A stretch of 64,000 nucleotides of DNA from an uncultured Sterolibacterium sp. GTDB taxonomy: Bacteria; Pseudomonadota; Gammaproteobacteria; Burkholderiales; Rhodocyclaceae. How positions within the stretch are numbered: position 1 is the first letter of the stretch; each line of letters starts with the position of its first letter. The notes below the pieces were generated by a model. That model had not been told where the DNA came from and searched no databases. It saw only the letters and a list, made by a program, of their open reading frames with translations. Shown one piece after another: positions 1-64,000 of this stretch. The stretch lies in NCBI GenBank assembly GCA_903930535.1, contig CAIYYX010000104.1:1-64000 (forward strand). Reading direction: 5' to 3'. Made by a program: the position numbers and the translations under genes.

Positions 1-175
1 CCTTTCAGCTCACCGCACCCAGCCCCTTCGATTCTCGAAAGCCAGGCCCACTTCCAACCATCAACCTCCCCAAGCACCCACACCTATCGGTTGTCTGGTT
101 TTTAAAGATCTTGTTTCAGTGCCTATTTGGCGCCGGTTTCTCGCTGCTTTTGTAATGGCTGCTTGGCAACGAGAG
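1..175 (-). other. Leader region of an rRNA operon (16S gene lies left of the window)
   Basis: Read on the minus strand, the DNA after the promoter at 182-209 carries GATCTTTAAAAA (complement of 99-110), which resembles the boxA antitermination element. It then runs into a purine-rich segment around 60-90 (GATAGGTGTGGGTGCTTGG) typical of betaproteobacterial pre-16S leaders. No ORF is supported here. The mature 16S start is not reached before the window edge, so the gene itself is inferred from leader and promoter. tyrS lies immediately upstream in the same direction. Confidence 0.75.
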
Positions 176-181
176 GGGCGA

Positions 182-209
182 ATTATACAGACCGAAAAAC
201 ATCGGTCAA
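182..209 (-). promoter_or_regulatory. Strong sigma-70 promoter of the rRNA operon
   Basis: On the minus strand a TTGACC -35 box (204-209) and a perfect TATAAT -10 box (182-187) are separated by 16 bp. An A/T-rich UP-element-like tract lies just upstream (about 210-235) and a GC-rich discriminator (TCGCCCC) follows the -10. This is the layout expected of a growth-rate and stringently controlled rRNA P1 promoter. It points away from tyrS toward the left window edge. Confidence 0.85.
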
Positions 210-264
210 GGCTTTTACCAAATTATTTCAGTTTGCTTGCGAAATGACTTCGCCCGTCCCGAAA

Positions 265-1461
265 TTAAAGCAGTTTGGCGCGGGCAAACTTGCGCTTGCC
301 GACCTGCAGCACCAGGGTATCGCCGGCGACGAGCAGCAAGCTCTTGTCTGCGACCTTCTCGCCGTTGATCCTGACGCCGCCGCCTTCGATCTGGCGCAAG
401 GCCTCGGAAGTGCTGGCCGTCAGGCCGGCCTGCTTCAGCGCCTGGGCAATAGGCAGGGAGCCATTGACTGCGGTCAGGATCACCTCAGGAATCTCGTCTG
501 GCATGGCGCCGCGAGTGAAGCGCGCCTCGAAGTCAGCCAGCGCATCTTCTGCCGCGCCGCGGCTGTGGAACCGGGTGACGATTTCCTGCGCCAGCATCAC
601 CTTGACGTCGCGCGGGTTGCGCCCGGCTCCGACTTCGGACTTCAGCTTGGCAATTTCCTCGCTCGCACGGAAGGACAGCAGTTCGTAGTAGCGCCACATC
701 AGTTCGTCTGAAACAGACATCAGCTTGCCGAAGACTTCCTTAGCCGGTTCTGCGATGCCGACATAATTGCCCAGCGACTTGGACATCTTGTTGGTGCCGT
801 CGAGTCCTTCCAAAAGCGGCATCATCAGCACGCACTGCGGTGCCTGGCCGTAGTGCTTCTGCAATTCGCGGCCGACCAGGAGATTGAATTTCTGGTCGGT
901 ACCACCAAGTTCAACATCCGCCTTCATCGCCACGGAGTCGTATCCCTGGCAGAGCGGATAGAGAAACTCGTGGATGGCGATCGGCTGGTTGGCGGCATAA
1001 CGTTTAGAAAAGTCGTCGCGTTCGAGCATGCGCGCAACCGTGTTAAGCGAGGCCAACCTGATCATGCCGGCGGCGCCGAGCGGCTCGAACCAGACAGAAT
1101 TGAAACAGATCTCGGTCTTGTCCGGGTCGAGAATCTTGAACACCTGATCCTGATACGTCTTGGCATTTTCCAGGATCTGTTCGCGCGAGAGCGGCGGACG
1201 CGTCGTATTCTTGCCGGAAGGGTCGCCAATCATGCCAGTGAAGTCACCGATCAGGAACATTACATGGTGGCCAAGCTCCTGAAAATGGCGCAGCTTGTTA
1301 ATCAGCACCGTGTGGCCGAGGTGGAGATCAGGGGCGGTCGGATCGAAACCAGCCTTGATACGCAGGGGACGGCCGCTCTTTAACTTGTCGACGAGTTCGG
1401 CCTCGACCAACAGTTCATCGGCGCCGCGTTTGATCGCGGCAAGTTGGGCTGAGATTTCCAT
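265..1461 (-). CDS. tyrS: Tyrosyl-tRNA synthetase
   Basis: The product is a 398-residue class I aminoacyl-tRNA synthetase that charges tRNA-Tyr with tyrosine in the cytoplasm. The HIGH-type motif appears as HLGH at residues 47-50 and the KMSKS loop is exact at 225-229. The C-terminal 60 or so residues form an S4-like RNA-binding domain. Length fits the shorter TyrRS-beta (TyrZ-like) subtype. It starts with ATG at 1461 and is divergent from the M23 peptidase gene that begins at 1522. An rRNA promoter lies directly downstream of its stop. No terminator is evident between tyrS and that promoter. Confidence 0.98.
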
Positions 1462-1521
1462 GGCGTGCCAGGTGGGGAGCAGCTCCGTGTTAAACTGCGC
1501 GGAACTTTTGCCTGCTCCCTG

Positions 1522-2844
1522 ATGAATAAGACGCGAATTCTAGCGCATCTCCAAGCCTTTCGTGCAGCCAAGCCAGGTCCATTCTGGGCCACGGCGGGAG
1601 TCGCCATGCTATCGCTGTTCGGCATGGTGGCGGCTTTCGGGACGGCACCATCGACGCTCGAATTGCAGGTGCCGCAGCAAACAGTGGTCGAGCAATTGGT
1701 GCCGGCCATTGGCGTGACGGGCAGTCAGGGTAGTGAATTTTTCGTGCGTGAAAGTCGCATCCTGCGCGGCGATACCGTCGCCAGCCTGCTATTGCGCCTG
1801 GGTGTGCAAGACGATGCCGCCTTCCAGTTCCTGCGCAATGAGCGCGTCACTCAAACGATTTTTCAGCAGATGCGCCCGGGCAAGCCCGTGACCGCCTATG
1901 TCGGCGACAACGGCGAACTGCAAAGCTTGATTTACCCCCTGAACAGCATGGACCGCGCTCTTTTCGTCGTGCGCAAGAACGGCCGCCTTCAGGCAGCCGA
2001 GCAGGCCCTCGAACTGGAAACCCAGGTGCAGATGAAATCCGGCGAGATCCGCTACTCGCTGTTCGGCGCGACCGATGCGGCAGGACTGCCAGACAGTATC
2101 GCAATCCAGCTCACCGACATGTTCGGCGGAGACATCGACTTCCACCGCGACCTGCGCCGTGGCGACCATTTCTCTGTTGTTTTCGAATCCCTTACCCATT
2201 TTGGCAAGCCGGTGCGTAGCGGACGCATTCTTGCTGCAGAATTCATCAATCAGGGCAGGAGCTACCGTGCCTTCTGGTATGCCGATGCGGATGGCAAGGG
2301 TGGGTACTACACATCTGAAGGCAAAAACATTCACAAGGCCTTCCTCCGCTCTCCCTTGGAGTTCTCGCGCATCACTTCCGGTTTCACTTCTGCCCGCTTC
2401 CACCCGATCCTGCATAAATGGACTGCCCACAGGGGAATCGATTATGGCGCTCTGACCGGCACCCGCGTGAAATCCACGGCCGACGGCGTGGTCGAGTTCG
2501 TTGGCAACCAGAACGGCTACGGCCGGGCCGTGATCCTGCGTCACCAGGGTCGTTACACCACCCTTTATGGCCATCTTTCAGGTTTCGCGGCGGGCATGAG
2601 GAAGGGCGCCCGCGTGGCGCAAGGCGATGTCATCGGCTATGTCGGTGCCTCAGGATGGGCTACCGGACCGCACCTGCACTACGAGTTCCGCAATAACGGC
2701 GCCTACCAGAATCCACTGGCCATTGCCCTGCCCAGCGCGCCGCCGCTCACCCCGAATCAACTGGGCCCGTTTCGCGCACAGGTTGAACCCCAACTGGCGC
2801 GACTCAATCTCATCCAGGGCAGCAACCTCGCCTTACTCGACTAG
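1522..2844 (+). CDS. M23 family murein endopeptidase (MepM-like)
   Basis: The product is a predicted periplasmic peptidoglycan hydrolase of 440 residues that would cut peptide crosslinks. A hydrophobic N-terminal segment (about residues 20-37) anchors or exports it. The C-terminal LytM/M23 domain has both zinc motifs: HRGID in the first half of the domain and HLHYEF near its end, so it should be catalytically active. The start at 1522 (MNKTRIL) places the hydrophobic segment properly; an in-frame upstream start at 1465 would overlap the tyrS start region and adds nothing conserved. anmK follows after 3 bp, giving a wall-turnover pair. Confidence 0.93.
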
Positions 2845-2847
2845 CGA

Positions 2848-3939
2848 GTGGCTGCGCCTGACCTCATCATCGGCCTGATGTCGGGTACCAGCCTCGATGG
2901 GGTGGACGCGGCCTTAGTCGATTTCTCGGGGAATGTCCCGAGCGTTCGCGCAACCTACTACCTGCCCTACCCCGGGGAAGTACGCGAACAGACGCTTCGC
3001 CTGCATGAACTGGAGGGAATCCACCTAGCCATGATGCTGGCCAACCGTTTGGCGCAAATCTATGCGGAAGCGGTGAACACCGTCCTCAAAGAGGCCTCCC
3101 TGCCGGCCGCTGCCGTGCGCGCGATCGGCTGTCACGGCCAGACCATCCGCCATCAGCCAAAGCATGGCTATTCGCTGCAACTCAACAACCCTGCGCTGCT
3201 CGCTGAACTGACCGGTATCGCCGTCATCGCCGACTTCCGCAGCCGCGACATCGCCGCCGGCGGTCAAGGGGCGCCGCTGGTGCCCGCCTTCCACGACAGG
3301 CTGTTTCGTCATGCCTCACGCCACCGCGTCATCCTGAACATCGGCGGCATCGCCAATCTCACGAACTTGGCTCCTGGTCGCCCAACCAAAGGCTTCGATT
3401 GCGGCCCGGGCAACCTGCTGCTGGACGCCTGGGCACAGCGCCATCTTGGCCGACCCATCGACGAGAGCGGGTCCTGGGGGGGGACAGGCCGGATACTGCC
3501 CGAACTGCTGGGCCAACTACTCGCTGATGAATATTTCAGCCTGGCTCCGCCAAAGAGTTGCGGCCGGGAACAGTTCAGCCTCTCCTGGTTGGCAGCACGC
3601 CTCACCGGAAACGAGGCTGCCGCAGATGTCCAAGCCACACTCGCGGCCTTGACGGCGACGGCGGCACAGCGTGCAATCGAGGACAACTGCGGGGGTGCGG
3701 ATGAACTCTATATCTGCGGCGGCGGTGCCCACAATGCAGCCCTGCTCGGACAAATTGAACGCCTGCTGCCGGCAACCCAGGTGATGAAGACCGATGCGCT
3801 CGGCCTGCCGGCCGATTGGGTGGAAGCCGTGGCATTCGCCTGGCTCGCTCATCGAACTCTGGCAGGTCTGCCCGGCAACCTGCCGGAAGTGACCGGTGCG
3901 CGCGGTCCGCGCGTATTGGGCGCGATCTTCCCGGCGTAA
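2848..3939 (+). CDS. anmK: Anhydro-N-acetylmuramic acid kinase
   Basis: AnmK phosphorylates and opens 1,6-anhydro-MurNAc released during peptidoglycan recycling, yielding MurNAc-6-phosphate. The 363-residue protein shows the N-terminal ATP-binding signature GLMSGTSLDGVDAAL, the central GFDCGPGN segment and the C-terminal CGGGAHN motif of the family. The start is a GTG three bases after the M23 endopeptidase stop, so the two are probably translated from one message. A 10-bp perfect hairpin follows the stop. Function is secure by family; coupling with the endopeptidase is inferred from spacing. Confidence 0.97.
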   Translation: MAAPDLIIGLMSGTSLDGVDAALVDFSGNVPSVRATYYLPYPGEVREQTLRLHELEGIHLAMMLANRLAQIYAEAVNTVLKEASLPAAAVRAIGCHGQTIRHQPKHGYSLQLNNPALLAELTGIAVIADFRSRDIAAGGQGAPLVPAFHDRLFRHASRHRVILNIGGIANLTNLAPGRPTKGFDCGPGNLLLDAWAQRHLGRPIDESGSWGGTGRILPELLGQLLADEYFSLAPPKSCGREQFSLSWLAARLTGNEAAADVQATLAALTATAAQRAIEDNCGGADELYICGGGAHNAALLGQIERLLPATQVMKTDALGLPADWVEAVAFAWLAHRTLAGLPGNLPEVTGARGPRVLGAIFPA

Positions 3940-3944
3940 ACGCT

Positions 3945-3968
3945 GAAGGGGCGCTGACGCGCCCCTTC
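3945..3968. terminator. Hairpin between convergent anmK and erpA
   Basis: A perfect 10-bp inverted repeat (GAAGGGGCGC with GCGCCCCTTC) closes a TGAC loop in the 50-bp gap between the convergent stops. Neither side has a good U tract, so termination strength is uncertain. Its position between convergent genes suggests a shared terminator. Confidence 0.55.
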
Positions 3969-3989
3969 TCGCGAAAAAAGCTTTCCCGC

Positions 3990-4340
3990 TCAGGCCGAAA
4001 AAGACGAACCGCAGCCGCAGGTGGAAGCGGCGTTTGGATTCTTGATGACAAACTGTGCGCCCTCAAGACCTTCAGAATAGTCGATCTCTGCGCCGACCAG
4101 ATACTGATAGCTCATCGGATCGATCAGCAAGGTGACGCCGCTCTTCTCGAGAATGGTGTCGTCCTCGTTGCACACCTCGTCGAAGGTGAATCCATACTGG
4201 AAACCGGAACAACCGCCGCCGCTGACGAACACGCGCAGCTTCAGTTCGGCATTGCCTTCTTCGGTGATCAATTCCTTCACCTTGTTGGCGGCGTTATCGG
4301 TGAAAACAACCGGCGACGGCATATCAGTCATGGCATTCAT
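3990..4340 (-). CDS. erpA: Iron-sulfur cluster insertion protein ErpA
   Basis: This 116-residue A-type carrier delivers Fe-S clusters to apoproteins. The three conserved cluster-binding cysteines are present at C44 (in [11 protein letters not shown]) and at C108 and C110 in the CGCGSSF tail. A strong own promoter lies 31 bp upstream of the start, although bactofilin is encoded just upstream in the same direction. It is convergent with anmK. Length and motifs are standard for the HesB/IscA family; the assignment to ErpA rather than IscA rests on the betaproteobacterial argC-erpA neighbourhood. Confidence 0.95.
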
Positions 4341-4370
4341 TGGCTAAGCTCCTATAAATTTGTTCGTTCG

Positions 4371-4399
4371 ATTATCGCGACATTCGCCTGGGCAGTCAA
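4371..4399 (-). promoter_or_regulatory. Predicted erpA promoter
   Basis: On the minus strand TTGACT (4394-4399) and GATAAT (4371-4376) are spaced by 17 bp, in the short gap between the bactofilin stop and the erpA start. A good Shine-Dalgarno (AGGAG) precedes the erpA ATG. This allows erpA to be expressed separately from the upstream genes. Confidence 0.7.
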
Positions 4400-4404
4400 T
4401 TTCT

Positions 4405-4812
4405 TCAATTGCTCGAAGCGAGCTTCAATTCCTTGGCCTTGCCTGAGGGCAAAGCACCCTGATGCACCAATCGGCCTTGAACCACGGCACCAAGATGTAT
4501 CTCTATGGTGTTGTACTGCAAGTCACCTGTGACTCGTGCATGGGACTGAAGTTCCAGGAATTCGCTGGAAGACACCGGGCCGATCACCGTGCCGTTAATG
4601 ACCAGGTGCGAAACACTGATCTCGCCTTCGATGCACGCATGCTCACTCACCACCAGTGTGCTCGACTGGTCGCCGTTGGTGAGCACATTGCCCTTGACCT
4701 CGCCATCGACGCGCAAACCACCGCTGAAGGTGACATTGCCCTCTATCCTGGTGCTGGCGCCGATCAGGCTGTCTATGCGGCCCTGCGGCTTGCTGGATTT
4801 TTTCGTAAACAT
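4405..4812 (-). CDS. Bactofilin (polymer-forming cytoskeletal protein)
   Basis: The product is a 135-residue bactofilin, a small protein that folds as a right-handed beta-helix and self-assembles into non-nucleotide filaments that organise wall growth or other envelope functions. The central part shows the repeating short beta pattern with regularly placed Gly/Val/Ile (FSGGLRVDGEVKGNV and following). Short polar tails flank the core, as is typical. It lies 13 bp downstream of the coiled-coil membrane protein gene, so the two are probably co-transcribed and may work together at the membrane. Its specific cellular role here is unknown. Confidence 0.92.
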   Translation of the reverse strand: MFTKKSSKPQGRIDSLIGASTRIEGNVTFSGGLRVDGEVKGNVLTNGDQSSTLVVSEHACIEGEISVSHLVINGTVIGPVSSSEFLELQSHARVTGDLQYNTIEIHLGAVVQGRLVHQGALPSGKAKELKLASSN

Positions 4813-4825
4813 GGGAAGCCCTTTC

Positions 4826-5590
4826 TCACATGGCCACGCTCTTTGACGCCTTGAGTTCGCCCTCTTGCAACAGGCGCACTTCCACGCTCTTGACCCGAGC
4901 GCCTGCAGGAATCTTGAAAGTGCCTTCGATGCGCCGGAAGTGCTTAAAATTAATGATGTATTTCTTTGCTGCGGGATCAGTGGCGGAAGGCAAAACCATC
5001 ATAACACTTTTACCATCCTGTTGCATATTGACCGCAAACTGCAGGCTACCGTTGAACTCCGGGTCTTTCTTGCCCCCGCGCATAGCCACCAGCATGCGGT
5101 AGCGGTACTGATCGGCGTCGGCTTCGATGCGGAGTCCGTTGATGCTCAGGTTTCCCTCCGGGCCTTCTGCCTGAGCGAGGTTTTCGAATACGGACAAGTC
5201 TTCCTTGAGTTTGACATTTTCCTCTTCCAGAGCCTTGACCTGGCGTGTCAGCTGCTGCTGGGCGGTCAGTTCGATCTGCAACTTGCTTTCACTGGCATCG
5301 GCAAAGCTGCGCAGCCTTGATACCTCCCGGGTCAATTCGGCCGACTTTGCGCGAAGGCTGCCAAGTTCTTCTTCAGTCGCGCTTCGATCAAAACCCGCGA
5401 AGCGGCGTCCGGCATCATAAATCCAACCCGCGAGAGCGAGCGAGACCGCCAGTACGGCGACGACACCCAAGGCGTGCCAGTGCCAAGGCAAATGGGTACG
5501 CACCGCAACGCGCGGTGCGGATATGCCAAAACGCCCGCGCCAACGGCGCAGCGTCAGGGCAAGACGGGTATTTGCGAGAGTCCAGCGCAC
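4826..5590 (-). CDS. Single-pass membrane protein with coiled coil (DUF6776-like)
   Basis: The 254-residue protein has a basic N-terminus, one hydrophobic segment at about residues 38-58, a coiled coil at roughly 75-145 (heptad-like Glu/Leu/Lys-rich), and a C-terminal beta-rich periplasmic domain. It resembles the uncharacterised DUF6776 family often found beside bactofilin genes in betaproteobacteria. The start overlaps the 3' end of argC by 37 bp, and no other Met codon lies before the membrane segment. Together with the adjacent bactofilin it may form an envelope scaffold, which is inference from adjacency only. Confidence 0.8.
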
Positions 5591-6582
5591 TCGTCGAACC
5601 CGAACATCAGATTCATGTTCTGCATCGCCTGGCCAGCCGCACCCTTGACGAGGTTATCGATCACCGCCAGCACCACCAGGGTATCACCGCCCTGGGGGCG
5701 ATGGACGGCGATACGGCAGATGTTGGCCGCTCGCACCGAACGTGTCTCTGGATGGCTGCCGGCAGGCAGCACATCGACGAAAGGCTCAGCAGCATAGCGC
5801 CTCTCGAACAGGGCCTGGAAATCCTCCTCGCGATTGATGCGGGCGTAGAGCGTGGCATGAATGCCGCGAATCATCGGCGTCAGGTGTGGCACAAAGGTCA
5901 ATCCCACCTCATGACCGGCGGCCAGGGACAACCCTTGGCGGATCTCGGGCAGGTGACGGTGGCCTGGGACACCATAGGCCTTGAAATTGTCGGAAGCCTC
6001 GGCGAAGAGTAGATGCGTCTCTGCCTTGCGACCGGCGCCCGAGACGCCCGACTTGGCGTCGGCAATCAGGTGGGCGTAATCGACGCAACCGGCCTCCACC
6101 AGGGGCAGAAATCCCAACTGGGTCGCGGTTGGATAGCACCCGGGATTGGCAATGAGGCGGGCTCCACGGATCTTGTCGCGATTCACCTCGGGCAAGCCAT
6201 AGACTGCGCCGGCCACCCGATCCGGGCAGGCGTGACGCTGACCATACCATTTTTCCCAAAGTGCCACATCCTTGATGCGGAAATCTGCGGCGAGATCGAT
6301 GACGCGCACCCCAGCGTCCAACAACGCAGGGGCCTGCTGCATGGCGATGCCGTTGGGCGTGGCGAAGAACACCAGGTCGCAGGTCTCAAGCTTTGCCGCT
6401 GCCGGATCGCTGAACTTCAGGCCAACACGGCCGCGCAAACTGGGGAACAGGTCGGCCACCGGCGTGCCCGCCTCGGCGCGAGAAGTCACGGCAACGAGTT
6501 CGACCATGGGATGCTGCGCCAGCAGCCGCAGCAACTCTACGCCCGTGTAACCTGTTCCGCCGACGACCCCGACTCTTATCAT
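5554..6582 (-). CDS. argC: N-acetyl-gamma-glutamyl-phosphate reductase
   Basis: ArgC catalyses the NADPH-dependent reduction of N-acetylglutamyl phosphate to the semialdehyde, the third step of arginine biosynthesis. The 342-residue protein begins with the nucleotide-binding GGTGYTG motif (residues 8-14) and has its catalytic cysteine at C149 in NPGCYPTA. It belongs to the shorter, type 1 ArgC. It sits downstream of rplM-rpsI and their terminator. argB, the preceding enzyme of the pathway, is encoded separately at 24.6 kb, so arginine genes are dispersed here. Confidence 0.97.
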
Positions 6583-6663
6583 GCTTTCGCTCCAGAAGCT
6601 TTGCTGGCTATGGTAAGCCAGGGATCAGACACCGGGCAAGTTGGATGAGCGATCAAGAAAGAC

Positions 6664-6695
6664 AAAAAAGCCGCCAAGTATAAGCTTGGCGGCTT
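6664..6695 (-). terminator. Intrinsic terminator of rplM-rpsI
   Basis: Read in the direction of rpsI, an 11-bp perfect stem (AAGCCGCCAAG / CTTGGCGGCTT) with a 6-nt loop is followed by a run of six T residues. It begins about 20 bp after the rpsI stop codon. Confidence 0.9.
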
Positions 6696-6715
6696 GTTGT
6701 GTTTCTTGCCAAAGC

Positions 6716-7108
6716 TTAGCGCTTGGAGAACTGCTTGCGCCTACGCGCCTTGTGGAAGCCGACTTTCTTGCGTTCCACCTCACGCGCGTCGCGCGTGACG
6801 AAGCCGGCCTTGGATAGCGCCGGCTTGAGCAGCGCGTCATACTCGATCAGGGCACGCGTGACGCCGTGACGAACCGCACCGGCCTGGCCAGATTCGCCGC
6901 CGCCGATGACATTCACCATGATGTCGAAGGTGGCGATATGCTGTGTCAGTTCAAGCGGCTGACGCACCACCATGCGCCCGGTTTCGCGGGAGAAGAAATC
7001 ATCCACAGGCTTGTCATTCACGACAAACTTGCCAGAACCCTGTTTCATGAACACGCGCGCCACTGCAGTCTTGCGTCGGCCCGTTCCGTAATAATAATTC
7101 GCTGCCAT
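6716..7108 (-). CDS. rpsI: 30S ribosomal protein S9
   Basis: S9 is a small-subunit protein whose basic C-terminal tail contacts the P-site tRNA. The 130-residue product opens with [15 protein letters not shown] and ends in the conserved tail RRKQFSKR, both diagnostic of the family. The start at 7108 (MAANYYYG) is chosen over an in-frame upstream start at 7153, because it matches family length and leaves a short spacer after rplM. It follows rplM by 10 bp and ends in an intrinsic terminator, the universal rplM-rpsI operon. Confidence 0.98.
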
Positions 7109-7118
7109 AAAGTTCCTA

Positions 7119-7547
7119 TCAAACAACCAGCGTTTTTGGCTGCTGCGCGGCATGAGGATGCTCAGTGCCGGCGTAGCATTTCATTTTCTTCAACATCGCG
7201 TAGCCCAGCGGGCCCTTGGGCAGCATGCCCTTGACCGCTTTCTCCAAGATACGGCCAGGGAAGCGCTGCTGCAGCTTTTTGAAATTTGTTTCGTAAATGC
7301 CGCCGGGGTAGCCGGTGTGACGATAATAGGTCTTGTCCTCGGCCTTATTGCCGGTGACTCGCAGTTTCTCGACATTGACGACAACGATATAGTCGCCACC
7401 ATCGACGTGCGGCGTATATTCAGGCTTGTGCTTGCCGCGCAAGCGACGTGCGAGCCCGGCGGCCAGGCGGCCCAGCACCATATCGCTGGCATCGACTACG
7501 AACCAGTCGTGCGTGACCTCGTGCTGCTTGGCAGAAAAGGTTTTCAT
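7119..7547 (-). CDS. rplM: 50S ribosomal protein L13
   Basis: L13 is an early-assembly large-subunit protein that binds 23S rRNA and regulates its own operon in several bacteria. The 142-residue sequence starts [11 protein letters not shown] and carries the core [21 protein letters not shown] segment of the family. The start at 7547 is preferred over an upstream in-frame Met six codons earlier, on family length and N-terminal conservation. A strong sigma-70 promoter lies 52-81 bp upstream. Co-transcribed with rpsI. Confidence 0.98.
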
Positions 7548-7598
7548 GAGTTCCTCAGCATCCATCGCCCGCGCAGGGGCTCTTTTCGAAAACCGCGT

Positions 7599-7628
7599 AT
7601 TCTAAGACAGCAACGAGCCTCCTGTCAA
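7599..7628 (-). promoter_or_regulatory. Promoter of the rplM-rpsI operon
   Basis: On the minus strand a perfect TTGACA (7623-7628) and TAGAAT (7599-7604) are separated by 18 bp. This sits directly downstream of the terminator of the candidate sRNA, so ribosomal protein transcription is insulated from it. Confidence 0.75.
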
Positions 7629-7640
7629 ACTGATACGGGC

Positions 7641-7672
7641 AAAAAAAAGCGCAATCCCCGAAGGGTTGCGCT
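7641..7672 (-). terminator. Terminator of the candidate sRNA
   Basis: On the minus strand AGCGCAA-CCC pairs with GGG-(bulged A)-TTGCGCT around a TTCG tetraloop, followed by eight T residues. No annotated gene on this strand ends here, so it supports an independent short transcript. Confidence 0.8.
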
Positions 7673-7749
7673 AAATCCACACCAAAGGAGGAGGGTGGAG
7701 GAGACAGCGGTCAAATGCGTTTGAGGTAATGTCCAATCGCATTCCAGTT
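7641..7749 (-). ncRNA. Candidate trans-acting small RNA with anti-Shine-Dalgarno motifs
   Basis: A promoter (7756-7784) and an intrinsic terminator (7641-7672), both on the minus strand, delimit a predicted transcript of about 105-110 nt with no convincing ORF. Its middle, around 7682-7710, is pyrimidine-rich and contains the motif CTCCTCCACCCTCCTCC, which gives several CCUCC sequences complementary to Shine-Dalgarno elements. The 3' end is a GC-rich hairpin with a UUCG tetraloop and a run of eight T residues, the arrangement of Hfq-dependent sRNAs. I do not recognise it as a named sRNA. It could alternatively be an attenuated leader, but no gene in the same direction depends on it because rplM has its own promoter after the terminator. 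Confidence 0.6.
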
Positions 7750-7755
7750 AACTTT

Positions 7756-7784
7756 ATTATGCACAAATATATTGTGCATTGCAA
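7756..7784 (-). promoter_or_regulatory. Promoter with embedded palindromic operator for the candidate sRNA
   Basis: On the minus strand TTGCAA (7779-7784) and CATAAT (7756-7761) are 17 bp apart. The spacer is occupied by a perfect inverted repeat with 8-bp arms, ATGCACAA and TTGTGCAT (7759-7766 and 7772-7779), around a 5-bp A/T centre. A palindrome exactly between -35 and -10 is the classical position for a repressor. The arm spacing differs from the NtrC consensus, so the regulator is not assigned. Confidence 0.6.
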
Positions 7785-7789
7785 GGTAT

Positions 7790-7960
7790 ATTTAAATTAC
7801 TCGTAATATTATTTACCTTTCTTTGGTTTTCTGAAACATCATCTTGATATTAAACAAATAGCGACCAATTTACCGCTATATATTTAGTTTTATCAATCGG
7901 GTTTTTATCAAAAAATAATTTACTGTGAATAATTATTGTTGCGGCGCAGCATATCAACTG
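7790..7960. other. AT-rich gene-free stretch upstream of the OsmC-family gene
   Basis: About 170 bp here are strongly A/T-rich in contrast to the GC-rich surroundings and contain no supported ORF. One FNR/CRP-like element, TTGAT-ATTA-AACAA at 7844-7857, has a single mismatch to the TTGAT-N4-ATCAA consensus. Otherwise I see no definite signal. Confidence 0.5.
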
Positions 7961-8022
7961 GCATGCCGCAACCCGGGTCAAACGCTACAATGCGCGCGAA
8001 TCATTACTGAGGAATATCGAAC

Positions 8023-8439
8023 ATGGAATGCAGCGTACGCTGGTTTGATGGCATGAGCTTCGTCGCAGAAACTGGCAGCGGCCACCTGGTGACGATGGAC
8101 GGTGCCCCCGATGCAGGCGGCCGTAACCTGGCGCCACGGCCTATGGAGTTGGTGCTTGCCGGCGCCGGGGGTTGCACTGCGTTCGACGTGGTCATGATTC
8201 TCAAACGCGGGCGGCAGGAGGTTACTGGCTGCGAGGTGAAGTTAAGCGCAGAGCGCGCCGACGCCGATCCCAAGGTATTCACCAGCATCCACTTTCACTT
8301 TGTCGTGAAGGGGAAGGCTCTGAAGCCCGAGGCGGTTGAACGAGCGATCAAACTCTCTGCTGAAAAATATTGCTCGGCCTCCATCATGCTGGGCAAGACC
8401 GCCGCGATCACCCACGACTGGGAGATCGTCGAGGTTTAA
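8023..8439 (+). CDS. OsmC family protein (YhfA-like)
   Basis: The product is a 138-residue OsmC/Ohr-fold protein; such proteins reduce organic hydroperoxides with a pair of cysteines. Two candidate redox cysteines are seen at C51 (GAGGCTAFD) and C117 (EKYCSAS), the spacing and motif context of the YhfA branch. The start is the ATG at 8023 preceded by GAGGAATA. The gene overlaps the convergent coq7 by 4 bp at its 3' end. Peroxidase activity is likely but the natural substrate of the YhfA subgroup is not established. Confidence 0.92.
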
Positions 8440-9059
8440 ATGCGGTAGGTGGTCTCAGTCATCAGTTTTGAGGCAAGCCGCATCAGATTTTTCACCGGCG
8501 CGGGGAGTTCATGGGCTCCGAGGCGCATCGCGGTTTGTCCGTGGCTGACTTCATCCTGCCGCATTTGCTCGAGTATTTCCCAGGAGCGGACATCTTTCTC
8601 CGGCAGCCGCGCCTTGTGGCTGTCCAGATGCGCTTCGACTTGGCGCTCGGTCTCGGCGAGAAACCCCAGACTCCATGCGTCGCCGAATTTCCCGGCCACG
8701 ATTCCCATTGCCAGCGCCCCCCCATACAAAAGCGGATTGAGCAGGCTCTTTCGCCCCCCAAGTTCGGCGATACGCCGTTCGGTCCAGGCCAAATGCTCGG
8801 TTTCCTCCCACGCCGCCTGCTCAAGGGCTGTCCTGATCGCCGAATCATGCGAAGTCAGCGCCTGCCCCTGGTACAGCGCCTGGGCGCAGATCTCGCCGCA
8901 GTGATTGACGCGCATCAACGCCGCGGCGTGGTGACGTTCGGCTTCGCTGAGTTCGGCTTCGGGCAGGGTGGCGCCCGGTACGGCGCGCGCCGTCGGCGCC
9001 GGCGCGAACACCGTGCGCAAGGCCTTGTCGAACTCGCTAATCAAGCGGTCAATCGCCAT
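8436..9059 (-). CDS. coq7: Demethoxyubiquinone hydroxylase Coq7
   Basis: Coq7 is a di-iron monooxygenase performing the last hydroxylation of the ubiquinone ring. The 207-residue protein shows the paired ligand motifs of the ferritin-like fold: E56 in HCGEICAQ, the EETEH motif at residues 85-89, and a second E-x-x-H set in EVSHGQ toward the C-terminus. It is the last gene of a probable rppH-CNP1-coq7 operon, starting 15 bp after the CNP1 stop. The 3' end overlaps the convergent OsmC gene. Confidence 0.97.
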
Positions 9060-9073
9060 ATGAATACTCCATT

Positions 9074-9571
9074 TTAGAGCGCGCGCCTGTTCTTGCCGAG
9101 CCGCAGCGCCTCTCGGCCCTCCTCCGGATTGGCGATGGGGGTACGGTCAGGGCAGAAATAATCGCTGTAGAGCGCCGCGTGATGACGATTGACAGCCTTG
9201 TTTTCAATTCGCAGCCAGTCCTCGGCCCGGGCCTTCCCCCAAGTGCCATCGCTGCGTCCGGTCGCGTAAAGCTTATACTCGACGGAACTGCAGCGCATGC
9301 CTTCGAAGCTGATGTTTGTCGCCCCGCCTGCCGTCTTCACCACCAGCACGTAGCGGACCACGCCATCCGTGCCGACGCTCAAGCTCGAACCATCGATGAA
9401 AAAATGGTTGCTGGTCGCGGCGCTGACGTAAGCCTCGAGCAGGTTTTCCTGCTTGGGAAACGCCGGTAGGGTGGTTTCGCCCTCAACCCATTTTTCCGGG
9501 GCCCTATAGTAGGGGTCTTCGGCCGCGGCCGTGGCGCAGAGAAAGAGCATTGCGAGCCCGAGTCTTTTCAT
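9074..9571 (-). CDS. CNP1-like family exported protein
   Basis: The 165-residue product begins with a cleavable signal peptide ([17 protein letters not shown], then mature EDPYYR). The rest resembles the CNP1-like family, a periplasmic domain of unknown function common in betaproteobacteria; two cysteines (in MRCSSVEYK and SDYFCPDR) may form a disulfide. It begins 2 bp after the rppH stop and ends 15 bp before coq7, so it is operonic with both. No enzymatic motif is visible and no function is assigned. Confidence 0.85.
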
Positions 9572-9573
9572 CT

Positions 9574-10104
9574 TCAGGCGTCCATATCCAGGCCTGAGAG
9601 CGCCGCCCAGTTCGGTCTGCGCTCGGCTGGATGGAACAGCAGATGGCGGGCGAGTTCGGTCAAGGCCTGCTGATAAACGACGCGCTTGAACTCAATCACC
9701 GCTTCCAGCGGCACCCAGTACTCGTTCCAGCGCCAGGCGTCGAACTCCGGGTGGTCGCTGGCCCGCAAACAGACATCGGTATCGCGGCCGATGAGCCGCA
9801 AGAGAAACCAGATCTGCTTCTGACCCCGGTAAGTGTTTCGCCACTCCCGGCGGATCCAGTGTTTGGGCACATCGTAGCGCAGCCAGTCGCGGGTGCGGCC
9901 GAGGATCTCGACATGGGACGGCAACAGGCCGACTTCCTCATAGAGTTCGCGGTACATCGCCTGTTCCGGCGTCTCGCCCTTGTCTATGCCTCCCTGGGGA
10001 AACTGCCAGGAGTGCTCCCGGATGCGCTTCCCCCAGAAGACTTCGTTGTGGCTATTGACCAGGACGATGCCGACGTTCGGGCGATAGCCTTCACGGTCAA
10101 GCAT
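9574..10104 (-). CDS. rppH: RNA pyrophosphohydrolase RppH
   Basis: RppH removes pyrophosphate from the 5' end of mRNAs, triggering RNase E-dependent decay. The 176-residue Nudix protein has the full Nudix box at residues 38-60 (GGIDKGE, then RELYEEVGL) and the family start [15 protein letters not shown]. Length is normal. It is the first gene of an operon with the CNP1-like protein and coq7, and is divergent from proS across 172 bp. Confidence 0.97.
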
Positions 10105-10276
10105 AATGCAACCTTCAATTCTTCAATTGGACTGTCTGCATTTTTTCACAGTTTGGCCGCTAAGAGAAGGATGGCATACCTCCGACGGAGATTCTTGCCC
10201 GGCGCTTGCCCCGCGTTTGCCCGCATTTACCTAATGCGCGCGGTAGAATCCGCCTTTTGCTTTTCCGGATTACCCC

Positions 10277-11989
10277 ATGCGCGCCAGTCAATTCTTCATC
10301 TCCACCCTCAAGGAAGCTCCATCGGATGCCGAAATCGTCAGCCATCAGCTGATGCTGCGCGCAGGCCTCATCCGCCGCCTAGCCGGAGGGATTTACACCT
10401 GGATGCCGCTGGGCCTGCGCGTGCTGCGCAAGGTGGAAGCGATCGTGCGCGAGGAGATGAACCGCGCCGGCGCGATCGAGTTATTGATGCCCGCTGTGCA
10501 GCCGGCCGAGCTTTGGCAGGAATCCGGGCGCTGGGAACAATACGGCCCTGAGCTCTTGCGCTTCAAGGACAGACATCAGCGCGATTTTGTCGTCGGCCCG
10601 ACCCATGAGGAGGTCATCACCGACGTGGTCAAGCGCGACATCAGGAGCTATCGCCAACTGCCGCGCCACTTCTACCAGATCCAGACCAAGTTCCGCGACG
10701 AGATCAGGCCGCGCTTCGGCGTCATGCGCGGGCGAGAGTTCCTGATGAAGGACGGCTACTCCTTTCACGCCAGCTTCGAGGACTTAAAGCGCGAATACGG
10801 CAATATGTTCGAGACCTACACGCGGATTTTCACCCGACTGGGCCTTTCCTTCCGCGCCGTGGCCGCCGACCCCGGCTCCATCGGCGGCACAGGCTCGCAT
10901 GAGTTTCACGTACTGGCGGACTCGGGCGAAGACGCTATCGCCTTCTGCCCGGCTTCGGACTATGCCGCCAACGTCGAACTGGCCGAAGCCGTGGCACCGG
11001 CCCAGCCGCGGCAGGCTCCAACAAAGGCCATGCAGGAAGTGGCGACGCCGGGCAAGATCAAGTGTGCGGACGTGGCAGAGTTTCTCGGCACAGGCATAGA
11101 GAGCATGGTCAAGGCCATCGCCATCATGCGCGAGGCGGAGGCGAATCCTTTCGCCCTCATCCTGCTCCGCGGCGACCATGACCTGAACGAGATCAAGGCG
11201 CAAAAAATCGTCGGCCGTTTCCGTTTCGCCGCCGATGCCGAGATCGAGCAGCACCTGGGCTGCCGCCCGGGCTACATCGGCCCGATCGGAACAGACAATG
11301 TCGCCATCTTCACCGACCGCACCGTCGCCCTCATGAGCGACTTTGTCTGCGGCGCCAACAAGCCCGGTTTCCATCTCACCGGCGTAAACTTTGCCCGCGA
11401 CCTGCCCGAGGTGGCCAACGTCGCCGATTTCCGCAACGTCGTCGCCGGCGACCCCTCTCCCGATGGCAAGGGCCGCCTGGAACTCTGTCGCGGCATCGAG
11501 GTCGGACATATATTCCAGTTGCGCACGAAGTATTCGGAAGCCCTGAAATGCAGCTTCCTGAACGAGGAGGGCCAGCCCCAGATCATGGAAATGGGTTGTT
11601 ACGGCATAGGCGTCTCGCGCATCGTCGGCGCCGCCATCGAACAGGGGCATGACGCTCGCGGCATCGTCTTCCCGCGCGCCATCGCCCCTTTCGAAATCGT
11701 CATCGTCCCGGTCGGCTTCGGCAAGTGTGTCGCCGTGCGCGAGGAAGCCAAGCGGATCTACGACGAACTCAGCGCAGCGGGCATGGACGTCATTCTCGAT
11801 GACCGCGACGAGCGCCCCGGAGTGATGTTCGCCGACTGGGAACTCACAGGCATCCCGCACCGCGTGGTGATCGGCGAACGTGGTCTGAAGGAGGGCATGG
11901 CCGAATACCAGAGCCGCACCGAGACCGAGGCGGTGAAGGTGCCCTTGAGCAAAATCGTCGCCTTCGCCCAACTGAAAGTATGCGGCTGA
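10277..11989 (+). CDS. proS: Prolyl-tRNA synthetase
   Basis: ProRS charges tRNA-Pro. The 570-residue protein is the bacterial type, with the editing (INS) domain inserted between class II motifs 2 and 3: motif 2 region [21 protein letters not shown] is interrupted here for brevity by FRDEIRPR and GREFLMKD, the editing insert spans about residues 225-405, and motif 3 and the anticodon domain fill the C-terminus. The start ATG at 10277 gives the conserved [14 protein letters not shown]-terminus. The 3' end overlaps the lytic transglycosylase gene by 10 bp. Confidence 0.98.
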
Positions 11990-12597
11990 GCGGAACACTG
12001 CTGGCATTTGCCGTCGCGCTGGGGCTGGCAGGCCAAGCTCAAGCAGGCGCGCAGACTTACGAGCCACTGGCCGCCAGCGTCCAGGCGGCGCTCCATGCCG
12101 CCGTTTCCGACCGCGCCGCACCCGAGCCGGAATTTTCCAGCCCTGCCGAGAAGCAGAGCTGGCTGGATGAAATGTCGCAACGCCTCGCCAAACGCATACC
12201 CGACCGCGCCGCCCGCCTGGAACTCGTCAAGACCGTGTATTACGAGGCCAAGCGCGCCGGCCTTGATCCCCAGCTCGTTCTCGGGCTGATCCAGGTGGAG
12301 AGCGGCTTCCGCAAGTACGCCGTGTCGGCGGCCGGGGCACGCGGCTACATGCAGGTAATGCCCTTCTGGGTCAAGCTGATCGGTCAGAAGGACAACGATC
12401 TATTCCACCTGCGCATCAACTTGCGCTTCGGCTGCACAATATTGCGCCACTATCTCGACATCGAGCACGGCGACCTTTACCGCGCGCTCGGCCGCTACAA
12501 CGGCAGCCTAGGTCAGGCGGCTTATCCCAACCAGGTGCGCAGCGCCTGGGAACGGCAGTGGCATTGGGGGCCGAGGGATACCCAGGCAATACGATGA
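11980..12597 (+). CDS. Lytic transglycosylase, SLT domain
   Basis: The 205-residue protein has a signal peptide (cleavage near residue 22, after QAQA) and a soluble lytic transglycosylase domain that would cleave glycan strands of peptidoglycan to anhydro-muropeptides. The catalytic glutamate is E107 in LIQVESGF, followed by the [10 protein letters not shown] motif; the later RYNGS motif is also present. It starts within the last codons of proS, suggesting translational coupling. Its product feeds the same recycling route as AnmK encoded at 2.8 kb. Confidence 0.94.
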
Positions 12598-12606
12598 AGG
12601 ATCTGG

Positions 12607-12632
12607 CATTGCCGGGGCGAGACCCGGCAATG
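12607..12632. terminator. Hairpin between convergent transglycosylase and ffh genes
   Basis: A perfect 10-bp stem (CATTGCCGGG / CCCGGCAATG) with a 6-nt loop lies between the two convergent stop codons. There is no U tract. It may be a bidirectional terminator or a short palindromic repeat. Confidence 0.5.
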
Positions 12633-12641
12633 ACAAACCCC

Positions 12642-13997
12642 TCACCGCATCCCCGGCATCATGCCCTTCATGCCGCGCATCAGTTTCTGCATGCCGCCCT
12701 TGGAGAACTGCTTCATCATCTTCTGCGTCTGCTCGAACTGGGCGAGCAGCCGATTGACCTCCTGCACCTGAACGCCGGCGCCGGTGGCGATACGGCGCTT
12801 GCGGGTGGCCTTCAAGATCTCGGGCTTGGCGCGCTCTTCTCGCGTCATGGAGTTGATGATGCCCTCGATGCGGCGTATGGACTTGTCCTCGACCGCGCCG
12901 CCCGCCTGGGCGGCGGCCTGTGCGAACTGCGCCGGCAGCTTGTCGAGCATGCCGGATAAACCGCCCATCTTGCGCATCTGGCTGATCTGTTCCTTGAAGT
13001 CATTCAGGTCGAAGCCCTTGCCCGCCTTCATCTTCTGCGCGAATGCCTGCGCCTTGTCCTGATCGAGACCGCGCTGCGCATCCTCGACCAGGCCGAGGAT
13101 GTCGCCCATGCCGAGAATGCGCGAGGCCATGCGTTCGGGATGGAACTCCTCCAGGCCGGAGAGCTTTTCCCCTATGCCGGCAAACTTCAGCGGCTTACCC
13201 GTGACATGACGCACCGACAGCGCCGCCCCACCCCGGGCGTCGCCGTCGAGCTTGGTGAGGATGATGCCGGTCAAGGGCAGCGCCTCGTTGAAAGCCTTGG
13301 CTGTGTTGACCGCATCCTGGCCCTGCATCGCATCGACCACGAACAGCGACTCGATCGGCTTTAAGAGCTCAGAGAGTTCCCTGAGTTCGGCCATCATGGC
13401 GGCGTCTATGGCCAAGCGCCCGGCGGTATCGACGAACAGCACATCGTAGTAGTGCTTCCTGGCGTAATCGAGAGCCGCAGCCGCGATGTCCCTGGGCTTG
13501 TCTCCTGCTGCGGAGGGAAAGAAGTCGATGCCGGCCTGGGCGGATATAGTCTTCAACTGCTCGATGGCAGCCGGGCGGTAGACGTCGCACGACACCGTCA
13601 AGACCTTCTTTTTCTGCCTCTCCTTGAGCCACTTGCCGAGCTTGGCCGTGGTGGTGGTCTTGCCCGCACCCTGCAGGCCGGACATCAGGATCACTGCGGG
13701 CGGCTGGGTCGCCAGATTAAGGCCGACATTGGAACCGCCCATGAGTTCGGTCAACTCGCGATGCACCACGCCGACCAGAGCCTGGCCGGGGGTGAGCGAA
13801 GCCATGACCTCCTGGCCGAGCGCCTTCTCCTTCACCCGGGCGATGAAGTCCTTGATCACCGGCAGGGCAACGTCGGCTTCGAGCAAGGCCATGCGCACTT
13901 CGCGCAGCATTTCTGAGATGTTGTCTTCGGTCAGGCGCGCCTGACCGCGCAGGGTCTTGACGGCTCTGGCGAGGCGCTGGGTAAGGTTGTCGAGCAT
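12642..13997 (-). CDS. ffh: Signal recognition particle protein Ffh
   Basis: Ffh is the SRP54 GTPase that binds 4.5S RNA and signal sequences to target inner-membrane proteins. The 451-residue protein shows the N domain, the G domain with GLQGAGKTTTTAKLG, DTAGRL and TKLDGDARGG, and a C-terminal Met-rich M domain ending in GGMQKLMRGMKGMMPGMR. Length and domain order are standard. It is divergent from the ypjD-like gene with only 30 bp between starts. Confidence 0.98.
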   Translation of the reverse strand: MLDNLTQRLARAVKTLRGQARLTEDNISEMLREVRMALLEADVALPVIKDFIARVKEKALGQEVMASLTPGQALVGVVHRELTELMGGSNVGLNLATQPPAVILMSGLQGAGKTTTTAKLGKWLKERQKKKVLTVSCDVYRPAAIEQLKTISAQAGIDFFPSAAGDKPRDIAAAALDYARKHYYDVLFVDTAGRLAIDAAMMAELRELSELLKPIESLFVVDAMQGQDAVNTAKAFNEALPLTGIILTKLDGDARGGAALSVRHVTGKPLKFAGIGEKLSGLEEFHPERMASRILGMGDILGLVEDAQRGLDQDKAQAFAQKMKAGKGFDLNDFKEQISQMRKMGGLSGMLDKLPAQFAQAAAQAGGAVEDKSIRRIEGIINSMTREERAKPEILKATRKRRIATGAGVQVQEVNRLLAQFEQTQKMMKQFSKGGMQKLMRGMKGMMPGMR

Positions 13998-14027
13998 GGC
14001 TATATTTGAATGAGGTAGACTGCAGGA

Positions 14028-14885
14028 ATGTCCGAGATTCTACTGCATCCCATGCTCATGCATTTTCTCGCAGCCGCGCTCTATGCCTGGCTGGCAATCC
14101 ATTTCTGGCGTACCCGCTGGAGCGGCGCGGCGCAGATGAAGCCGCAGGTGCCGCAATTGAGCGGTTTATTGCGCTGGGAGAGGATCGTGCTTTTCGGCGC
14201 CCTGACGATCCAGGGCATCACGCTCTCCCAGGAAGTATTCGCCACCGGCGGCATGCGCTTTGGTTTCTCTCTGGCGCTGTCAATGACGCTTTGGCTGGCA
14301 ATTGCCCTTTACTGGGTCGAGAGTTTCTACGCCCGCATGGAAGGTTTGCAGATGCTCGGCCTGCCGCTGGCAGCCGTCTGCGTCCTGCTGCCGGCACTGC
14401 TGCCCGGCCAACCGCTGCACGTAAAAACAGACTCCCTGCTTTTTCGCATCCACTTCCTGATAGCCATGCTGGCCTACAGCCTGTTCACCCTGGCCGCACT
14501 TCACGCCTTGCTGATGGCGGTGGCGGAAAAAAGATTGCACAAGGGCCGCCTGTCGCCGCTGCTTTCCGGGTTGCCGCCCCTCATGACCATGGAGGCGCTG
14601 CTGTTCCGCCTGATCCACATCGGCTTCCTGCTATTGACGCTGACGGTGGTTTCCGGCGTGTTTTTCTCGGAGGCGCTGTTTGGCAAGGTGCTTTCCTTCG
14701 ATCATAAGACGGTGTTCGGGTTGATCTCCTGGCTGATCTTCGCCGCGCTTTTGCTCGGGCGCCACCTGCGCGGCTGGCGCGGCCGGGTGGCGCTGCGCTG
14801 GACTCTGGCCGGCTTCGCCGCCTTGATGCTGGCCTATGTCGGCAGCCGCTTCGTGATCGAGGTCATTCTCGGCCGCGCTTCTTGA
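14028..14885 (+). CDS. Inner-membrane cytochrome c assembly-type protein (YpjD/CcsA-like)
   Basis: The 285-residue protein is almost entirely hydrophobic with about eight predicted membrane helices, matching the CcsA/HemX-like 'cytochrome C assembly protein' family represented by YpjD, usually divergent from ffh as here. Conserved membrane histidines (for example in LMHFLAAALYAWLAIHFW, and HFLIAMLAYSLFTLAALHA split across two helices) could bind haem. A direct role in cytochrome maturation is not established for YpjD; its conserved neighbourhood with ffh and a CorC-like gene suggests an envelope role. Confidence 0.88.
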   Translation: MSEILLHPMLMHFLAAALYAWLAIHFWRTRWSGAAQMKPQVPQLSGLLRWERIVLFGALTIQGITLSQEVFATGGMRFGFSLALSMTLWLAIALYWVESFYARMEGLQMLGLPLAAVCVLLPALLPGQPLHVKTDSLLFRIHFLIAMLAYSLFTLAALHALLMAVAEKRLHKGRLSPLLSGLPPLMTMEALLFRLIHIGFLLLTLTVVSGVFFSEALFGKVLSFDHKTVFGLISWLIFAALLLGRHLRGWRGRVALRWTLAGFAALMLAYVGSRFVIEVILGRAS

Positions 14886-14900
14886 ACTCTGCTTGATCGG

Positions 14901-14929
14901 TTGACAAGCGGGGGGGCCGCCCCGATACT
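14901..14929 (+). promoter_or_regulatory. Predicted promoter of the CorC-like gene
   Basis: A perfect TTGACA (14901-14906) and a GATACT (14924-14929) are spaced by 17 bp, about 30 bp before the proposed TTG start at 14960. The spacer is GC-rich. Confidence 0.55.
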
Positions 14930-14959
14930 CGTTTCATCATATCGTTCGCATAATCCCGC

Positions 14960-16246
14960 TTGGAAGACACCCCCTTATCGGCCCAACTCGCCGCGCTGAT
15001 CATCCTGCTGGTCATTTCCGGTTTTTTTGCCTTGGCGGAGACGGCCATGATGGCCGCCAATCGCTACCGCCTGCGCGCATCTGCCCAGTCCGGCCAGCAC
15101 GGCGCAAAACTGGCGCTGGCCCTGCTGTCCAAGACCAACAAGCTGCTCGGCATCATCCTGCTGTTCAACACGCTGACCAACGCCGCCGCCGCGACCCTGG
15201 CCGGTCTCATCACGGTCCAGATGTTCGGCGAGGAGAAATGGGCGCTCGGCGCAGGAACCCTGGTCATCACCTTTCTCATCCTGGTGTTTTCGGAAATCAC
15301 CCCGAAGGTAATCGGAGCCACCTATGCCGACAGGCTGGCTGTAGGCGTCAGCTACGTTCTGACACCTCTGCTCCGACTGTTCAATCCGGTGATCAGCATC
15401 GTCAATCTGTTTGTCACCGCCATGCTCAAATTGCTGCGGCTGAAAACCGGGGCAAGCCACGAAGCGCAGCAACTATCCCCCGAGGAACTGCGTGCGCTGG
15501 TGCTGGAGGCCAGCCATTTCATCCCGCACCAGCACCAGGAGATGCTGCTCAACCTGCTTGATCTCGAACATGTCAGCGTCGAGGACATCATGAAACCGCG
15601 CGGCGAGATCGAGGCCATCGACATCAGCGCGCCGATAGGGGAAATCCGCGAACAGCTCGGAACCAGTTTCCATAGGCGGTTGCCCGTTTATGACGGCGAT
15701 CCCAGCAATATCCTGGGCATATTGCTGCAGCGTAGGCTGGTTTCCAGTGCTCTCGCCGACGATTTGACCGTGGAGAATCTGCGCGAACATCTTGCCGAAC
15801 CCTACTTCATCCCTGCTGCAACGCCAATCTACGCGCAGTTGCAATTTTTCAAGGAAAACCGGCAGCGCCTTGGCCTCGTGGTCGATGAGTATGGCGAGAT
15901 CGAGGGCCTGGTGACGCTGGAAGACATCATCGAGGAAATCATCGGCAAGTTCACCACCAGCGTGCCGGGCGGAACAGCCGAACTGGCATGGGCAGAGACG
16001 GATGGCGAGCAGAGCGTGCTGGTCGAGGGCGGACGCAACCTGCGCGAGCTCAATCGTGCGCTGGCCCTGGATTTTCCGCTTGATGGCCCGAAGACGCTCA
16101 ACGGACTGATACTCGAACATCTGCAGGACATCCCGGAATCCGGCCTCAGCGTCAAGATAGCCGGCGTGGCCATGGAAATCGTCCAGACCCAGGATAGACG
16201 CATCCGCATGGTACGGATCTTCCGGCCGAATGATATCGCCGGCTAA
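14960..16246 (+). CDS. HlyC/CorC family membrane protein (DUF21-CBS-CorC_HlyC)
   Basis: The 428-residue protein has an N-terminal DUF21 membrane domain (about residues 8-180), a central pair of CBS domains (about 195-335, including RRLPVYDGDPSNILGIL and LVVDEYGEIEGLVTLED) and a C-terminal CorC_HlyC domain. Family members are implicated in magnesium or cobalt handling. The start is a TTG at 14960, which gives a suitable N-terminus just before the first helix; no ATG is available in the right place. It follows the YpjD-like gene by 74 bp with its own promoter. Confidence 0.92.
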   Translation: MEDTPLSAQLAALIILLVISGFFALAETAMMAANRYRLRASAQSGQHGAKLALALLSKTNKLLGIILLFNTLTNAAAATLAGLITVQMFGEEKWALGAGTLVITFLILVFSEITPKVIGATYADRLAVGVSYVLTPLLRLFNPVISIVNLFVTAMLKLLRLKTGASHEAQQLSPEELRALVLEASHFIPHQHQEMLLNLLDLEHVSVEDIMKPRGEIEAIDISAPIGEIREQLGTSFHRRLPVYDGDPSNILGILLQRRLVSSALADDLTVENLREHLAEPYFIPAATPIYAQLQFFKENRQRLGLVVDEYGEIEGLVTLEDIIEEIIGKFTTSVPGGTAELAWAETDGEQSVLVEGGRNLRELNRALALDFPLDGPKTLNGLILEHLQDIPESGLSVKIAGVAMEIVQTQDRRIRMVRIFRPNDIAG

Positions 16247-16354
16247 TCATCACTAAGCGCCGCAGCCTTCTTTACAAAGCAGCGATTGCGGGGCATTATC
16301 GAATGGCAATAAATAACCGCATAATATGCATTTTGACTTGAACGACAGAGGCCG

Positions 16355-18067
16355 ATGGCAGCGACTTTGCAGACCACACTGAACGGGCTGGCACGCGCCA
16401 TGGTGCAGCAGGGGCGTCTCAAGGAACATGAGGCGGAGTCCCTGGCCAACCAGGCAGAATCGACCAGCAGCGGTTTCGTTGGCCTGCTGATTTCCAGCGG
16501 TCGCATGAATCCGCTCGAGATAGCCAGCTTCGCCTCGGAGACCTTCGGCTATCCCCTGCTCGACATTGCTGCCTTCGAAGTCGATCAGGTGCCGCGCGAC
16601 GCCATAGACCGCAAGCTGATGCAGGCGCATCAAGTGGTCGCACTGCTGCGCCGGGGCAACCGCATCACCGTGGCTCTGGCCGACCCCACCAACCTGCGCG
16701 CACTCGACGAGATACGATTCCAGACAGGCTTGGTCGTGGATCCCGTGGTGGTCGAAGGTGACAAGCTGGCTGCGCTGGTCGGCCGACTGGTAGAGGCGCC
16801 AGCGACCACTCTCAAGGAGTTCACCGACGAGGATCTCGGCCTGGAATTCGAGGATGAGGAGGCGAAGGAGGCGGCCCTCAAGGCCGAGAGCGTCGAAGTA
16901 GACGACGCCCCGGTGGTCAAATTCATCCAGAAGATACTCCACGACGCCATTGCCGAAGGCGCATCCGATGTGCATTTCGAACCCTACGAAAAGTATTACC
17001 GCATCCGCTACCGCACCGATGGCGTCCTGCGCGAAATCGCCCAGCCTCCCTTGATCATCAAGGAGAAAATAGCCTCGCGCATCAAAGTGATCTCCCGCCT
17101 GGACATTTCCGAGAAACGGGTGCCCCAGGATGGCCGCATGAAACTGGTGCTATCGAAGAGCAAGGCGATAGACTTTCGCGTGTCCACCCTACCGACGCTT
17201 TATGGCGAGAAAATTGTCATGCGCATCCTGGACCCGTCCTCGGCCATGTTGGGGATCGAGGCTCTGGGCTACGAACCTGAGCAGAAGGCCGCCATGCTCT
17301 CTGCCATCAATCGTCCTTACGGCATGGTACTGGTGACGGGTCCGACCGGCAGCGGCAAGACGGTGTCCCTTTATACCTGCCTGAACCTGCTCAACAAGCC
17401 CGGCGTGAATATCTCGACGGCGGAAGATCCGGCGGAAATAAACATGCCCGGCATCAACCAGGTCAACATCAATGAAAAGGCCGGACTGTCCTTCGCCGCC
17501 GCGCTCAAGTCCTTCCTGCGTCAGGATCCGGACATCATCATGGTGGGGGAAATCCGCGACCTGGAAACTGCCGAGATTTCCATCAAGGCCGCTCAGACCG
17601 GCCATCTGGTATTATCTACCGTGCATACTAACGACGCCCCCGCGACGCTCTCGCGGTTGCTGAACATGGGGATAGCGGCTTTCAACATTGCTTCGAGCGT
17701 CATTCTCATCACCGCGCAGCGGCTTGCCCGCCGTCTGTGCACTTGCAAGAAGCCTCTTGCCATCCCGATGGAGGCGCTGCTTCAGGCCGGATTCACCGAG
17801 GAGGATTTCGACGGCAGTTGGCAACTCTATGGCCCCGGCGGCTGCGATCGCTGCAAAGGTAGCGGCTACAAGGGCCGTGTCGGCATCTACCAGGTCATGC
17901 CGATTTCCGAAGAGATCGGCCGTCTCATCATGACCGGGGGCAACGCCATAGACATCGCCGACCAGGCACGGAGCGAAGGCGTCAGGGACCTGCGCCAGTC
18001 AGGCCTGCGCAAGGTGAAGCAGGGCGTCACCTCGTTGGAAGAAGTGCTTGCCTCGACGAATGATTGA
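16355..18067 (+). CDS. pilB: Type IV pilus assembly ATPase PilB
   Basis: PilB is the hexameric cytoplasmic ATPase that drives pilus extension. The 570-residue protein has the N-terminal MshEN/T2SSE_N domain, the Walker A motif GPTGSGKT at 329-336, the Asp box and Walker B region (around DPDIIMVGEIRD), and a zinc-binding tetracysteine set near the C-terminus (CTCKK and CDRCKGSGYKG). It is first in a pilB-pilC-pilD block. A 108-bp gap with A/T-rich patches separates it from the CorC-like gene. Major pilin is not in the window. Confidence 0.98.
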   Translation: MAATLQTTLNGLARAMVQQGRLKEHEAESLANQAESTSSGFVGLLISSGRMNPLEIASFASETFGYPLLDIAAFEVDQVPRDAIDRKLMQAHQVVALLRRGNRITVALADPTNLRALDEIRFQTGLVVDPVVVEGDKLAALVGRLVEAPATTLKEFTDEDLGLEFEDEEAKEAALKAESVEVDDAPVVKFIQKILHDAIAEGASDVHFEPYEKYYRIRYRTDGVLREIAQPPLIIKEKIASRIKVISRLDISEKRVPQDGRMKLVLSKSKAIDFRVSTLPTLYGEKIVMRILDPSSAMLGIEALGYEPEQKAAMLSAINRPYGMVLVTGPTGSGKTVSLYTCLNLLNKPGVNISTAEDPAEINMPGINQVNINEKAGLSFAAALKSFLRQDPDIIMVGEIRDLETAEISIKAAQTGHLVLSTVHTNDAPATLSRLLNMGIAAFNIASSVILITAQRLARRLCTCKKPLAIPMEALLQAGFTEEDFDGSWQLYGPGGCDRCKGSGYKGRVGIYQVMPISEEIGRLIMTGGNAIDIADQARSEGVRDLRQSGLRKVKQGVTSLEEVLASTND

Positions 18068-18090
18068 GGCTCATAGGGGAATCCGTCAAT

Positions 18091-19323
18091 ATGGCCAGCA
18101 TCGCTAAAGCCAGCAAGAAGGCCGGACAGATCAAGGAGTTTTACTTTACCTGGGAAGGTAAGGACAAGGGCGGCAAAATTGTCCGCGGCGAAATGCGCGC
18201 CGGCGGCGAGACATTGGTGCATGCCACCTTGCGCCGCCAGGGCATTCTGGTTACGAAGGTCAGGAAGCAGAGCTTTGCCAAGGGTGGCCGGGTCACCGAA
18301 AAGGACATCACCCTGTTCACCCGCCAGCTCGCCACCATGCTGAAGGCCGGCGTCCCCCTGCTGCAGGCTTTCGAGATCGTCGGCAAGGGAGCGAGCAACC
18401 GCGCTGTCGGCAAGCTGCTCATCGACATCAAGAACGATGTCGAGACCGGTTCCAGCCTGAACCAGGCCTTCCGCAAGTACCCGCTGCACTTCGACGCGCT
18501 GTTCTGCAATCTGGTCTCCGCCGGCGAGCAGGCCGGCATCCTCGATGCATTGCTCGACCGGCTGGCCACCTACAAGGAAAAAATCCTCGCCATAAAATCG
18601 AAAATCAAGTCGGCGCTGTTCTACCCCATCGCCATCGTCGTGGTTGCCTTCATCATCACCGCGATCATCATGATTTTTGTCATTCCCCAGTTCAAGAGCG
18701 TGTTCAAGAGTTTCGGCGCCGACCTGCCCGCGCCGACGCTGTTCGTGATCGCAATCTCGGACTTCTTTGTCGCCAACTGGTATTACATTTTCGGTGCCCT
18801 CTTCGGCGCCGTCTACGCTTTCTTCTACTTCTGGAAGCGCTCGGTACCGATGCAGATGGTCATGGACAGGGCCCTTCTCAGCGCACCGGTATTCGGCGCC
18901 ATCGTGAAGAAGGCCACCATAGCGCGGTGGACACGCACCCTGGCGACGATGTTTGCCGCGGGCGTGCCCCTGGTGGAAGCGCTCGACTCGGTCGGCGGCG
19001 CCGCCGGAAACCATGTCTACAAGATGGCGACCAAGCAGATCCAGGGCGAGGTCAGCACCGGAACCAGCCTCACCGTCGCGATGCAGAATTCCAATGTCTT
19101 TCCCAGCATGGTCATCCAGATGGTGGCCATAGGCGAGGAATCTGGACAACTCGACGCCATGCTGTCCAAAGTTGCCGACTTCTTCGAGGCGGAAGTGGAT
19201 GACTCCGTGGAGGGGCTATCCAGCCTGATGGAACCCATCATCATGGTGTTCCTCGGCACCCTGATCGGCGGCCTGGTGGTCGCCATGTACCTGCCCATTT
19301 TCAAGGTGGCGCAGGCCATCTGA
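18091..19323 (+). CDS. pilC: Type IV pilus inner-membrane platform protein PilC
   Basis: PilC is the polytopic platform that couples PilB to pilin insertion. The 410-residue protein has two T2SSF domains (about residues 60-190 and 265-395) each preceded or followed by hydrophobic helices. The ATG at 18091 is chosen because it is preceded by AGGGGAA and clears the pilB stop; a TTG at 18064 overlapping pilB is an alternative. pilD starts 16 bp downstream. Family assignment is secure. Confidence 0.97.
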   Translation: MASIAKASKKAGQIKEFYFTWEGKDKGGKIVRGEMRAGGETLVHATLRRQGILVTKVRKQSFAKGGRVTEKDITLFTRQLATMLKAGVPLLQAFEIVGKGASNRAVGKLLIDIKNDVETGSSLNQAFRKYPLHFDALFCNLVSAGEQAGILDALLDRLATYKEKILAIKSKIKSALFYPIAIVVVAFIITAIIMIFVIPQFKSVFKSFGADLPAPTLFVIAISDFFVANWYYIFGALFGAVYAFFYFWKRSVPMQMVMDRALLSAPVFGAIVKKATIARWTRTLATMFAAGVPLVEALDSVGGAAGNHVYKMATKQIQGEVSTGTSLTVAMQNSNVFPSMVIQMVAIGEESGQLDAMLSKVADFFEAEVDDSVEGLSSLMEPIIMVFLGTLIGGLVVAMYLPIFKVAQAI

Positions 19324-19339
19324 CGCAGAACCAAACGCC

Positions 19340-20197
19340 ATGACCCTCATCGGCCTGCTCAGCCAGCCGGCGTACTTCGTCACCACCTGCCTGCTGCTTG
19401 GCCTCGCCGTCGGCAGCTTCCTGAACGTCGTGATCCACCGCCTGCCGCAAATGCTGGAGCGGCAATGGCGGGCGCAATCCGCCGAAATGTCCGGCCAGCC
19501 GCAATCGCAGGAGGAGCCCCTCTCGCTTTCCCGGCCGCGCTCACGTTGTCCCAAGTGCGGCCACAAGATCCCTGCCTGGGAAAACATTCCCATCGTCAGC
19601 TGGCTCGCCTTGCGCGGCCGCTGCAGCGCCTGCCAGACGCCCATCAGCGTCCGCTATCCGCTGGTCGAGGCGGCCACCGGTCTCCTCTCCGCCTACGCCG
19701 GCTGGCATTTCGGCTTCACCCTGGCCGCCGCAGGCGCGCTGCTATTCATCTGGGCAATGATGGCCCTGACCTTCATCGACTTCGACACCCAACTCCTGCC
19801 GGACGACATCACCCTCCCTCTTTTATGGACCGGCCTCGCCATCAATCTCGGGGGCACCTTCAGCGATCTGCAAAGCGCGGTGGTCGGCGCCATTGCCGGC
19901 TATCTGACGCTATGGGCGGTCTACTGGGGATTCAAGCTCGCCACCGGCAAGGAAGGCATGGGCTACGGCGATTTCAAGCTCTTGGCCGCCATCGGTGCCT
20001 GGCTCGGCTGGCAGATGCTGCCCTTGACGATTCTGCTCTCATCCGCTGTCGGCGCCGTGGTTGGGATCACCTTGATCATCGTGGCACGCCGCGGCCGCGA
20101 AGTGCCCATCCCGTTCGGGCCATACCTCGCCGCCGCCGGGGTGTTGGCGATGTTCTGGGGCCAGGCGCTGACCCGCGCCTACCTGCAGTTGCTTTGA
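19340..20197 (+). CDS. pilD: Prepilin peptidase / N-methyltransferase PilD
   Basis: PilD cleaves the leader of type IV prepilins and methylates the new N-terminal phenylalanine. The 285-residue membrane protein has the cytoplasmic zinc tetracysteine (C70, C73, C95, C98) and the two catalytic aspartates in FIDFDTQLLPDD (about residue 150) and GYGDFKLL (about residue 217). About eight helices are predicted. It closes the pilBCD block. coaE and yacG, which often follow pilD in related bacteria, are not seen here; an FmdB gene follows instead. Confidence 0.97.
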   Translation: MTLIGLLSQPAYFVTTCLLLGLAVGSFLNVVIHRLPQMLERQWRAQSAEMSGQPQSQEEPLSLSRPRSRCPKCGHKIPAWENIPIVSWLALRGRCSACQTPISVRYPLVEAATGLLSAYAGWHFGFTLAAAGALLFIWAMMALTFIDFDTQLLPDDITLPLLWTGLAINLGGTFSDLQSAVVGAIAGYLTLWAVYWGFKLATGKEGMGYGDFKLLAAIGAWLGWQMLPLTILLSSAVGAVVGITLIIVARRGREVPIPFGPYLAAAGVLAMFWGQALTRAYLQLL

Positions 20198-20309
20198 GCG
20201 CTTGAAACAGCCGCCAGCCGCCCTCATATCGGCCAAGTCTCGTGCCCAGGCCAAGCAGCACCGGTTATCCAGGGCGCTTCAGTTATAATTCGCTTTTTTG
20301 GAGATGGCC

Positions 20310-20597
20310 ATGCCTATCTATGCCTACCGTTGCAGCAGTTGCGGCCACGAAAAGGACGTGCTGCAGAAAATGAGTGATGCGCAGCTCACCACCTGTCCCG
20401 AGTGCCGCGGCGAAACTTTCATCAAGCAGTTGACTGCCCCGGGCTTCCAGCTCAAGGGCAACGGCTGGTATGCGACAGACTTCAAGGGAGGCGCAGCTGC
20501 CACCAGTGCTGCGGCAGCGACCGGCGCCTCTGCGTCAGAAACCAAGGCCGCGTCTCCTGCATCTCCGGCTTGTAGCGGGTCTTGTGCCTGTCATTGA
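20310..20597 (+). CDS. FmdB family zinc ribbon protein
   Basis: The 95-residue protein starts MPIYAYRCSSCGHEKD and has a second CPEC pair about 20 residues later, forming the small zinc ribbon of the FmdB regulatory-protein family. The rest is a low-complexity Ala/Thr/Ser-rich tail ending in a short cysteine cluster (ACSGSCACH). A TATAAT box at 20284-20289 and a GGAG ribosome site precede the ATG at 20310, preferred over an ATG four codons upstream. The biochemical role of this family is unknown. It is followed by the DUF502 gene and aspS, a common betaproteobacterial order. Confidence 0.88.
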   Translation: MPIYAYRCSSCGHEKDVLQKMSDAQLTTCPECRGETFIKQLTAPGFQLKGNGWYATDFKGGAAATSAAAATGASASETKAASPASPACSGSCACH

Positions 20598-20625
20598 AGC
20601 CGTTACGCGGCCTCCGGCGCTTAGC

Positions 20626-21246
20626 ATGAAAAAGTATTTCATTACCGGACTCCTGATCTGGGTGCCTCTGGCGATCACCGCCTGGGTGCTGTCGATGATA
20701 GTCCGGACCATGGATCAGTCGCTGCTGCTTTTGCCGTCGGCGATACGCCCGGAAAATCTGCTCGGCGTCTACATCCCGGGCATAGGCGCGATCCTGACGA
20801 TTCTTGTCGTGTTTGTCACCGGGCTGGTCACCGCCAACATCATCGGCCAGCGCCTGGTCCGTTTCTGGGAAAGGGTTTTGTCGCGCATTCCGGTGGTGAA
20901 ATCGGTCTATTACAGCGTCAAGCAGGTCTCCGACACCCTCTTCTCATCGACCGGGGAAGCCTTCCGCAAAGCCCTCCTGGTGCAATATCCCCGCCAGGGT
21001 TGCTGGACCATCGCCTTTCTCACCGGCCAGCCGGGTGGCGACGTCACCACCCATCTTAGGGGCGAATATGTCAGCGTTTATGTGCCGACGACGCCAAACC
21101 CGACCTCGGGCTTCTTCCTGATGATGCCGCGCGCTGACGTCATCGAGCTCGAGATGAGCGTTGACGAGGCCTTGAAATACATCATCTCGATGGGAGTGGT
21201 CGCCCCTCCCATGAAGAACCCTCTGGGCCGCGCCCAGAACCAATAG
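20626..21246 (+). CDS. DUF502 family membrane protein
   Basis: The 206-residue product has two N-terminal membrane helices (about residues 4-25 and 50-75) and a conserved C-terminal soluble domain (GEYVSVYVPTTPNPTSGFFLMMP region is characteristic; only its parts VPTTPNPTSG and MMPRADVI are cited here as markers). The start MKKYFITG at 20626 is chosen because a longer in-frame upstream extension overlaps the FmdB gene and encodes no conserved sequence. The family is widespread and uncharacterised. It lies 33 bp before aspS and is probably co-transcribed. Confidence 0.9.
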   Translation: MKKYFITGLLIWVPLAITAWVLSMIVRTMDQSLLLLPSAIRPENLLGVYIPGIGAILTILVVFVTGLVTANIIGQRLVRFWERVLSRIPVVKSVYYSVKQVSDTLFSSTGEAFRKALLVQYPRQGCWTIAFLTGQPGGDVTTHLRGEYVSVYVPTTPNPTSGFFLMMPRADVIELEMSVDEALKYIISMGVVAPPMKNPLGRAQNQ

Positions 21247-21279
21247 CTGCCGCGCCCGCGGCTTTCACGGACAGGAAAC

Positions 21280-23079
21280 ATGAGAACCCATTACTGCGGC
21301 CAGGTTAACGCTGGCCATGTCGATCAGATTGTCACGCTCTGCGGCTGGAGCCACCGCCGCCGCGATCACGGCGGCGTCATTTTCATCGACTTGCGCGACC
21401 GCGAGGGTCTTGCCCAAATCGTCTGCGATCCGGACAAGCCGGAGATGTTTTCCCGCGCCGAAGGGATAAGGAGCGAGTTCGTGCTGAAAGTCACCGGCCG
21501 CGTGCGCCGCCGGCCGGAAGGCACCGTGAACCCCAACCTCGCCACCGGCGAAATCGAAATCCTCTGCCAGGAAATCGAAATCCTGAATCCGGCTGTGACC
21601 CCCCCCTTCCAGCTGGACGACGAGAACCTCTCCGAGAACGTTCGCCTCACCCATCGCGTGCTGGATCTGCGCCGGCCGCAGATGCAGAAGAACATGATGT
21701 TGCGCTACAAGACGGCGATGTCCTTCCGCCGCTTCCTCGATGCCAATGGCTTCATCGATATCGAGACACCGATGCTGACCAAATCGACGCCGGAAGGAGC
21801 GCGCGACTATCTCGTGCCCTCGCGCGTCCATCCCGGCCAGTTCTTCGCCCTGCCGCAGTCGCCGCAACTGTTCAAGCAACTCCTGATGGTGGCCGGCTTC
21901 GACCGCTACTACCAGATCACCAAATGCTTCCGCGACGAGGACCTGCGCGCAGACCGCCAGCCGGAATTCACCCAGATCGATATCGAAACGTCCTTCCTGG
22001 ACGAGATCCAGATCATGGCGCTGACCGAATCCATGCTGCGCACGGTTTTCCGCGAGGCGCTGGCAGTGGAGCTGCCCGACCCTTTCCCGCGCATGAGCTA
22101 TGCGGAAGCCATGCGCCGCTTCGGTTCGGACAAGCCCGATCTGCGCGTGACCCTGGAGTTGACCGAACTGACCGATGCCGTGAAGGACGTCGACTTCAAG
22201 GTCTTCTCCGGTCCGGCCAATCAGCAAGGCGGCCGCGTGGCGGCCTTGTGCATCCCCGGCGGCGCGACCATCTCGCGCAGCGAGATCGACGCGTTCACTG
22301 AATTCGCGAAAATCTATGGCGCCAAGGGTCTTGCCTGGATCAAAGTGAATGAGAAGGCAAAGGGTCGCGACGGCCTGCAGTCCCCCATCGTCAAGAACAT
22401 CCACGATGCGGCAATCTCCGCCATCCTGGAACGCTGCAAGGCACAAGACGGCGACCTGATCCTCTTCGGCGCCGACAAGGAAAAGGTGGTCAATGATGCC
22501 CTGGGCGCCTTGCGCAGCAAGATCGGGCACGAGAAGGCCTATGTCACGGGCGAAGCATGGCGGCCGCTGTGGGTGGTCGATTTTCCGATGTTCGAATACG
22601 ATGAGGAAAACCGGCGCTGGACGGCCTGCCATCATCCCTTCACCGCCCCCAAGGATGAGCATATAGACCTTCTGGAGACGGATCCCGGCGCCTGTCTGGC
22701 CAAGGCTTACGACCTGGCCCTGAACGGCTGGGAGATAGGCGGTGGCTCGGTGCGTATCCACTCCGCCGCCATGCAGTCCAAGGTTTTCAGCGCACTGGCC
22801 ATCGGCGAAGAGGAAGCGCAGTTGAAATTCGGCTTCCTGCTCGACGCCCTGAAATACGGCGCGCCTCCCCATGGCGGACTGGCCTTCGGCCTCGACCGCA
22901 TCGTCACCATGATGACGGGCTCAGAATCCATTCGCGACGTCATCGCCTTCCCCAAGACGCAGCGCGCCCAGTGCCTGCTGACCGACGCACCCTCCGCGGT
23001 GGACGAAAAGCAGTTGCGCGAATTGCACATTCGCCTCAGGCAAAAGGTCGAAACGCAGGTCGACGTCGAAAAGACTTAG
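21280..23079 (+). CDS. aspS: Aspartyl-tRNA synthetase
   Basis: The 599-residue protein is the large bacterial type AspRS: an N-terminal OB-fold anticodon domain, class II catalytic core with motif 2 ([17 protein letters not shown]) and motif 3 (GGLAFGLDR), and the GAD insertion domain at about residues 290-420. Whether it also charges tRNA-Asn cannot be decided from the window. It starts 33 bp after the DUF502 stop. A secreted ribonuclease gene begins 1 bp after its stop codon. Confidence 0.98.
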
Positions 23080-23080
23080 C

Positions 23081-23413
23081 ATGCGCCGCATCCTCTTCGC
23101 CCTTTGCTTCGCCGCATTCGCGGCGCACGCTGCGGCGACGGACAGCATCGCCCGGCGCGACCTGCCGGCAGAGGCGCAGCAGACCCTGCAGCTCATAGAA
23201 CGCGGCGGCCCCTTCCCCTATCGCCGTGATGGCATCGTCTTCGGCAATCTCGAGAAGCGCCTGCCCTCCAGGGTTCGCGGCTATTACCACGAATACACGG
23301 TGACCACACCCGGACGCCGCGACAGGGGGGCGCGGCGCATCATTGCGGGCCAGGTCGGCGAAGCCTACTACAGCGACGATCACTACCGCAGCTTCAGGAA
23401 GATCAGGGAATGA
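23081..23413 (+). CDS. Secreted guanyl-specific ribonuclease (RNase Sa / N1-T1 type)
   Basis: The 110-residue product has a signal peptide (about residues 1-19, ending AAHAAA) and a microbial ribonuclease domain. It closely follows the RNase Sa pattern: GYYHEYTV with E71 as general base, RGARRII with R82 and R86, and DDHYRSF with H101 as general acid; relative spacings match the known catalytic set to within one residue. Mature length (about 90) fits. It begins 1 bp after the aspS stop and overlaps the barstar gene by 4 bp, so enzyme and inhibitor are co-translated. It could act as an extracellular RNA scavenger or a toxin. Confidence 0.93.
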   Translation: MRRILFALCFAAFAAHAAATDSIARRDLPAEAQQTLQLIERGGPFPYRRDGIVFGNLEKRLPSRVRGYYHEYTVTTPGRRDRGARRIIAGQVGEAYYSDDHYRSFRKIRE

Positions 23414-23862
23414 GCGCCGGCACTGATTTCGTGGCGCTGCTGCGCGAAGTCGGCCGGGCCGGCGTCTATCACCTGCCGCTGCTTGGCCCAGGCGGTCGCG
23501 AGGGAATCATCGCCGCCGCAGAAACCTGTGGCTATGCAGTCTTCCGCATCGACCTTTCCGGCGTCAAGGACAAGGCCGGCTTGCTGGCGACGCTATCAAG
23601 CGGCATGGCTTTCCCGGAATGGTTCGGGACGAACTGGGATGCCCTCGCCGATTGCCTGGCCGACCTTAGCTGGCGTCCCGCAGAAGGTTATCTGGTGATT
23701 CTGGAACACTGCGACCTGTTGCATTCCCACGCCGCAGACGATTTCGTCACCGCCTTGCAACTCTTTCAGGCAGCGTCCGATGAGTGGCGGGAACAGGACG
23801 TGGCACTGTGGTGCCTGGTCGACATGCAGGCCGATGGCATCAACTGGCTGCCCGGACTCTGA
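23410..23862 (+). CDS. Barstar family ribonuclease inhibitor
   Basis: The 150-residue cytoplasmic protein contains a barstar domain at about residues 40-130, recognised by the FPEWFGTNWDALADCL segment that corresponds to the RNase-binding helix and loop of barstar. An N-terminal extension of about 40 residues is longer than in the classical Bacillus protein. It starts in a 4-bp overlap with the RNase gene, as expected for an immunity partner that protects the producing cell. Its stop overlaps the nudB start (TGATG), extending the operon. Confidence 0.92.
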   Translation: MSAGTDFVALLREVGRAGVYHLPLLGPGGREGIIAAAETCGYAVFRIDLSGVKDKAGLLATLSSGMAFPEWFGTNWDALADCLADLSWRPAEGYLVILEHCDLLHSHAADDFVTALQLFQAASDEWREQDVALWCLVDMQADGINWLPGL

Positions 23863-24320
23863 TGCCGGGAATGAAGAAGCCGGTCTCTGTGCTGGTGTTG
23901 ATCCATACGCAGGAGTTGCAGGTCTTGCTGCTGGAGCGGGCCGCCCACCCGGGCTTCTGGCAGTCGGTCACCGGCAGCCAGGAAGATGGCGAAGAACTGC
24001 GCGACACGGCAAGACGCGAGGCGCAGGAAGAAACAGGCATTGTCGCCGCTCCAGAGTCACTGATTGACTGGCATGTTTCCAACCGCTACGAGATTTTCCG
24101 CGAATGGCGCCATCGCTATCCAGAGGGCGTCAGCCATAACACAGAGCATGTCTATAGTCTCTGCGTGCCGCGCGATACACCCATCGTCACCGCACCCGAC
24201 GAGCACCTCGCCCATCTCTGGCTGCCCTGGAAAGAAGCGGCGGACAAGGTCTTTTCCTGGAGCAACCGCGACGCCATCCTGATGCTGCCGCTGCTTCAGG
24301 AGGAATCGTCAGCTTGCTGA
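23862..24320 (+). CDS. nudB: Dihydroneopterin triphosphate diphosphatase
   Basis: NudB removes pyrophosphate from dihydroneopterin triphosphate in folate synthesis. The 152-residue Nudix protein carries the Nudix box GSQEDGE followed by RREAQEETGI (about residues 43-65) and the NudB-typical SHNTEHVYSLCVP segment. The ATG at 23862 overlaps the barstar stop; an ATG three codons later is possible. aspS-nudB linkage is common in proteobacteria, which suggests the RNase/barstar pair was inserted between them. Confidence 0.92.
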   Translation: MPGMKKPVSVLVLIHTQELQVLLLERAAHPGFWQSVTGSQEDGEELRDTARREAQEETGIVAAPESLIDWHVSNRYEIFREWRHRYPEGVSHNTEHVYSLCVPRDTPIVTAPDEHLAHLWLPWKEAADKVFSWSNRDAILMLPLLQEESSAC

Positions 24321-24490
24321 GAGGCCACCGCCTGCCTCAGGCAGACCGGACAATAGCAGCCTGGTTCCGGCAGCGGACTCAAAAGTGTCGGCAGATCAGA
24401 GCACCAGCAGACCCCCTCTTGCGCACCACATCTGAAAGCCGCGCCACAAGCTGGACAAGTGCTAAGTGGGGAATCAGGGTTGATCGTCAT
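24296..24490 (-). CDS. Small cysteine-rich CWC family protein
   Basis: A 64-residue protein with eight cysteines, including CPAC near the N-terminus, the central CWC triplet and a CYCPVC motif, matches the cysteine-rich CWC family, presumed to bind zinc. The start at 24490 (MTINPD) is preferred; an upstream in-frame extension to 24562 has no conserved sequence. It overlaps the convergent nudB by 25 bp. No function is known. Confidence 0.78.
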   Translation of the reverse strand: MTINPDSPLSTCPACGAAFRCGAQEGVCWCSDLPTLLSPLPEPGCYCPVCLRQAVASQQADDSS

Positions 24491-24506
24491 AGCCGCAATG
24501 TAATGA

Positions 24507-25475
<969 letters not shown>

Positions 25476-25482
25476 TGACAAA

Positions 25483-26130
25483 GTGACCGCTCCATCATCG
25501 CGCGTCTGGCTGTTCGATCTGGACAACACCCTGCACGACGCCACGCCCCATATCTTCCCGCACATCAACCGCAGCATGACGGCCTATGTCGCCGCAGCGC
25601 TGGGGCTCTCATTTGAGGAGGCCGGCCGCGTCAGGACAGACTACTGGCAGCGCTATGGCGCGACATTGACCGGAATGATGCGCCGGCATGACACGCAACC
25701 CGCGCATTTCCTGCACCAGACCCACCACTTCCCCGAACTGGCAAACATGCTGGTCTTTGATCGCGCCCTGAAGTCCATGCTGCGCCGCCTGCCTGGACGA
25801 AAAATCGTTTTTTCGAATGCCCCCTTGCACTACGCCGAGGCGGTGCTCGCACTGATGGGGATTCGGCAGCAGTTCGACACCGTCTACTCGATTGAACGCC
25901 TGCGCTTCCGGCCCAAGCCGGAGATCCGCGGTTTCATGCATCTGCTCAAGACTGAGCGGCTGAACCCCTCGCGCTGCATCATGGTCGAGGACAGCCCCGC
26001 CAATCTGAAGACGGCGAAGGCGCTGGGAATGAAGACGGTATTGGTCAGCCGTCATGCGAAGCTGCCCGCCTGGGTCGACCTGAGGTTACAATCCGTTCTC
26101 GAACTGCCGCGCCGGCTAGGCGAGCTATAG
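25483..26130 (+). CDS. HAD family hydrolase, pyrimidine 5'-nucleotidase type
   Basis: The 215-residue protein has the HAD nucleophile motif with D12 and D14 (WLFDLDNTLHD), motif II around VFSNAP and motif IV VEDSPAN. It fits the pyrimidine 5'-nucleotidase (SDT1/YjjG-like) group, which dephosphorylates nucleotide monophosphates. The start is a GTG at 25483, 7 bp after argB. slmA starts 12 bp after the stop. The substrate is inferred from family only. Confidence 0.9.
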   Translation: MTAPSSRVWLFDLDNTLHDATPHIFPHINRSMTAYVAAALGLSFEEAGRVRTDYWQRYGATLTGMMRRHDTQPAHFLHQTHHFPELANMLVFDRALKSMLRRLPGRKIVFSNAPLHYAEAVLALMGIRQQFDTVYSIERLRFRPKPEIRGFMHLLKTERLNPSRCIMVEDSPANLKTAKALGMKTVLVSRHAKLPAWVDLRLQSVLELPRRLGEL

Positions 26131-26142
26131 GGAGAACATTGA

Positions 26143-26715
26143 ATGGCGAGCAAACAGGGCGAACGCAAACTGCAAATCCTGCAGGTGATCGCCGAGATGT
26201 TGCAGGAGCCTACGGGGGAAAAAATCACCACGGCTGCGCTCGCGAAAAAACTGGACGTCTCCGAAGCGGCGCTTTATCGCCACTTCGCCAGCAAGGCGCA
26301 GATGTTCGAGGGGTTGATCGAGTTCATCGAGAACAGCCTGTTTACGGTGATCAACCAGATCTCTACCGAGGAGGAGTCCGGTGTCAAGCAGGCGCAGATG
26401 ATTGTCGCCCTGCTGCTCGGATTCGCCCAGAAGAACCGCGGCCTGACAAGGGTTCTGATCGGCGACGCCCTGGTCTTCGAGAACGAGCGTCTGCAGGCCC
26501 GCATCAACCAGTTGCTCGACCGCGTCGAGGCTTCCTTGAAACAGTCGCTGCGGGTGGCCGCCACGCAGGGTGTTTTCCCCGCCGACCACAGCTTCGCGGC
26601 GCACGCGAATCTGTTGCGCTGCTATACCCTCGGACGCCTGCACCAGTTCGCCAAGGGCGGCTTCAAGGATGATCCCCTCGCCCACTGGCCGCAGCAATGG
26701 CCGCTGTTGGCTTAA
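26143..26715 (+). CDS. slmA: Nucleoid occlusion factor SlmA (TetR family)
   Basis: SlmA binds specific chromosomal sites and antagonises FtsZ assembly over the nucleoid. The 190-residue protein has a TetR helix-turn-helix at about residues 28-50 (ITTAALAKKLDVSEAALYRHF split as ITTAALAKKLDV and SEAALYRHF) and the SlmA-type core. Start ATG at 26143 follows GGGAGAA. The assignment to SlmA rather than a generic TetR regulator rests on overall similarity and the argB-HAD-slmA context. A dispersed repeat follows it. Confidence 0.9.
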   Translation: MASKQGERKLQILQVIAEMLQEPTGEKITTAALAKKLDVSEAALYRHFASKAQMFEGLIEFIENSLFTVINQISTEEESGVKQAQMIVALLLGFAQKNRGLTRVLIGDALVFENERLQARINQLLDRVEASLKQSLRVAATQGVFPADHSFAAHANLLRCYTLGRLHQFAKGGFKDDPLAHWPQQWPLLA

Positions 26716-26722
26716 TGGCATT

Positions 26723-27876
<1,154 letters not shown>

Positions 27877-27903
27877 TCAGAATCAACAGATGGTGTTCTA
27901 CCG

Positions 27904-28000
27904 TCTCCCGCTTCACCTCCCTTAAGCGGGAGCCTTAATTCTACTTAAGGCGTTTTGCCCCCGGTTTTTCTCCCGGTTTTTCCAACCTCGGATCGGGGGC
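27904..28000. other. Cluster of three hairpins between yihA and hemB
   Basis: Three inverted repeats stand side by side: CTCCCGCTT/AAGCGGGAG (27904-27931), GCCTTAA/TTAAGGC (27931-27950, followed on the plus strand by GTTTTG) and GCCCCC/GGGGGC (27956-28000, with an inner CCGG-T5 repeat). No ORF is present. On the minus strand, the direction of both flanking genes, they would lie in the yihA 3' end or the hemB 5' leader. Confidence 0.5.
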
Positions 28001-28013
28001 ATTTCTTTTCCGC

Positions 28014-28610
28014 TTACTCCTTGCTTAACCACGCGCCTACCATGCCCTCGGCCTCCTCGATGCCGGTCTTCTTAAGGCTGGAGAACAACTGCACCGTGAC
28101 CTGCCCCCCGTAGACCGCCACCGCCGCGTGCACTTCACGCAAGGTCTTGGTCTGCGCCTGGCGCGACAACTTGTCCGACTTGGTGAGCAGGATATGGATG
28201 GGATTGCCGGTGGGGATGAACCAATGAATCATCTGCACATCGAGGTCGGTCAAGGGCCGCCTTGCATCCATGATGAGCACCAGACCGATCAGATTCTCGC
28301 GCCGCGTCAGGTAGTGTTCGAGCAGTGCCCGCCACTGTTTGCGCACCGCCTCCGGGACCTTCGCATAGCCGTAGCCCGGCAGGTCAACGAGACAGGCGCC
28401 GTTGGGCAGACGAAAGAAATTGATGAGTTGGGTGCGCCCCGGCGTCTTGCTGACGAAGGCGAGCCGGGTATGGCCGGCCAAGGTATTGATGGCGCTTGAC
28501 TTGCCGGCGTTTGAGCGGCCGGCGAAGGCAATCTCCGGGGCCGCAGAGGGCAGGAGATCTGCAGGCTTGGCTACGGAGATTTCAAAAACTGCATGGCGGA
28601 ACAACGACAT
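28014..28610 (-). CDS. yihA: Ribosome biogenesis GTP-binding protein YihA/EngB
   Basis: EngB is a small essential GTPase for 50S subunit assembly. The 198-residue protein has G1 [10 protein letters not shown]3 DLPGYGYA and G4 TKSDKL. The start is placed at 28610 ([13 protein letters not shown]); the reading frame is open much further upstream, but that region lies over the cytochrome c4 gene and has no conserved residues. It is divergent from cytochrome c4, an arrangement common in betaproteobacteria. Confidence 0.96.
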
Positions 28611-28688
28611 GGTACGGACACGAGTGATCGCGCGGATATGTTGGTATAGAATAACAGGTTTACCGAATTCAAAGCTCCGAGGATTGCC

Positions 28689-29315
28689 ATGATGAAACGC
28701 TTCTTGCTTGCCGCCGTGACTGCAGGGCTTGTCGCAACCAACCCCGCCGCGCTCGCAGCCGATCCTGCCAAGGCCAAGACGATTGCCACGACGGTCTGTG
28801 CCGCCTGCCACAACGTCGACGGCAACAGCAGCATGTCGGTCAACCCCAAACTGGCCGGCCAGAACGCCGACTATATCTACAAGCAGTTGAAAAACTTCAA
28901 GGGCGCGGACGGCAAGCCGCCCGAGCGCGCAAATCCAATCATGAACGGCATGGCTGCGGGCCTCTCCGACGATGACATGAAGAACCTGGGTGCCTATTTC
29001 GATGCCCAGAAACGCAAGCCCGAGGTCGCCAAGAACCGGGATACGGTTGAGTATGCGCAAAAGCTCTATCGCGCTGGCGATGCCAGCAAGGGACTGCCTG
29101 CATGCGCCGCATGCCACGGCCCGACCGGCGCCGGCATGCCCGCGCAGTTTCCCCTCATCTCCGGCCAGTTCGCCGAATACACCGAGGCACAGTTAAAGAG
29201 CTTCCGCATCGGCGAGCGCAGCAACGACCCCAATGGCATGATGCGCTTGGTGGCGATCAAGATGACTGACGCCGAGATCAAGGCCGTTTCCGACTACATC
29301 GCCGGCTTGCGCTGA
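28689..29315 (+). CDS. Di-haem cytochrome c4
   Basis: The 208-residue protein has a signal peptide (ending about residue 24, ALAADP) and two haem-binding motifs, CAACH at 37-41 and CAACH at 139-143, in two homologous halves, as in cytochrome c4. Distal methionines are present in each half. It is a periplasmic electron carrier delivering electrons to terminal oxidases or other reductases. A 7-bp hairpin (29323-29338) follows its stop. Confidence 0.95.
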
Positions 29316-29322
29316 TTCGCTG

Positions 29323-29338
29323 CAGGGCGGTCGCCCTG
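29323..29338. terminator. Short GC hairpin after cytochrome c4
   Basis: CAGGGC pairs with GCCCTG around GGTC immediately after the stop codon. It abuts the predicted ECF promoter of the next operon. There is no U tract, so its terminator function is uncertain. Confidence 0.4.
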
Positions 29339-29366
29339 GAATAAAACAGTTCCGCCGTCTGTTAGC
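29338..29366 (+). promoter_or_regulatory. Putative ECF-type (autoregulated) promoter of the msrPQ operon
   Basis: GGAATAA (29338-29344) and GTTAGC (29361-29366), separated by 16 bp, resemble -35 (GGAAT/GGAATAA) and -10 elements used by ECF sigma factors. They lie 28 bp upstream of the sigma gene start. No good sigma-70 promoter is seen in the same gap. This is pattern matching only. Confidence 0.4.
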
Positions 29367-29393
29367 TAAGCAGTAGTCTCCAAAGGAGGTCGG

Positions 29394-29897
29394 GTGATCG
29401 GACGGGACGCCATCGTCGCCGAAATTCCCCGTCTGCGTCGCTATGCACAGGCGCTGACGGGCGATGCGGCACGCGCCGACGATCTGGTGCAGGATGCGCT
29501 GGAGCGGGCCATGGTCAAGTGGTTGCTATGGCGCAGCGGCAGCGATCTTCGCGCCTGGCTGTTCGCCATCATGCACAATCTCTTCGTAAACCAGGTGCGC
29601 GCGCCGCAACTGGTCGAATTCCGTGCCGACGACGACCTGCCCGAGCAGTTTGCCCGAGCGACGCAGTCAGACGGCCTAGCCCTGCGGGATCTCGAGCGTG
29701 CAATGGCGGAACTGTCCGTAGAGCAGCGCGAGGTGATTCTCCTCATCGGACTGGAGGAAATGTCTTATGCCGAAACGGCACGGGTCCTCGGCGTTCCCCA
29801 GGGCACGGTGATGTCGCGGCTTTCCCGCGCCCGCATACGCCTGTCCAAACTGCTTGAAGGTCAAGTCGGCGGCGCCTCGTTGAAAGTGGTCAAATGA
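29394..29897 (+). CDS. ECF RNA polymerase sigma factor
   Basis: The 167-residue protein has region 2 (about residues 12-75, ALTGDAARADDLVQDALERA and LRAWLFAIMHNLFVNQVR in part) and region 4 (about 105-155, with the helix-turn-helix MSYAETARVLGVPQGTVMSRL seen as YAETARVLGVPQGTV). It starts with GTG at 29394 preceded by a near-perfect Shine-Dalgarno, AAAGGAGGT. The next gene, a membrane anti-sigma factor, overlaps by 4 bp, and msrPQ follow, so this sigma factor probably controls periplasmic methionine sulfoxide repair. Confidence 0.95.
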   Translation: MIGRDAIVAEIPRLRRYAQALTGDAARADDLVQDALERAMVKWLLWRSGSDLRAWLFAIMHNLFVNQVRAPQLVEFRADDDLPEQFARATQSDGLALRDLERAMAELSVEQREVILLIGLEEMSYAETARVLGVPQGTVMSRLSRARIRLSKLLEGQVGGASLKVVK

Positions 29898-30673
29898 AGC
29901 CCCAACCCATAGTCGAAGACGAGCTTCATAGCCTGGCCGACGGCAGACTCGCCGCCCCCCGGCGCAGTGAGTTAGAAGCCTGGCTGACAGAACATCCCCA
30001 GGAGGCTGAGCAGGTCCAGGCCTGGCGCGGCCAGAATGCCCTGCTTCACCTTGCCTATGATCGCGTTCTTGAAGCGCCTCTGCCCACGCGCCTGCTTGAC
30101 GCAGCGCGTCGCCCCGGCCGCTACTCGACCAGGCGCTTCGCGGCGGCAGTCGCCTGGCTGACGCTGGGCGGGATCATGGGCTTCTTCATGCGCGGCGAGT
30201 ATCCCAGGCCCGCATCTCCTCCACCCCAGGCCTTGCTGCCCCAGCAGGCGGCGCTGGCCCATGCCGTCTATAGTCCGGAAGTGCGCCATCCTGTCGAGGT
30301 CGGCGCCGAGCAGGAAGCCCATCTCGCGGCCTGGCTATCGAAACGCCTGGGTGCTGCGCTCAAGCCACCGCATCTGGAAGAAGCCGGTTACGCCCTGCTT
30401 GGCGGCCGCCTGCTGCCGGGCGAGGGGGGTGCCGTGGCGCAGTTCATGTATCAGGACGCGCGCGGGTCAAGACTCACGCTTTATGTGCGCAACGACACCG
30501 TGGCAACGAACACGCCGACCACGCGTGAGACAGCCTTCCGTTTTGCCCGCGAAGGCAAGATCAGCGTCTTCTACTGGCTTGACGGCCGCTTCGGCTACGC
30601 TCTCTCGGGTGAAACCGAGAAGCCTGAGCTGTTGCGCATCGCCAACATCGTCTATCGTCAACTCAATCCATAA
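29894..30673 (+). CDS. Membrane anti-sigma factor (RsiW/RskA-like layout)
   Basis: The 259-residue protein has a cytoplasmic N-terminal domain of about 80 residues beginning HSLADGRLAAPRRSELEAWL, typical of anti-sigma domains, one membrane helix at about 78-98, and a periplasmic C-terminal domain. The Cys/His zinc signature of ZAS anti-sigmas is absent. Overlap with the sigma gene by 4 bp supports its role as the cognate inhibitor. The periplasmic part may sense envelope oxidants or be cleaved on signal; neither is shown by sequence. msrP follows after 6 bp. Confidence 0.87.
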   Translation: MKPQPIVEDELHSLADGRLAAPRRSELEAWLTEHPQEAEQVQAWRGQNALLHLAYDRVLEAPLPTRLLDAARRPGRYSTRRFAAAVAWLTLGGIMGFFMRGEYPRPASPPPQALLPQQAALAHAVYSPEVRHPVEVGAEQEAHLAAWLSKRLGAALKPPHLEEAGYALLGGRLLPGEGGAVAQFMYQDARGSRLTLYVRNDTVATNTPTTRETAFRFAREGKISVFYWLDGRFGYALSGETEKPELLRIANIVYRQLNP

Positions 30674-30679
30674 AACGTC

Positions 30680-31606
30680 ATGCTGATCCGAAGACCTTCC
30701 GATATTCTTCCCTCGGAAATCACGCCGCGTGAGCTATTCCTGCGGCGCCGCGACTTTCTCAAGACGGCCGCTGGCGCTGCCCTCCTGACCGCCTTTCCGG
30801 CTATCGCCGCAGAAAAACTGGCAGGAGCGAGAAACAGCCTCTTCAGCACGACCGAGACGCCCACGCCTTACAAGGATGTGACTACCTACAACAACTTCTA
30901 TGAATTCGGCACAGACAAGTCCGACCCGGTGGAGAAGGCGCAGAGACTGAACACCCGTCCCTGGAGTATCGCTGTGGAAGGTCTGGTGAAACATCCCAGG
31001 ACCTTCGCCATCGAAGACCTGATCAAGCTGGCGCCGCTCGAAGAGCGCATCTACCGGATGCGCTGCGTCGAGGGCTGGAGCATGGTCATTCCCTGGCTTG
31101 GCCTGCCGCTGGCAACGCTGCTGAAGCAGGTGGAGCCGCAAGGTGCAGCAAAATACGTCGAGTTCATCTCCGCCGCCGACCCCCAGAGCATGCCGGGAGT
31201 GAAAAGCCGCGTGCTCGACTGGCCTTATGTTGAGGGCCTGCGCGTAGACGAGGCGATGCAACCGCTGACCCTGCTCGCCCTGGGGCTCTATGGCGAGGTG
31301 CTGCCGAAGCAGAACGGTGCCCCGGTGCGTCTGGTCGTGCCCTGGAAATACGGTTTCAAGAGTGCCAAGTCCATCGTCAAGATCCGTCTGGTGGAGAAGG
31401 AGCCCAACACCGCCTGGATGAAGGCCAATGCGCATGAATACGGCTTCTACTCCAACGTCAATCCTGCGGTCGATCACCCGCGCTGGAGCCAGGCCACGGA
31501 GAGGCGCATCGGCGAGTTCCAGAAGCGCAAGACGCTGCCCTTCAACGGCTACGCCGCGCAGGTGGCGCAACTCTATGCCGGTCTGGATTTGCAGAAATTT
31601 TTCTGA
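30680..31606 (+). CDS. msrP: Periplasmic protein-methionine-sulfoxide reductase, Mo subunit
   Basis: MsrP (YedY) is a molybdopterin enzyme that reduces methionine sulfoxide in periplasmic proteins. The 308-residue protein has a Tat signal with LRRRDFLK at residues 21-28 followed by a hydrophobic stretch, and the molybdenum-ligating cysteine C129 in [14 protein letters not shown]. Its stop shares one base with the msrQ start. The operon with a sigma / anti-sigma pair indicates induction by oxidative damage in the envelope. The mog gene for Mo-cofactor synthesis is elsewhere in the window. Confidence 0.97.
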
Positions 31607-32226
31607 TGGCGGTACAACCCTCGCCGCGGCAACTCGCGGTGCTAAAGATACTGCTATTCCTCATCTGCCTGCTGCCGCTGGCGCGACTCAGTTGGGGCGC
31701 CTGGCAGGATAGTCTTGGCGCCAACCCGATCGAATTCATCCAGCGGTCCTTGGGCACATGGACGCTCAACTTTCTGCTCATCACTCTTTTGGTGTCGCCG
31801 GCGCGCAAACTCTCGGGCTGGCACTGGCTGCTGCGGCTGCGGCGCATGCTCGGACTCTATGCCTTCTGCTACGCCTTGCTGCACCTTGCCAGCTACCTCT
31901 GGCTGGATCAATTCTTCGACTGGCAGGCCATCGCAAAAGATATCCTGAAGCGGCCCTTCATCACCGTCGGCATGTCCGCCTTCATCCTGCTCTTGCCGCT
32001 CGCCGCGACCTCCAGCAACGCCATGGTGAGACGCTTGGGCGGCAGGCGCTGGCAGCAGTTGCATCGCTCGGTCTATGCGATTTCGCTTCTCGGCGTCGTG
32101 CATTACTGGTGGCTGGTGAAGCGCGACATCACCTTGCCGGTGCTCTATGCCGCATTGCTGGCAGTGCTGCTGGGCATACGCGCGCTGTGGCGAGAGCAGG
32201 AGAGGCGTCGGCAAACCAATTTTTAG
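31606..32226 (+). CDS. msrQ: Haem-binding membrane subunit MsrQ
   Basis: MsrQ (YedZ) is the b-type haem and flavin-binding membrane partner that passes quinol-derived electrons to MsrP. The 206-residue protein has about six hydrophobic helices with conserved histidines in the ferric-reductase-like domain (SGWHWLL, LLHLASY, QLHRSVYAIS, GVVHYWW). It overlaps msrP by one base and ends the operon, 2 bp before the convergent 48-codon ORF. Confidence 0.96.
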   Translation: MAVQPSPRQLAVLKILLFLICLLPLARLSWGAWQDSLGANPIEFIQRSLGTWTLNFLLITLLVSPARKLSGWHWLLRLRRMLGLYAFCYALLHLASYLWLDQFFDWQAIAKDILKRPFITVGMSAFILLLPLAATSSNAMVRRLGGRRWQQLHRSVYAISLLGVVHYWWLVKRDITLPVLYAALLAVLLGIRALWREQERRRQTNF

Positions 32227-32228
32227 GG

Positions 32229-32375
32229 TCAGCCGTTCTCTCGCCTTAGCTGCGCCTTTTGCTTCGCCCGGCTAGCCCGCTTGTCCTGGCGGGCGTGGCT
32301 GCCGCCCTTCTTCAACAGCGGATTCTGCGCCTCGGGATTGCGCGGTTTCTGATGGGACTTTTTTGCCCGCTTCAT
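32229..32375 (-). CDS. Small basic protein coupled to bioC (48 residues)
   Basis: Directly downstream of bioC, an ATG overlaps the bioC stop codon (ATGA), opening a 48-codon frame that begins MKRAKKSHQKPRNP and ends KAQLRRENG. The product is extremely rich in Lys/Arg/Gln with almost no hydrophobic residues, so it is probably disordered and may bind nucleic acid or the ribosome. It fills the space to the convergent msrQ stop with 2 bp to spare. The stop-start overlap and compact fit support real translation; function is unknown. Confidence 0.65.
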   Translation of the reverse strand: MKRAKKSHQKPRNPEAQNPLLKKGGSHARQDKRASRAKQKAQLRRENG

Positions 32376-33211
32376 TTCTGTTTATCTGTGAAACGGATGA
32401 TGGCGCGGCCGTCTTCGGCCACTCTCGGCTGCGGTTTCCAGGCATGGCCGTAAAGAATCTCGAAGGTCGCCGGCAATCGCCCCGCGACACGGCTCTCTTC
32501 ATAGGCATGGAAGAGCCGGCGCCAATCACGCCAGCCCATGCCGCCGAACATGCCGTTGCGGACGCCCAGGTGACGCTGATCGGCAAGCAAGCGGCGCGGC
32601 GTCGCGTAGGTCAGGGTCAGCATCTCCATGTCCATCACCGGATCGGCAAAGCCTGCGGCAAGAAGCATGTCGCCCAGGTCATGCATGTCGATGAAACGCC
32701 GCAATGGCGGGTTAATGCCGGTCTTGCTGCCGGCATCACGCAATTCCTTCAGGGTATCCGGACCGAGCACGGAGAACATCAGGAGGCCGCCGACTTCGAG
32801 CGCGCGATGAAGCTCAAGAAAAGCAGGCTGCGGATCATCGACCCAATGCAGCATCAGATTCGACCAGGCGAGACCCAGCGAGCCTGCGGCCAGAGGCAGT
32901 GCCCGCACGTCTGCGTTGATGAGCTGCGGCGATTTCCCGCGCATGTGCTGGATAAAGCGCTGCAGGAAAGGAGTTTGCGCCCTGACGGCGCCGAGCATGG
33001 GCCTGGCGAAATCGATCGCCAAGGGCCTGGCGGAAGGATAGCGCCGCATCAGTTCGCGCAGGCCTTCGCCGGTGGCGCAGCCGATGTCGGCAATCACCCT
33101 TGGCGCTATCCGGACGTAATCCAGACGTTCGGCCATGCGCAGACCGGTTTCCCGCGCCAGAACGGCAGCCGAGTCGTAGCTCGCCGCGGCCAGGGCGAAA
33201 TCATGCTTCAT
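32372..33211 (-). CDS. bioC: Malonyl-[ACP] O-methyltransferase BioC
   Basis: BioC methylates malonyl-ACP so the fatty-acid machinery can build pimeloyl-ACP, the entry to biotin synthesis. The 279-residue protein has the SAM-binding motif VIADIGCATGEGL (about residues 38-50) and further Rossmann-fold methyltransferase motifs (LAWSNLMLHWVDDP). bioB is encoded 19 bp upstream in the same direction; other bio genes are outside the window. Its stop overlaps the start of the small basic ORF. Confidence 0.92.
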   Translation of the reverse strand: MKHDFALAAASYDSAAVLARETGLRMAERLDYVRIAPRVIADIGCATGEGLRELMRRYPSARPLAIDFARPMLGAVRAQTPFLQRFIQHMRGKSPQLINADVRALPLAAGSLGLAWSNLMLHWVDDPQPAFLELHRALEVGGLLMFSVLGPDTLKELRDAGSKTGINPPLRRFIDMHDLGDMLLAAGFADPVMDMEMLTLTYATPRRLLADQRHLGVRNGMFGGMGWRDWRRLFHAYEESRVAGRLPATFEILYGHAWKPQPRVAEDGRAIIRFTDKQK

Positions 33212-33230
33212 GACTGCAATTATTTCACCC

Positions 33231-34214
33231 TCACATCGCCGTCAGTCCCAGGCGCGAGAAGAGCGCCTCATCGCGCCCGGCCTCGGGGTTATCGGTCGTG
33301 AGCAGTTTGTCGCCGTAGAAAATGGAATTGGCGCCGGCCAGGAAGCACAAGGCCTGGAGTTCGTCCGACATCTCTTCGCGACCGGCGGAAAGCCTCACCA
33401 GGCTGGTGGGCATGGTGATGCGGGCGCAGGCGATGGTGCGGACGAACTCGAAGGGGTCGAGCGGCGCCGCTTTTTCCAAAGGCGTTCCGGGAATAGTCAC
33501 CAGATGGTTGATGGGCACTGACTCCGGCGCAGGACTCATGCCGGCCAGTTCGGCAATGAGCGCGGCGCGGGCGCGCCGACTCTCTCCCATGCCGACGATG
33601 CCGCCGCAGCAAACATTGATGCCGGCGCCGCGCACCTTGTCCAGGGTGTCGAAGCGGTCGGCCTGGGTGTGGGTGGAGATCACCTCGCCATAGAACTCGG
33701 GGGCGGTGTCGAGGTTGTGATTGTAGTAGTCCAGGCCCGCCTCCTTGAGTTGCTCCGCCTGACCTTCCTGCAGCATGCCCAGAGTAACGCAGGTCTCCAG
33801 GCCGAGGTCCTTGACCGCACTGACCATCGCCGTGACCTGCTCGAGATCCTTCTGCTTCGGGCCGCGCCAGGCCGCACCCATGCAGAAACGGGTGGCCCCC
33901 TTGTCCTTGGCGGCCTGTGCCGCGGCGATCACCTCGCCCAAGGGCAGCAACGCCTCGCGTTCGAGACCGGTGCTGTGGCGCGCCGACTGCGAGCAGTAGC
34001 CGCAATCCTCGGAGCAGCCTCCGGTCTTGATCGAGAGCAGGGTGGAGCGCTGCACGGCATTGGCATCGAAATGGGCGCGGTGCACTTCCTGCGCGCGGTA
34101 AATCAGGTCGTTGAAAGGCAGGGAAAAAAGCGCTTCGATCTCTGCGGTGCGCCACTGGCGCTGGGTGGGAAGAGTGGCTGGCGACTTTTCTGCGCTAAGG
34201 GATAACATGGGCAT
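33231..34214 (-). CDS. bioB: Biotin synthase
   Basis: BioB is the radical SAM enzyme that inserts sulfur into dethiobiotin. The 327-residue protein carries the radical-SAM cysteines C67, C71 and C74 ([11 protein letters not shown]) and the other cysteine and arginine ligands of the [2Fe-2S] cluster (for example in [13 protein letters not shown] without its first residues, i.e. [12 protein letters not shown]). It is operonic with bioC and divergent from comF. Confidence 0.97.
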
Positions 34215-34251
34215 GGACTCGGCTGACTAAAATGTGGAGGGCAAATCATCA

Positions 34252-34986
34252 ATGAAGGGACAGCGCTTGTCAATTTATCGCGCCGCGGCCAAAGTTGCAG
34301 GACGCATCGGTGCCGCCTTGCTGCCGCAGGATTGCCTGCTCTGCGGCGCACTTGCCGGCGCGCAACTCCTGTGCAGCGCCTGCTCAGACTCCCTGCCGCG
34401 CCTGCCTCATTCCCTCTGCCCCGTCTGCGCCCTGCCCTCGCCTGCCAATGGAACCTGCGGCGCCTGCCTCAGCCACACGCCCTTTTACGATGCCACCCTG
34501 GCCGGATTCCGCTACGATTTCCCCATAGACCGGCTGGTGCAGGCGCTCAAGTACGACCACCGCCTGGCCATCGCCCCCTGGTTCGCAACAGTCCTTTTGC
34601 CTTCGCCTCCCCTGGAAGGCGATCTGCTGCTGGCGCTGCCTCTTTCCAATATGCGGCTTTCCGAACGCGGCTTCAACCAGGCGCTGGAAATCGCCAGGCC
34701 TCTGGCGCGCGCACTCGGTCTGCCCCTGGCAACAACGGCTTGCACGCGCATGCAGGACGGCCCCCCGCAGGCCAGCCTGCCCTGGGCGGAAAGGCAGAAG
34801 AATGTGCGCGGGGTTTTCGAGTGCGGCCAGGACCTGGCGGGAAAATCGGTGATCGTCATCGATGACGTGATGACCACGGGAGCCACCTTGAACGAGTTCG
34901 CCCGCACGCTGAAAAAGCACGGCGCGCGTCGCGTTACAAACTGGGTGGTGGCGCGGACGCTGACTTCCCAGGACTGGCCGCCATGA
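34252..34986 (+). CDS. ComF family phosphoribosyltransferase-like protein
   Basis: The 244-residue protein combines an N-terminal double zinc-finger (CLLCGA, CSAC, CPVCALP, CGACL, about residues 22-75) with a type I phosphoribosyltransferase domain whose PRPP loop is VIVIDDVMTTGATL near residue 205. ComF proteins take part in DNA uptake and related DNA processes, or GntX-type metabolism; the reaction is unknown. The ATG at 34252 is preferred over an in-frame GTG at 34234. It overlaps trmL by 4 bp. Confidence 0.92.
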   Translation: MKGQRLSIYRAAAKVAGRIGAALLPQDCLLCGALAGAQLLCSACSDSLPRLPHSLCPVCALPSPANGTCGACLSHTPFYDATLAGFRYDFPIDRLVQALKYDHRLAIAPWFATVLLPSPPLEGDLLLALPLSNMRLSERGFNQALEIARPLARALGLPLATTACTRMQDGPPQASLPWAERQKNVRGVFECGQDLAGKSVIVIDDVMTTGATLNEFARTLKKHGARRVTNWVVARTLTSQDWPP

Positions 34987-35450
34987 GCTTATCAATCATC
35001 CTCTATCAGCCGGAAATTCCGCCCAACACCGGAAACGTCATCCGCCTTTGCGCCAATGTCGGGGCACGACTGCATCTCGTCAGGCCGCTCGGTTTCGAGA
35101 TGAGCGAAGCCCGCCTGCGTCGCGCCGGCATGGATTACGCGGAAATAGCCGAGGTGCTGATCCATGACGACTGGGTCGCTTGCCGGGAGGCGCTGGGAGA
35201 CAGTCGCCTGTTCGCGCTCTCCACGAAAGGAAAGACGCGCCACGACCAACCGCACTTTCTGCCCGATGACGCCTTCCTGTTCGGCCCCGAGACACGCGGC
35301 CTGCCGCAGGAAATCCTGGCAGACATCAACGCCAGTCGCCGCCTCAGGCTGCCGATGATGCCAGGCAACCGCAGCGTCAATCTCTCCAACGCCGTGGCGG
35401 TAATGGCCTTCGAGGCCTGGCGGCAGTTGGGTTTTGCGGGCGGAGAGTAA
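34983..35450 (+). CDS. trmL: tRNA (cytidine(34)-2'-O)-methyltransferase TrmL
   Basis: TrmL methylates the wobble ribose of certain leucine tRNAs. The 155-residue SPOUT methyltransferase shows the three family motifs: NTGNVIRLCAN near the N-terminus, FGPETRGLP in the middle and MPGNRSVNLSNAVAV near the C-terminus, which form the knotted SAM site. It overlaps comF by 4 bp and is followed by a dispersed repeat (35453-35608). Confidence 0.96.
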   Translation: MSLSIILYQPEIPPNTGNVIRLCANVGARLHLVRPLGFEMSEARLRRAGMDYAEIAEVLIHDDWVACREALGDSRLFALSTKGKTRHDQPHFLPDDAFLFGPETRGLPQEILADINASRRLRLPMMPGNRSVNLSNAVAVMAFEAWRQLGFAGGE

Positions 35451-35452
35451 GG

Positions 35453-35608
35453 CGCCCCCCTTGCCAAGCAAGGGACGACGGTGGTTCCTTCCTTTGGCAC
35501 TTTCATGCCTTGCGCGGCCATCGCCGCGGCCCCCCAAGGGGACTTCTTTTCGCGGGAGACACTCTATAACGGGTGCGGGGCGCGGCCTCGCGGCGAGGGC
35601 TAGTTTCT
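35453..35608 (+). repeat. Dispersed intergenic repeat, copy B (diverged)
   Basis: The 156-bp gap between convergent trmL and gpsA begins with GCCCCCCTTGCCAAGCAAGGGACGACGGTGG-like sequence (35453 on), matching the start of copy A, and ends with GCGGCGAGGGCT, also shared with copy A. The middle is unique and somewhat A/T richer. No ORF or tRNA is seen in this stretch. Confidence 0.6.
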
Positions 35609-36590
35609 ACTCCCCCTTGGGGTCGCGTCCCATCAATTGCATGACGGCCGCTGCCGCTTCAATACGGCCGGCAAGGACGTCGCAAACAGCCTGCGTGATC
35701 GGCATATCGACGCCGAGTTCTGCCGCCCGACGCGCCACCTCCTGCGCACTCGGTACGCCTTCCGCAACATGTCCCAGTTCGCGGCTGATCGCATCCAGAG
35801 GCCGGCCAGAGGCCAGCGCCAGACCGACGCGGCGATTGCGCGAAAGATCACCCGTACAGGTAAGAACCAGGTCGCCCATGCCAGCCAAGCCCATGAAGGT
35901 CTGCTGCCGCGCCCCCAGGGCCACCCCGAAACGGGTGATCTCCGCCAGTCCGCGCGTCATCAAGGCGGCGCGGGCATTGAGGCCTAAACCTAAGCCGTCG
36001 GATATGCCGGTGGCGATCGCCAGTACGTTCTTGACCGCGCCACCGACTTCGGCGCCGATGACATCGTCGCCGGCATAGAGGCGCAGACGCGGCCCGGAAA
36101 GGGCTTGCACCATGGCGTGGCTGAAGGCGGCATCGCCGGAGGCGAGAGTAATTGCGGTGGGCAGACCGCGCGCCACTTCCTGCGCGAAACTCGGGCCGGT
36201 CAGGACGCCGCAGGAAACGTTGCTGACCGCCTCCTCTGCGGCAACCTGGTGCGGCAAGAAGCCACTGCCGGCTTCCAATCCCTTGCACAGCCAGAGAAAA
36301 GGCAGGTCTGCCTGAGCCTGGCGCAAGGCGCGCAAGCTTGGCCGCAAACCGGAAAGCGGCACGGCGAGCAAGGCGAGTTCCGCTCCCCTGACGGCTTCTG
36401 CCAGATCGTCAGTCATTGCCAATGCTTCAGGGAAGACGATTCCCGGCAGATAACGTTCATTCTCGCGCGCGCTCCGGAGAACCGGGACTTGCTTGGAATT
36501 ACGCGCCCAGAGAGTGACCGCATGACTGCGGGCAAGGGCAATGGCGATCGCCGTGCCCCAGGCACCTGCGCCAAGAACCGCGATTTTCAT
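35607..36590 (-). CDS. gpsA: Glycerol-3-phosphate dehydrogenase [NAD(P)+]
   Basis: GpsA reduces dihydroxyacetone phosphate to sn-glycerol 3-phosphate for phospholipid synthesis. The 327-residue protein opens with the dinucleotide motif [16 protein letters not shown] and has the family's catalytic and substrate motifs in the C-terminal half ([18 protein letters not shown] contains the active-site lysine). The start at 36590 is preferred over an in-frame upstream start at 36623, which lies within repeat copy C. It ends the group that begins with the ArsR regulator at 38.6 kb. Confidence 0.97.
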
Positions 36591-36591
36591 T

Positions 36592-36700
36592 GGGGAGCGA
36601 ACGTCGCCGCCGGGCCGCCCCAAGGCGGCGTATTCAAGAATCTGCGAGCACCGCGAGCAACCGTCACCCCCTTCCCTGGGAAGGAGGGCGGGGGGAAGGC
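36592..36700 (-). repeat. Dispersed intergenic repeat, copy C
   Basis: The 117-bp gap between the SH3 protein gene and gpsA is filled by an element that, on the minus strand, aligns with copy A along nearly its whole length, including a 23-bp identical core (36604-36626). It lies between two genes transcribed in the same direction, so it is probably part of their mRNA and may form structure. Confidence 0.75.
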
Positions 36701-36707
36701 CGTCATT

Positions 36708-37142
36708 TCAGAGCCCCCAAAGCTGATTGACCCGGACATAGGCCTCCTGTCCGTCACGGTGCTTCACCTTGACCCAGCCATCCTGCGCCGCCTGAACCGG
36801 TTCCAGCACCACGTCCTTCTCCGCCTCGAACAACAGCGGGGCTTTCTCTTCAGGCTTGGCCCTGGCCTGGGCGCGCGCCGCCGGGACGATCAGGGTGCGC
36901 TTTTCAGACACGGCACGCTTCTCTATCCACGCCATTGTGCCTGCCGCATCACGCACCTTGAGCCAGGCTGCGTCGGCCACCACCACTTCGACAGGCGTTG
37001 CCCGGGCGACGACAAACAGCGGCGTCGCCTTCACCGAGGGCGCGTCGTACATCACCGCAGGCTCCTTCAGCGAGCGATAGTCGAGAGCGGCGGCAGGAGC
37101 AGCCGCGAGCAGAAGAACGAGTGCGGCGGTGAGGCGTGTCAT
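36708..37142 (-). CDS. Periplasmic SH3-domain protein
   Basis: The 144-residue protein has a signal peptide (about residues 1-19, ending PAAALDY) and two SH3-type beta domains (about 22-75 and 95-142), similar to bacterial SH3 proteins that may bind peptidoglycan or protein partners. No catalytic motif is present. Its start shares one base with the secB stop (TAATG), so translation is coupled. Function is unknown. Confidence 0.85.
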   Translation of the reverse strand: MTRLTAALVLLLAAAPAAALDYRSLKEPAVMYDAPSVKATPLFVVARATPVEVVVADAAWLKVRDAAGTMAWIEKRAVSEKRTLIVPAARAQARAKPEEKAPLLFEAEKDVVLEPVQAAQDGWVKVKHRDGQEAYVRVNQLWGL

Positions 37143-37597
37143 TACTGTATCGGGATTTCCGCCGCCGGCTGCGCCTGCTGGTTCAGCAGACGCTGCTGGT
37201 AGATGGCTTCGAAATTCACCGGCGAAAGAAGCATGGGTGGGAAGCCGGCGCGAATGACGACATCGGAAAGGGTCTCCCTGACATAGGGGAAGAGAATGTT
37301 GGGACAGGCGACCGAGAGGATGGGTTCGACATCCTCCTGCGGCACGTTGCGAATTTCGAATATTCCCGCCTGGCTCGCCTCGACCAGGAACATGGTTTTC
37401 TCGCCGAGCTTGGCGGTCACCGTCACCGTCAGCACCACTTCGAACAGACCGTCGTCGATATTATTGCCCGCGGACTGCATCTGCACCTCTATCGCGGGCG
37501 CCTCGCGTTCGAGGTAGATTCCGGGGGCGTGAGGAATCTCTAGGGAGAGACCCTTGACGTAAATTTTCTCGATGTTGAAACGGGGCGCTTCGCTCAT
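37142..37597 (-). CDS. secB: Protein-export chaperone SecB
   Basis: SecB keeps preproteins unfolded and delivers them to SecA. The 151-residue protein has the conserved beta-rich core (FNIEKIYVKGLSLEIPHAP, cited as FNIEKIYVK and SLEIPHAP) and the C-terminal segment ANLPFPPMLL-like GFPPMLLSPVNFEAIY that forms the tetramer groove. It sits between grxC and the SH3 gene in the standard rhodanese-grxC-secB-gpsA order. Confidence 0.97.
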   Translation of the reverse strand: MSEAPRFNIEKIYVKGLSLEIPHAPGIYLEREAPAIEVQMQSAGNNIDDGLFEVVLTVTVTAKLGEKTMFLVEASQAGIFEIRNVPQEDVEPILSVACPNILFPYVRETLSDVVIRAGFPPMLLSPVNFEAIYQQRLLNQQAQPAAEIPIQ

Positions 37598-37644
37598 GAT
37601 GGGCCTTGTCTATGGTGAATAAGGTGTGACTCGGTTAAGAAGGG

Positions 37645-37905
37645 CTAAGCGGCCAGGAGGGGATCGAGGCGGCCGGCCTGATCGAGGGCGGCCAGGTCGT
37701 CGAAGCCGCCGACATGGGTATCGCCGACAAAGATCTGCGGCACGCTGCGGCGGCCGGTGCGGGCCATCATCTCCTCGCGCTGTACAGGATCGAGGTCGAC
37801 GCGAATCTTTTCGATGGCAGTGACGCCTTTTCTATTCAGCAACTGCTCTGCCCGAACGCAGAAGGGACAGACGGCAGTACAGTACATCAGGACTTTCGCG
37901 GTCAT
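37645..37905 (-). CDS. grxC: Glutaredoxin 3
   Basis: The 86-residue glutaredoxin has the dithiol active site C13-P-F-C16 and the glutathione-binding TVPQIF-type segment RRSVPQIFVGDTHVGG. It reduces disulfides using glutathione. It lies 6 bp downstream of the rhodanese gene and upstream of secB, which suggests that thiol and persulfide chemistry are handled together in this operon. Confidence 0.96.
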   Translation of the reverse strand: MTAKVLMYCTAVCPFCVRAEQLLNRKGVTAIEKIRVDLDPVQREEMMARTGRRSVPQIFVGDTHVGGFDDLAALDQAGRLDPLLAA

Positions 37906-37911
37906 TGCAAC

Positions 37912-38334
37912 TCACTTGGTGGTGGTGACGGGCAACCCGGCCTCTTTCCATGCGCCTATGCCGCCGGCGAGATTATGCACTTTCTCGAAACCGTGTTTCT
38001 TCAATGCGCTGCAGACAGAGGATGAACGGCTGCCGCTCTGGCAACAAACGATTAGCGGCCTGCTCTTGAACTTCTCGAGTTCCTGGATGCGCTTCTCCAA
38101 CTGGCCTTGCGCGATGTGGCGCGCATTGGGAATATGACCCGTCGCCCATTCCTGGTCTTCACGCACGTCGATGGTCACGGCATCTTCGCGATTCATGAGC
38201 AGGGTCGCCTCAAGCGGCGAAATGCCGCCGCCAACGCCGGCGCGCGCGGTCTGCCACAGCAGCATGGCACCGCTGGTGACTGCCAGCATCACGTACATCA
38301 AATTGTTCTGAACGAATTCCAATATTTTCTCCAT
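37912..38334 (-). CDS. Membrane-anchored rhodanese
   Basis: The 140-residue protein has an N-terminal membrane helix (about residues 10-28) and one rhodanese domain with the catalytic loop C98-Q-S-G-S-R-S. It would transfer sulfane sulfur near the membrane, as in YgaP-type proteins. Its start shares one base with the stop of the ArsR-family gene, implying translational coupling and control by that regulator. grxC follows. Confidence 0.93.
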   Translation of the reverse strand: MEKILEFVQNNLMYVMLAVTSGAMLLWQTARAGVGGGISPLEATLLMNREDAVTIDVREDQEWATGHIPNARHIAQGQLEKRIQELEKFKSRPLIVCCQSGSRSSSVCSALKKHGFEKVHNLAGGIGAWKEAGLPVTTTK

Positions 38335-38654
38335 CAGTTCTTTCCTATGCCGCAGAACACCTCGCGCATCAGCACGATGAGTTGCAGCGTCCTGGCGTCG
38401 GCGACGCGGTAGAAGACGCGGTTGGCATCCTTGCGCGTCTGCAGCACGCCCTTGTCACGCAGTATGGCAAGGTGCTGCGAAATATTGCTCTGCGAAGTGC
38501 CGACGGCATCGACGATATCCTGGACGCAGACTTCCTGATCGCCGACGACGCAGAGGATTTTAAGCCGCAGCGGATGCGAAATCGCCTTCAGCGCACGCGC
38601 CGCTGTCTCAATATGCTCTTGCTGAGTTATCAGTTCCTGGATCGCGTCATCCAT
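38334..38654 (-). CDS. ArsR-family regulator, probable persulfide sensor (SqrR/BigR/YgaV-like)
   Basis: The 106-residue winged-helix repressor has its recognition helix in VGTSQSNISQHLAIL (about residues 51-65). C35 (LKILCVV) and C101 (REVFCGI) are 66 residues apart, the spacing and context of the redox cysteine pair of SqrR (C41/C107) and BigR (C42/C108), which sense reactive sulfur. A third cysteine, C43, is extra. The co-translated rhodanese is the expected target. Classical metal-sensing ArsR motifs (ELCVCDL) are not present, though EVCVQDI is a distant echo. It is divergent from gpmA. Confidence 0.85.
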   Translation of the reverse strand: MDDAIQELITQQEHIETAARALKAISHPLRLKILCVVGDQEVCVQDIVDAVGTSQSNISQHLAILRDKGVLQTRKDANRVFYRVADARTLQLIVLMREVFCGIGKN

Positions 38655-38688
38655 CTTTCAAGATCGCCTGCGGTCGAATTTAATCAGG

Positions 38689-38703
38689 GAATATTATAGA
38701 ATA
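38689..38703. promoter_or_regulatory. AT-rich candidate operator between the ArsR-family gene and gpmA
   Basis: GAATATTATAGAATA contains a repeated GAAT with 6-bp spacing and, on the minus strand, a TATAAT box (38693-38698) suited to the ArsR-rhodanese promoter. It lies 35-50 bp upstream of the ArsR start in otherwise GC-rich DNA. Autoregulation would be expected for this family. A good -35 is not evident. Confidence 0.45.
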
Positions 38704-38758
38704 CTTCTGCTGCGCCATTCTCATCCTTTACCCCGCATCGACTACCCCCTTCAAGCCT

Positions 38759-39505
38759 ATGAAGAAAATCGTCCTACTGCGCCACGGCGAATCCACCTGG
38801 AACAATGAAAACCGCTTCACCGGCTGGACCGACGTCGGCTTGAGCGAAAAAGGGCTGGCCGAGGCCGTTGCCGCCGGCCGCTTGCTGAAGCAGGAGGGCT
38901 ATGCCTTCGACGTCGCATTCACCTCGGTGTTGAAACGAGCCATCAAGACACTGTGGACAACTCTTGAGGAAATGGACAGGATGTGGATCCCCATCCATCA
39001 CTCCTGGCGGCTGAACGAGCGCCACTACGGCGCCCTGCAGGGACTGAACAAGGCCGAAACGGCCGCCAAGTTCGGCGAGGAGCAGGTTCTGACCTGGCGC
39101 CGCGCCTACGACACGCCACCACCGGCGCTGGATGACGGTGATCCGCGACTGGAAATAAGCGATCCCCGCTACGCCGGCCTTGCCCCAGGCCAGTTCCCCA
39201 GGACGGAATGCCTCAAGGACACCGTGAATCGTTTCCTGCCCTATTGGCAGGAAACCATCGCCCCCATGGTCAAGTCCGGCAAGAGCGTGCTCATCGCCGC
39301 CCACGGCAACAGCCTGCGCGCCCTGATCAAATATCTTGACGACGTCTCCGACAGCGATATCGTCGGCCTCAATATTCCGACGGCTCAGCCACTGGTCTAT
39401 GAACTCGACGATGACCTTAAGCCGCAGAAGCACTACTATCTCGGAAATGAGGAAGCCATCCGAGCCGCCATGCTGGCTGTCGCCAATCAGGGCAAAGCCA
39501 AGTAA
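38759..39505 (+). CDS. gpmA: 2,3-bisphosphoglycerate-dependent phosphoglycerate mutase
   Basis: GpmA interconverts 3- and 2-phosphoglycerate in glycolysis. The 248-residue protein has the phosphohistidine motif [10 protein letters not shown] (His near residue 9), the [12 protein letters not shown] segment that binds the substrate, and the second histidine in [10 protein letters not shown]. Length fits the dPGM family. It is followed, with overlap, by the EnvC-like gene and then ctpA, a conserved betaproteobacterial trio. Confidence 0.97.
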
Positions 39506-40700
39506 AACCTGGGTACTGCTGCCGGCGGCGCTGCTATTGACCCTGGCGGCCACTGCCGCCTTGGCCGCGCCGCCAAAACCGCTTCAGGTTGAAGCCGGCC
39601 GCGGCCAGTTGAAGGAGTTGCACGGCCGTATCGAGACCTTGCGCCGCGACCTGGCAAAAAGCGAGGAAACACGCGCCGAAGCGGCCGACCAGTTGAAGGA
39701 AACCGAATCGGCGATATCCGACATCAACCGCGGACTGCGCGAACTTGGCGGCGTGCGCGAAAAGACCCAGGCTGAACTCTCCGGCCTGGAAGGGCAATCG
39801 CAGCGGCTGGAGACCCGGATAGCCGCCCAGCAGGCGCAACTCTCCCGCCTGTTGTACGGCAAGTACCTCAATGGCGAAACCGATGCGCTGCAACTCGTCC
39901 TCTCCGGCGCCGACCCGAACCAGGCGGCACGCGATCTCCACTACCTTTCCCTGCTCTCTATCGCCCAGGCTAATCTGTTGCGCCTGCTGCGCGGCACCCT
40001 TGCCGAAAAACAGCTTCTTGCCGAGGCTCTCCGCGCCAAGCACGGCGACCTCGTTGCCATAGAGCAGAAGCGGCAGCAGCAAAAGGCCGCGCTGTTGGGT
40101 CGCCAGCAGCAGCGCCAGGAGGTTCTTGCCAAACTGTCCGGTAAAATAAAACTGCAAAGGCGTGAGATAGACACCTTGAAACACGACGAGAAGCGCCTGG
40201 GCGTCCTGATAGAAGGGCTTTCCCGCATCGTCGCGAAGCCTGCCAAGGCGGCGCCTGCGCTGAGAAACGAGAAACTGCCCGAGGCACTGGGCTTCTCGGG
40301 CAACTTCGCAAAGTTGAAGGGCCGCCTGCGCCTGCCATCTCGCGGCACCCTGGCCAACCGTTTCGGCACGCCCCGTGCCGGCGGCGGCGCGACCTGGAAG
40401 GGCGTATTCATACGCGCCGCCGAGGGTGTGGAGGTCAAGGCGGTGGCACCGGGCAGGGTGGTGTTCGCCGACTGGCTGCGCGGCTTCGGCAATCTGATCA
40501 TCGTGGACCATGGCGACGGCTATCTCAGCGTTTATGGCAACAGCCAGTCGCTCTATCGGAGGCTCGGCGATACAGTCAAAGGCGGCGAGACCGTGGCCGC
40601 GGTCGGCAACAGCGGCGGCAACCCCGAATCCGGTTTATACTTTGAACTCAGGCATCAGGGTCTGGCCATTGACCCCCTCAAATGGGTCAATCTCAAATAA
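39447..40700 (+). CDS. EnvC-like murein hydrolase activator (degenerate LytM domain)
   Basis: The protein of about 417 residues has a hydrophobic export signal (about residues 22-40), two long coiled-coil regions (about 45-125 and 180-265) and a C-terminal LytM/M23 domain. The zinc ligands of active M23 enzymes are missing: WKGVFIRA replaces HxGxD and GLYFELRH replaces HLH. This is the signature of EnvC/NlpD-type activators of amidases at division. No ATG lies after the gpmA stop, so the start is placed at 39447, overlapping gpmA by 59 bp; the exact start is uncertain. Confidence 0.9.
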
Positions 40701-40746
40701 GCGGGAAATAAGCGGAACCTAGCAGCCCCAACGGAGTCAAGCACGC

Positions 40747-42117
40747 ATGCGCAACAAATTACAAAAGCTCGGACTGGTTCTCATTGGCCTCGTCGCCGGC
40801 ATCCTGGTGAGCCTCAACTTCTCCGCCAACGCCGGCAAGGAGGACGCGACAGCACTGCCCATCGAGGAATTGCGCACTTTCGCCGATGTCTTCAACGCCA
40901 TCAAGCAGGGCTATGTCGAGCCTATCGACGACAAGAAACTGATCACCTATGCGATCAGTGGCATGCTCTCCAACCTCGACCCGCACTCCGCCTATCTCGA
41001 TTCCGACGCCTTCAAGGACTTGCAGGTCAGCACCCAGGGCGAATTCGGCGGTCTGGGGATAGAAGTCGGCATGGAGGACGGTTTCGTCAAGGTGGTCGCA
41101 CCCATCGATGACACACCGGCATTCAAGGCGGGGGTGAAGGCCGGCGATCTCATCGTCAAGCTCGATGACACGCCGGTGAAGGGCCTGACCCTGAACGATG
41201 CGGTCAAGCGCATGCGCGGCAAGCCCAAGACCCAGATCACCCTGACCATCGTTCGAAAGGGCGAGACCAAGCCCATCATCCTGACGCTCACGCGCGAGAA
41301 GATCAAGGTGCAAAGCGTCAAGTCCAAGATGCTGGAAACCGGCTTCGGCTATGTGCGGATCTCGCAGTTCCAGGAAGAAACCGTCGCCGATGTCGCCCGG
41401 CAGTTGGACAAGCTTTACAAGCAGGGAGAACTGCGCGGTCTGGTGCTGGATCTGCGCAACGATCCGGGCGGATTGCTGCACGGCGCCGTCGGCGTGGCCG
41501 CCACCTTCCTGCCGGCCAAGGCCGTGGTCGTGACCACCGACGGCCGCACCGAGGACTCGAAGAGCAAGTTTGTCGCGAGCCCGCAAGACTATCTGCGCGG
41601 CAAGCACGAGGATCTCCTGAAAAATCTTCCTTCCGGCATCAAGACAGTGCCGCTGGTTGTGCTGATCAACGGCGGTTCCGCCTCGGCCTCCGAGATCGTC
41701 GCTGGCGCGCTGCAGGACCACAAGCGTGCGCTCCTGATCGGCACCCAGACCTTCGGCAAGGCATCGGTGCAGACCATATTGCCGCTTTCCAACAATACCG
41801 CGATCAAACTCACCACAGCGCGCTACTACACGCCGAACGGGCGCTCCATCCAGGCCAAGGGCATCACCCCCGACGTGGTGGTGGAAGAGACGGCAAACGG
41901 CGCCACTCATGAGACACTGCGCGAGGCAGATCTGGATCGCCATCTCGAGAACGACAAGGAAAAAACAGTTTCCGCGAAGCCTCCGGTGAAAAAGGGCGAA
42001 ACAGAAAACGAAGCCAAGCCGCCAGTCGTGCCCTTCGAACTGGCCTCGAAAAACGACTACCAGTTGAATCAGGCGCTCGGTATGTTGAAGGCCTGGCAGA
42101 TCATCAAGCAACGCTAA
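40747..42117 (+). CDS. Carboxy-terminal processing peptidase (S41, CtpA-like)
   Basis: The 456-residue protease has a signal or anchor (about residues 8-28), a PDZ domain (about 90-175, GGLGIEVGMEDG on) and the S41 catalytic domain with the serine in GGSASASEIVAGAL and the lysine in GTQTFGKASVQ. It trims periplasmic proteins from the C-terminus, often controlling wall hydrolases. Placement beside an EnvC-like activator fits that role. The C-terminal 80 residues are charged and Lys/Glu-rich. Confidence 0.95.
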   Translation: MRNKLQKLGLVLIGLVAGILVSLNFSANAGKEDATALPIEELRTFADVFNAIKQGYVEPIDDKKLITYAISGMLSNLDPHSAYLDSDAFKDLQVSTQGEFGGLGIEVGMEDGFVKVVAPIDDTPAFKAGVKAGDLIVKLDDTPVKGLTLNDAVKRMRGKPKTQITLTIVRKGETKPIILTLTREKIKVQSVKSKMLETGFGYVRISQFQEETVADVARQLDKLYKQGELRGLVLDLRNDPGGLLHGAVGVAATFLPAKAVVVTTDGRTEDSKSKFVASPQDYLRGKHEDLLKNLPSGIKTVPLVVLINGGSASASEIVAGALQDHKRALLIGTQTFGKASVQTILPLSNNTAIKLTTARYYTPNGRSIQAKGITPDVVVEETANGATHETLREADLDRHLENDKEKTVSAKPPVKKGETENEAKPPVVPFELASKNDYQLNQALGMLKAWQIIKQR

Positions 42118-42138
42118 TTGCCGCTTGCGGGGAGTGCG

Positions 42139-42543
42139 ATGAAACAGCCGGTTTCCCCCCCGAGGTCTGGCTCCGAGAAGGAGCGGTGCATCCGCTTCGA
42201 AAGATCAGGGCAGGTCGAGCAGGCAAGGCGGCTGCTCTCCGGCCTGGAAGGAATGGAAGTGGGCCCCGCCGCGCATGGCCTGACGGTGCGCTACAACCTC
42301 GCCGACTACACCCTGGAAGGCATCGAGAAGGCCCTCCTTAGCCAGGGCTTCAATCTCGAGACAAACCTCTTCTCGAAGATTCGGCGCTCCCTGATCTACT
42401 TTTGCGAGGAAACGCAGCTGCGCAATATGCGCATGCCTGAGCGTCTCATCAAAAAATCCAACGAGATCTATGTCAAGGCCTGGGAGCATCATCCCCACGG
42501 CGACCGCGACGACACTCCGCTGGAACTGAGAGAAGACAAGTAA
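42139..42543 (+). CDS. Conserved small protein with HMA-like fold, no metal-binding cysteines
   Basis: The 134-residue product lies between ctpA and moeB. Residues about 10-75 follow the beta-alpha-beta-beta-alpha-beta rhythm of heavy-metal-associated domains (RCIRFERSG, VEQARRLLSGLEGMEV, LTVRYNLADYTLEGIEKALLSQGF), but the CxxC metal motif is absent. A basic helix and a His/Asp-rich tail (EHHPHGDRDD) follow. The start at 42139 (MKQPVS, after GGGGAGT) is preferred over a TTG at 42118. The fold is my inference; no function is known. Confidence 0.75.
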   Translation: MKQPVSPPRSGSEKERCIRFERSGQVEQARRLLSGLEGMEVGPAAHGLTVRYNLADYTLEGIEKALLSQGFNLETNLFSKIRRSLIYFCEETQLRNMRMPERLIKKSNEIYVKAWEHHPHGDRDDTPLELREDK

Positions 42544-42568
42544 GCATCGCCTGTCCTCACCCGCCGCC

Positions 42569-43318
42569 ATGAATGATTCGCAACTCCTCCGCTATAGCCG
42601 TCACATCCTTCTGCCGCAGATCGGCATAGAGGGGCAGGAGAAGCTGCTCGCTTCACGTGTGCTGGTGGTGGGTGCAGGCGGGCTGGGTTCGCCTGCCGCT
42701 CTCTATCTCGCCGCGGCGGGCGTGGGAACGCTCGTTCTGGCAGATGGTGATACCGTTGATCTGACCAACCTGCAAAGACAGATCCTCCATCGCAACAATC
42801 GCATCGGCCGGCCCAAGGCCGAGTCGGGGCGCGAAGCGTTGTTCGAGATCAATCCGGAATGCAGCGTCATCCCCTTGCCGGAGCGGCTAGCCGGGACAAG
42901 GCTGGATGATGAAATCACTGCCGCCGATGTCGTCCTCGACTGCTCGGACAACTTCGCCACGCGCCACGCCATCAACCGCGCCTGCATCAAGTATTGCAAG
43001 CCGCTGGTTTCCGGCGCGGCGATCCGCTTCGACGGACAGGTCTCGGTGTTCGACCCACGGCAGCGCGACTCGCCCTGCTATCACTGCCTGTTCCCGGAAG
43101 GGCAGGATGTCGAGGAAGTGCGCTGCGCGGTGATGGGGGTTTTCGCCCCGCTCACCGGCATCATAGGCAGCGTGCAGGCGGCAGAGGCGCTGAAGCTCTT
43201 GATTGGGTGCGGCACAAGCCTCGCCGGCAGGCTGCTCTTGCTCGAAGGCCTGACCATGGAATGGCGCTCGATAAACATACCGCGCGACCCCGGCTGCGCA
43301 GTGTGTGGGGCCATGTAG
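42569..43318 (+). CDS. moeB: MoeB/ThiF family adenylyltransferase
   Basis: The 249-residue E1-like enzyme adenylates the C-terminus of MoaD or ThiS. The ATP-binding motif VVGAGGLGSPAALYL is at about residues 31-45, and the structural zinc is bound by CYHC and a C-terminal CAVC pair. The catalytic-cysteine loop region is present. Whether it serves molybdopterin or thiamine synthesis is not decided by sequence; moeB is used provisionally. Its TAG stop is formed by the start of an inverted repeat (43315-43383). Confidence 0.88.
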   Translation: MNDSQLLRYSRHILLPQIGIEGQEKLLASRVLVVGAGGLGSPAALYLAAAGVGTLVLADGDTVDLTNLQRQILHRNNRIGRPKAESGREALFEINPECSVIPLPERLAGTRLDDEITAADVVLDCSDNFATRHAINRACIKYCKPLVSGAAIRFDGQVSVFDPRQRDSPCYHCLFPEGQDVEEVRCAVMGVFAPLTGIIGSVQAAEALKLLIGCGTSLAGRLLLLEGLTMEWRSINIPRDPGCAVCGAM

Positions 43319-43383
43319 GTCGGCCTTCAGGCCGACAATCGTGACGGCGCGCAGCCACCGCGTCGGGCTGAAGCCCGACCTAC
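43315..43383. repeat. Inverted repeat pair (GTAGGTCGG type) between moeB and ribD
   Basis: Two 22-bp arms face each other: GTAGGTCGGCCTTCAGGCCG-AC at 43315-43336 and its near-exact reverse complement at 43362-43383 (GTCGGGCTGAAGCCCGACCT-AC), around 25 bp. Each arm is itself palindromic, like REP elements. Both flanking convergent genes take their TAG stop from the outer GTAG of an arm. It may also terminate both transcripts. Confidence 0.85.
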
Positions 43384-44477
43384 AACAAGCGCGCGCGTAT
43401 CCTGATATCTGCGCCGACGCGGCGAATCTCCTCGAACTTGAGATCCCGCCTGCCGGCAAGATCGGAAAGTTCGGGAAGATCGAACATGCCGCGCGCGGCG
43501 TCTCCCAGAAGCGTCGGCGCGAGATAGAGCAGCAGTTCATCGACCAGCCCCTCGCGCAACAACGAGCCATTCAACTTGAAGCCGGCCTCGGCGTGGATTT
43601 CGTTGATGCCGCGGCGCGCCAGTTCATTCATCAGTTCCGCCAAATCCACTTTACCTTGCCTGTTCGGCAGCACCACCACCTCGGCGCCGCAGTCGGCAAG
43701 CGCAGCAATCTTTTCCGCATCAGACACAGCCGCTGCCACCAGCAGTTTGCCGCCCATTAACACCTGGGAGGAAAGAGGAAGTTCAAGGCGACTGTCGACA
43801 ACGACCTTGAGCGGTTGTCTGCCCGTCTCGACGCCACGCACGGAAAGTTGCGGATCGTCGTCCCTGACCGTGCCTATGCCGGTCAGGATGGCGCAGGCGC
43901 GGGCGCGCCAGCGGTGGCCATCCAGGCGCGCGGGGGCATGGGTGATCCACTGCGAGCGGCCGTTGCACAGGGCCGTCTTGCCATCCAGGCTGGCCGCGAC
44001 TTTCAGCCGCAGCCATGGCCGGCCGCGCGTCATGCGGGAAACGAAACCAATATTCAGTTCCCTCGCTTCTGCCTCCATCAGGCCGCAGGCCGTACTGATA
44101 CCGACAGCGCGCAGTCTTTCCAGGCCCTGCCCGGATACTTGCGGATTCGGGTCCTGCATCGCCGCGACGACGCGCGATACGCCGGCGGCGATCAGCGCTT
44201 CGACGCAGGGGGGGGTGCGTCCGTAGTGGCTGCAGGGCTCGAGCGTGACGTAAGCGGTGGCCCCTTTGACCGGGTGGCCACGCGAGGCGGCTGAGTCGAT
44301 CGCATTGACCTCTGCATGGGGCGCGCCAGCCTCTTCGTGCCAACCCTCGCCGATGAGGCCACCCGCATCGACGAGCACGCAGCCGACGCGCGGATTCGGC
44401 GTCGTGCTGTATAAGCCTCGCCGCGCCAGCCTGAGCGCCTGCGCCATAAAACGATGGTCGGCGGCGGTGAAATCCAC
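43380..44477 (-). CDS. ribD: Bifunctional riboflavin biosynthesis deaminase/reductase RibD
   Basis: RibD deaminates and then reduces the GTP-derived pyrimidine in riboflavin synthesis. The 365-residue protein has the N-terminal deaminase zinc site (HAEVNAI and PCSHYGRTPPC, about residues 50-85) and the C-terminal reductase domain (from about 145). It follows nrdR by 6 bp in a glyA-nrdR-ribD operon. Its stop codon lies in the inverted repeat shared with moeB. Confidence 0.97.
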   Translation of the reverse strand: MDFTAADHRFMAQALRLARRGLYSTTPNPRVGCVLVDAGGLIGEGWHEEAGAPHAEVNAIDSAASRGHPVKGATAYVTLEPCSHYGRTPPCVEALIAAGVSRVVAAMQDPNPQVSGQGLERLRAVGISTACGLMEAEARELNIGFVSRMTRGRPWLRLKVAASLDGKTALCNGRSQWITHAPARLDGHRWRARACAILTGIGTVRDDDPQLSVRGVETGRQPLKVVVDSRLELPLSSQVLMGGKLLVAAAVSDAEKIAALADCGAEVVVLPNRQGKVDLAELMNELARRGINEIHAEAGFKLNGSLLREGLVDELLLYLAPTLLGDAARGMFDLPELSDLAGRRDLKFEEIRRVGADIRIRARLL

Positions 44478-44483
44478 GGCCGT

Positions 44484-44963
44484 TCAGCCGGGACTGCGCG
44501 GACGCCGCAGACGCGGCTTTTTGACTTCGCGGATGGCGTCCGAGAATTCCTCGACATCCTCGAAATTGCGATAGACGGAGGAGAAGCGAATATAGGCGAT
44601 CTTGTCGAGTTTCTTCAACTCGCGCATGACCAACTCGCCGATCTTGTCGCTGGGCACTTCGCGCTCGCCCAGCGTGACCAGCTTTTCCTCGATGCGGTCG
44701 ATGGCGGCATCGACGCTCTCGGTGGTGACGGGGCGCTTCCGCAGTGCCAGCATCATGCTCGCCAGCACTTTTTCCCGGTCGTACTCGGTGCGGCTGCCGT
44801 TCTTCTTCACCACCAGAGGCAACTGCAGTTCGACGCGCTCGTAAGTGGTGAAGCGTTTCTCGCACGCCAGGCAGCGGCGGCGACGGCGCACCGTATCGCC
44901 GTCCTCGTTCTCCCGAGTGTCGACGACCTGGGTGTTGGGTTCAGCGCAGTAGGGACATTTCAT
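44484..44963 (-). CDS. nrdR: Transcriptional repressor NrdR
   Basis: NrdR represses ribonucleotide reductase genes in response to ATP/dATP. The 159-residue protein has the N-terminal zinc ribbon (MKCPYC near residue 3 and RCLACEKRF near residue 31) and an ATP-cone domain (about 49-139). The start at 44963 is preferred over an in-frame Met 14 codons upstream. It lies between glyA and ribD in the standard order. Confidence 0.97.
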
Positions 44964-44977
44964 GGCGGGAAAGCAGC

Positions 44978-46219
44978 TTAGCCATAAACCGGAAACTTCT
45001 TGCACAATGCCGCCACCTTGGCCTTGATTCCGGTCAGCGGAGCGGTCGGAGCATCGAGCACATCGGCAATCAGGTTCGCGACCAACTCGGCCTCGATCTC
45101 GGTGAAGCCGCGTGTCGTCATCGCCGGCGTGCCTATGCGTATGCCGCTGGTGACGAAGGGTTTCTGCGGATCATTGGGGATGGCGTTCTTGTTGACCGTG
45201 ATACGGGCTCGCCCGAGCGCCGCTTCGGCGTCCTTGCCGGTGATGTTCTTGCCGCGCAGATCGACCAGGAAAACATGCGACTCGGTACGTCCGGAAACGA
45301 TGCGCAGGTCGCGCGATGCCAGCACCTTGGCCATGACCCTGGCGTTGTCTATCACCTGCTCCTGATAGTCGGTGAACTCGGGCGTCATGGCCTCCTTGAA
45401 GGCGACGGCCTTGGCGGCGATGACATGCATCAGCGGTCCGCCCTGAAGGCTGGGGAAAATGGCCGAGTTGAGCACCTTCTCGTGTTCCGCCTTGGCCAAA
45501 ATCAAGCCGCCGCGAGGGCCGCGCAGAGTCTTGTGGGTGGTGCTGGTGACGAAGTCGGCAAGCGGCACCGGATTCGGATAGAAGCCTGCGGCAACCAGGC
45601 CGGCGTAGTGCGCCATGTCCACGAACAGGTAGGCGCCGACGGCATCGGCGATTTCGCGGAAGCGTTCGAAGTCGATCTGCAGTGAATAGGCCGAGGCGCC
45701 GGCGACTATCATCTTCGGCTTGTGCTCCTTGGCCAGACGCAAAACCTCGGCATAGTCGATCTCCTCGGTGGCCGGATCGAGGCCGTAGGGGATGGCATTG
45801 AAGAGCTTGCCCGAAATATTGACGCTGGCACCGTGGGTGAGGTGACCACCATGAGCAAGCGACATGCCGAGGATGGTGTCGCCCGGCTTTAGCACCGAAA
45901 AATACACGGCCTGGTTGGCCTGCGAGCCGGAATGGGGCTGAACATTGGCATACTCGGCGCCGAACAGCTTCTTGGCGCGATCGATCGCCAACTGCTCGGC
46001 GATATCGACATACTCGCAGCCGCCGTAGTAGCGCTTGCCGGGATAGCCCTCGGCATACTTGTTGGTGAGCTGCGAGCCCTGCGCCTCGAGCACGGCATGG
46101 GAGACATAGTTCTCGGAGGCGATGAGCTCGATATGATCTTCCTGACGACTGTTCTCGGCCTGGATCGCCTGCCACAGTTCGGGATCAACCTTGGCCAGAG
46201 TGTTTTTCTTGGAAAACAT
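44978..46219 (-). CDS. glyA: Serine hydroxymethyltransferase
   Basis: GlyA converts serine and tetrahydrofolate to glycine and methylene-tetrahydrofolate. The 413-residue PLP enzyme has its Schiff-base lysine in [15 protein letters not shown] and the conserved N-terminal IASENYVS segment. It is the first gene of the glyA-nrdR-ribD group and supplies the one-carbon unit used by ThyA, encoded at 55.3 kb. Confidence 0.98.
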
Positions 46220-46260
46220 GGTCTAGGGGGGAAGTAGGGAAGAAGACTAATTTTACCACG

Positions 46261-46890
46261 CTAGCCCGGCAGCTCGTCGAGAGCCACGCCCAGATGGCGC
46301 TGGTCTGCCCAGAGCTGAACGCGCCAGGAGGTTTCATCCCGCTCCAGCCAGTTCAAGGCAGCATTGGGTATGGGAAAGTCCCGCCTGGCTGCGAGTGACC
46401 GTCCGGTGGCGGTGCGATAGACGATGTCGAGCACGCCGCCGTGGGTCACCACCAGCACCTTCTCGCCGGCATGGCGCCTCGCCAGACTGTCGAGCCCTGC
46501 CATCGCCCGCTTGGCGAAGCCGGCCAGGCTCTCGCCGCCATCGAGGTCGAAGTGCAAGTCCCACTCCACATGCCGCCGATAGACTTCGGGGTGGAGCGCC
46601 TTGGCTTCCTTCATGGTCAAGGACTGCAAAGTGCCGTAATGCCGCTCGCGCAACTGCGCCTCTGCAAGAACCGCCTCCCCTGCAACAGCTTCCGCGGTTG
46701 CCCACGCCCGCAAAAGATCGCTGCTGTAGGCCGCGTCGAAACTCTCGGCAGCCAGACTTTGCGCTGCAGCCATCGCCTGGCTTTCTCCGGTCCTGTTGAG
46801 CGGAATGTCTATCTGGCCCTGGATGCGGCCTTGGGCATTCCAGTCGGTTTCACCATGGCGCATCAGGCAGAATCGGGTCTTCTTGGGCAT
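46261..46890 (-). CDS. Histidine phosphatase family protein
   Basis: The 209-residue protein carries the RHG motif (FCLMRHGETDWN, catalytic His about residue 12) and the second histidine in VVTHGGVLD. It belongs to the phosphoglycerate-mutase-like phosphatase branch (GpmB/CobC-like). Substrate is unknown; lack of cobalamin genes nearby argues against CobC. It lies 41 bp after the glyA start region on the same strand, upstream of glyA. Confidence 0.9.
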   Translation of the reverse strand: MPKKTRFCLMRHGETDWNAQGRIQGQIDIPLNRTGESQAMAAAQSLAAESFDAAYSSDLLRAWATAEAVAGEAVLAEAQLRERHYGTLQSLTMKEAKALHPEVYRRHVEWDLHFDLDGGESLAGFAKRAMAGLDSLARRHAGEKVLVVTHGGVLDIVYRTATGRSLAARRDFPIPNAALNWLERDETSWRVQLWADQRHLGVALDELPG

Positions 46891-47005
46891 GGATGGGTTT
46901 TATGGAGGCTTTCAAAAGCAGCGATTCCAGATTAAGCTACGCCGCTTGGCGCTGCTGCGGCGGGGTCCATTCTACGATAGGCAACAACCTGATGGAGACT
47001 GCCTG

Positions 47006-47599
47006 ATGAAACTCCTGCTGCAAATCTCGCGTTGGATCGACGCCATGACGGAGCACGTCGGCCGCACCATTTACTGGCTGGTGCTGATCGCCGTGCTGGT
47101 CAGTTCGGTGAATGCCAGCGTTCGCAAGCTCTTCGACATGAGTTCGAACGCCTTCCTGGAATTGCAGTGGTACCTCTTCTCCGCCATCTTCCTGCTCGGC
47201 GCCGGCTATGCATTGCTCAAGCAGGAGCACGTGAGGATCGACGTCATTTACGGAAAGTTTTCCAAGCGCATCCAGATCTGGATAGACATCCTGGGCACCC
47301 TGCTGTTCCTGATGCCCATGGCGCTCCTCATCCTCTGGCACTCCTGGCCGATATTCGTCAATGCCCTGCTCTCCAATGAGCAGTCGTCCAGCGCCGGCGG
47401 CCTGGTGGTATGGCCGGTGCGCCTCCTGCTGCCGGCCGGCTTTGTCCTGCTGATCGTGCAGGCGGTTTCGGAGTTGATCAAGCGCGTGGCCTTCCTGAAA
47501 GGCCTCATCCCCGACCCGAGCGAAAAGCCGCAGCGCATGACGCCTGAAGAGGAACTCGCGGCAGAAATCAAGGCGCGCGCAGCGGGAGCGAAGTCATGA
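47006..47599 (+). CDS. TRAP transporter small permease (DctQ)
   Basis: The 197-residue protein has four predicted membrane helices and the DctQ-type arrangement; the second half of helix 2 shows LQWYLFSAIFLLGAGYAL and the acidic EHVRIDV segment typical of the family. It couples the solute-binding protein to the large permease. The start at 47006 (MKLLLQISRW) follows GGAGACTGCCTG; a longer in-frame extension is not conserved. It overlaps dctM by 4 bp. Confidence 0.93.
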   Translation: MKLLLQISRWIDAMTEHVGRTIYWLVLIAVLVSSVNASVRKLFDMSSNAFLELQWYLFSAIFLLGAGYALLKQEHVRIDVIYGKFSKRIQIWIDILGTLLFLMPMALLILWHSWPIFVNALLSNEQSSSAGGLVVWPVRLLLPAGFVLLIVQAVSELIKRVAFLKGLIPDPSEKPQRMTPEEELAAEIKARAAGAKS

Positions 47600-49260
47600 G
47601 CGAATTCCTCATCGCCAATCTGGCGCCCATCATGTTCGCCTCGCTGATCATATTCCTCCTGATCGGCTACCCCGTCGCTTTTTCCCTGGCCGCCAACGGC
47701 ATTTTCTTCGGCCTCATCGGCATCCAGTTGGGCCTGCTCCACCCATCGCTGTTCCAGGCGCTGCCGGACAGGATTTTCGGCGTCATGAGCAACGACACCC
47801 TGCTGGCCATCCCCTTCTTCACCTTCATGGGGCTGATCCTGGAACGATCTGGAATGGCCGAGGATTTGCTCGACACCATAGGCCAGTTGTTCGGTCCGGT
47901 GCGCGGCGGCCTGGCCTACGCCGTGGTGCTGGTCGGTGCCATGCTCGCCGCCACCACAGGCGTGGTCGCGGCCTCGGTGATTTCCATGGGTCTCATTTCC
48001 CTGCCCATCATGCTGCGCTATGGCTACGACAAGCGCCTCACCTCCGGCGTCATCGCAGCCTCGGGCACACTGGCCCAGATCATCCCGCCGTCTCTGGTTC
48101 TGATCATCATGGCCGACCAACTCGGCAAGTCAGTCGGCGACATGTACAAGGGCGCCTTCATTCCCGGCTTCACCCTGGCCGTCTTGTACATGGTCTACAT
48201 CCTCGGCGTCACGCTCGTCAAACCGTCGTGGGCGCCCGCCCTGCCGCCGGAAGCCCGCGTCTTCAAGGAAGCCTCCGGCAAGAGCGGCGTCTTTTCCCTG
48301 CTGGTGCTGCTGGTCATCTCTGTGACTGGCGCCACGCTGTTCGCCCACAACTACAATCCGGAATCGCCTCTGGACGAACTCATCGTCGCCACGCTTTCGG
48401 TGGGCATCGGCATCGCCTTCGCTCTGGCGGTGGTCAACCGTTTGCTCGGACTCAAACTCTTGAGCAAGATGGCGGAGAAGGTCACCTTTGTTTTGATTCC
48501 GCCCCTGGCGCTGATTTTCCTGGTGCTGGGCACCATTTTCGTCGGCATCGCCACGCCCACGGAAGGTGGCGCCATGGGCGCCACGGGCGCCCTGATCATG
48601 GCGCTGATCCGCAATAGACTTTCCTGGAAGCTCCTCAAGCAGGGCATGGACTCGACGGCGAAGCTCACCGCCTTCGTGATATTCATCCTGGTCGGCGCCC
48701 GCGTCTTCAGCCTGACCTTCTATGGGGTCAATGGTCACATCTGGGTGGAGCATCTGCTCTCCGGCCTGCCGGGAGGCCAGTTGGGCTTCCTGATCGTGGT
48801 GAATATCCTGGTATTCGTTCTGGCCTTCTTCCTCGATTTCTTCGAACTCTCCTTCATCGTCATTCCGCTTCTGGGCCCCATCGCCGACAAACTAGGCATA
48901 GACCTCATCTGGTTTGGCGTCTTGATGGGGGTGAACATGCAGACCTCCTTCATGCACCCGCCCTTCGGCTTCGCCCTGTTCTACCTGCGGTCCGTGGCGC
49001 CCTCGTCGGTCAAGACAACGGAAATCTACTGGGGAGCGGTGCCTTTCGTGCTGATCCAGATCATCATGGTCGGCCTGTTGATCGCCTTCCCGCAGTTGGT
49101 GACTTCGGGCCTGGACAAGGAAGTGAAAATAGACACCTCCACGGTCGAGATCATGATTCCGTCGCAAAGCGAGGAGGTGGGAGCCGGCGCGAATCCGGAT
49201 GCCAAGCCCGCGGAAGACGATCCAGCCAAGGCGATAGCGCCGGCTAAGCAGGGGAAATAA
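47596..49260 (+). CDS. TRAP transporter large permease (DctM)
   Basis: DctM is the sodium-coupled permease of the TRAP system. The 554-residue protein has about 12-14 helices, longer than the usual 430, with the family motifs NDTLLAIPFFTFMG and TPTEGGAMGATGALI. The extra length is a central insertion (about residues 205-290) and a polar C-terminal tail of 45 residues, as in the large DctM subgroup. It is followed by a bidirectional terminator shared with the convergent dctP. Confidence 0.94.
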   Translation: MSEFLIANLAPIMFASLIIFLLIGYPVAFSLAANGIFFGLIGIQLGLLHPSLFQALPDRIFGVMSNDTLLAIPFFTFMGLILERSGMAEDLLDTIGQLFGPVRGGLAYAVVLVGAMLAATTGVVAASVISMGLISLPIMLRYGYDKRLTSGVIAASGTLAQIIPPSLVLIIMADQLGKSVGDMYKGAFIPGFTLAVLYMVYILGVTLVKPSWAPALPPEARVFKEASGKSGVFSLLVLLVISVTGATLFAHNYNPESPLDELIVATLSVGIGIAFALAVVNRLLGLKLLSKMAEKVTFVLIPPLALIFLVLGTIFVGIATPTEGGAMGATGALIMALIRNRLSWKLLKQGMDSTAKLTAFVIFILVGARVFSLTFYGVNGHIWVEHLLSGLPGGQLGFLIVVNILVFVLAFFLDFFELSFIVIPLLGPIADKLGIDLIWFGVLMGVNMQTSFMHPPFGFALFYLRSVAPSSVKTTEIYWGAVPFVLIQIIMVGLLIAFPQLVTSGLDKEVKIDTSTVEIMIPSQSEEVGAGANPDAKPAEDDPAKAIAPAKQGK

Positions 49261-49293
49261 AAAAAGCCCGCGCAGACAATGCGCGGGCTTTTT
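49261..49293. terminator. Bidirectional terminator between dctM and dctP
   Basis: AAAAAGCCCGCGCA and TGCGCGGGCTTTTT form a perfect 14-bp inverted repeat around GACAA, with T runs on both strands. It separates the two convergent transport units. Confidence 0.93.
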
Positions 49294-49308
49294 CCGTAGA
49301 CTGCTGCC

Positions 49309-50442
<1,134 letters not shown>

Positions 50443-50491
50443 TTAGGGTTTTAGGGCTTTCAGCAAATAATCATACTCCAAGTGCACCGCA

Positions 50492-51832
50492 TCAGGCTCC
50501 GGCCAGCTTCATGCGCTCGACCAGGATGGAGCCCACCTGCTTCGAGCCGCGAACCAGGACGTCGTTGCCGACGGCGACGATGCCTTTGATCATGTCTTTC
50601 AGGTTGCCGGCGATGGTGATCTCCTGCACCGGGTAGCGTATTTCGCCGCCCTCCACCCAGTAGCCGGCGGCACCGCGCGAATAATCGCCGGTGACGTAAT
50701 TGACGCCCTGGCCGAGGAGTTCCGTGACCAGGAGTCCCGTTCCCATCTCGCGCAGCAGCCCATTGAAATCCAGCTTTCCCGACTTGACGATCAGGTTGTG
50801 GCAACCGCCGGCATTGCCCGTGGTGGGCATGCCCAACTTTCTTCCCGAATAGGTCGACAGGAAGTAGCCTTTGAGCACGCCGTTTTCCACCACCTCGCGG
50901 TCATGGGTCGCCACACCGTCGTCGTCGAACGGACTGCTGGCCAGCCCATTGCGCAGATGCGGACGCTCGCTGATCTGAATATGCTCAGGGAAAATCTGCG
51001 TTCCCAGGCTGTCCAGCAGGAAAGAGGACTTGCGATAGAGCGCGCCGCCGCTGGCGGCATGGACGAAATTGCCTATCAGGCCGGCGGCCAGCGTCGCCTC
51101 GAAGAGCACGGGCACGGATCGCGTCGAAAGTTTCCTCGCGCCAAGACGGGACAGAGCTCGCCTCGCGGCATAGTCGCCGATTGCTTCGGGACTCGCCAAT
51201 CTGACCGGATCGCGACTCGTCGTATACCAGTCGTCGCGCTGCATGCTTTCGTTTTCCCCGGCGATCACCGCGCAGGAGAGGTAATGCCGCGAAGTCGGGA
51301 AGCCATCCATGAAACCCAGGCTGTTGGCCGAGACGAACTGCGACTGCTGCACCGAGACGCTGGCGCCTTCGGAATTCTTCACCATCGGACTGACGGCGAA
51401 AGCTGCCTGTTCGCAGTGCCTGGCCAGGGCGATGGCCTCCTCCACAGGCAGATCCCAGGGATGATAGAGATCCAGATCCATCTTCTTATTGGCCAGGAGT
51501 CCGGCTTCGGGCAGGCCGGCGCAAGGGTCGGGCGCGGTGAAGCGGGCGATGGAAAGCGCCGCCTCGACGGTAGCGCGCAATGCCTTTGGCGAAAAGTCAG
51601 AGGTGCTGGCGTGGCCGCGCTGCTGGCCGAGATAAATGGTGACGCCTATGCCCTTGTCACGGTTGTACTCGATGGTCTCCACTTGCCCGCGGCGCACCGT
51701 GACCGACTGGCCGAAACCTTCCGAGACATCGGTCTCGCACGCCGCGGCGCCCAGTTCGCGGGCATGGCGCAGCACATCGGCAGCGAGTTGGCGCAGGGTG
51801 TCATGGGGATAACTGAATTCTGATGCAGACAT
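50492..51832 (-). CDS. pmbA: Metalloprotease PmbA/TldE
   Basis: PmbA (TldE) is the non-catalytic partner of TldD in the peptidase that matures microcins and degrades some antitoxins. The 446-residue protein has the TldD/TldE fold and lacks the HExxxH zinc motif of TldD, as expected for TldE. tldD is not in the window. It is divergent from darP with only 29 bp between the starts. Confidence 0.95.
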   Translation of the reverse strand: MSASEFSYPHDTLRQLAADVLRHARELGAAACETDVSEGFGQSVTVRRGQVETIEYNRDKGIGVTIYLGQQRGHASTSDFSPKALRATVEAALSIARFTAPDPCAGLPEAGLLANKKMDLDLYHPWDLPVEEAIALARHCEQAAFAVSPMVKNSEGASVSVQQSQFVSANSLGFMDGFPTSRHYLSCAVIAGENESMQRDDWYTTSRDPVRLASPEAIGDYAARRALSRLGARKLSTRSVPVLFEATLAAGLIGNFVHAASGGALYRKSSFLLDSLGTQIFPEHIQISERPHLRNGLASSPFDDDGVATHDREVVENGVLKGYFLSTYSGRKLGMPTTGNAGGCHNLIVKSGKLDFNGLLREMGTGLLVTELLGQGVNYVTGDYSRGAAGYWVEGGEIRYPVQEITIAGNLKDMIKGIVAVGNDVLVRGSKQVGSILVERMKLAGA

Positions 51833-51861
51833 GGGAGGATCGCGTCCTTGGCAAAGCTATA

Positions 51862-52410
51862 ATGATACCCGTGGACACCCTAGATGACTTGGATAAACCC
51901 GAACCGCCCAGCAAATCGCAGAAGAAGCGCGACATGACTGCGCTCCAGGACCTCGGCCAACAGCTCGTGGAACTTCCCGCCGATCGTCTGGCGAAGCTGG
52001 AAATGCCCGACGCCTTGAGGATCGCCTTGCGCGACGCGCAGCGCTTCACCAAGAACGAAGCCAGGCGGCGGCAGATGCAATACATCGGCAAGCTGATGCG
52101 CTCCATCGACCCGGCGCCCTTCCAGGCGGCGATAGATGCCCTGGCCGGGATCTCCGCCATTGAAAACGCCAAGCAGCACCGCCTCGAACGATTGCGCTCG
52201 CAGCTCATGGAGGACGAGGCGGCAGCCTTGGCCGAGATCGCCGCGACTCATGCCGGTGCCGACCTGCAGCATCTGCGTCAGCTGCGCCGCAACGCACTGA
52301 AAGAACGTGAGCTGGCAAAACCGCCGCGCGCCTTCCGGGAAATCTTCAGGATTTTGCGCGAGCTTGACGAAACCGGCGAAGAAACCGGTTCACCATCGGA
52401 AGAGAATTGA
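51862..52410 (+). CDS. darP: Ribosome-associated protein DarP (YjgA, DUF615)
   Basis: DarP assists late 50S assembly. The 182-residue protein has the family core starting SKSQKKRDMTALQDLG and the charged helical remainder. The start is uncertain: ATG at 51862 overlaps a TATAAT box (51858-51863), so translation may instead begin at the GTG at 51871 on a leaderless or near-leaderless message. It is divergent from pmbA, the usual betaproteobacterial arrangement, and 1 bp upstream of mog. Confidence 0.92.
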   Translation: MIPVDTLDDLDKPEPPSKSQKKRDMTALQDLGQQLVELPADRLAKLEMPDALRIALRDAQRFTKNEARRRQMQYIGKLMRSIDPAPFQAAIDALAGISAIENAKQHRLERLRSQLMEDEAAALAEIAATHAGADLQHLRQLRRNALKERELAKPPRAFREIFRILRELDETGEETGSPSEEN

Positions 52411-52411
52411 C

Positions 52412-52996
52412 ATGGAACTGCTCATCGGACTGGTATCGATCTCCGACCGTGCCTCCAGCGGCGTCTACGAGGACAAGGGCATTCCTGCGCTCAAGGATTG
52501 GTTCTCGGCCGCACTCTCCTCGCCCTGGCGCATGGAGACGCGGTTGATTCCGGACGAACAGGCGGTCATCGAAAAAACCCTGAGAGAACTCTGCGACGAG
52601 ACCGGCTGCCATCTCGTACTGACCACCGGCGGCACCGGGCCGGCGCCGCGCGATGTCACACCCGAGGCCACCCTCGCCATTGCCGACAAGGTGATGCCAG
52701 GATTCGGCGAAGAGATGCGCCGGATCAGCCTCTCCTTCGTGCCCACGGCAATACTCTCGCGCCAGGTCGGAGTGATTCGCGGCAAGTCGCTGATACTGAA
52801 CCTGCCGGGTCAACCCAAGGCCATCAGGGAAACCCTGGAAGGGGCGCGTGACGCCGAAGGAAGGCTGATCGTGACCGGCATCTTCGCCGCAGTCCCCTAC
52901 TGCCTCGATCTCATCGGCGGTCCTTATGTCGAGACCGTTGATGCCGTGGTGAAGGCCTTCCGTCCGAAGTCGGCGCTGAGAAAGCCTGCTCAGTAA
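52412..52996 (+). CDS. mog: Molybdopterin adenylyltransferase Mog
   Basis: Mog adenylates molybdopterin before molybdenum insertion. The 194-residue protein has the family motifs GLVSISDRASSGVYEDKG and TTGGTGPAPRDVTPEAT. The ATG at 52412 is 1 bp after the darP stop. The cofactor it helps produce is needed by MsrP, encoded at 30.7 kb. Confidence 0.96.
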   Translation: MELLIGLVSISDRASSGVYEDKGIPALKDWFSAALSSPWRMETRLIPDEQAVIEKTLRELCDETGCHLVLTTGGTGPAPRDVTPEATLAIADKVMPGFGEEMRRISLSFVPTAILSRQVGVIRGKSLILNLPGQPKAIRETLEGARDAEGRLIVTGIFAAVPYCLDLIGGPYVETVDAVVKAFRPKSALRKPAQ

Positions 52997-53024
52997 AACC
53001 CCTCTATTGAGACTGACTCGACAT

Positions 53025-53672
53025 ATGAAGTTGCCCCGGATCGCCCTCATTCACGCACTGGCCAACGCGGTGAATCCCATCAACCAAGTCTTTGAAGAGG
53101 ATTGGCCCGAGGCGGTCCGGATGAACCTTCTTGATGACAGTCTTTCGCAAGACCTGGCACGCGCCGGCCGCGGTTTGGATGAGGCCATGAACAAGCGTTT
53201 CCTGACCCTGGCCGACTACGCCGTGGCTACTGGCGCGCAGGCCATCCTGTTCTCCTGTTCGGCCTTTGGGCCTTGCATCGATGCGGTTGCGCGCCGGCAT
53301 GCGGGCATTCCGGTGCTCAAGCCCAATGAGGCGATGATTGAGGCAGCGGTTCGCGATGGCAGGCGTATCGGCCTGATCGCCTCGTTTGCGCCGACACTGC
53401 AAAGCATGCCGGCCGAATTTCCCAGCGAGACAAAACTTGACACCGAGTTGGCTGATGGCGCGCTGGAGGCCCTGAACCAGGGTGACACAGCCCGCCATGA
53501 CGCCCAGGTCGTAGCAGCTGCGCGGCGCTTGCAGGCGCGCGGCTGCCAGCTGATTGCACTGGCGCAGTTCAGCATAGCGCGCGCCGCGCCGGCGGTGCGC
53601 GAGGCGCTGGGCATGTCGGTGATGACCACGCCGGACAGCGCAGTGGCCGCACTGCGCAAGCGCCTGAGCTGA
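53025..53672 (+). CDS. Asp/Glu racemase superfamily protein, second cysteine missing
   Basis: The 215-residue protein resembles the Asp/Glu/hydantoin racemase superfamily. The first catalytic-type cysteine is present (C78 in FSCSAFGPC), but the position of the second, in LIALAQFS, is glutamine (Q181). Two-cysteine racemization is therefore unlikely and another reaction, such as a decarboxylase or isomerase using one cysteine, is possible. The ATG at 53025 is preferred over a TTG-region start 6 codons upstream. It follows mog by 28 bp. Confidence 0.82.
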   Translation: MKLPRIALIHALANAVNPINQVFEEDWPEAVRMNLLDDSLSQDLARAGRGLDEAMNKRFLTLADYAVATGAQAILFSCSAFGPCIDAVARRHAGIPVLKPNEAMIEAAVRDGRRIGLIASFAPTLQSMPAEFPSETKLDTELADGALEALNQGDTARHDAQVVAAARRLQARGCQLIALAQFSIARAAPAVREALGMSVMTTPDSAVAALRKRLS

Positions 53673-53750
53673 AAGACCCGATGGGCGGGATACGCACGGC
53701 CCTATCTGGAGCACCTCGTTTAGCGTAGTCACGGCCACGACCCGGCTATT

Positions 53751-55223
53751 TCATATCAAGCACCACTGCGACAACAGACCTGCGCCCCAGGCCACACCGA
53801 AGCCGGTGACGTCGCTGGCCACCGCACCCAGGCCGCCGCTGCAATTGGCAGCCGAGAGGTCCATGTGCAGCCAGGGCGTCTTGGCGGTGAAGCGCTGCAG
53901 AAAACGCGCTGCGAGAATATGGTCGGCCTCGCCCTCCAGCGAGCATTGCTTGACGTCCGCGACCTTGCTCTCCAGTCCGGTCTCGTAGTCCTCGTCCATG
54001 GGAAACACGCTGACGCGCTCCCCGGACTGCCTCCCGGCACCAACGGCGAGATGGGCCAGTTCCTCACTGCTGGCGAAAACCCCCGAATAGCGGTGGCCCA
54101 GCGCCGCCACCATGCTGCCGGTGAGCGTGGCGAAATCGATCAGGAGATCGGGGCCCGACCTGGCTGCCAGTGTCAGCGTATCGGCCAGCACTAGCCGCCC
54201 CTCGGCATCGGTGTGCACAATCTCGATGCTGGTGCCATCCAGTGCGGTGACGATATCGTTCTGTTTGTAGGCCTCGGGCGAAAGATGATTTTGTGCGATG
54301 GCCAGCCAGGCATCCACCGCCACCGGCAGGCGCAGTTCCTGCACCGCGAGAAGCAGCGAGAGCGCAACTGCAGAGCCGTTCATGTCCTCGTGCATGCCGG
54401 ACATGTACTTTGCCGGCTTCAGGTTGTGGCCGCCGGTATCGAAGCAGATGCCCTTGCCGACCAGGGCCACTCGGCGTTGCGTCCCCTTCGCGCCCTTCGG
54501 ACGGTAGGAAAGATGAACGATGGCCGCATCCCTGTCGCCCGATCCCTGGGCCACGGCGCAGAAGGCGCCAGCATTCATTTTCTTCAGGCGCTTGAAATTG
54601 TATTCCTCGATTTCCCAGCCCTGCGCCTGGGCCAGATCGCGCACCCGCTCGCGGTAATGTCCCGGCGTCAACTCGTTGGGCGGCAGCGTGGTGAGTTCGC
54701 GCGCCAGGACGTTGGCGCGCGCCAAGGCAAGCACTGCGGAGAAATCCGCCGGCTTGGCGTGACCATAGAGCACAACGCGTTGCAGCGGCTTGGCGGGCTG
54801 CTTCTTCTTCGCCGGCAGGATGATGCCATTGACCAGGATGACATAGAGCGCCTCGCGCGCCAGCAGCAACTCCGTCTCGCCCACAGCGCCGCAGACGGCG
54901 AAGGCGATGCTCCCCGGGCTCTCTTCCTGCAGCAATTGCACTGCCCGGCGCAGGGCGCTTAACTGCTCGAAGCGCGGCGTTTCCGCATCTATCATGACCC
55001 AGGCGCAGCGGCCGCCGCCGGGAATGTCTGCGGCGACAGGCGTCTTGGCAAGTTCCTCGGCCTTCATGTCGCGCCGCGAGAGAACCGCCTGCAACTGCGC
55101 GAGGCCCGGCAACTCTCCGCGGAGCACCTTGACCAGGGGCATGACGATGAGCGCATGGGCATGGCGTTCCAGGACACTGTGGCTTAGCGGTCCGGGCAGA
55201 ACCTGGAACTTGGCGAGGGACAT
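53751..55223 (-). CDS. Leucyl aminopeptidase family (M17)
   Basis: The 490-residue enzyme cleaves N-terminal residues from peptides. It has the M17 metal-binding signature HTDAEGRLVLADTL, a preceding KGICFDTGGHNLKP segment with the metal-binding lysine and aspartate, and the C-terminal hexamer region. The N-terminal domain is shorter and diverged from E. coli PepA, so the symbol is left open. It is divergent from thyA. Confidence 0.93.
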   Translation of the reverse strand: MSLAKFQVLPGPLSHSVLERHAHALIVMPLVKVLRGELPGLAQLQAVLSRRDMKAEELAKTPVAADIPGGGRCAWVMIDAETPRFEQLSALRRAVQLLQEESPGSIAFAVCGAVGETELLLAREALYVILVNGIILPAKKKQPAKPLQRVVLYGHAKPADFSAVLALARANVLARELTTLPPNELTPGHYRERVRDLAQAQGWEIEEYNFKRLKKMNAGAFCAVAQGSGDRDAAIVHLSYRPKGAKGTQRRVALVGKGICFDTGGHNLKPAKYMSGMHEDMNGSAVALSLLLAVQELRLPVAVDAWLAIAQNHLSPEAYKQNDIVTALDGTSIEIVHTDAEGRLVLADTLTLAARSGPDLLIDFATLTGSMVAALGHRYSGVFASSEELAHLAVGAGRQSGERVSVFPMDEDYETGLESKVADVKQCSLEGEADHILAARFLQRFTAKTPWLHMDLSAANCSGGLGAVASDVTGFGVAWGAGLLSQWCLI

Positions 55224-55279
55224 GGCGGAAAATCCTTTAAAATAGCCTTTGATTATAATCTTCGTCCTTCGCCCTTTCC

Positions 55280-56074
55280 ATGCAGCCTTACCTTGACCTG
55301 ATGCGCCATGTGCTCGAACATGGCCATGCCAAGAACGACCGCACCGGCACCGGCACGCTGTCGGTTTTCGGCTGGCAGACGCGTTACGATCTGGCTGCGG
55401 GTTTTCCCCTCTTGACCACCAAGAAGCTGCATACCAAGTCCATCATCCACGAATTGCTGTGGTTTTTGCGCGGCGACACAAACATCCGCTATCTCAAGGA
55501 AAACGGCGTCTCGATCTGGGACGACTGGGCCGACGCCAATGGCGATCTCGGCCCGGTTTATGGCAAGCAGTGGCGCCACTGGGAAACAACGGACGGCCGC
55601 GAGATCGACCAGATCGGCCTGTTGATAGCCGGCCTGAAAAACAACCCGGATTCGCGCCGTCATCTCGTCTCCGCCTGGAATCCGGGCGAAGTGGACAAGA
55701 TGAAGCTGCCACCCTGTCATGCGCTGTTCCAATTCTACGTCGCCGACGGCGCGCTCTCCTGTCAACTCTATCAGCGCAGCGCTGACATTTTCCTCGGCGT
55801 CCCCTTCAACATCGCCTCCTACGCGCTATTGACGCTGATGATTGCCCAGGTCTGCGGCTTGCGCCCTGGCGACTTCGTGCACACCCTGGGCGACGCCCAT
55901 CTCTACACCAATCATCTCGAGCAGGCGAAGCTGCAACTTTCCCGTGCGCCGCGGCCTTTGCCGACATTGCGCATCAATCCCGAGATTCATGACATCCTCG
56001 CCTTCCGCTTCGAGGACTTCACCCTGGAAGGCTACGACCCGCAGCCGCATATCTCTGCCCCTGTGGCGGTGTGA
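55280..56074 (+). CDS. thyA: Thymidylate synthase
   Basis: ThyA methylates dUMP to dTMP with methylene-tetrahydrofolate. The 264-residue protein has the catalytic cysteine in [12 protein letters not shown] and the dUMP-binding [20 protein letters not shown] region (parts [11 protein letters not shown] and NIASYALL). Length is exactly that of the E. coli enzyme. folA starts 1 bp after its stop. Confidence 0.98.
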
Positions 56075-56075
56075 A

Positions 56076-56555
56076 ATGGCTCGCCTCACACTGATCGCCG
56101 CGGTGGCGAGAAACGGCGTCATCGGCAACAACAACGCACTGCCCTGGAGGTTGCCCGAGGATCTGAAGCGCTTCAAGGCGCTCACCCTGGGTCATCCCAT
56201 CATCATGGGACGCAAGACCTGGGCCTCTCTGGGGCGGCCATTGCCGGGGCGCAGCAATATAATCATCACACGCGACCGGAAGTTCAATGCCCCGGGTTGC
56301 CTCGTGGCGGATTCTCTCGCTGCGGCCCTCGATGCCTGCGGCAAAGTTGACGAGGCCTTCGTCATCGGCGGCGCCGAAATCTACGCCCTGGCCCTGCCCC
56401 TCGCGCACTGCCTGCAACTCACCGAGATTCTTCAAGAGTTCCCGGGCGACACCTGCTTCCCCGCATTTGATCGCACCGCATGGCGCGAGACCGCGCGCGA
56501 GCGCCATCAATCGGAAGCCGGCTTGGACTACGATTTCGTCACCTACGAGCGCTGA
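56076..56555 (+). CDS. folA: Dihydrofolate reductase
   Basis: FolA regenerates tetrahydrofolate from the dihydrofolate made by ThyA, so the two genes form a functional operon. The 159-residue protein starts MARLTLIAAVARNGVIG and has the substrate-binding LPWRLPEDLKRFK and the IIMGRKTW motif. The ATG at 56076 is 1 bp after the thyA stop. Length is standard. Confidence 0.97.
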   Translation: MARLTLIAAVARNGVIGNNNALPWRLPEDLKRFKALTLGHPIIMGRKTWASLGRPLPGRSNIIITRDRKFNAPGCLVADSLAAALDACGKVDEAFVIGGAEIYALALPLAHCLQLTEILQEFPGDTCFPAFDRTAWRETARERHQSEAGLDYDFVTYER

Positions 56556-56622
56556 CGCCGAGGACTTCGCCGACCGCGCACAGAACGCCGCTTTGGCTGT
56601 GGCGGTGCACGGCTGGCTGTGA

Positions 56623-57531
56623 TCAGTGCTTGGCGTGCCAGGTGGCGAAGACGCCGCGCAGCTCGCCGAGGAAAGCCACGGCGGCGGGCGATAGCACGCT
56701 GCCGCGACGGCGCAGGATGCCGATCTCGCGATAGAGGCCCGGATCGACGATCCGGGCGCTCGTCAGACGCGGATGACCCAGCAGCGACAACGCCATGGTC
56801 GGCAGGACGGTGATGCCGAGCCCGGCCTCGACCAAGCCGCCGAGCGTGTAGTGGTGATAGACCTCATAGACCGGGTCGCATTCGCTGCCGATGCGCCGGA
56901 AGGCTTCTTCGAGCAAGCTGCGCACGCGGGTGCCCGGCGCCATCATCAAGAGCTTGTACTTGACCAGTTGCTTCAGACGCAGCGACTTGTGCCGGGCCAG
57001 TTCGTGGTTGCGCGGGAAGACGGCGACGAACTCGTCGCGGAACAGCGGCTCGAAATCCACATCAATATTGCCCGCCGGCTGCGGGCCCAAACCGAAATCG
57101 GCTTCCATGCTCAGGACGCGCTGATTGACTGCCGTCGCTATTTCGTCCAGCAACCGCACCTTGATCTCGGGATAGCGCTTCTGGAAAATCGCCAGAGCCG
57201 CGGGCAGACTCGACGAGGCAATGGTCGGCAGGCAGGCGATAGTGACCCGGCCTGACTGCAACGCGGCCTCATCCTGCAACTCGACAATCACCGACTGCAG
57301 ATCGAACAGGGCGCGCTTGGCCTTGTTGAGGAATTTCCGCCCCTCGGCGGTCAGGCGCACGCTGCGCGTGGTTCTACTGAGCAGGGGCACGCCGAGAAAG
57401 TTTTCCAGATCGCGTACGTGGGCGCTGATCGCCGGCTGGGAGAGGTGCACGATTTCGGCAGCCTTGCGGAAGCTGCCATGCTCGCCGACGGCGATGAAAG
57501 TGTGAATCTTGGCGATATTGGGATATATCAT
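56623..57531 (-). CDS. LysR-type transcriptional regulator
   Basis: The 302-residue protein has an N-terminal winged helix-turn-helix (about residues 8-65, with VGEHGSFRKAAEIVHLSQPA as the DNA-reading part) and a LysR substrate-binding domain (about 90-295). It is divergent from the flavoprotein gene that starts at 57654, with an A/T-rich palindrome between, so it probably controls the cluster to its right and itself. The effector is unknown. Confidence 0.95.
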   Translation of the reverse strand: MIYPNIAKIHTFIAVGEHGSFRKAAEIVHLSQPAISAHVRDLENFLGVPLLSRTTRSVRLTAEGRKFLNKAKRALFDLQSVIVELQDEAALQSGRVTIACLPTIASSSLPAALAIFQKRYPEIKVRLLDEIATAVNQRVLSMEADFGLGPQPAGNIDVDFEPLFRDEFVAVFPRNHELARHKSLRLKQLVKYKLLMMAPGTRVRSLLEEAFRRIGSECDPVYEVYHHYTLGGLVEAGLGITVLPTMALSLLGHPRLTSARIVDPGLYREIGILRRRGSVLSPAAVAFLGELRGVFATWHAKH

Positions 57532-57551
57532 GGAATGTGATCAGTTATTCA

Positions 57552-57567
57552 GATAATTCAACTTATC
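57552..57567. promoter_or_regulatory. Candidate LysR operator
   Basis: GATAA-TTCAAC-TTATC is a perfect 5-bp inverted repeat in the A/T-rich 122-bp gap between the LysR gene and the flavoprotein gene. LysR regulators bind such dyads, although the exact T-N11-A spacing is not met (it is T-N10-A). Confidence 0.45.
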
Positions 57568-57653
57568 ATATCCTCAATCTGTGGGAACATGTACTACAGC
57601 AGTTCCGCTTCGCAACAGAGCGTCGTCCTATTCAACCGGTCAGGAGCAACACC

Positions 57654-59231
57654 ATGTTTGATGAAACCTTCGATGTCGTGGTCGTGGGCTTCGGCTTTGC
57701 CGGCGGCATTGCCGCCGTGAATGCCGCGCAGGCCGGCGCCAAGACCCTGCTCCTGGAGAAGGCCAGCGTCCCCGGCGGCATCTCGATCTGCTCCTACGGC
57801 GCGGTGCGCAGCGCGCACGACGCCGAGCAGGCCTTCCGCTATCTGCAGGCCACCAACGACGGGCGCACGCCTGACGATGTGCTGCGCGCCCTGGCCGACG
57901 GCATGAGCGGCATGGAGAGTTATGTCCGCGAACTCGCCAAGGCGAGCAAAGCGGAGATCACCACCTCGGTCGAGGAAAATGAACTGCTGAAGAAGAGCAA
58001 TGCCGCCTACGACCACGAACAGCGGCCACTGCGGCGCTTGAGCGGCAACTACCCGTTTCCCGGCAACGAGACCTTCTACCACACCACCGTGGCGCAGGTG
58101 CCGGGATTCAACGCCCGCGAGCAGTACCCGTGGGCCAACGGCGCGCCGGGAGGGCCAAAGGTCTTCAGGATTGTGCACGACAACGTGTTGCAGCAAGGCG
58201 TGGACATCCGCCTGAACAGTTCGGTACTGCGTCTCATCACCACAGGGCAATCGCGCGAGGTCTGCGGCGTGCGCGTTCTCTGCCAGGGTGTGGAGAGGAA
58301 CATCCGCGCCCGCCGGGCAGTGATTCTCGCCTCCGGCGGCTTCGAGGGCAGCAGCGAAATGCGCGAGCAGTTCATCGAGGGAAAACCGATACTCAACGCC
58401 ATGGCGCGCGGCAACAACGGCGATGGCATCAGAATGGCGCAGGATCTCGGCGCCGCGCTCTGGCATATGTGGCACATCCACGGTGCCTACGGGGTGCGCC
58501 ACACCGATCCGGACTATCCCTATGCGATACGCCTGAAGCGCTTTCCCGACTGGTTCCCGGGCGATGCCGACAAGGTCAAGCTCAAGATGCCTTGGATCTT
58601 GCTCGATCAGGAGGGCCGACGCTTCATGTCCGAGTATCAGCCCTATAACCAGGACACGGCGCACCGGCCCCAGCAGTACTACGATCCTGTCACGCAACGC
58701 TTCCCGAGAAATCCTGCGATCATGGTCTGCGACGAGGAGGGCCGGAAAATGTATCCGCTCGGCAAGCCGACCTCGAATGACGAAGGCGTGCGCTATGAAT
58801 GGAGCGACGACAACCTGAAGGAAGTCGAACTGGGCATACTGACCCGGGCCGACTCCCTGGCCGAACTGGCCGACCTGCTTCATGTCGATCGCAGCCGCAT
58901 GGAGGCGAGCGTCAAGCAGTGGAATGCCGCCTGCGAGAGGGGCAAGGACGAGGACTTCGGACGCCCGCCCGGATCGATGGCGCCGATCAGGACGGCGCCC
59001 TTCTATGGCGCACCCGTGTGGGCGACGCTCTCCAACACCCAGGGCGGACCGGTGCACGACGCCAGGCAGCGCATCATCGACGTATACGGGGAGGCGATTC
59101 CGCGCCTCTTCGCCGCGGGCGAACTCGGCAGTTCCTTCGGCCATCTCTACATGTCTGGCGGCAATATCTCCGAGTGCTTCGTGACTGGGCGCATCGCCGG
59201 ACGAGGCGCCGCCGCCTGCGAACCGTTGTGA
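57654..59231 (+). CDS. FAD-binding oxidoreductase, fumarate reductase flavoprotein superfamily
   Basis: The 525-residue protein opens with the Rossmann FAD motif G12-F-G14-FA-G17 and LLLEKA, and closes with the second FAD segment FAAGELGSSFGHLYMSGGNIS, the layout of fumarate reductase / 3-ketosteroid dehydrogenase-type flavoproteins. There is no export signal, so it is cytoplasmic. The start at 57654 follows CAGGAGCAAC; an in-frame extension to 57537 is not conserved. It would oxidise or reduce a carbon-carbon bond of an unidentified substrate, possibly supplied by the binding proteins encoded next to it. Confidence 0.9.
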   Translation: MFDETFDVVVVGFGFAGGIAAVNAAQAGAKTLLLEKASVPGGISICSYGAVRSAHDAEQAFRYLQATNDGRTPDDVLRALADGMSGMESYVRELAKASKAEITTSVEENELLKKSNAAYDHEQRPLRRLSGNYPFPGNETFYHTTVAQVPGFNAREQYPWANGAPGGPKVFRIVHDNVLQQGVDIRLNSSVLRLITTGQSREVCGVRVLCQGVERNIRARRAVILASGGFEGSSEMREQFIEGKPILNAMARGNNGDGIRMAQDLGAALWHMWHIHGAYGVRHTDPDYPYAIRLKRFPDWFPGDADKVKLKMPWILLDQEGRRFMSEYQPYNQDTAHRPQQYYDPVTQRFPRNPAIMVCDEEGRKMYPLGKPTSNDEGVRYEWSDDNLKEVELGILTRADSLAELADLLHVDRSRMEASVKQWNAACERGKDEDFGRPPGSMAPIRTAPFYGAPVWATLSNTQGGPVHDARQRIIDVYGEAIPRLFAAGELGSSFGHLYMSGGNISECFVTGRIAGRGAAACEPL

Positions 59232-59318
59232 AGCGCGGCCCTGCTTTGTAATAAGATGCGTAGGTGGAGTGCAGGGGTGCCACCTCTTGTCTCGCGCCAA
59301 AGCCGAGGTAGATCTGTG

Positions 59319-60293
59319 ATGAATCTGAAGTTCGCTTTTCTGTTCATGCTCGCCGCGGTGCTCGGCACCTCGACCTCCGGGTCGAGCCATGCGCAAGACT
59401 ACCCCAATAAGCGGGTGACTCTGATCGTCCCGTTCCCGCCGGCCGGTCCGATGGACATTCTCGGCCGCCTGCTCGCCGACAGGTTGGCGCGCGTCTGGGG
59501 GGTGCCGGTGATCACCGCCAATCACCCCGGCGCCGGCGGCAACATCGGCATCAAGCGCTGCGCCGAGTCGCCACCCGACGGCTACACCATCTGCATACTC
59601 TCGATCGCGCAAACCATCGCGCCTTCGATCTATGCCAATCCCGGTTTTGATCCGGTCAAGGATTTTACCCACATCTCGCTCCTGGCGACGCTGCCCAGCC
59701 TGCTCTTGGTCGATCCAGCGCTGCCTGTGCATAGCGTCAAGGAAATGATTGCACTCGCCAAGGCAAAGCCGGGCGTGCTCAACTATTCGTCGGGAGGCAG
59801 CGGCACCAGCACGCACATGCTGATGGAACAGTTCAAGCACCAGGCCGGCGTCGATATCGTGCACATCCCATACAAGGGCCAGGCCCCGGCTCTGGTCGAC
59901 CAGGTTTCCGGACGCATCGCGGTCTCATTCGGCACCATCATAGCCGCCCAGTCCTTCGTCAAGGATGGCAAACTGCGCGCAATCGCCGTGACGACCAAGG
60001 AGCGTTTCCCGCTGCTGCCCAACATAGCGACCATTGACGAGTCAGGCCTCAAGGGTTTCGACGGCGGCTCATGGGCAGGCCTGGTCATGCCTGCCGGCAT
60101 CCCCCGCCCGATCGTAAACAAGGTCAATGCCGATCTGCAAGAGATACTGAAGTCCCCCGCCTTCAAGGAAAAAATCCTGTCCATGGGCGGTATTACGGTG
60201 CGCAACTCCCCCGAGGAGTTTGCCGCTTTCGTCACAGCCGAAGTCGCCACCTGGGCCAATGTGGTTAAGACGGCCGGCATCGGCAGCAATTGA
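59319..60293 (+). CDS. Tripartite tricarboxylate transporter-type solute-binding protein (TctC/Bug)
   Basis: The 324-residue protein has a signal peptide (about residues 1-24, ending SSHAQ) and the Bug/TctC fold, with the marker NKRVTLIVPFPPAGPMD near the mature N-terminus and the SGGSGTSTHMLMEQF ligand-loop segment. No TctA or TctB permease gene is nearby, so it is an orphan binding protein like most of the large Bug family in betaproteobacteria. The ATG at 59319 is chosen because it directly begins the signal peptide. Confidence 0.93.
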   Translation: MNLKFAFLFMLAAVLGTSTSGSSHAQDYPNKRVTLIVPFPPAGPMDILGRLLADRLARVWGVPVITANHPGAGGNIGIKRCAESPPDGYTICILSIAQTIAPSIYANPGFDPVKDFTHISLLATLPSLLLVDPALPVHSVKEMIALAKAKPGVLNYSSGGSGTSTHMLMEQFKHQAGVDIVHIPYKGQAPALVDQVSGRIAVSFGTIIAAQSFVKDGKLRAIAVTTKERFPLLPNIATIDESGLKGFDGGSWAGLVMPAGIPRPIVNKVNADLQEILKSPAFKEKILSMGGITVRNSPEEFAAFVTAEVATWANVVKTAGIGSN

Positions 60294-60301
60294 GGAGCCC
60301 C

Positions 60302-61291
60302 ATGGACACCCCGCTCGCGCAGTGCCGTTTGCTTGCGGCGATGATGCTCGCAGCCATGCTGCTGGCGGCGCCCGTCCACGCCCAGACCAAGTGGCGGCAT
60401 GGCCTGGTGCAGTCCAAGGCCGATGCCGGCTTTTTCTGGATGGCGCTGGAGAAGGGCTTTTTCAAGAAGCGCGGTCTTGACGTCGCCTTCCTGGAATTCC
60501 GCGGTGACAAGGACGTCGCGCGGGCATTGCTCGCAGGAGAGGTCGACTCCATAGAACTGAGTCCTGCAGCGGAACTGAATGCCATCGACCGGGGCGCCGA
60601 TCTGCGCCTCATCGGCTCGACCATGCCGGGCTTTCCCTATGCGCTCTATGTCAACAAGGAAATCACGCGCTGGGATCAACTCAAGGGCAAAACCTTCGGC
60701 GTGGCGGCGCCAGGTTCGCTCTCGGAGCTGATGGCGCGCGAGATGCTGCTGCGCAAGGGCGTCGATGCCGATTCCATCCAGATCGTCAATGCCGGTGGCA
60801 GCGGCTTGCGCATCAAGGCCCTGGTCGGCGGCAAGATCGATGCGACCGCCAGTTCCTCCGAGTATATTCCCGACGCCGAAAAGCTCGGCATCCGGGTCAT
60901 GGGGCTGGCCGCCGACCTCGTGCCCGAGTATCCCCGCTACGTCATCGCCGCCCGGCAAGAGACTTTGAAGGCGCAGCGCGAGGCAGTCATCAACTTCCTC
61001 GCCGGCTACATGGAGGGCCTGGACTACGCGATCAAGCATCGCGACGAGACGCTCAAGCTCGCCGGCAGGATCAACGACAAGCCGCCCAGCGATGCGCAAC
61101 TCGTCTACATGTACGACGAGGTTATCGCCAAGGGCTACCTCTCGGTCAGGTCGGAGATCCCCCGCGCCCGCATTGAGTGGCTGCAGAACGCGCTGCTGAA
61201 GCAGGGAACGATCAGGAAGAGAATCAATCTCGACAAGTTCATCGACGAGAGCTATCGGGAAGAGGCGTTGAAACGCGCCAATCTCCGCTAG
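60302..61291 (+). CDS. ABC-type solute-binding protein (NMT1/SsuA-like)
   Basis: The 329-residue protein has a signal peptide (ending about residue 28, PVHAQ) and a periplasmic binding protein fold of the NMT1/THI5/SsuA type (KADAGFFWMALEKGFFKKRG, here in parts FFWMALEKGFF). No ABC permease or ATPase gene lies in the cluster, so it must use partners elsewhere or act as a sensor. It follows the TctC-type gene by 8 bp. The ligand is unknown. Confidence 0.88.
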   Translation: MDTPLAQCRLLAAMMLAAMLLAAPVHAQTKWRHGLVQSKADAGFFWMALEKGFFKKRGLDVAFLEFRGDKDVARALLAGEVDSIELSPAAELNAIDRGADLRLIGSTMPGFPYALYVNKEITRWDQLKGKTFGVAAPGSLSELMAREMLLRKGVDADSIQIVNAGGSGLRIKALVGGKIDATASSSEYIPDAEKLGIRVMGLAADLVPEYPRYVIAARQETLKAQREAVINFLAGYMEGLDYAIKHRDETLKLAGRINDKPPSDAQLVYMYDEVIAKGYLSVRSEIPRARIEWLQNALLKQGTIRKRINLDKFIDESYREEALKRANLR

Positions 61292-61303
61292 ACGGAGAGC
61301 AAC

Positions 61304-62377
61304 ATGCGCGTGCTAAGCAACGAGGACGTCGAACAGCTATTGAGCATGGCCGACTGCATCGCGGTGCATGAAGAGATGTACCGGGACTACGCCGACGGCC
61401 AGGCACTGCTCGTGCCGCGCATCGACAATCTGTCGCCGACCGGCGAGGCGGGCGCCTACTACGCCTTCAAGCAGATGGGCGGCGCCTGGCCGAGGAAGGG
61501 CGTGCAGGCGCTCAGGATCAACTCCGACATCATCACCCAGCCGGTGATTGACGGCCGGCCGCGTCGGGTGAAGCAGCCGAAGGCCAACGGGCGTTGGGTC
61601 GGCCTGGTGTTCGTGTTCAGCAGCGAGACCGGCGCACTGCTCGCCATATTCCCCGACGGCGTCATGCAGCGCCTGCGCGTCGGGGCAGCCAACGGCATCG
61701 CGATGAAACATCTGGCGCGCGAGGATGCACGCAGCCTGGCACTGATCGGCAGCGGCTGGCAGGCCGGCGGACAATTGCTGGCGGCCCTGTCCGTGCGCGC
61801 GATCGAGCGCGTGCGCGTCCATAGCACGCGCTCCGAGAGCCGGTCAGCCTTCGTCAGGGAGGCGCGGTTGCGTCATCCCGAGCTCGACATCCGTGCAACT
61901 GACAGCGCCGAGGAATGCGTTGAGGGCGCCGATGTCATCATGGCCGCGACCTCATCCATGGTGCGCGTGCTGGAGCCTGGCTGGCTCAAATCCGGAGTGC
62001 ATATCTCCTGCATCAAGTCGCAGGAAGTGGATCAGCAACTGCTCGATCGTTGCGACCGGATTGTCGTGCATATCAGCGCCCAGCCCAAGCAATACAACAA
62101 CGTGATGCCGGGCACGGCCAACGTCGGCAAAGAAGGCGGCACAGGGTGGTGGAATGCGCCGGGCAATCGTTTCGCCGAGTATCCGGATCTCGCCCAACTC
62201 GTCGCCGGACGGGCGGCGGCAAGATCCTCGCCGGACGAGATCACCTGCTTCGTAAACAACATCGGCATCGGCCTGCAGTTCGCCGCCGCCGGCGCGCTGG
62301 TGCTGGAAAAGGCCGAGGCCGCGGGACTCGGCCACAGCCTGCCCGACGACTGGTTTTCTGAGACCGTGCATCCGTAA
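61304..62377 (+). CDS. Ornithine cyclodeaminase/mu-crystallin family protein
   Basis: The 357-residue protein has the family's NAD-binding motif LIGSGWQAGGQL (about residues 146-157) and the N-terminal segment around PRIDNLSPTGEAG. Members deaminate cyclic or linear amino acids or reduce imines (ornithine cyclodeaminase, ketimine reductase). The conserved ornithine-binding residues cannot be confirmed by eye. It follows the ABC binding protein by 12 bp and precedes the metallo-hydrolase, so it is part of the same transcription unit. Confidence 0.9.
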   Translation: MRVLSNEDVEQLLSMADCIAVHEEMYRDYADGQALLVPRIDNLSPTGEAGAYYAFKQMGGAWPRKGVQALRINSDIITQPVIDGRPRRVKQPKANGRWVGLVFVFSSETGALLAIFPDGVMQRLRVGAANGIAMKHLAREDARSLALIGSGWQAGGQLLAALSVRAIERVRVHSTRSESRSAFVREARLRHPELDIRATDSAEECVEGADVIMAATSSMVRVLEPGWLKSGVHISCIKSQEVDQQLLDRCDRIVVHISAQPKQYNNVMPGTANVGKEGGTGWWNAPGNRFAEYPDLAQLVAGRAAARSSPDEITCFVNNIGIGLQFAAAGALVLEKAEAAGLGHSLPDDWFSETVHP

Positions 62378-62413
62378 CGCACAGAACTACGCATCCTGAA
62401 CCGGGAAGAGAAC

Positions 62414-63298
62414 ATGATGAGCAACGAACCCGAGCCCCTCTTTCGCGTGACCCTGCTCGGCACCGGGGCGCCGCCGCCGGTCATGAACCGTTTCGGACCC
62501 TGCACCCTGGTCGAGGCTGGCGCCGAAAAGTTCATATTCGACGCGGGACGCGGCGCCATGCAGCGCCTGCATCAACTGCAGATTCCCTTCGGCGAGATCA
62601 GCGGCATCTTCCTCACCCACCATCACTCGGACCACTTGGTGGGCTTTACCGACCTCTGGCTCACCGGCTGGATCGGCCGGCCCTGGGGTCAGCGCAAGGT
62701 GCCGCTGAAGGTCTGGGGTCCCGAAGGCACGAAGCAGATGATGGAGCACCTGCCGCTGGCTTTCGCCGTGGATATCAAGGTGCGCAGCAACAGCTATCCG
62801 CCGGCGGGGATAGCGCTCGAGGCGACCGAGATCAGCGAAGGCGTGGTCTTCGACAAGAATGGTGTCAGGGTCACCGCCTTCAAGGTCGATCACGGCGGCG
62901 AGGAACTGCCCGCCTTCGGCTACCGCATCGATTACCGCAACCGCTCGGCCGTGATCTCCGGCGACACGACATTCAGCGAGAATCTGATCGAGCACGCCCG
63001 GGGAGCCGACCTGATTGTCCACGAAGTCGCCACCTTCGCCGGCAGCGCCGCCGACTGCACACCGCAATGGCAGCGCATCCTCGCCAACCATTCGACGCCC
63101 GAGCAGGCAGGCGAAGTCTTCTCCCGGGTCAAGCCCAAGCTCGCCGTCTATACGCATCTCTTGCTCTTCGGCGGTGCGCGTGCCGAAGATCTGATCCCGG
63201 CGACGCGGAAGAACTACGACGGGCCGCTGGCAGTCGGCGAAGACCTGATGCAAATCGACATTGGCGACGAGGTCACGACACGCCTTTGGCCGAGTTAG
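62414..63298 (+). CDS. Metallo-beta-lactamase fold hydrolase (RNase Z / arylsulfatase-like)
   Basis: The 294-residue protein carries the MBL metal motif H69-x-H71-x-D73-H74 (THHHSDHLVG), a later aspartate in SGDTTFSENL and a histidine in LANHSTPEQ. It lacks RNase Z's flexible arm, so it is probably a small-molecule hydrolase (ester, lactone or sulfate). The start at 62414 is preceded by GGGAAGAGAAC. It closes the accessory cluster 36 bp after the cyclodeaminase gene. Confidence 0.9.
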   Translation: MMSNEPEPLFRVTLLGTGAPPPVMNRFGPCTLVEAGAEKFIFDAGRGAMQRLHQLQIPFGEISGIFLTHHHSDHLVGFTDLWLTGWIGRPWGQRKVPLKVWGPEGTKQMMEHLPLAFAVDIKVRSNSYPPAGIALEATEISEGVVFDKNGVRVTAFKVDHGGEELPAFGYRIDYRNRSAVISGDTTFSENLIEHARGADLIVHEVATFAGSAADCTPQWQRILANHSTPEQAGEVFSRVKPKLAVYTHLLLFGGARAEDLIPATRKNYDGPLAVGEDLMQIDIGDEVTTRLWPS

Positions 63299-63407
63299 CC
63301 CGACAGCGATGCCATGAGTGCGCTCATGAAATAAGCAGGGCAGGGAAAGACAAGAGTCGGCGCCTGTCTGCAATAAACGGCGGCGCCATGAGCGCCGAGC
63401 ACTTCGG

Positions 63408-64000
63408 CTACCTCACGCAGTCCACGTGATAGCTTTTCTTGCCTTCCTCGTCGCTCTTGACCAGGCCATGGATGTCGGTCTCGAAGCCGGGGAACTTCTC
63501 ATTGAACTCGCGCGCGAATTTCAGGTAGCGGACGATGGTGCTGTTGAAGATTTCCCCGGGAATCAACAAGGGGATGCCGGGCGGATAGGGTGTCAGAAGC
63601 ACGCTGGTGATGCGGCCTTCGAGTTCGTCTATCGGCACCCGGTCGATCTCGCGGTGGGCCATCCTGGCGAAAGCGTCGGCCGGCTTCATCGCCGGCTCCA
63701 TGATGGACAAGTACATCTCGGTGGTCAGGCGGGCGACGTCGTTGGCCTTGTAGATGCCGTGGATCTGCTCGCACAGGTCGCGCAGGCCGATCTTCTCGTA
63801 GCGCGGCTGCTTCAAGACGAATTCCGGCATCGAACGCCACAGCGGCTGGTTCTTGTCATAGTCGTCCTTGAACTGCTGCAACTCCGTCACCATGGTGTTC
63901 CAGCGACCCTTGGTGATGCCTATGGTGAACATGATGAAGAAGGAATAGAGGCCGGTCTTCTCGACGATGACGCCATGCTCGGCGAGATACTTGGTGACGA
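63408..64000 (-). CDS. Orn/Lys/Arg decarboxylase, C-terminal part (runs off the window)
   Basis: The frame is open from the right edge to the stop at 63408 and encodes about 197 residues. These match the C-terminal domains of the large PLP-dependent ornithine/lysine/arginine decarboxylases: GLYSFFIMFTIGITKGRW, the YPPGIPLLIPGE segment and the FPGFETDIHGL end. The PLP-binding lysine lies outside the window. An internal Met at 63932 is not taken as the start because the conserved sequence continues upstream. The product would make a polyamine or cadaverine; substrate is undecided. Confidence 0.92.
   Translation of the reverse strand, partial: VTKYLAEHGVIVEKTGLYSFFIMFTIGITKGRWNTMVTELQQFKDDYDKNQPLWRSMPEFVLKQPRYEKIGLRDLCEQIHGIYKANDVARLTTEMYLSIMEPAMKPADAFARMAHREIDRVPIDELEGRITSVLLTPYPPGIPLLIPGEIFNSTIVRYLKFAREFNEKFPGFETDIHGLVKSDEEGKKSYHVDCVR

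Follow-up and report, generated by a model that had tools for sequence, protein, structure and literature searches.

What kind of RNA is made from the short minus-strand transcription unit between rplM and a divergent osmC-like gene, and what switches it on? We followed this question in the window, that is, the whole stretch of 64,000 nucleotides that was analysed, as well as in the rest of the source genome and in related genomes. The answer that we favour, with a probability of about 0.78, is that the unit encodes an anti-Shine-Dalgarno sRNA of the RF02278 family that would be repressed by PhaR, respond to PHB and work like MmgR.

A stand-alone unit of a known RNA family

The argument rests on the following features, given by their positions in the window:

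7756 to 7784, minus strand: promoter, read from the sequence, with −35 TTGCAA (7779–7784), a 17-bp spacer (7762–7778) and −10 CATAAT (7756–7761)
7641 to 7749, minus strand: putative primary transcript of about 109 nt, placed by promoter spacing and terminator
7641 to 7706, minus strand: RF02278 sRNA core, from the cmscan match and the fold; its parts from 5′ to 3′ are UGUCUCCUCC (anti-Shine-Dalgarno site 1), hairpin 1 with a CU-rich loop (site 2) and the terminator hairpin
7641 to 7672, minus strand: intrinsic terminator with a UUCG loop and eight T, from sequence and fold
7772 to 7783, minus strand: PhaR-type operator box TGCAATGCACAA, an exact match to the consensus TGCRNYGCASMA, overlapping the −35 and the left arm of the palindrome
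7759 to 7779, no strand: exact palindrome ATGCACAA-TATAT-TTGTGCAT, whose left arm is part of the PhaR box
7940 to 7951, plus strand: another box of the PhaR type, TGCGGCGCAGCA, which precedes the divergent osmC-like gene, from the consensus scan
7119 to 7547, minus strand: rplM, the downstream neighbour (Pfam PF00572)
8023 to 8439, plus strand: OsmC-like gene, the divergent neighbour (Pfam PF02566)
8436 to 9059, minus strand: coq7 (Pfam PF03232), also a neighbour of Bordetella S17

An earlier note on this DNA had described a complete stand-alone unit, and all of its parts are where that note put them: the promoter at 7756–7784, an RNA from about 7749 to 7641 and a terminator with eight T. Judged from the sequence, transcription likely starts near A7749. 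Read on the minus strand, the UUCG-capped hairpin lies at about 7649–7672 and the eight T at 7641–7648. The stretch of 111 nt folds with a z-score of −3.80 and its 3′ part of 68 nt with one of −4.13, and in both cases none of 200 shuffles folded equally well. The several CCUCC motifs announced for 7682–7710 are there as well (three CCTCC at 7687–7701, two of which overlap each other), and a role as anti-Shine-Dalgarno sites is supported, with CU-rich sites at 7697–7703 and 7687–7695.

The kind of RNA is not new. The earlier note knew of no described RNA with this layout, but an Rfam check of the window by cmscan returned RF02278, “Betaproteobacteria toxic sRNA”, a family with several experimental papers, at 7641–7706 on the minus strand (63.4 bits against a gathering score of 50 bits, covering model positions 1–64 of 64). 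Alignment and fold show the sequence and structural features of the family, namely UGUCUCCUCC at the 5′ end, the CU-rich loop, hairpin 1 and the terminator hairpin, and thus family membership and predicted structure are directly supported. The claim of novelty for the RNA fails because it belongs to RF02278, like ncS27 of Burkholderia and S17 of Bordetella. We drew no argument from covariation beyond the Rfam match; when 109 distinct copies were rapidly aligned with MAFFT, the terminator stayed unaligned and only a broken hairpin 1 was predicted, with one pair column that held C-G 45, U-G 19, U-A 14, A-U 13 and G-C 3 times. The window also contains a second known sRNA, anti-hemB (RF02837, 27904–28008, plus strand, 59.8 bits against a cut-off of 49.5).

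The source genome (4.03 Mb in 289 contigs, 91.9% complete) carries three RF02278 copies above the cut-off. The two other copies, L002 (G000:C229) and L003 (G000:C177), do not adjoin rplM, which is absent within about 1.5 kb of either. The family is common in relatives: 34 of 41 genomes, the source genome counted, have a match (above the cut-off in 22 of 41), as do 188 of 300 genomes of the order (above it in 114 of 300).

The locus itself is old and fixed. In the window the gene order is coq7, osmC-like, sRNA, rplM, rpsI, argC. We compared it with at least 119 loci that share an exact core of 31 bases, a set that is biased to identical cores, from genomes such as Azonexus, Dechloromonas, Thauera, Zoogloea, Accumulibacter and Herbaspirillum. 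Among the 119 loci listed, RplM begins on the same strand within the 400 nt that follow the core start in 87, and an OsmC-like gene (89) or Coq7 (79) is found within 4 kb of the core; 20 of the 119 have none of the five neighbours that were tested. These counts are lower bounds, because in some cases the available sequence stops a short way beyond the core. Hence, conserved synteny is directly supported, and judged against the published coq7 neighbourhood of S17 the locus is very probably the orthologue of that gene.

A conserved PhaR-type box over the promoter

The element that stands out upstream of the core is the box at 7772–7783. Its consensus, TGCRNYGCASMA, was derived for PhaR from footprints and a promoter alignment in Bradyrhizobium (PMC6201568), and the box also fits YGCRNYGCR, the core motif reported for PhaR in Sinorhizobium (PMC12542648). 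The 64 kb contain two matches to the consensus, roughly the number expected by chance (mean 1.43), but both lie in the intergenic region between the sRNA and the osmC-like gene. From the position of the second box, the osmC-like gene may be controlled by PhaR too.

Both the match and its conservation are directly supported by the listed exact-core loci. Within 250 bp upstream, the box is present at 91 of 115 loci, against 1 of 113 downstream; within 150 bp upstream it is present at 81 of 116, where 100 shuffles gave a mean of 0.44 and a maximum of 3 (four loci were left out of the 250-bp upstream count and three out of the 150-bp one because their flanks were short). The boxes form two sharp peaks, one from −150 to 0 at the sRNA promoter and one from −350 to −200 on the osmC side. 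Background is low: fifty-base bins contain the box in 0 of 1805 cases between −1500 and −600 and in 7 of 2775 between +200 and +1500. Where 400 bp of upstream sequence are available (108 listed loci), 74 loci have a box within the nearest 150 bp, 58 have one at 150–400 and 14 have neither. The arrangement of the window, CTTGCRNYGCASMA over the −35, is shared by 20 of the 119 listed relatives, which have a CTTGC −35.

The other copies in the source genome have similar elements: L002 is preceded by an exact box 20–31 nt before the core and L003 by a near match, TGCTCTGCAGCA. Across this genome the consensus scan yields 80 sites, against 18 for the reversed pattern, and the strict 15-mer TTGYGCRNYGCASMA occurs at one site elsewhere. 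An exact match alone is no proof of a PhaR site, because at the two other places that we examined in the same genome, L333 and a pair in L359, the boxes sit inside coding frames. The pair in L359 (G000:C113:12766-12829) is about 40 bp apart, in a frame that by eye precedes a formate dehydrogenase-like gene.

Does the box follow PhaR?

If the box is a PhaR operator, it should be found where PhaR is found. The source genome encodes PhaR (TIGR01848, E 1.3e-40; DNA-binding domain PF07879, E 3.7e-30), in a gene cut by the end of its contig. PhaR (TIGR01848) was detected in 203 of the 300 genomes of the order. The sRNA and PhaR occur together in 138 of these genomes, the sRNA alone in 50, PhaR alone in 65 and neither in 47, a modest association at the level of genomes (odds ratio 2.0, p 0.007). 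The RNA family does not depend on PhaR: among the 188 genomes that carry the sRNA, PhaR went undetected in 50.

The box itself follows the presence of PhaR. We took the best-scoring 150 of the listed sRNA copies in the 300-genome survey and searched 150-bp windows upstream of them. Among these best 150 copies, 112 are from genomes with PhaR, and 67 of them have the exact box upstream; of the 38 from genomes without PhaR, none has it (shuffled means 0.54 and 0.04, respectively). The box occurs in 6 of 150 downstream controls. Counted by genome, this is 58 of 77 with PhaR against 0 of 29 without, and counted by family, at least one box is found in 15 of 18 groups with PhaR against 0 of 10 groups without, four families being in both lists. 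With the looser core YGCRNYGCR the two upstream figures become 91 of 112 and 1 of 38, and downstream controls match in 27 of 150 cases. These counts ignore kinship, and the copies are related by descent, some of them in tandem with shared upstream DNA; the genomes scored as lacking PhaR are 70–100% complete, so that phaR may have been missed in some; and two copies that have no CTCC close to their start (L203, L272) remained in the counts. Box and PhaR are nevertheless directly seen to occur together.

There are exceptions. The exact box is missing before 45 of the 112 copies in genomes with PhaR; 24 of the 45 have YGCRNYGCR, and the remaining 21 carry neither form of the box. Family f8 contributes 11 of these 21, out of its 25 copies among the best 150. 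In family f43, two genomes with PhaR have another dyad in place of the exact box, and members of g30 and g124 with PhaR likewise have no exact box within 150 bp; contrasts inside one genus are few, and most of them tell little. One genome of f36 that is scored as lacking PhaR and is 85% complete keeps the loose box. Among the best 150 copies, a ATTAGANNATNCT dyad lies near the −10 of 28 of 38 copies in genomes without PhaR (L185–L217 and others), against 2 of 112 in genomes with it.

Phasin genes are classical PhaR targets. We searched the 330 nt before the domain match at the best locus of each genome (30 loci, one of which, L321, was dropped for its short flank). The consensus lies ahead of 27 of 29 phasin genes (shuffled mean 0.32, maximum 2), and it is therefore the phasin operator in this lineage. 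Moreover, five divergent RF02278 copies begin 12–38 nt past the stop codon of a phasin gene, that is, in the phasin 3′ UTR (L027, L031, L364, L365 and L366, from genomes G020, G011 (twice), G022 and G006). They score between 29.0 and 46.2 bits, under the RF02278 cut-off, and each has a (T/C)GTCTCCTCCTCC start; two of the linked phasins were confirmed by Pfam PF09361 and the others by TIGR01841. In G005, about 270 nt separate a weak RF02278 match (30.6 bits) from the phasin gene that follows it.

One could also argue that the RNA is an RF02278 sRNA whose TGCRNYGCASMA box is bound by another regulator with PhaR-like specificity. Box and PhaR are linked by sequence matches, 45 of the 112 copies just mentioned have no exact box in spite of PhaR, and the two places elsewhere in the source genome have exact matches inside coding frames, all of which would fit such a regulator. 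We consider it unlikely in view of the box before 27 of 29 phasin genes, its absence from all 38 copies in genomes without PhaR and the divergent RF02278 copies right after phasin genes.

How the sRNA may be controlled

Our preferred reading remains that PhaR binds the box, and it can be put as a chain of steps. PhaR sitting at 7772–7783 over the −35 would repress the sRNA promoter and keep it silent as long as PHB is absent. An operator over the −35 is a placement typical of repression. When PHB accumulates, the granules would sequester PhaR and the sRNA would be made, much as phasin promoters in Cupriavidus are reported to open when granules take PhaR away (PMC9049629). The core at 7641–7706 is probably a processed form of about 66 nt, trimmed at 7706; we infer this processing because S17S of Bordetella is a processed form (PMC11722255). 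The two single-stranded CU-rich sites would then base-pair with Shine-Dalgarno regions in many mRNAs and thereby keep these from being translated. If the targets are mainly genes for carbon uptake and metabolism, stored carbon would slow further intake and growth. A search of the source genome for TGGAGGAGAC followed by ATG within 10 nt gave five sites, one of which is antisense to the sRNA itself. For PhaR binding, the sign of regulation, processing, use of Hfq and targets we rely on relatives in the literature, so these parts are expectations for the RNA of the window.

One of these relatives is ncS27 of Burkholderia. Its overexpression slows growth and its silencing speeds growth up (PMC5688073; PMC4603805), its homologues are higher in glucose medium than in starvation (PMC5688073), and its reported targets fit a brake on carbon uptake and metabolism (PMC10987360). 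NcS27 is also described as accumulating when growth is arrested and nutrients are lacking (PMC10987360). The targets and the higher level in glucose medium fit the proposed brake, and the accumulation on growth arrest fits a PHB signal only in part.

It is conceivable that PhaR binds and the main control still lies elsewhere, in the stringent response, nitrogen status or RNA stability, or that PhaR activates the promoter. The NmsRs of Neisseria are under RelA (PMC5362039), mmgR is also under NtrC (PMC8401924), and PhaR may act positively on some genes of B. diazoefficiens (PMC6201568). Against this stands the overlap of the box with the −35, like that of the footprinted site in the phaP4 promoter of B. 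diazoefficiens (PMC6201568), and we regard main control elsewhere, or activation, as quite unlikely.

The earlier note had placed the switch at the palindrome and proposed that a dedicated repressor binds it. The palindrome is perfect and well placed: it fills the promoter spacer and is exact at 7759–7779. It is not conserved, however, and was absent from the 150-bp upstream stretches of all 116 listed exact-core relatives, for which reason we rejected it as an operator. Its left arm alone recurs in relatives, while its right arm is found in none of the 20 listed relatives that share the box-over-−35 layout of the window. A single palindrome of this kind is also unremarkable, because the window holds 30 perfect palindromes with 8-bp arms and gaps of 3–8, compared with 7–14 in each of five shuffled windows. 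A dedicated repressor at this site is thus very unlikely. What is conserved together with the CCUCC motifs and the hairpin is, in most relatives, the PhaR box. The idea of an operator at the promoter is thus supported, but since the box in question is of the PhaR type and lies across the −35, the regulator is probably the general PHB sensor PhaR and not a dedicated one.

The “ORF-less” transcript of the earlier note needs a small correction. A frame of 23 codons opens with ATG at 7742 and ends at 7671 (7671–7742, minus strand, with the tail ...CLLHPPPLVWI), but in the 116 listed relatives it stays open no more often than the other frames do, and with no frame bias there we rejected a coding frame through the core. 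The idea that the locus is an rplM leader or attenuator, or a small-protein gene, draws on the nearness of rplM (no more than 400 nt downstream in 87 of 119 listed relatives) and on this frame, and it has next to no chance of being right given that the terminator is followed by a separate promoter-like site ahead of rplM (TTGACA-18-TAGAAT), as the earlier note had also concluded, that two of the three genome copies have no rplM within about 1.5 kb, and that relatives do not favour the frame.

Significance

The RNA described here adds a member to a family that was already known, and what looks new is the assignment of its operator. The open-access literature, covered in part and mostly at the level of abstracts, yielded no report that ties RF02278 to PhaR. 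For Burkholderia cenocepacia, the regulator that governs the accumulation of sRNAs, the growth-slowing ones included, is stated as unknown (PMC5688073), and in 2021 PHB riboregulation in Cupriavidus necator was said to be still undeciphered (PMC8401924). A PhaR-type operator that tracks PhaR offers a specific and testable answer to these two questions and to that of the S17 promoter. If our reading is true, then the sRNA is probably switched on as the cell fills with carbon reserves, which would be relevant for strains used in bioplastic production.

A broader view, which we hold to be somewhat more probable than its opposite, is that RF02278 supplies the PhaR regulon of Betaproteobacteria with an RNA arm. 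By titrating PhaR, PHB granules would switch on a brake that acts at translation and limits carbon uptake. A divergent copy in a phasin 3′ UTR is an addition in some lineages, and lineages without PhaR would have rewired the promoter to an ATTAGA-type dyad.

Comparison with known systems

Among the closest known systems are the “double-hairpin RNAs” of Burkholderia, ncS03, ncS05, ncS27 and ncS62 (Sass 2017, PMC5688073). The RNA of the window resembles them in matching the covariance model over its full length, in its two hairpins and CU-rich sites, and in having a terminator of its own and several copies per genome; it differs in that its operator is here identified as PhaR-type. Three of the four Burkholderia homologues have an upstream motif in common (PMC5688073), and this may be the same element as the PhaR-type box. 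Herbaspirillum is reported to have four members of RF02278 (PMC7011215).

The toxicity of the RF02278 family was reportedly named by Kimelman in 2012. “Toxic” is not true of every member, because overexpression of S17S left the exponential growth of E. coli BL21 unimpaired (PMC11722255). Bordetella S17 is an RNA of 190 nt from which RNase E makes an abundant form of 67 nt; it co-precipitates with Hfq, adjoins coq7 and has 27 nt that are conserved across Betaproteobacteria, and S17S represses directly in a lacZ reporter (PMC11722255). The authors postulate that the promoter PS17 is repressed in Bvg− mode (PMC11722255). Our locus is like S17 of Bordetella pertussis in its conserved 5′ core, coq7 neighbour, TTGC-type −35 and 17-bp spacer, and a further likeness is the presumed repression of the promoter, which for S17 is postulated in one mode. 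The two differ in length, about 190 nt for S17L compared with a primary RNA of probably about 109 nt here, and S17 was studied as a Bvg-mode sRNA.

With NmsRA and NmsRB of Neisseria, which repress metabolic mRNAs and are hard to clone in E. coli (PMC5362039), the RNA shares two anti-Shine-Dalgarno regions. In NmsRA the two CU-rich sites pair with Shine-Dalgarno regions, as supported by mutations (PMC5362039). A difference is their control by RelA (PMC5362039), and against the NmsR model (RF02877) our RNA scores 30.4 bits with a cut-off of 52, so it is not a member by score.

The same is true of the mmgR model (RF00519), with 20.8 bits against a cut-off of 41. MmgR (alpha-r8) of Sinorhizobium meliloti is nonetheless the functional parallel: a small sRNA that is Hfq-dependent, controlled by PhaR and linked to phasin levels, with mmgR also under NtrC (PMC8401924), and whose gene is bound by PhaR (PMC12542648). 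A PhaR/AniA promoter box and a tie to PHB belong to that system, and a PhaR-type box is likewise present in ours. This suggests that alpha- and betaproteobacteria share a PHB sensor that controls small RNAs of different families by score.
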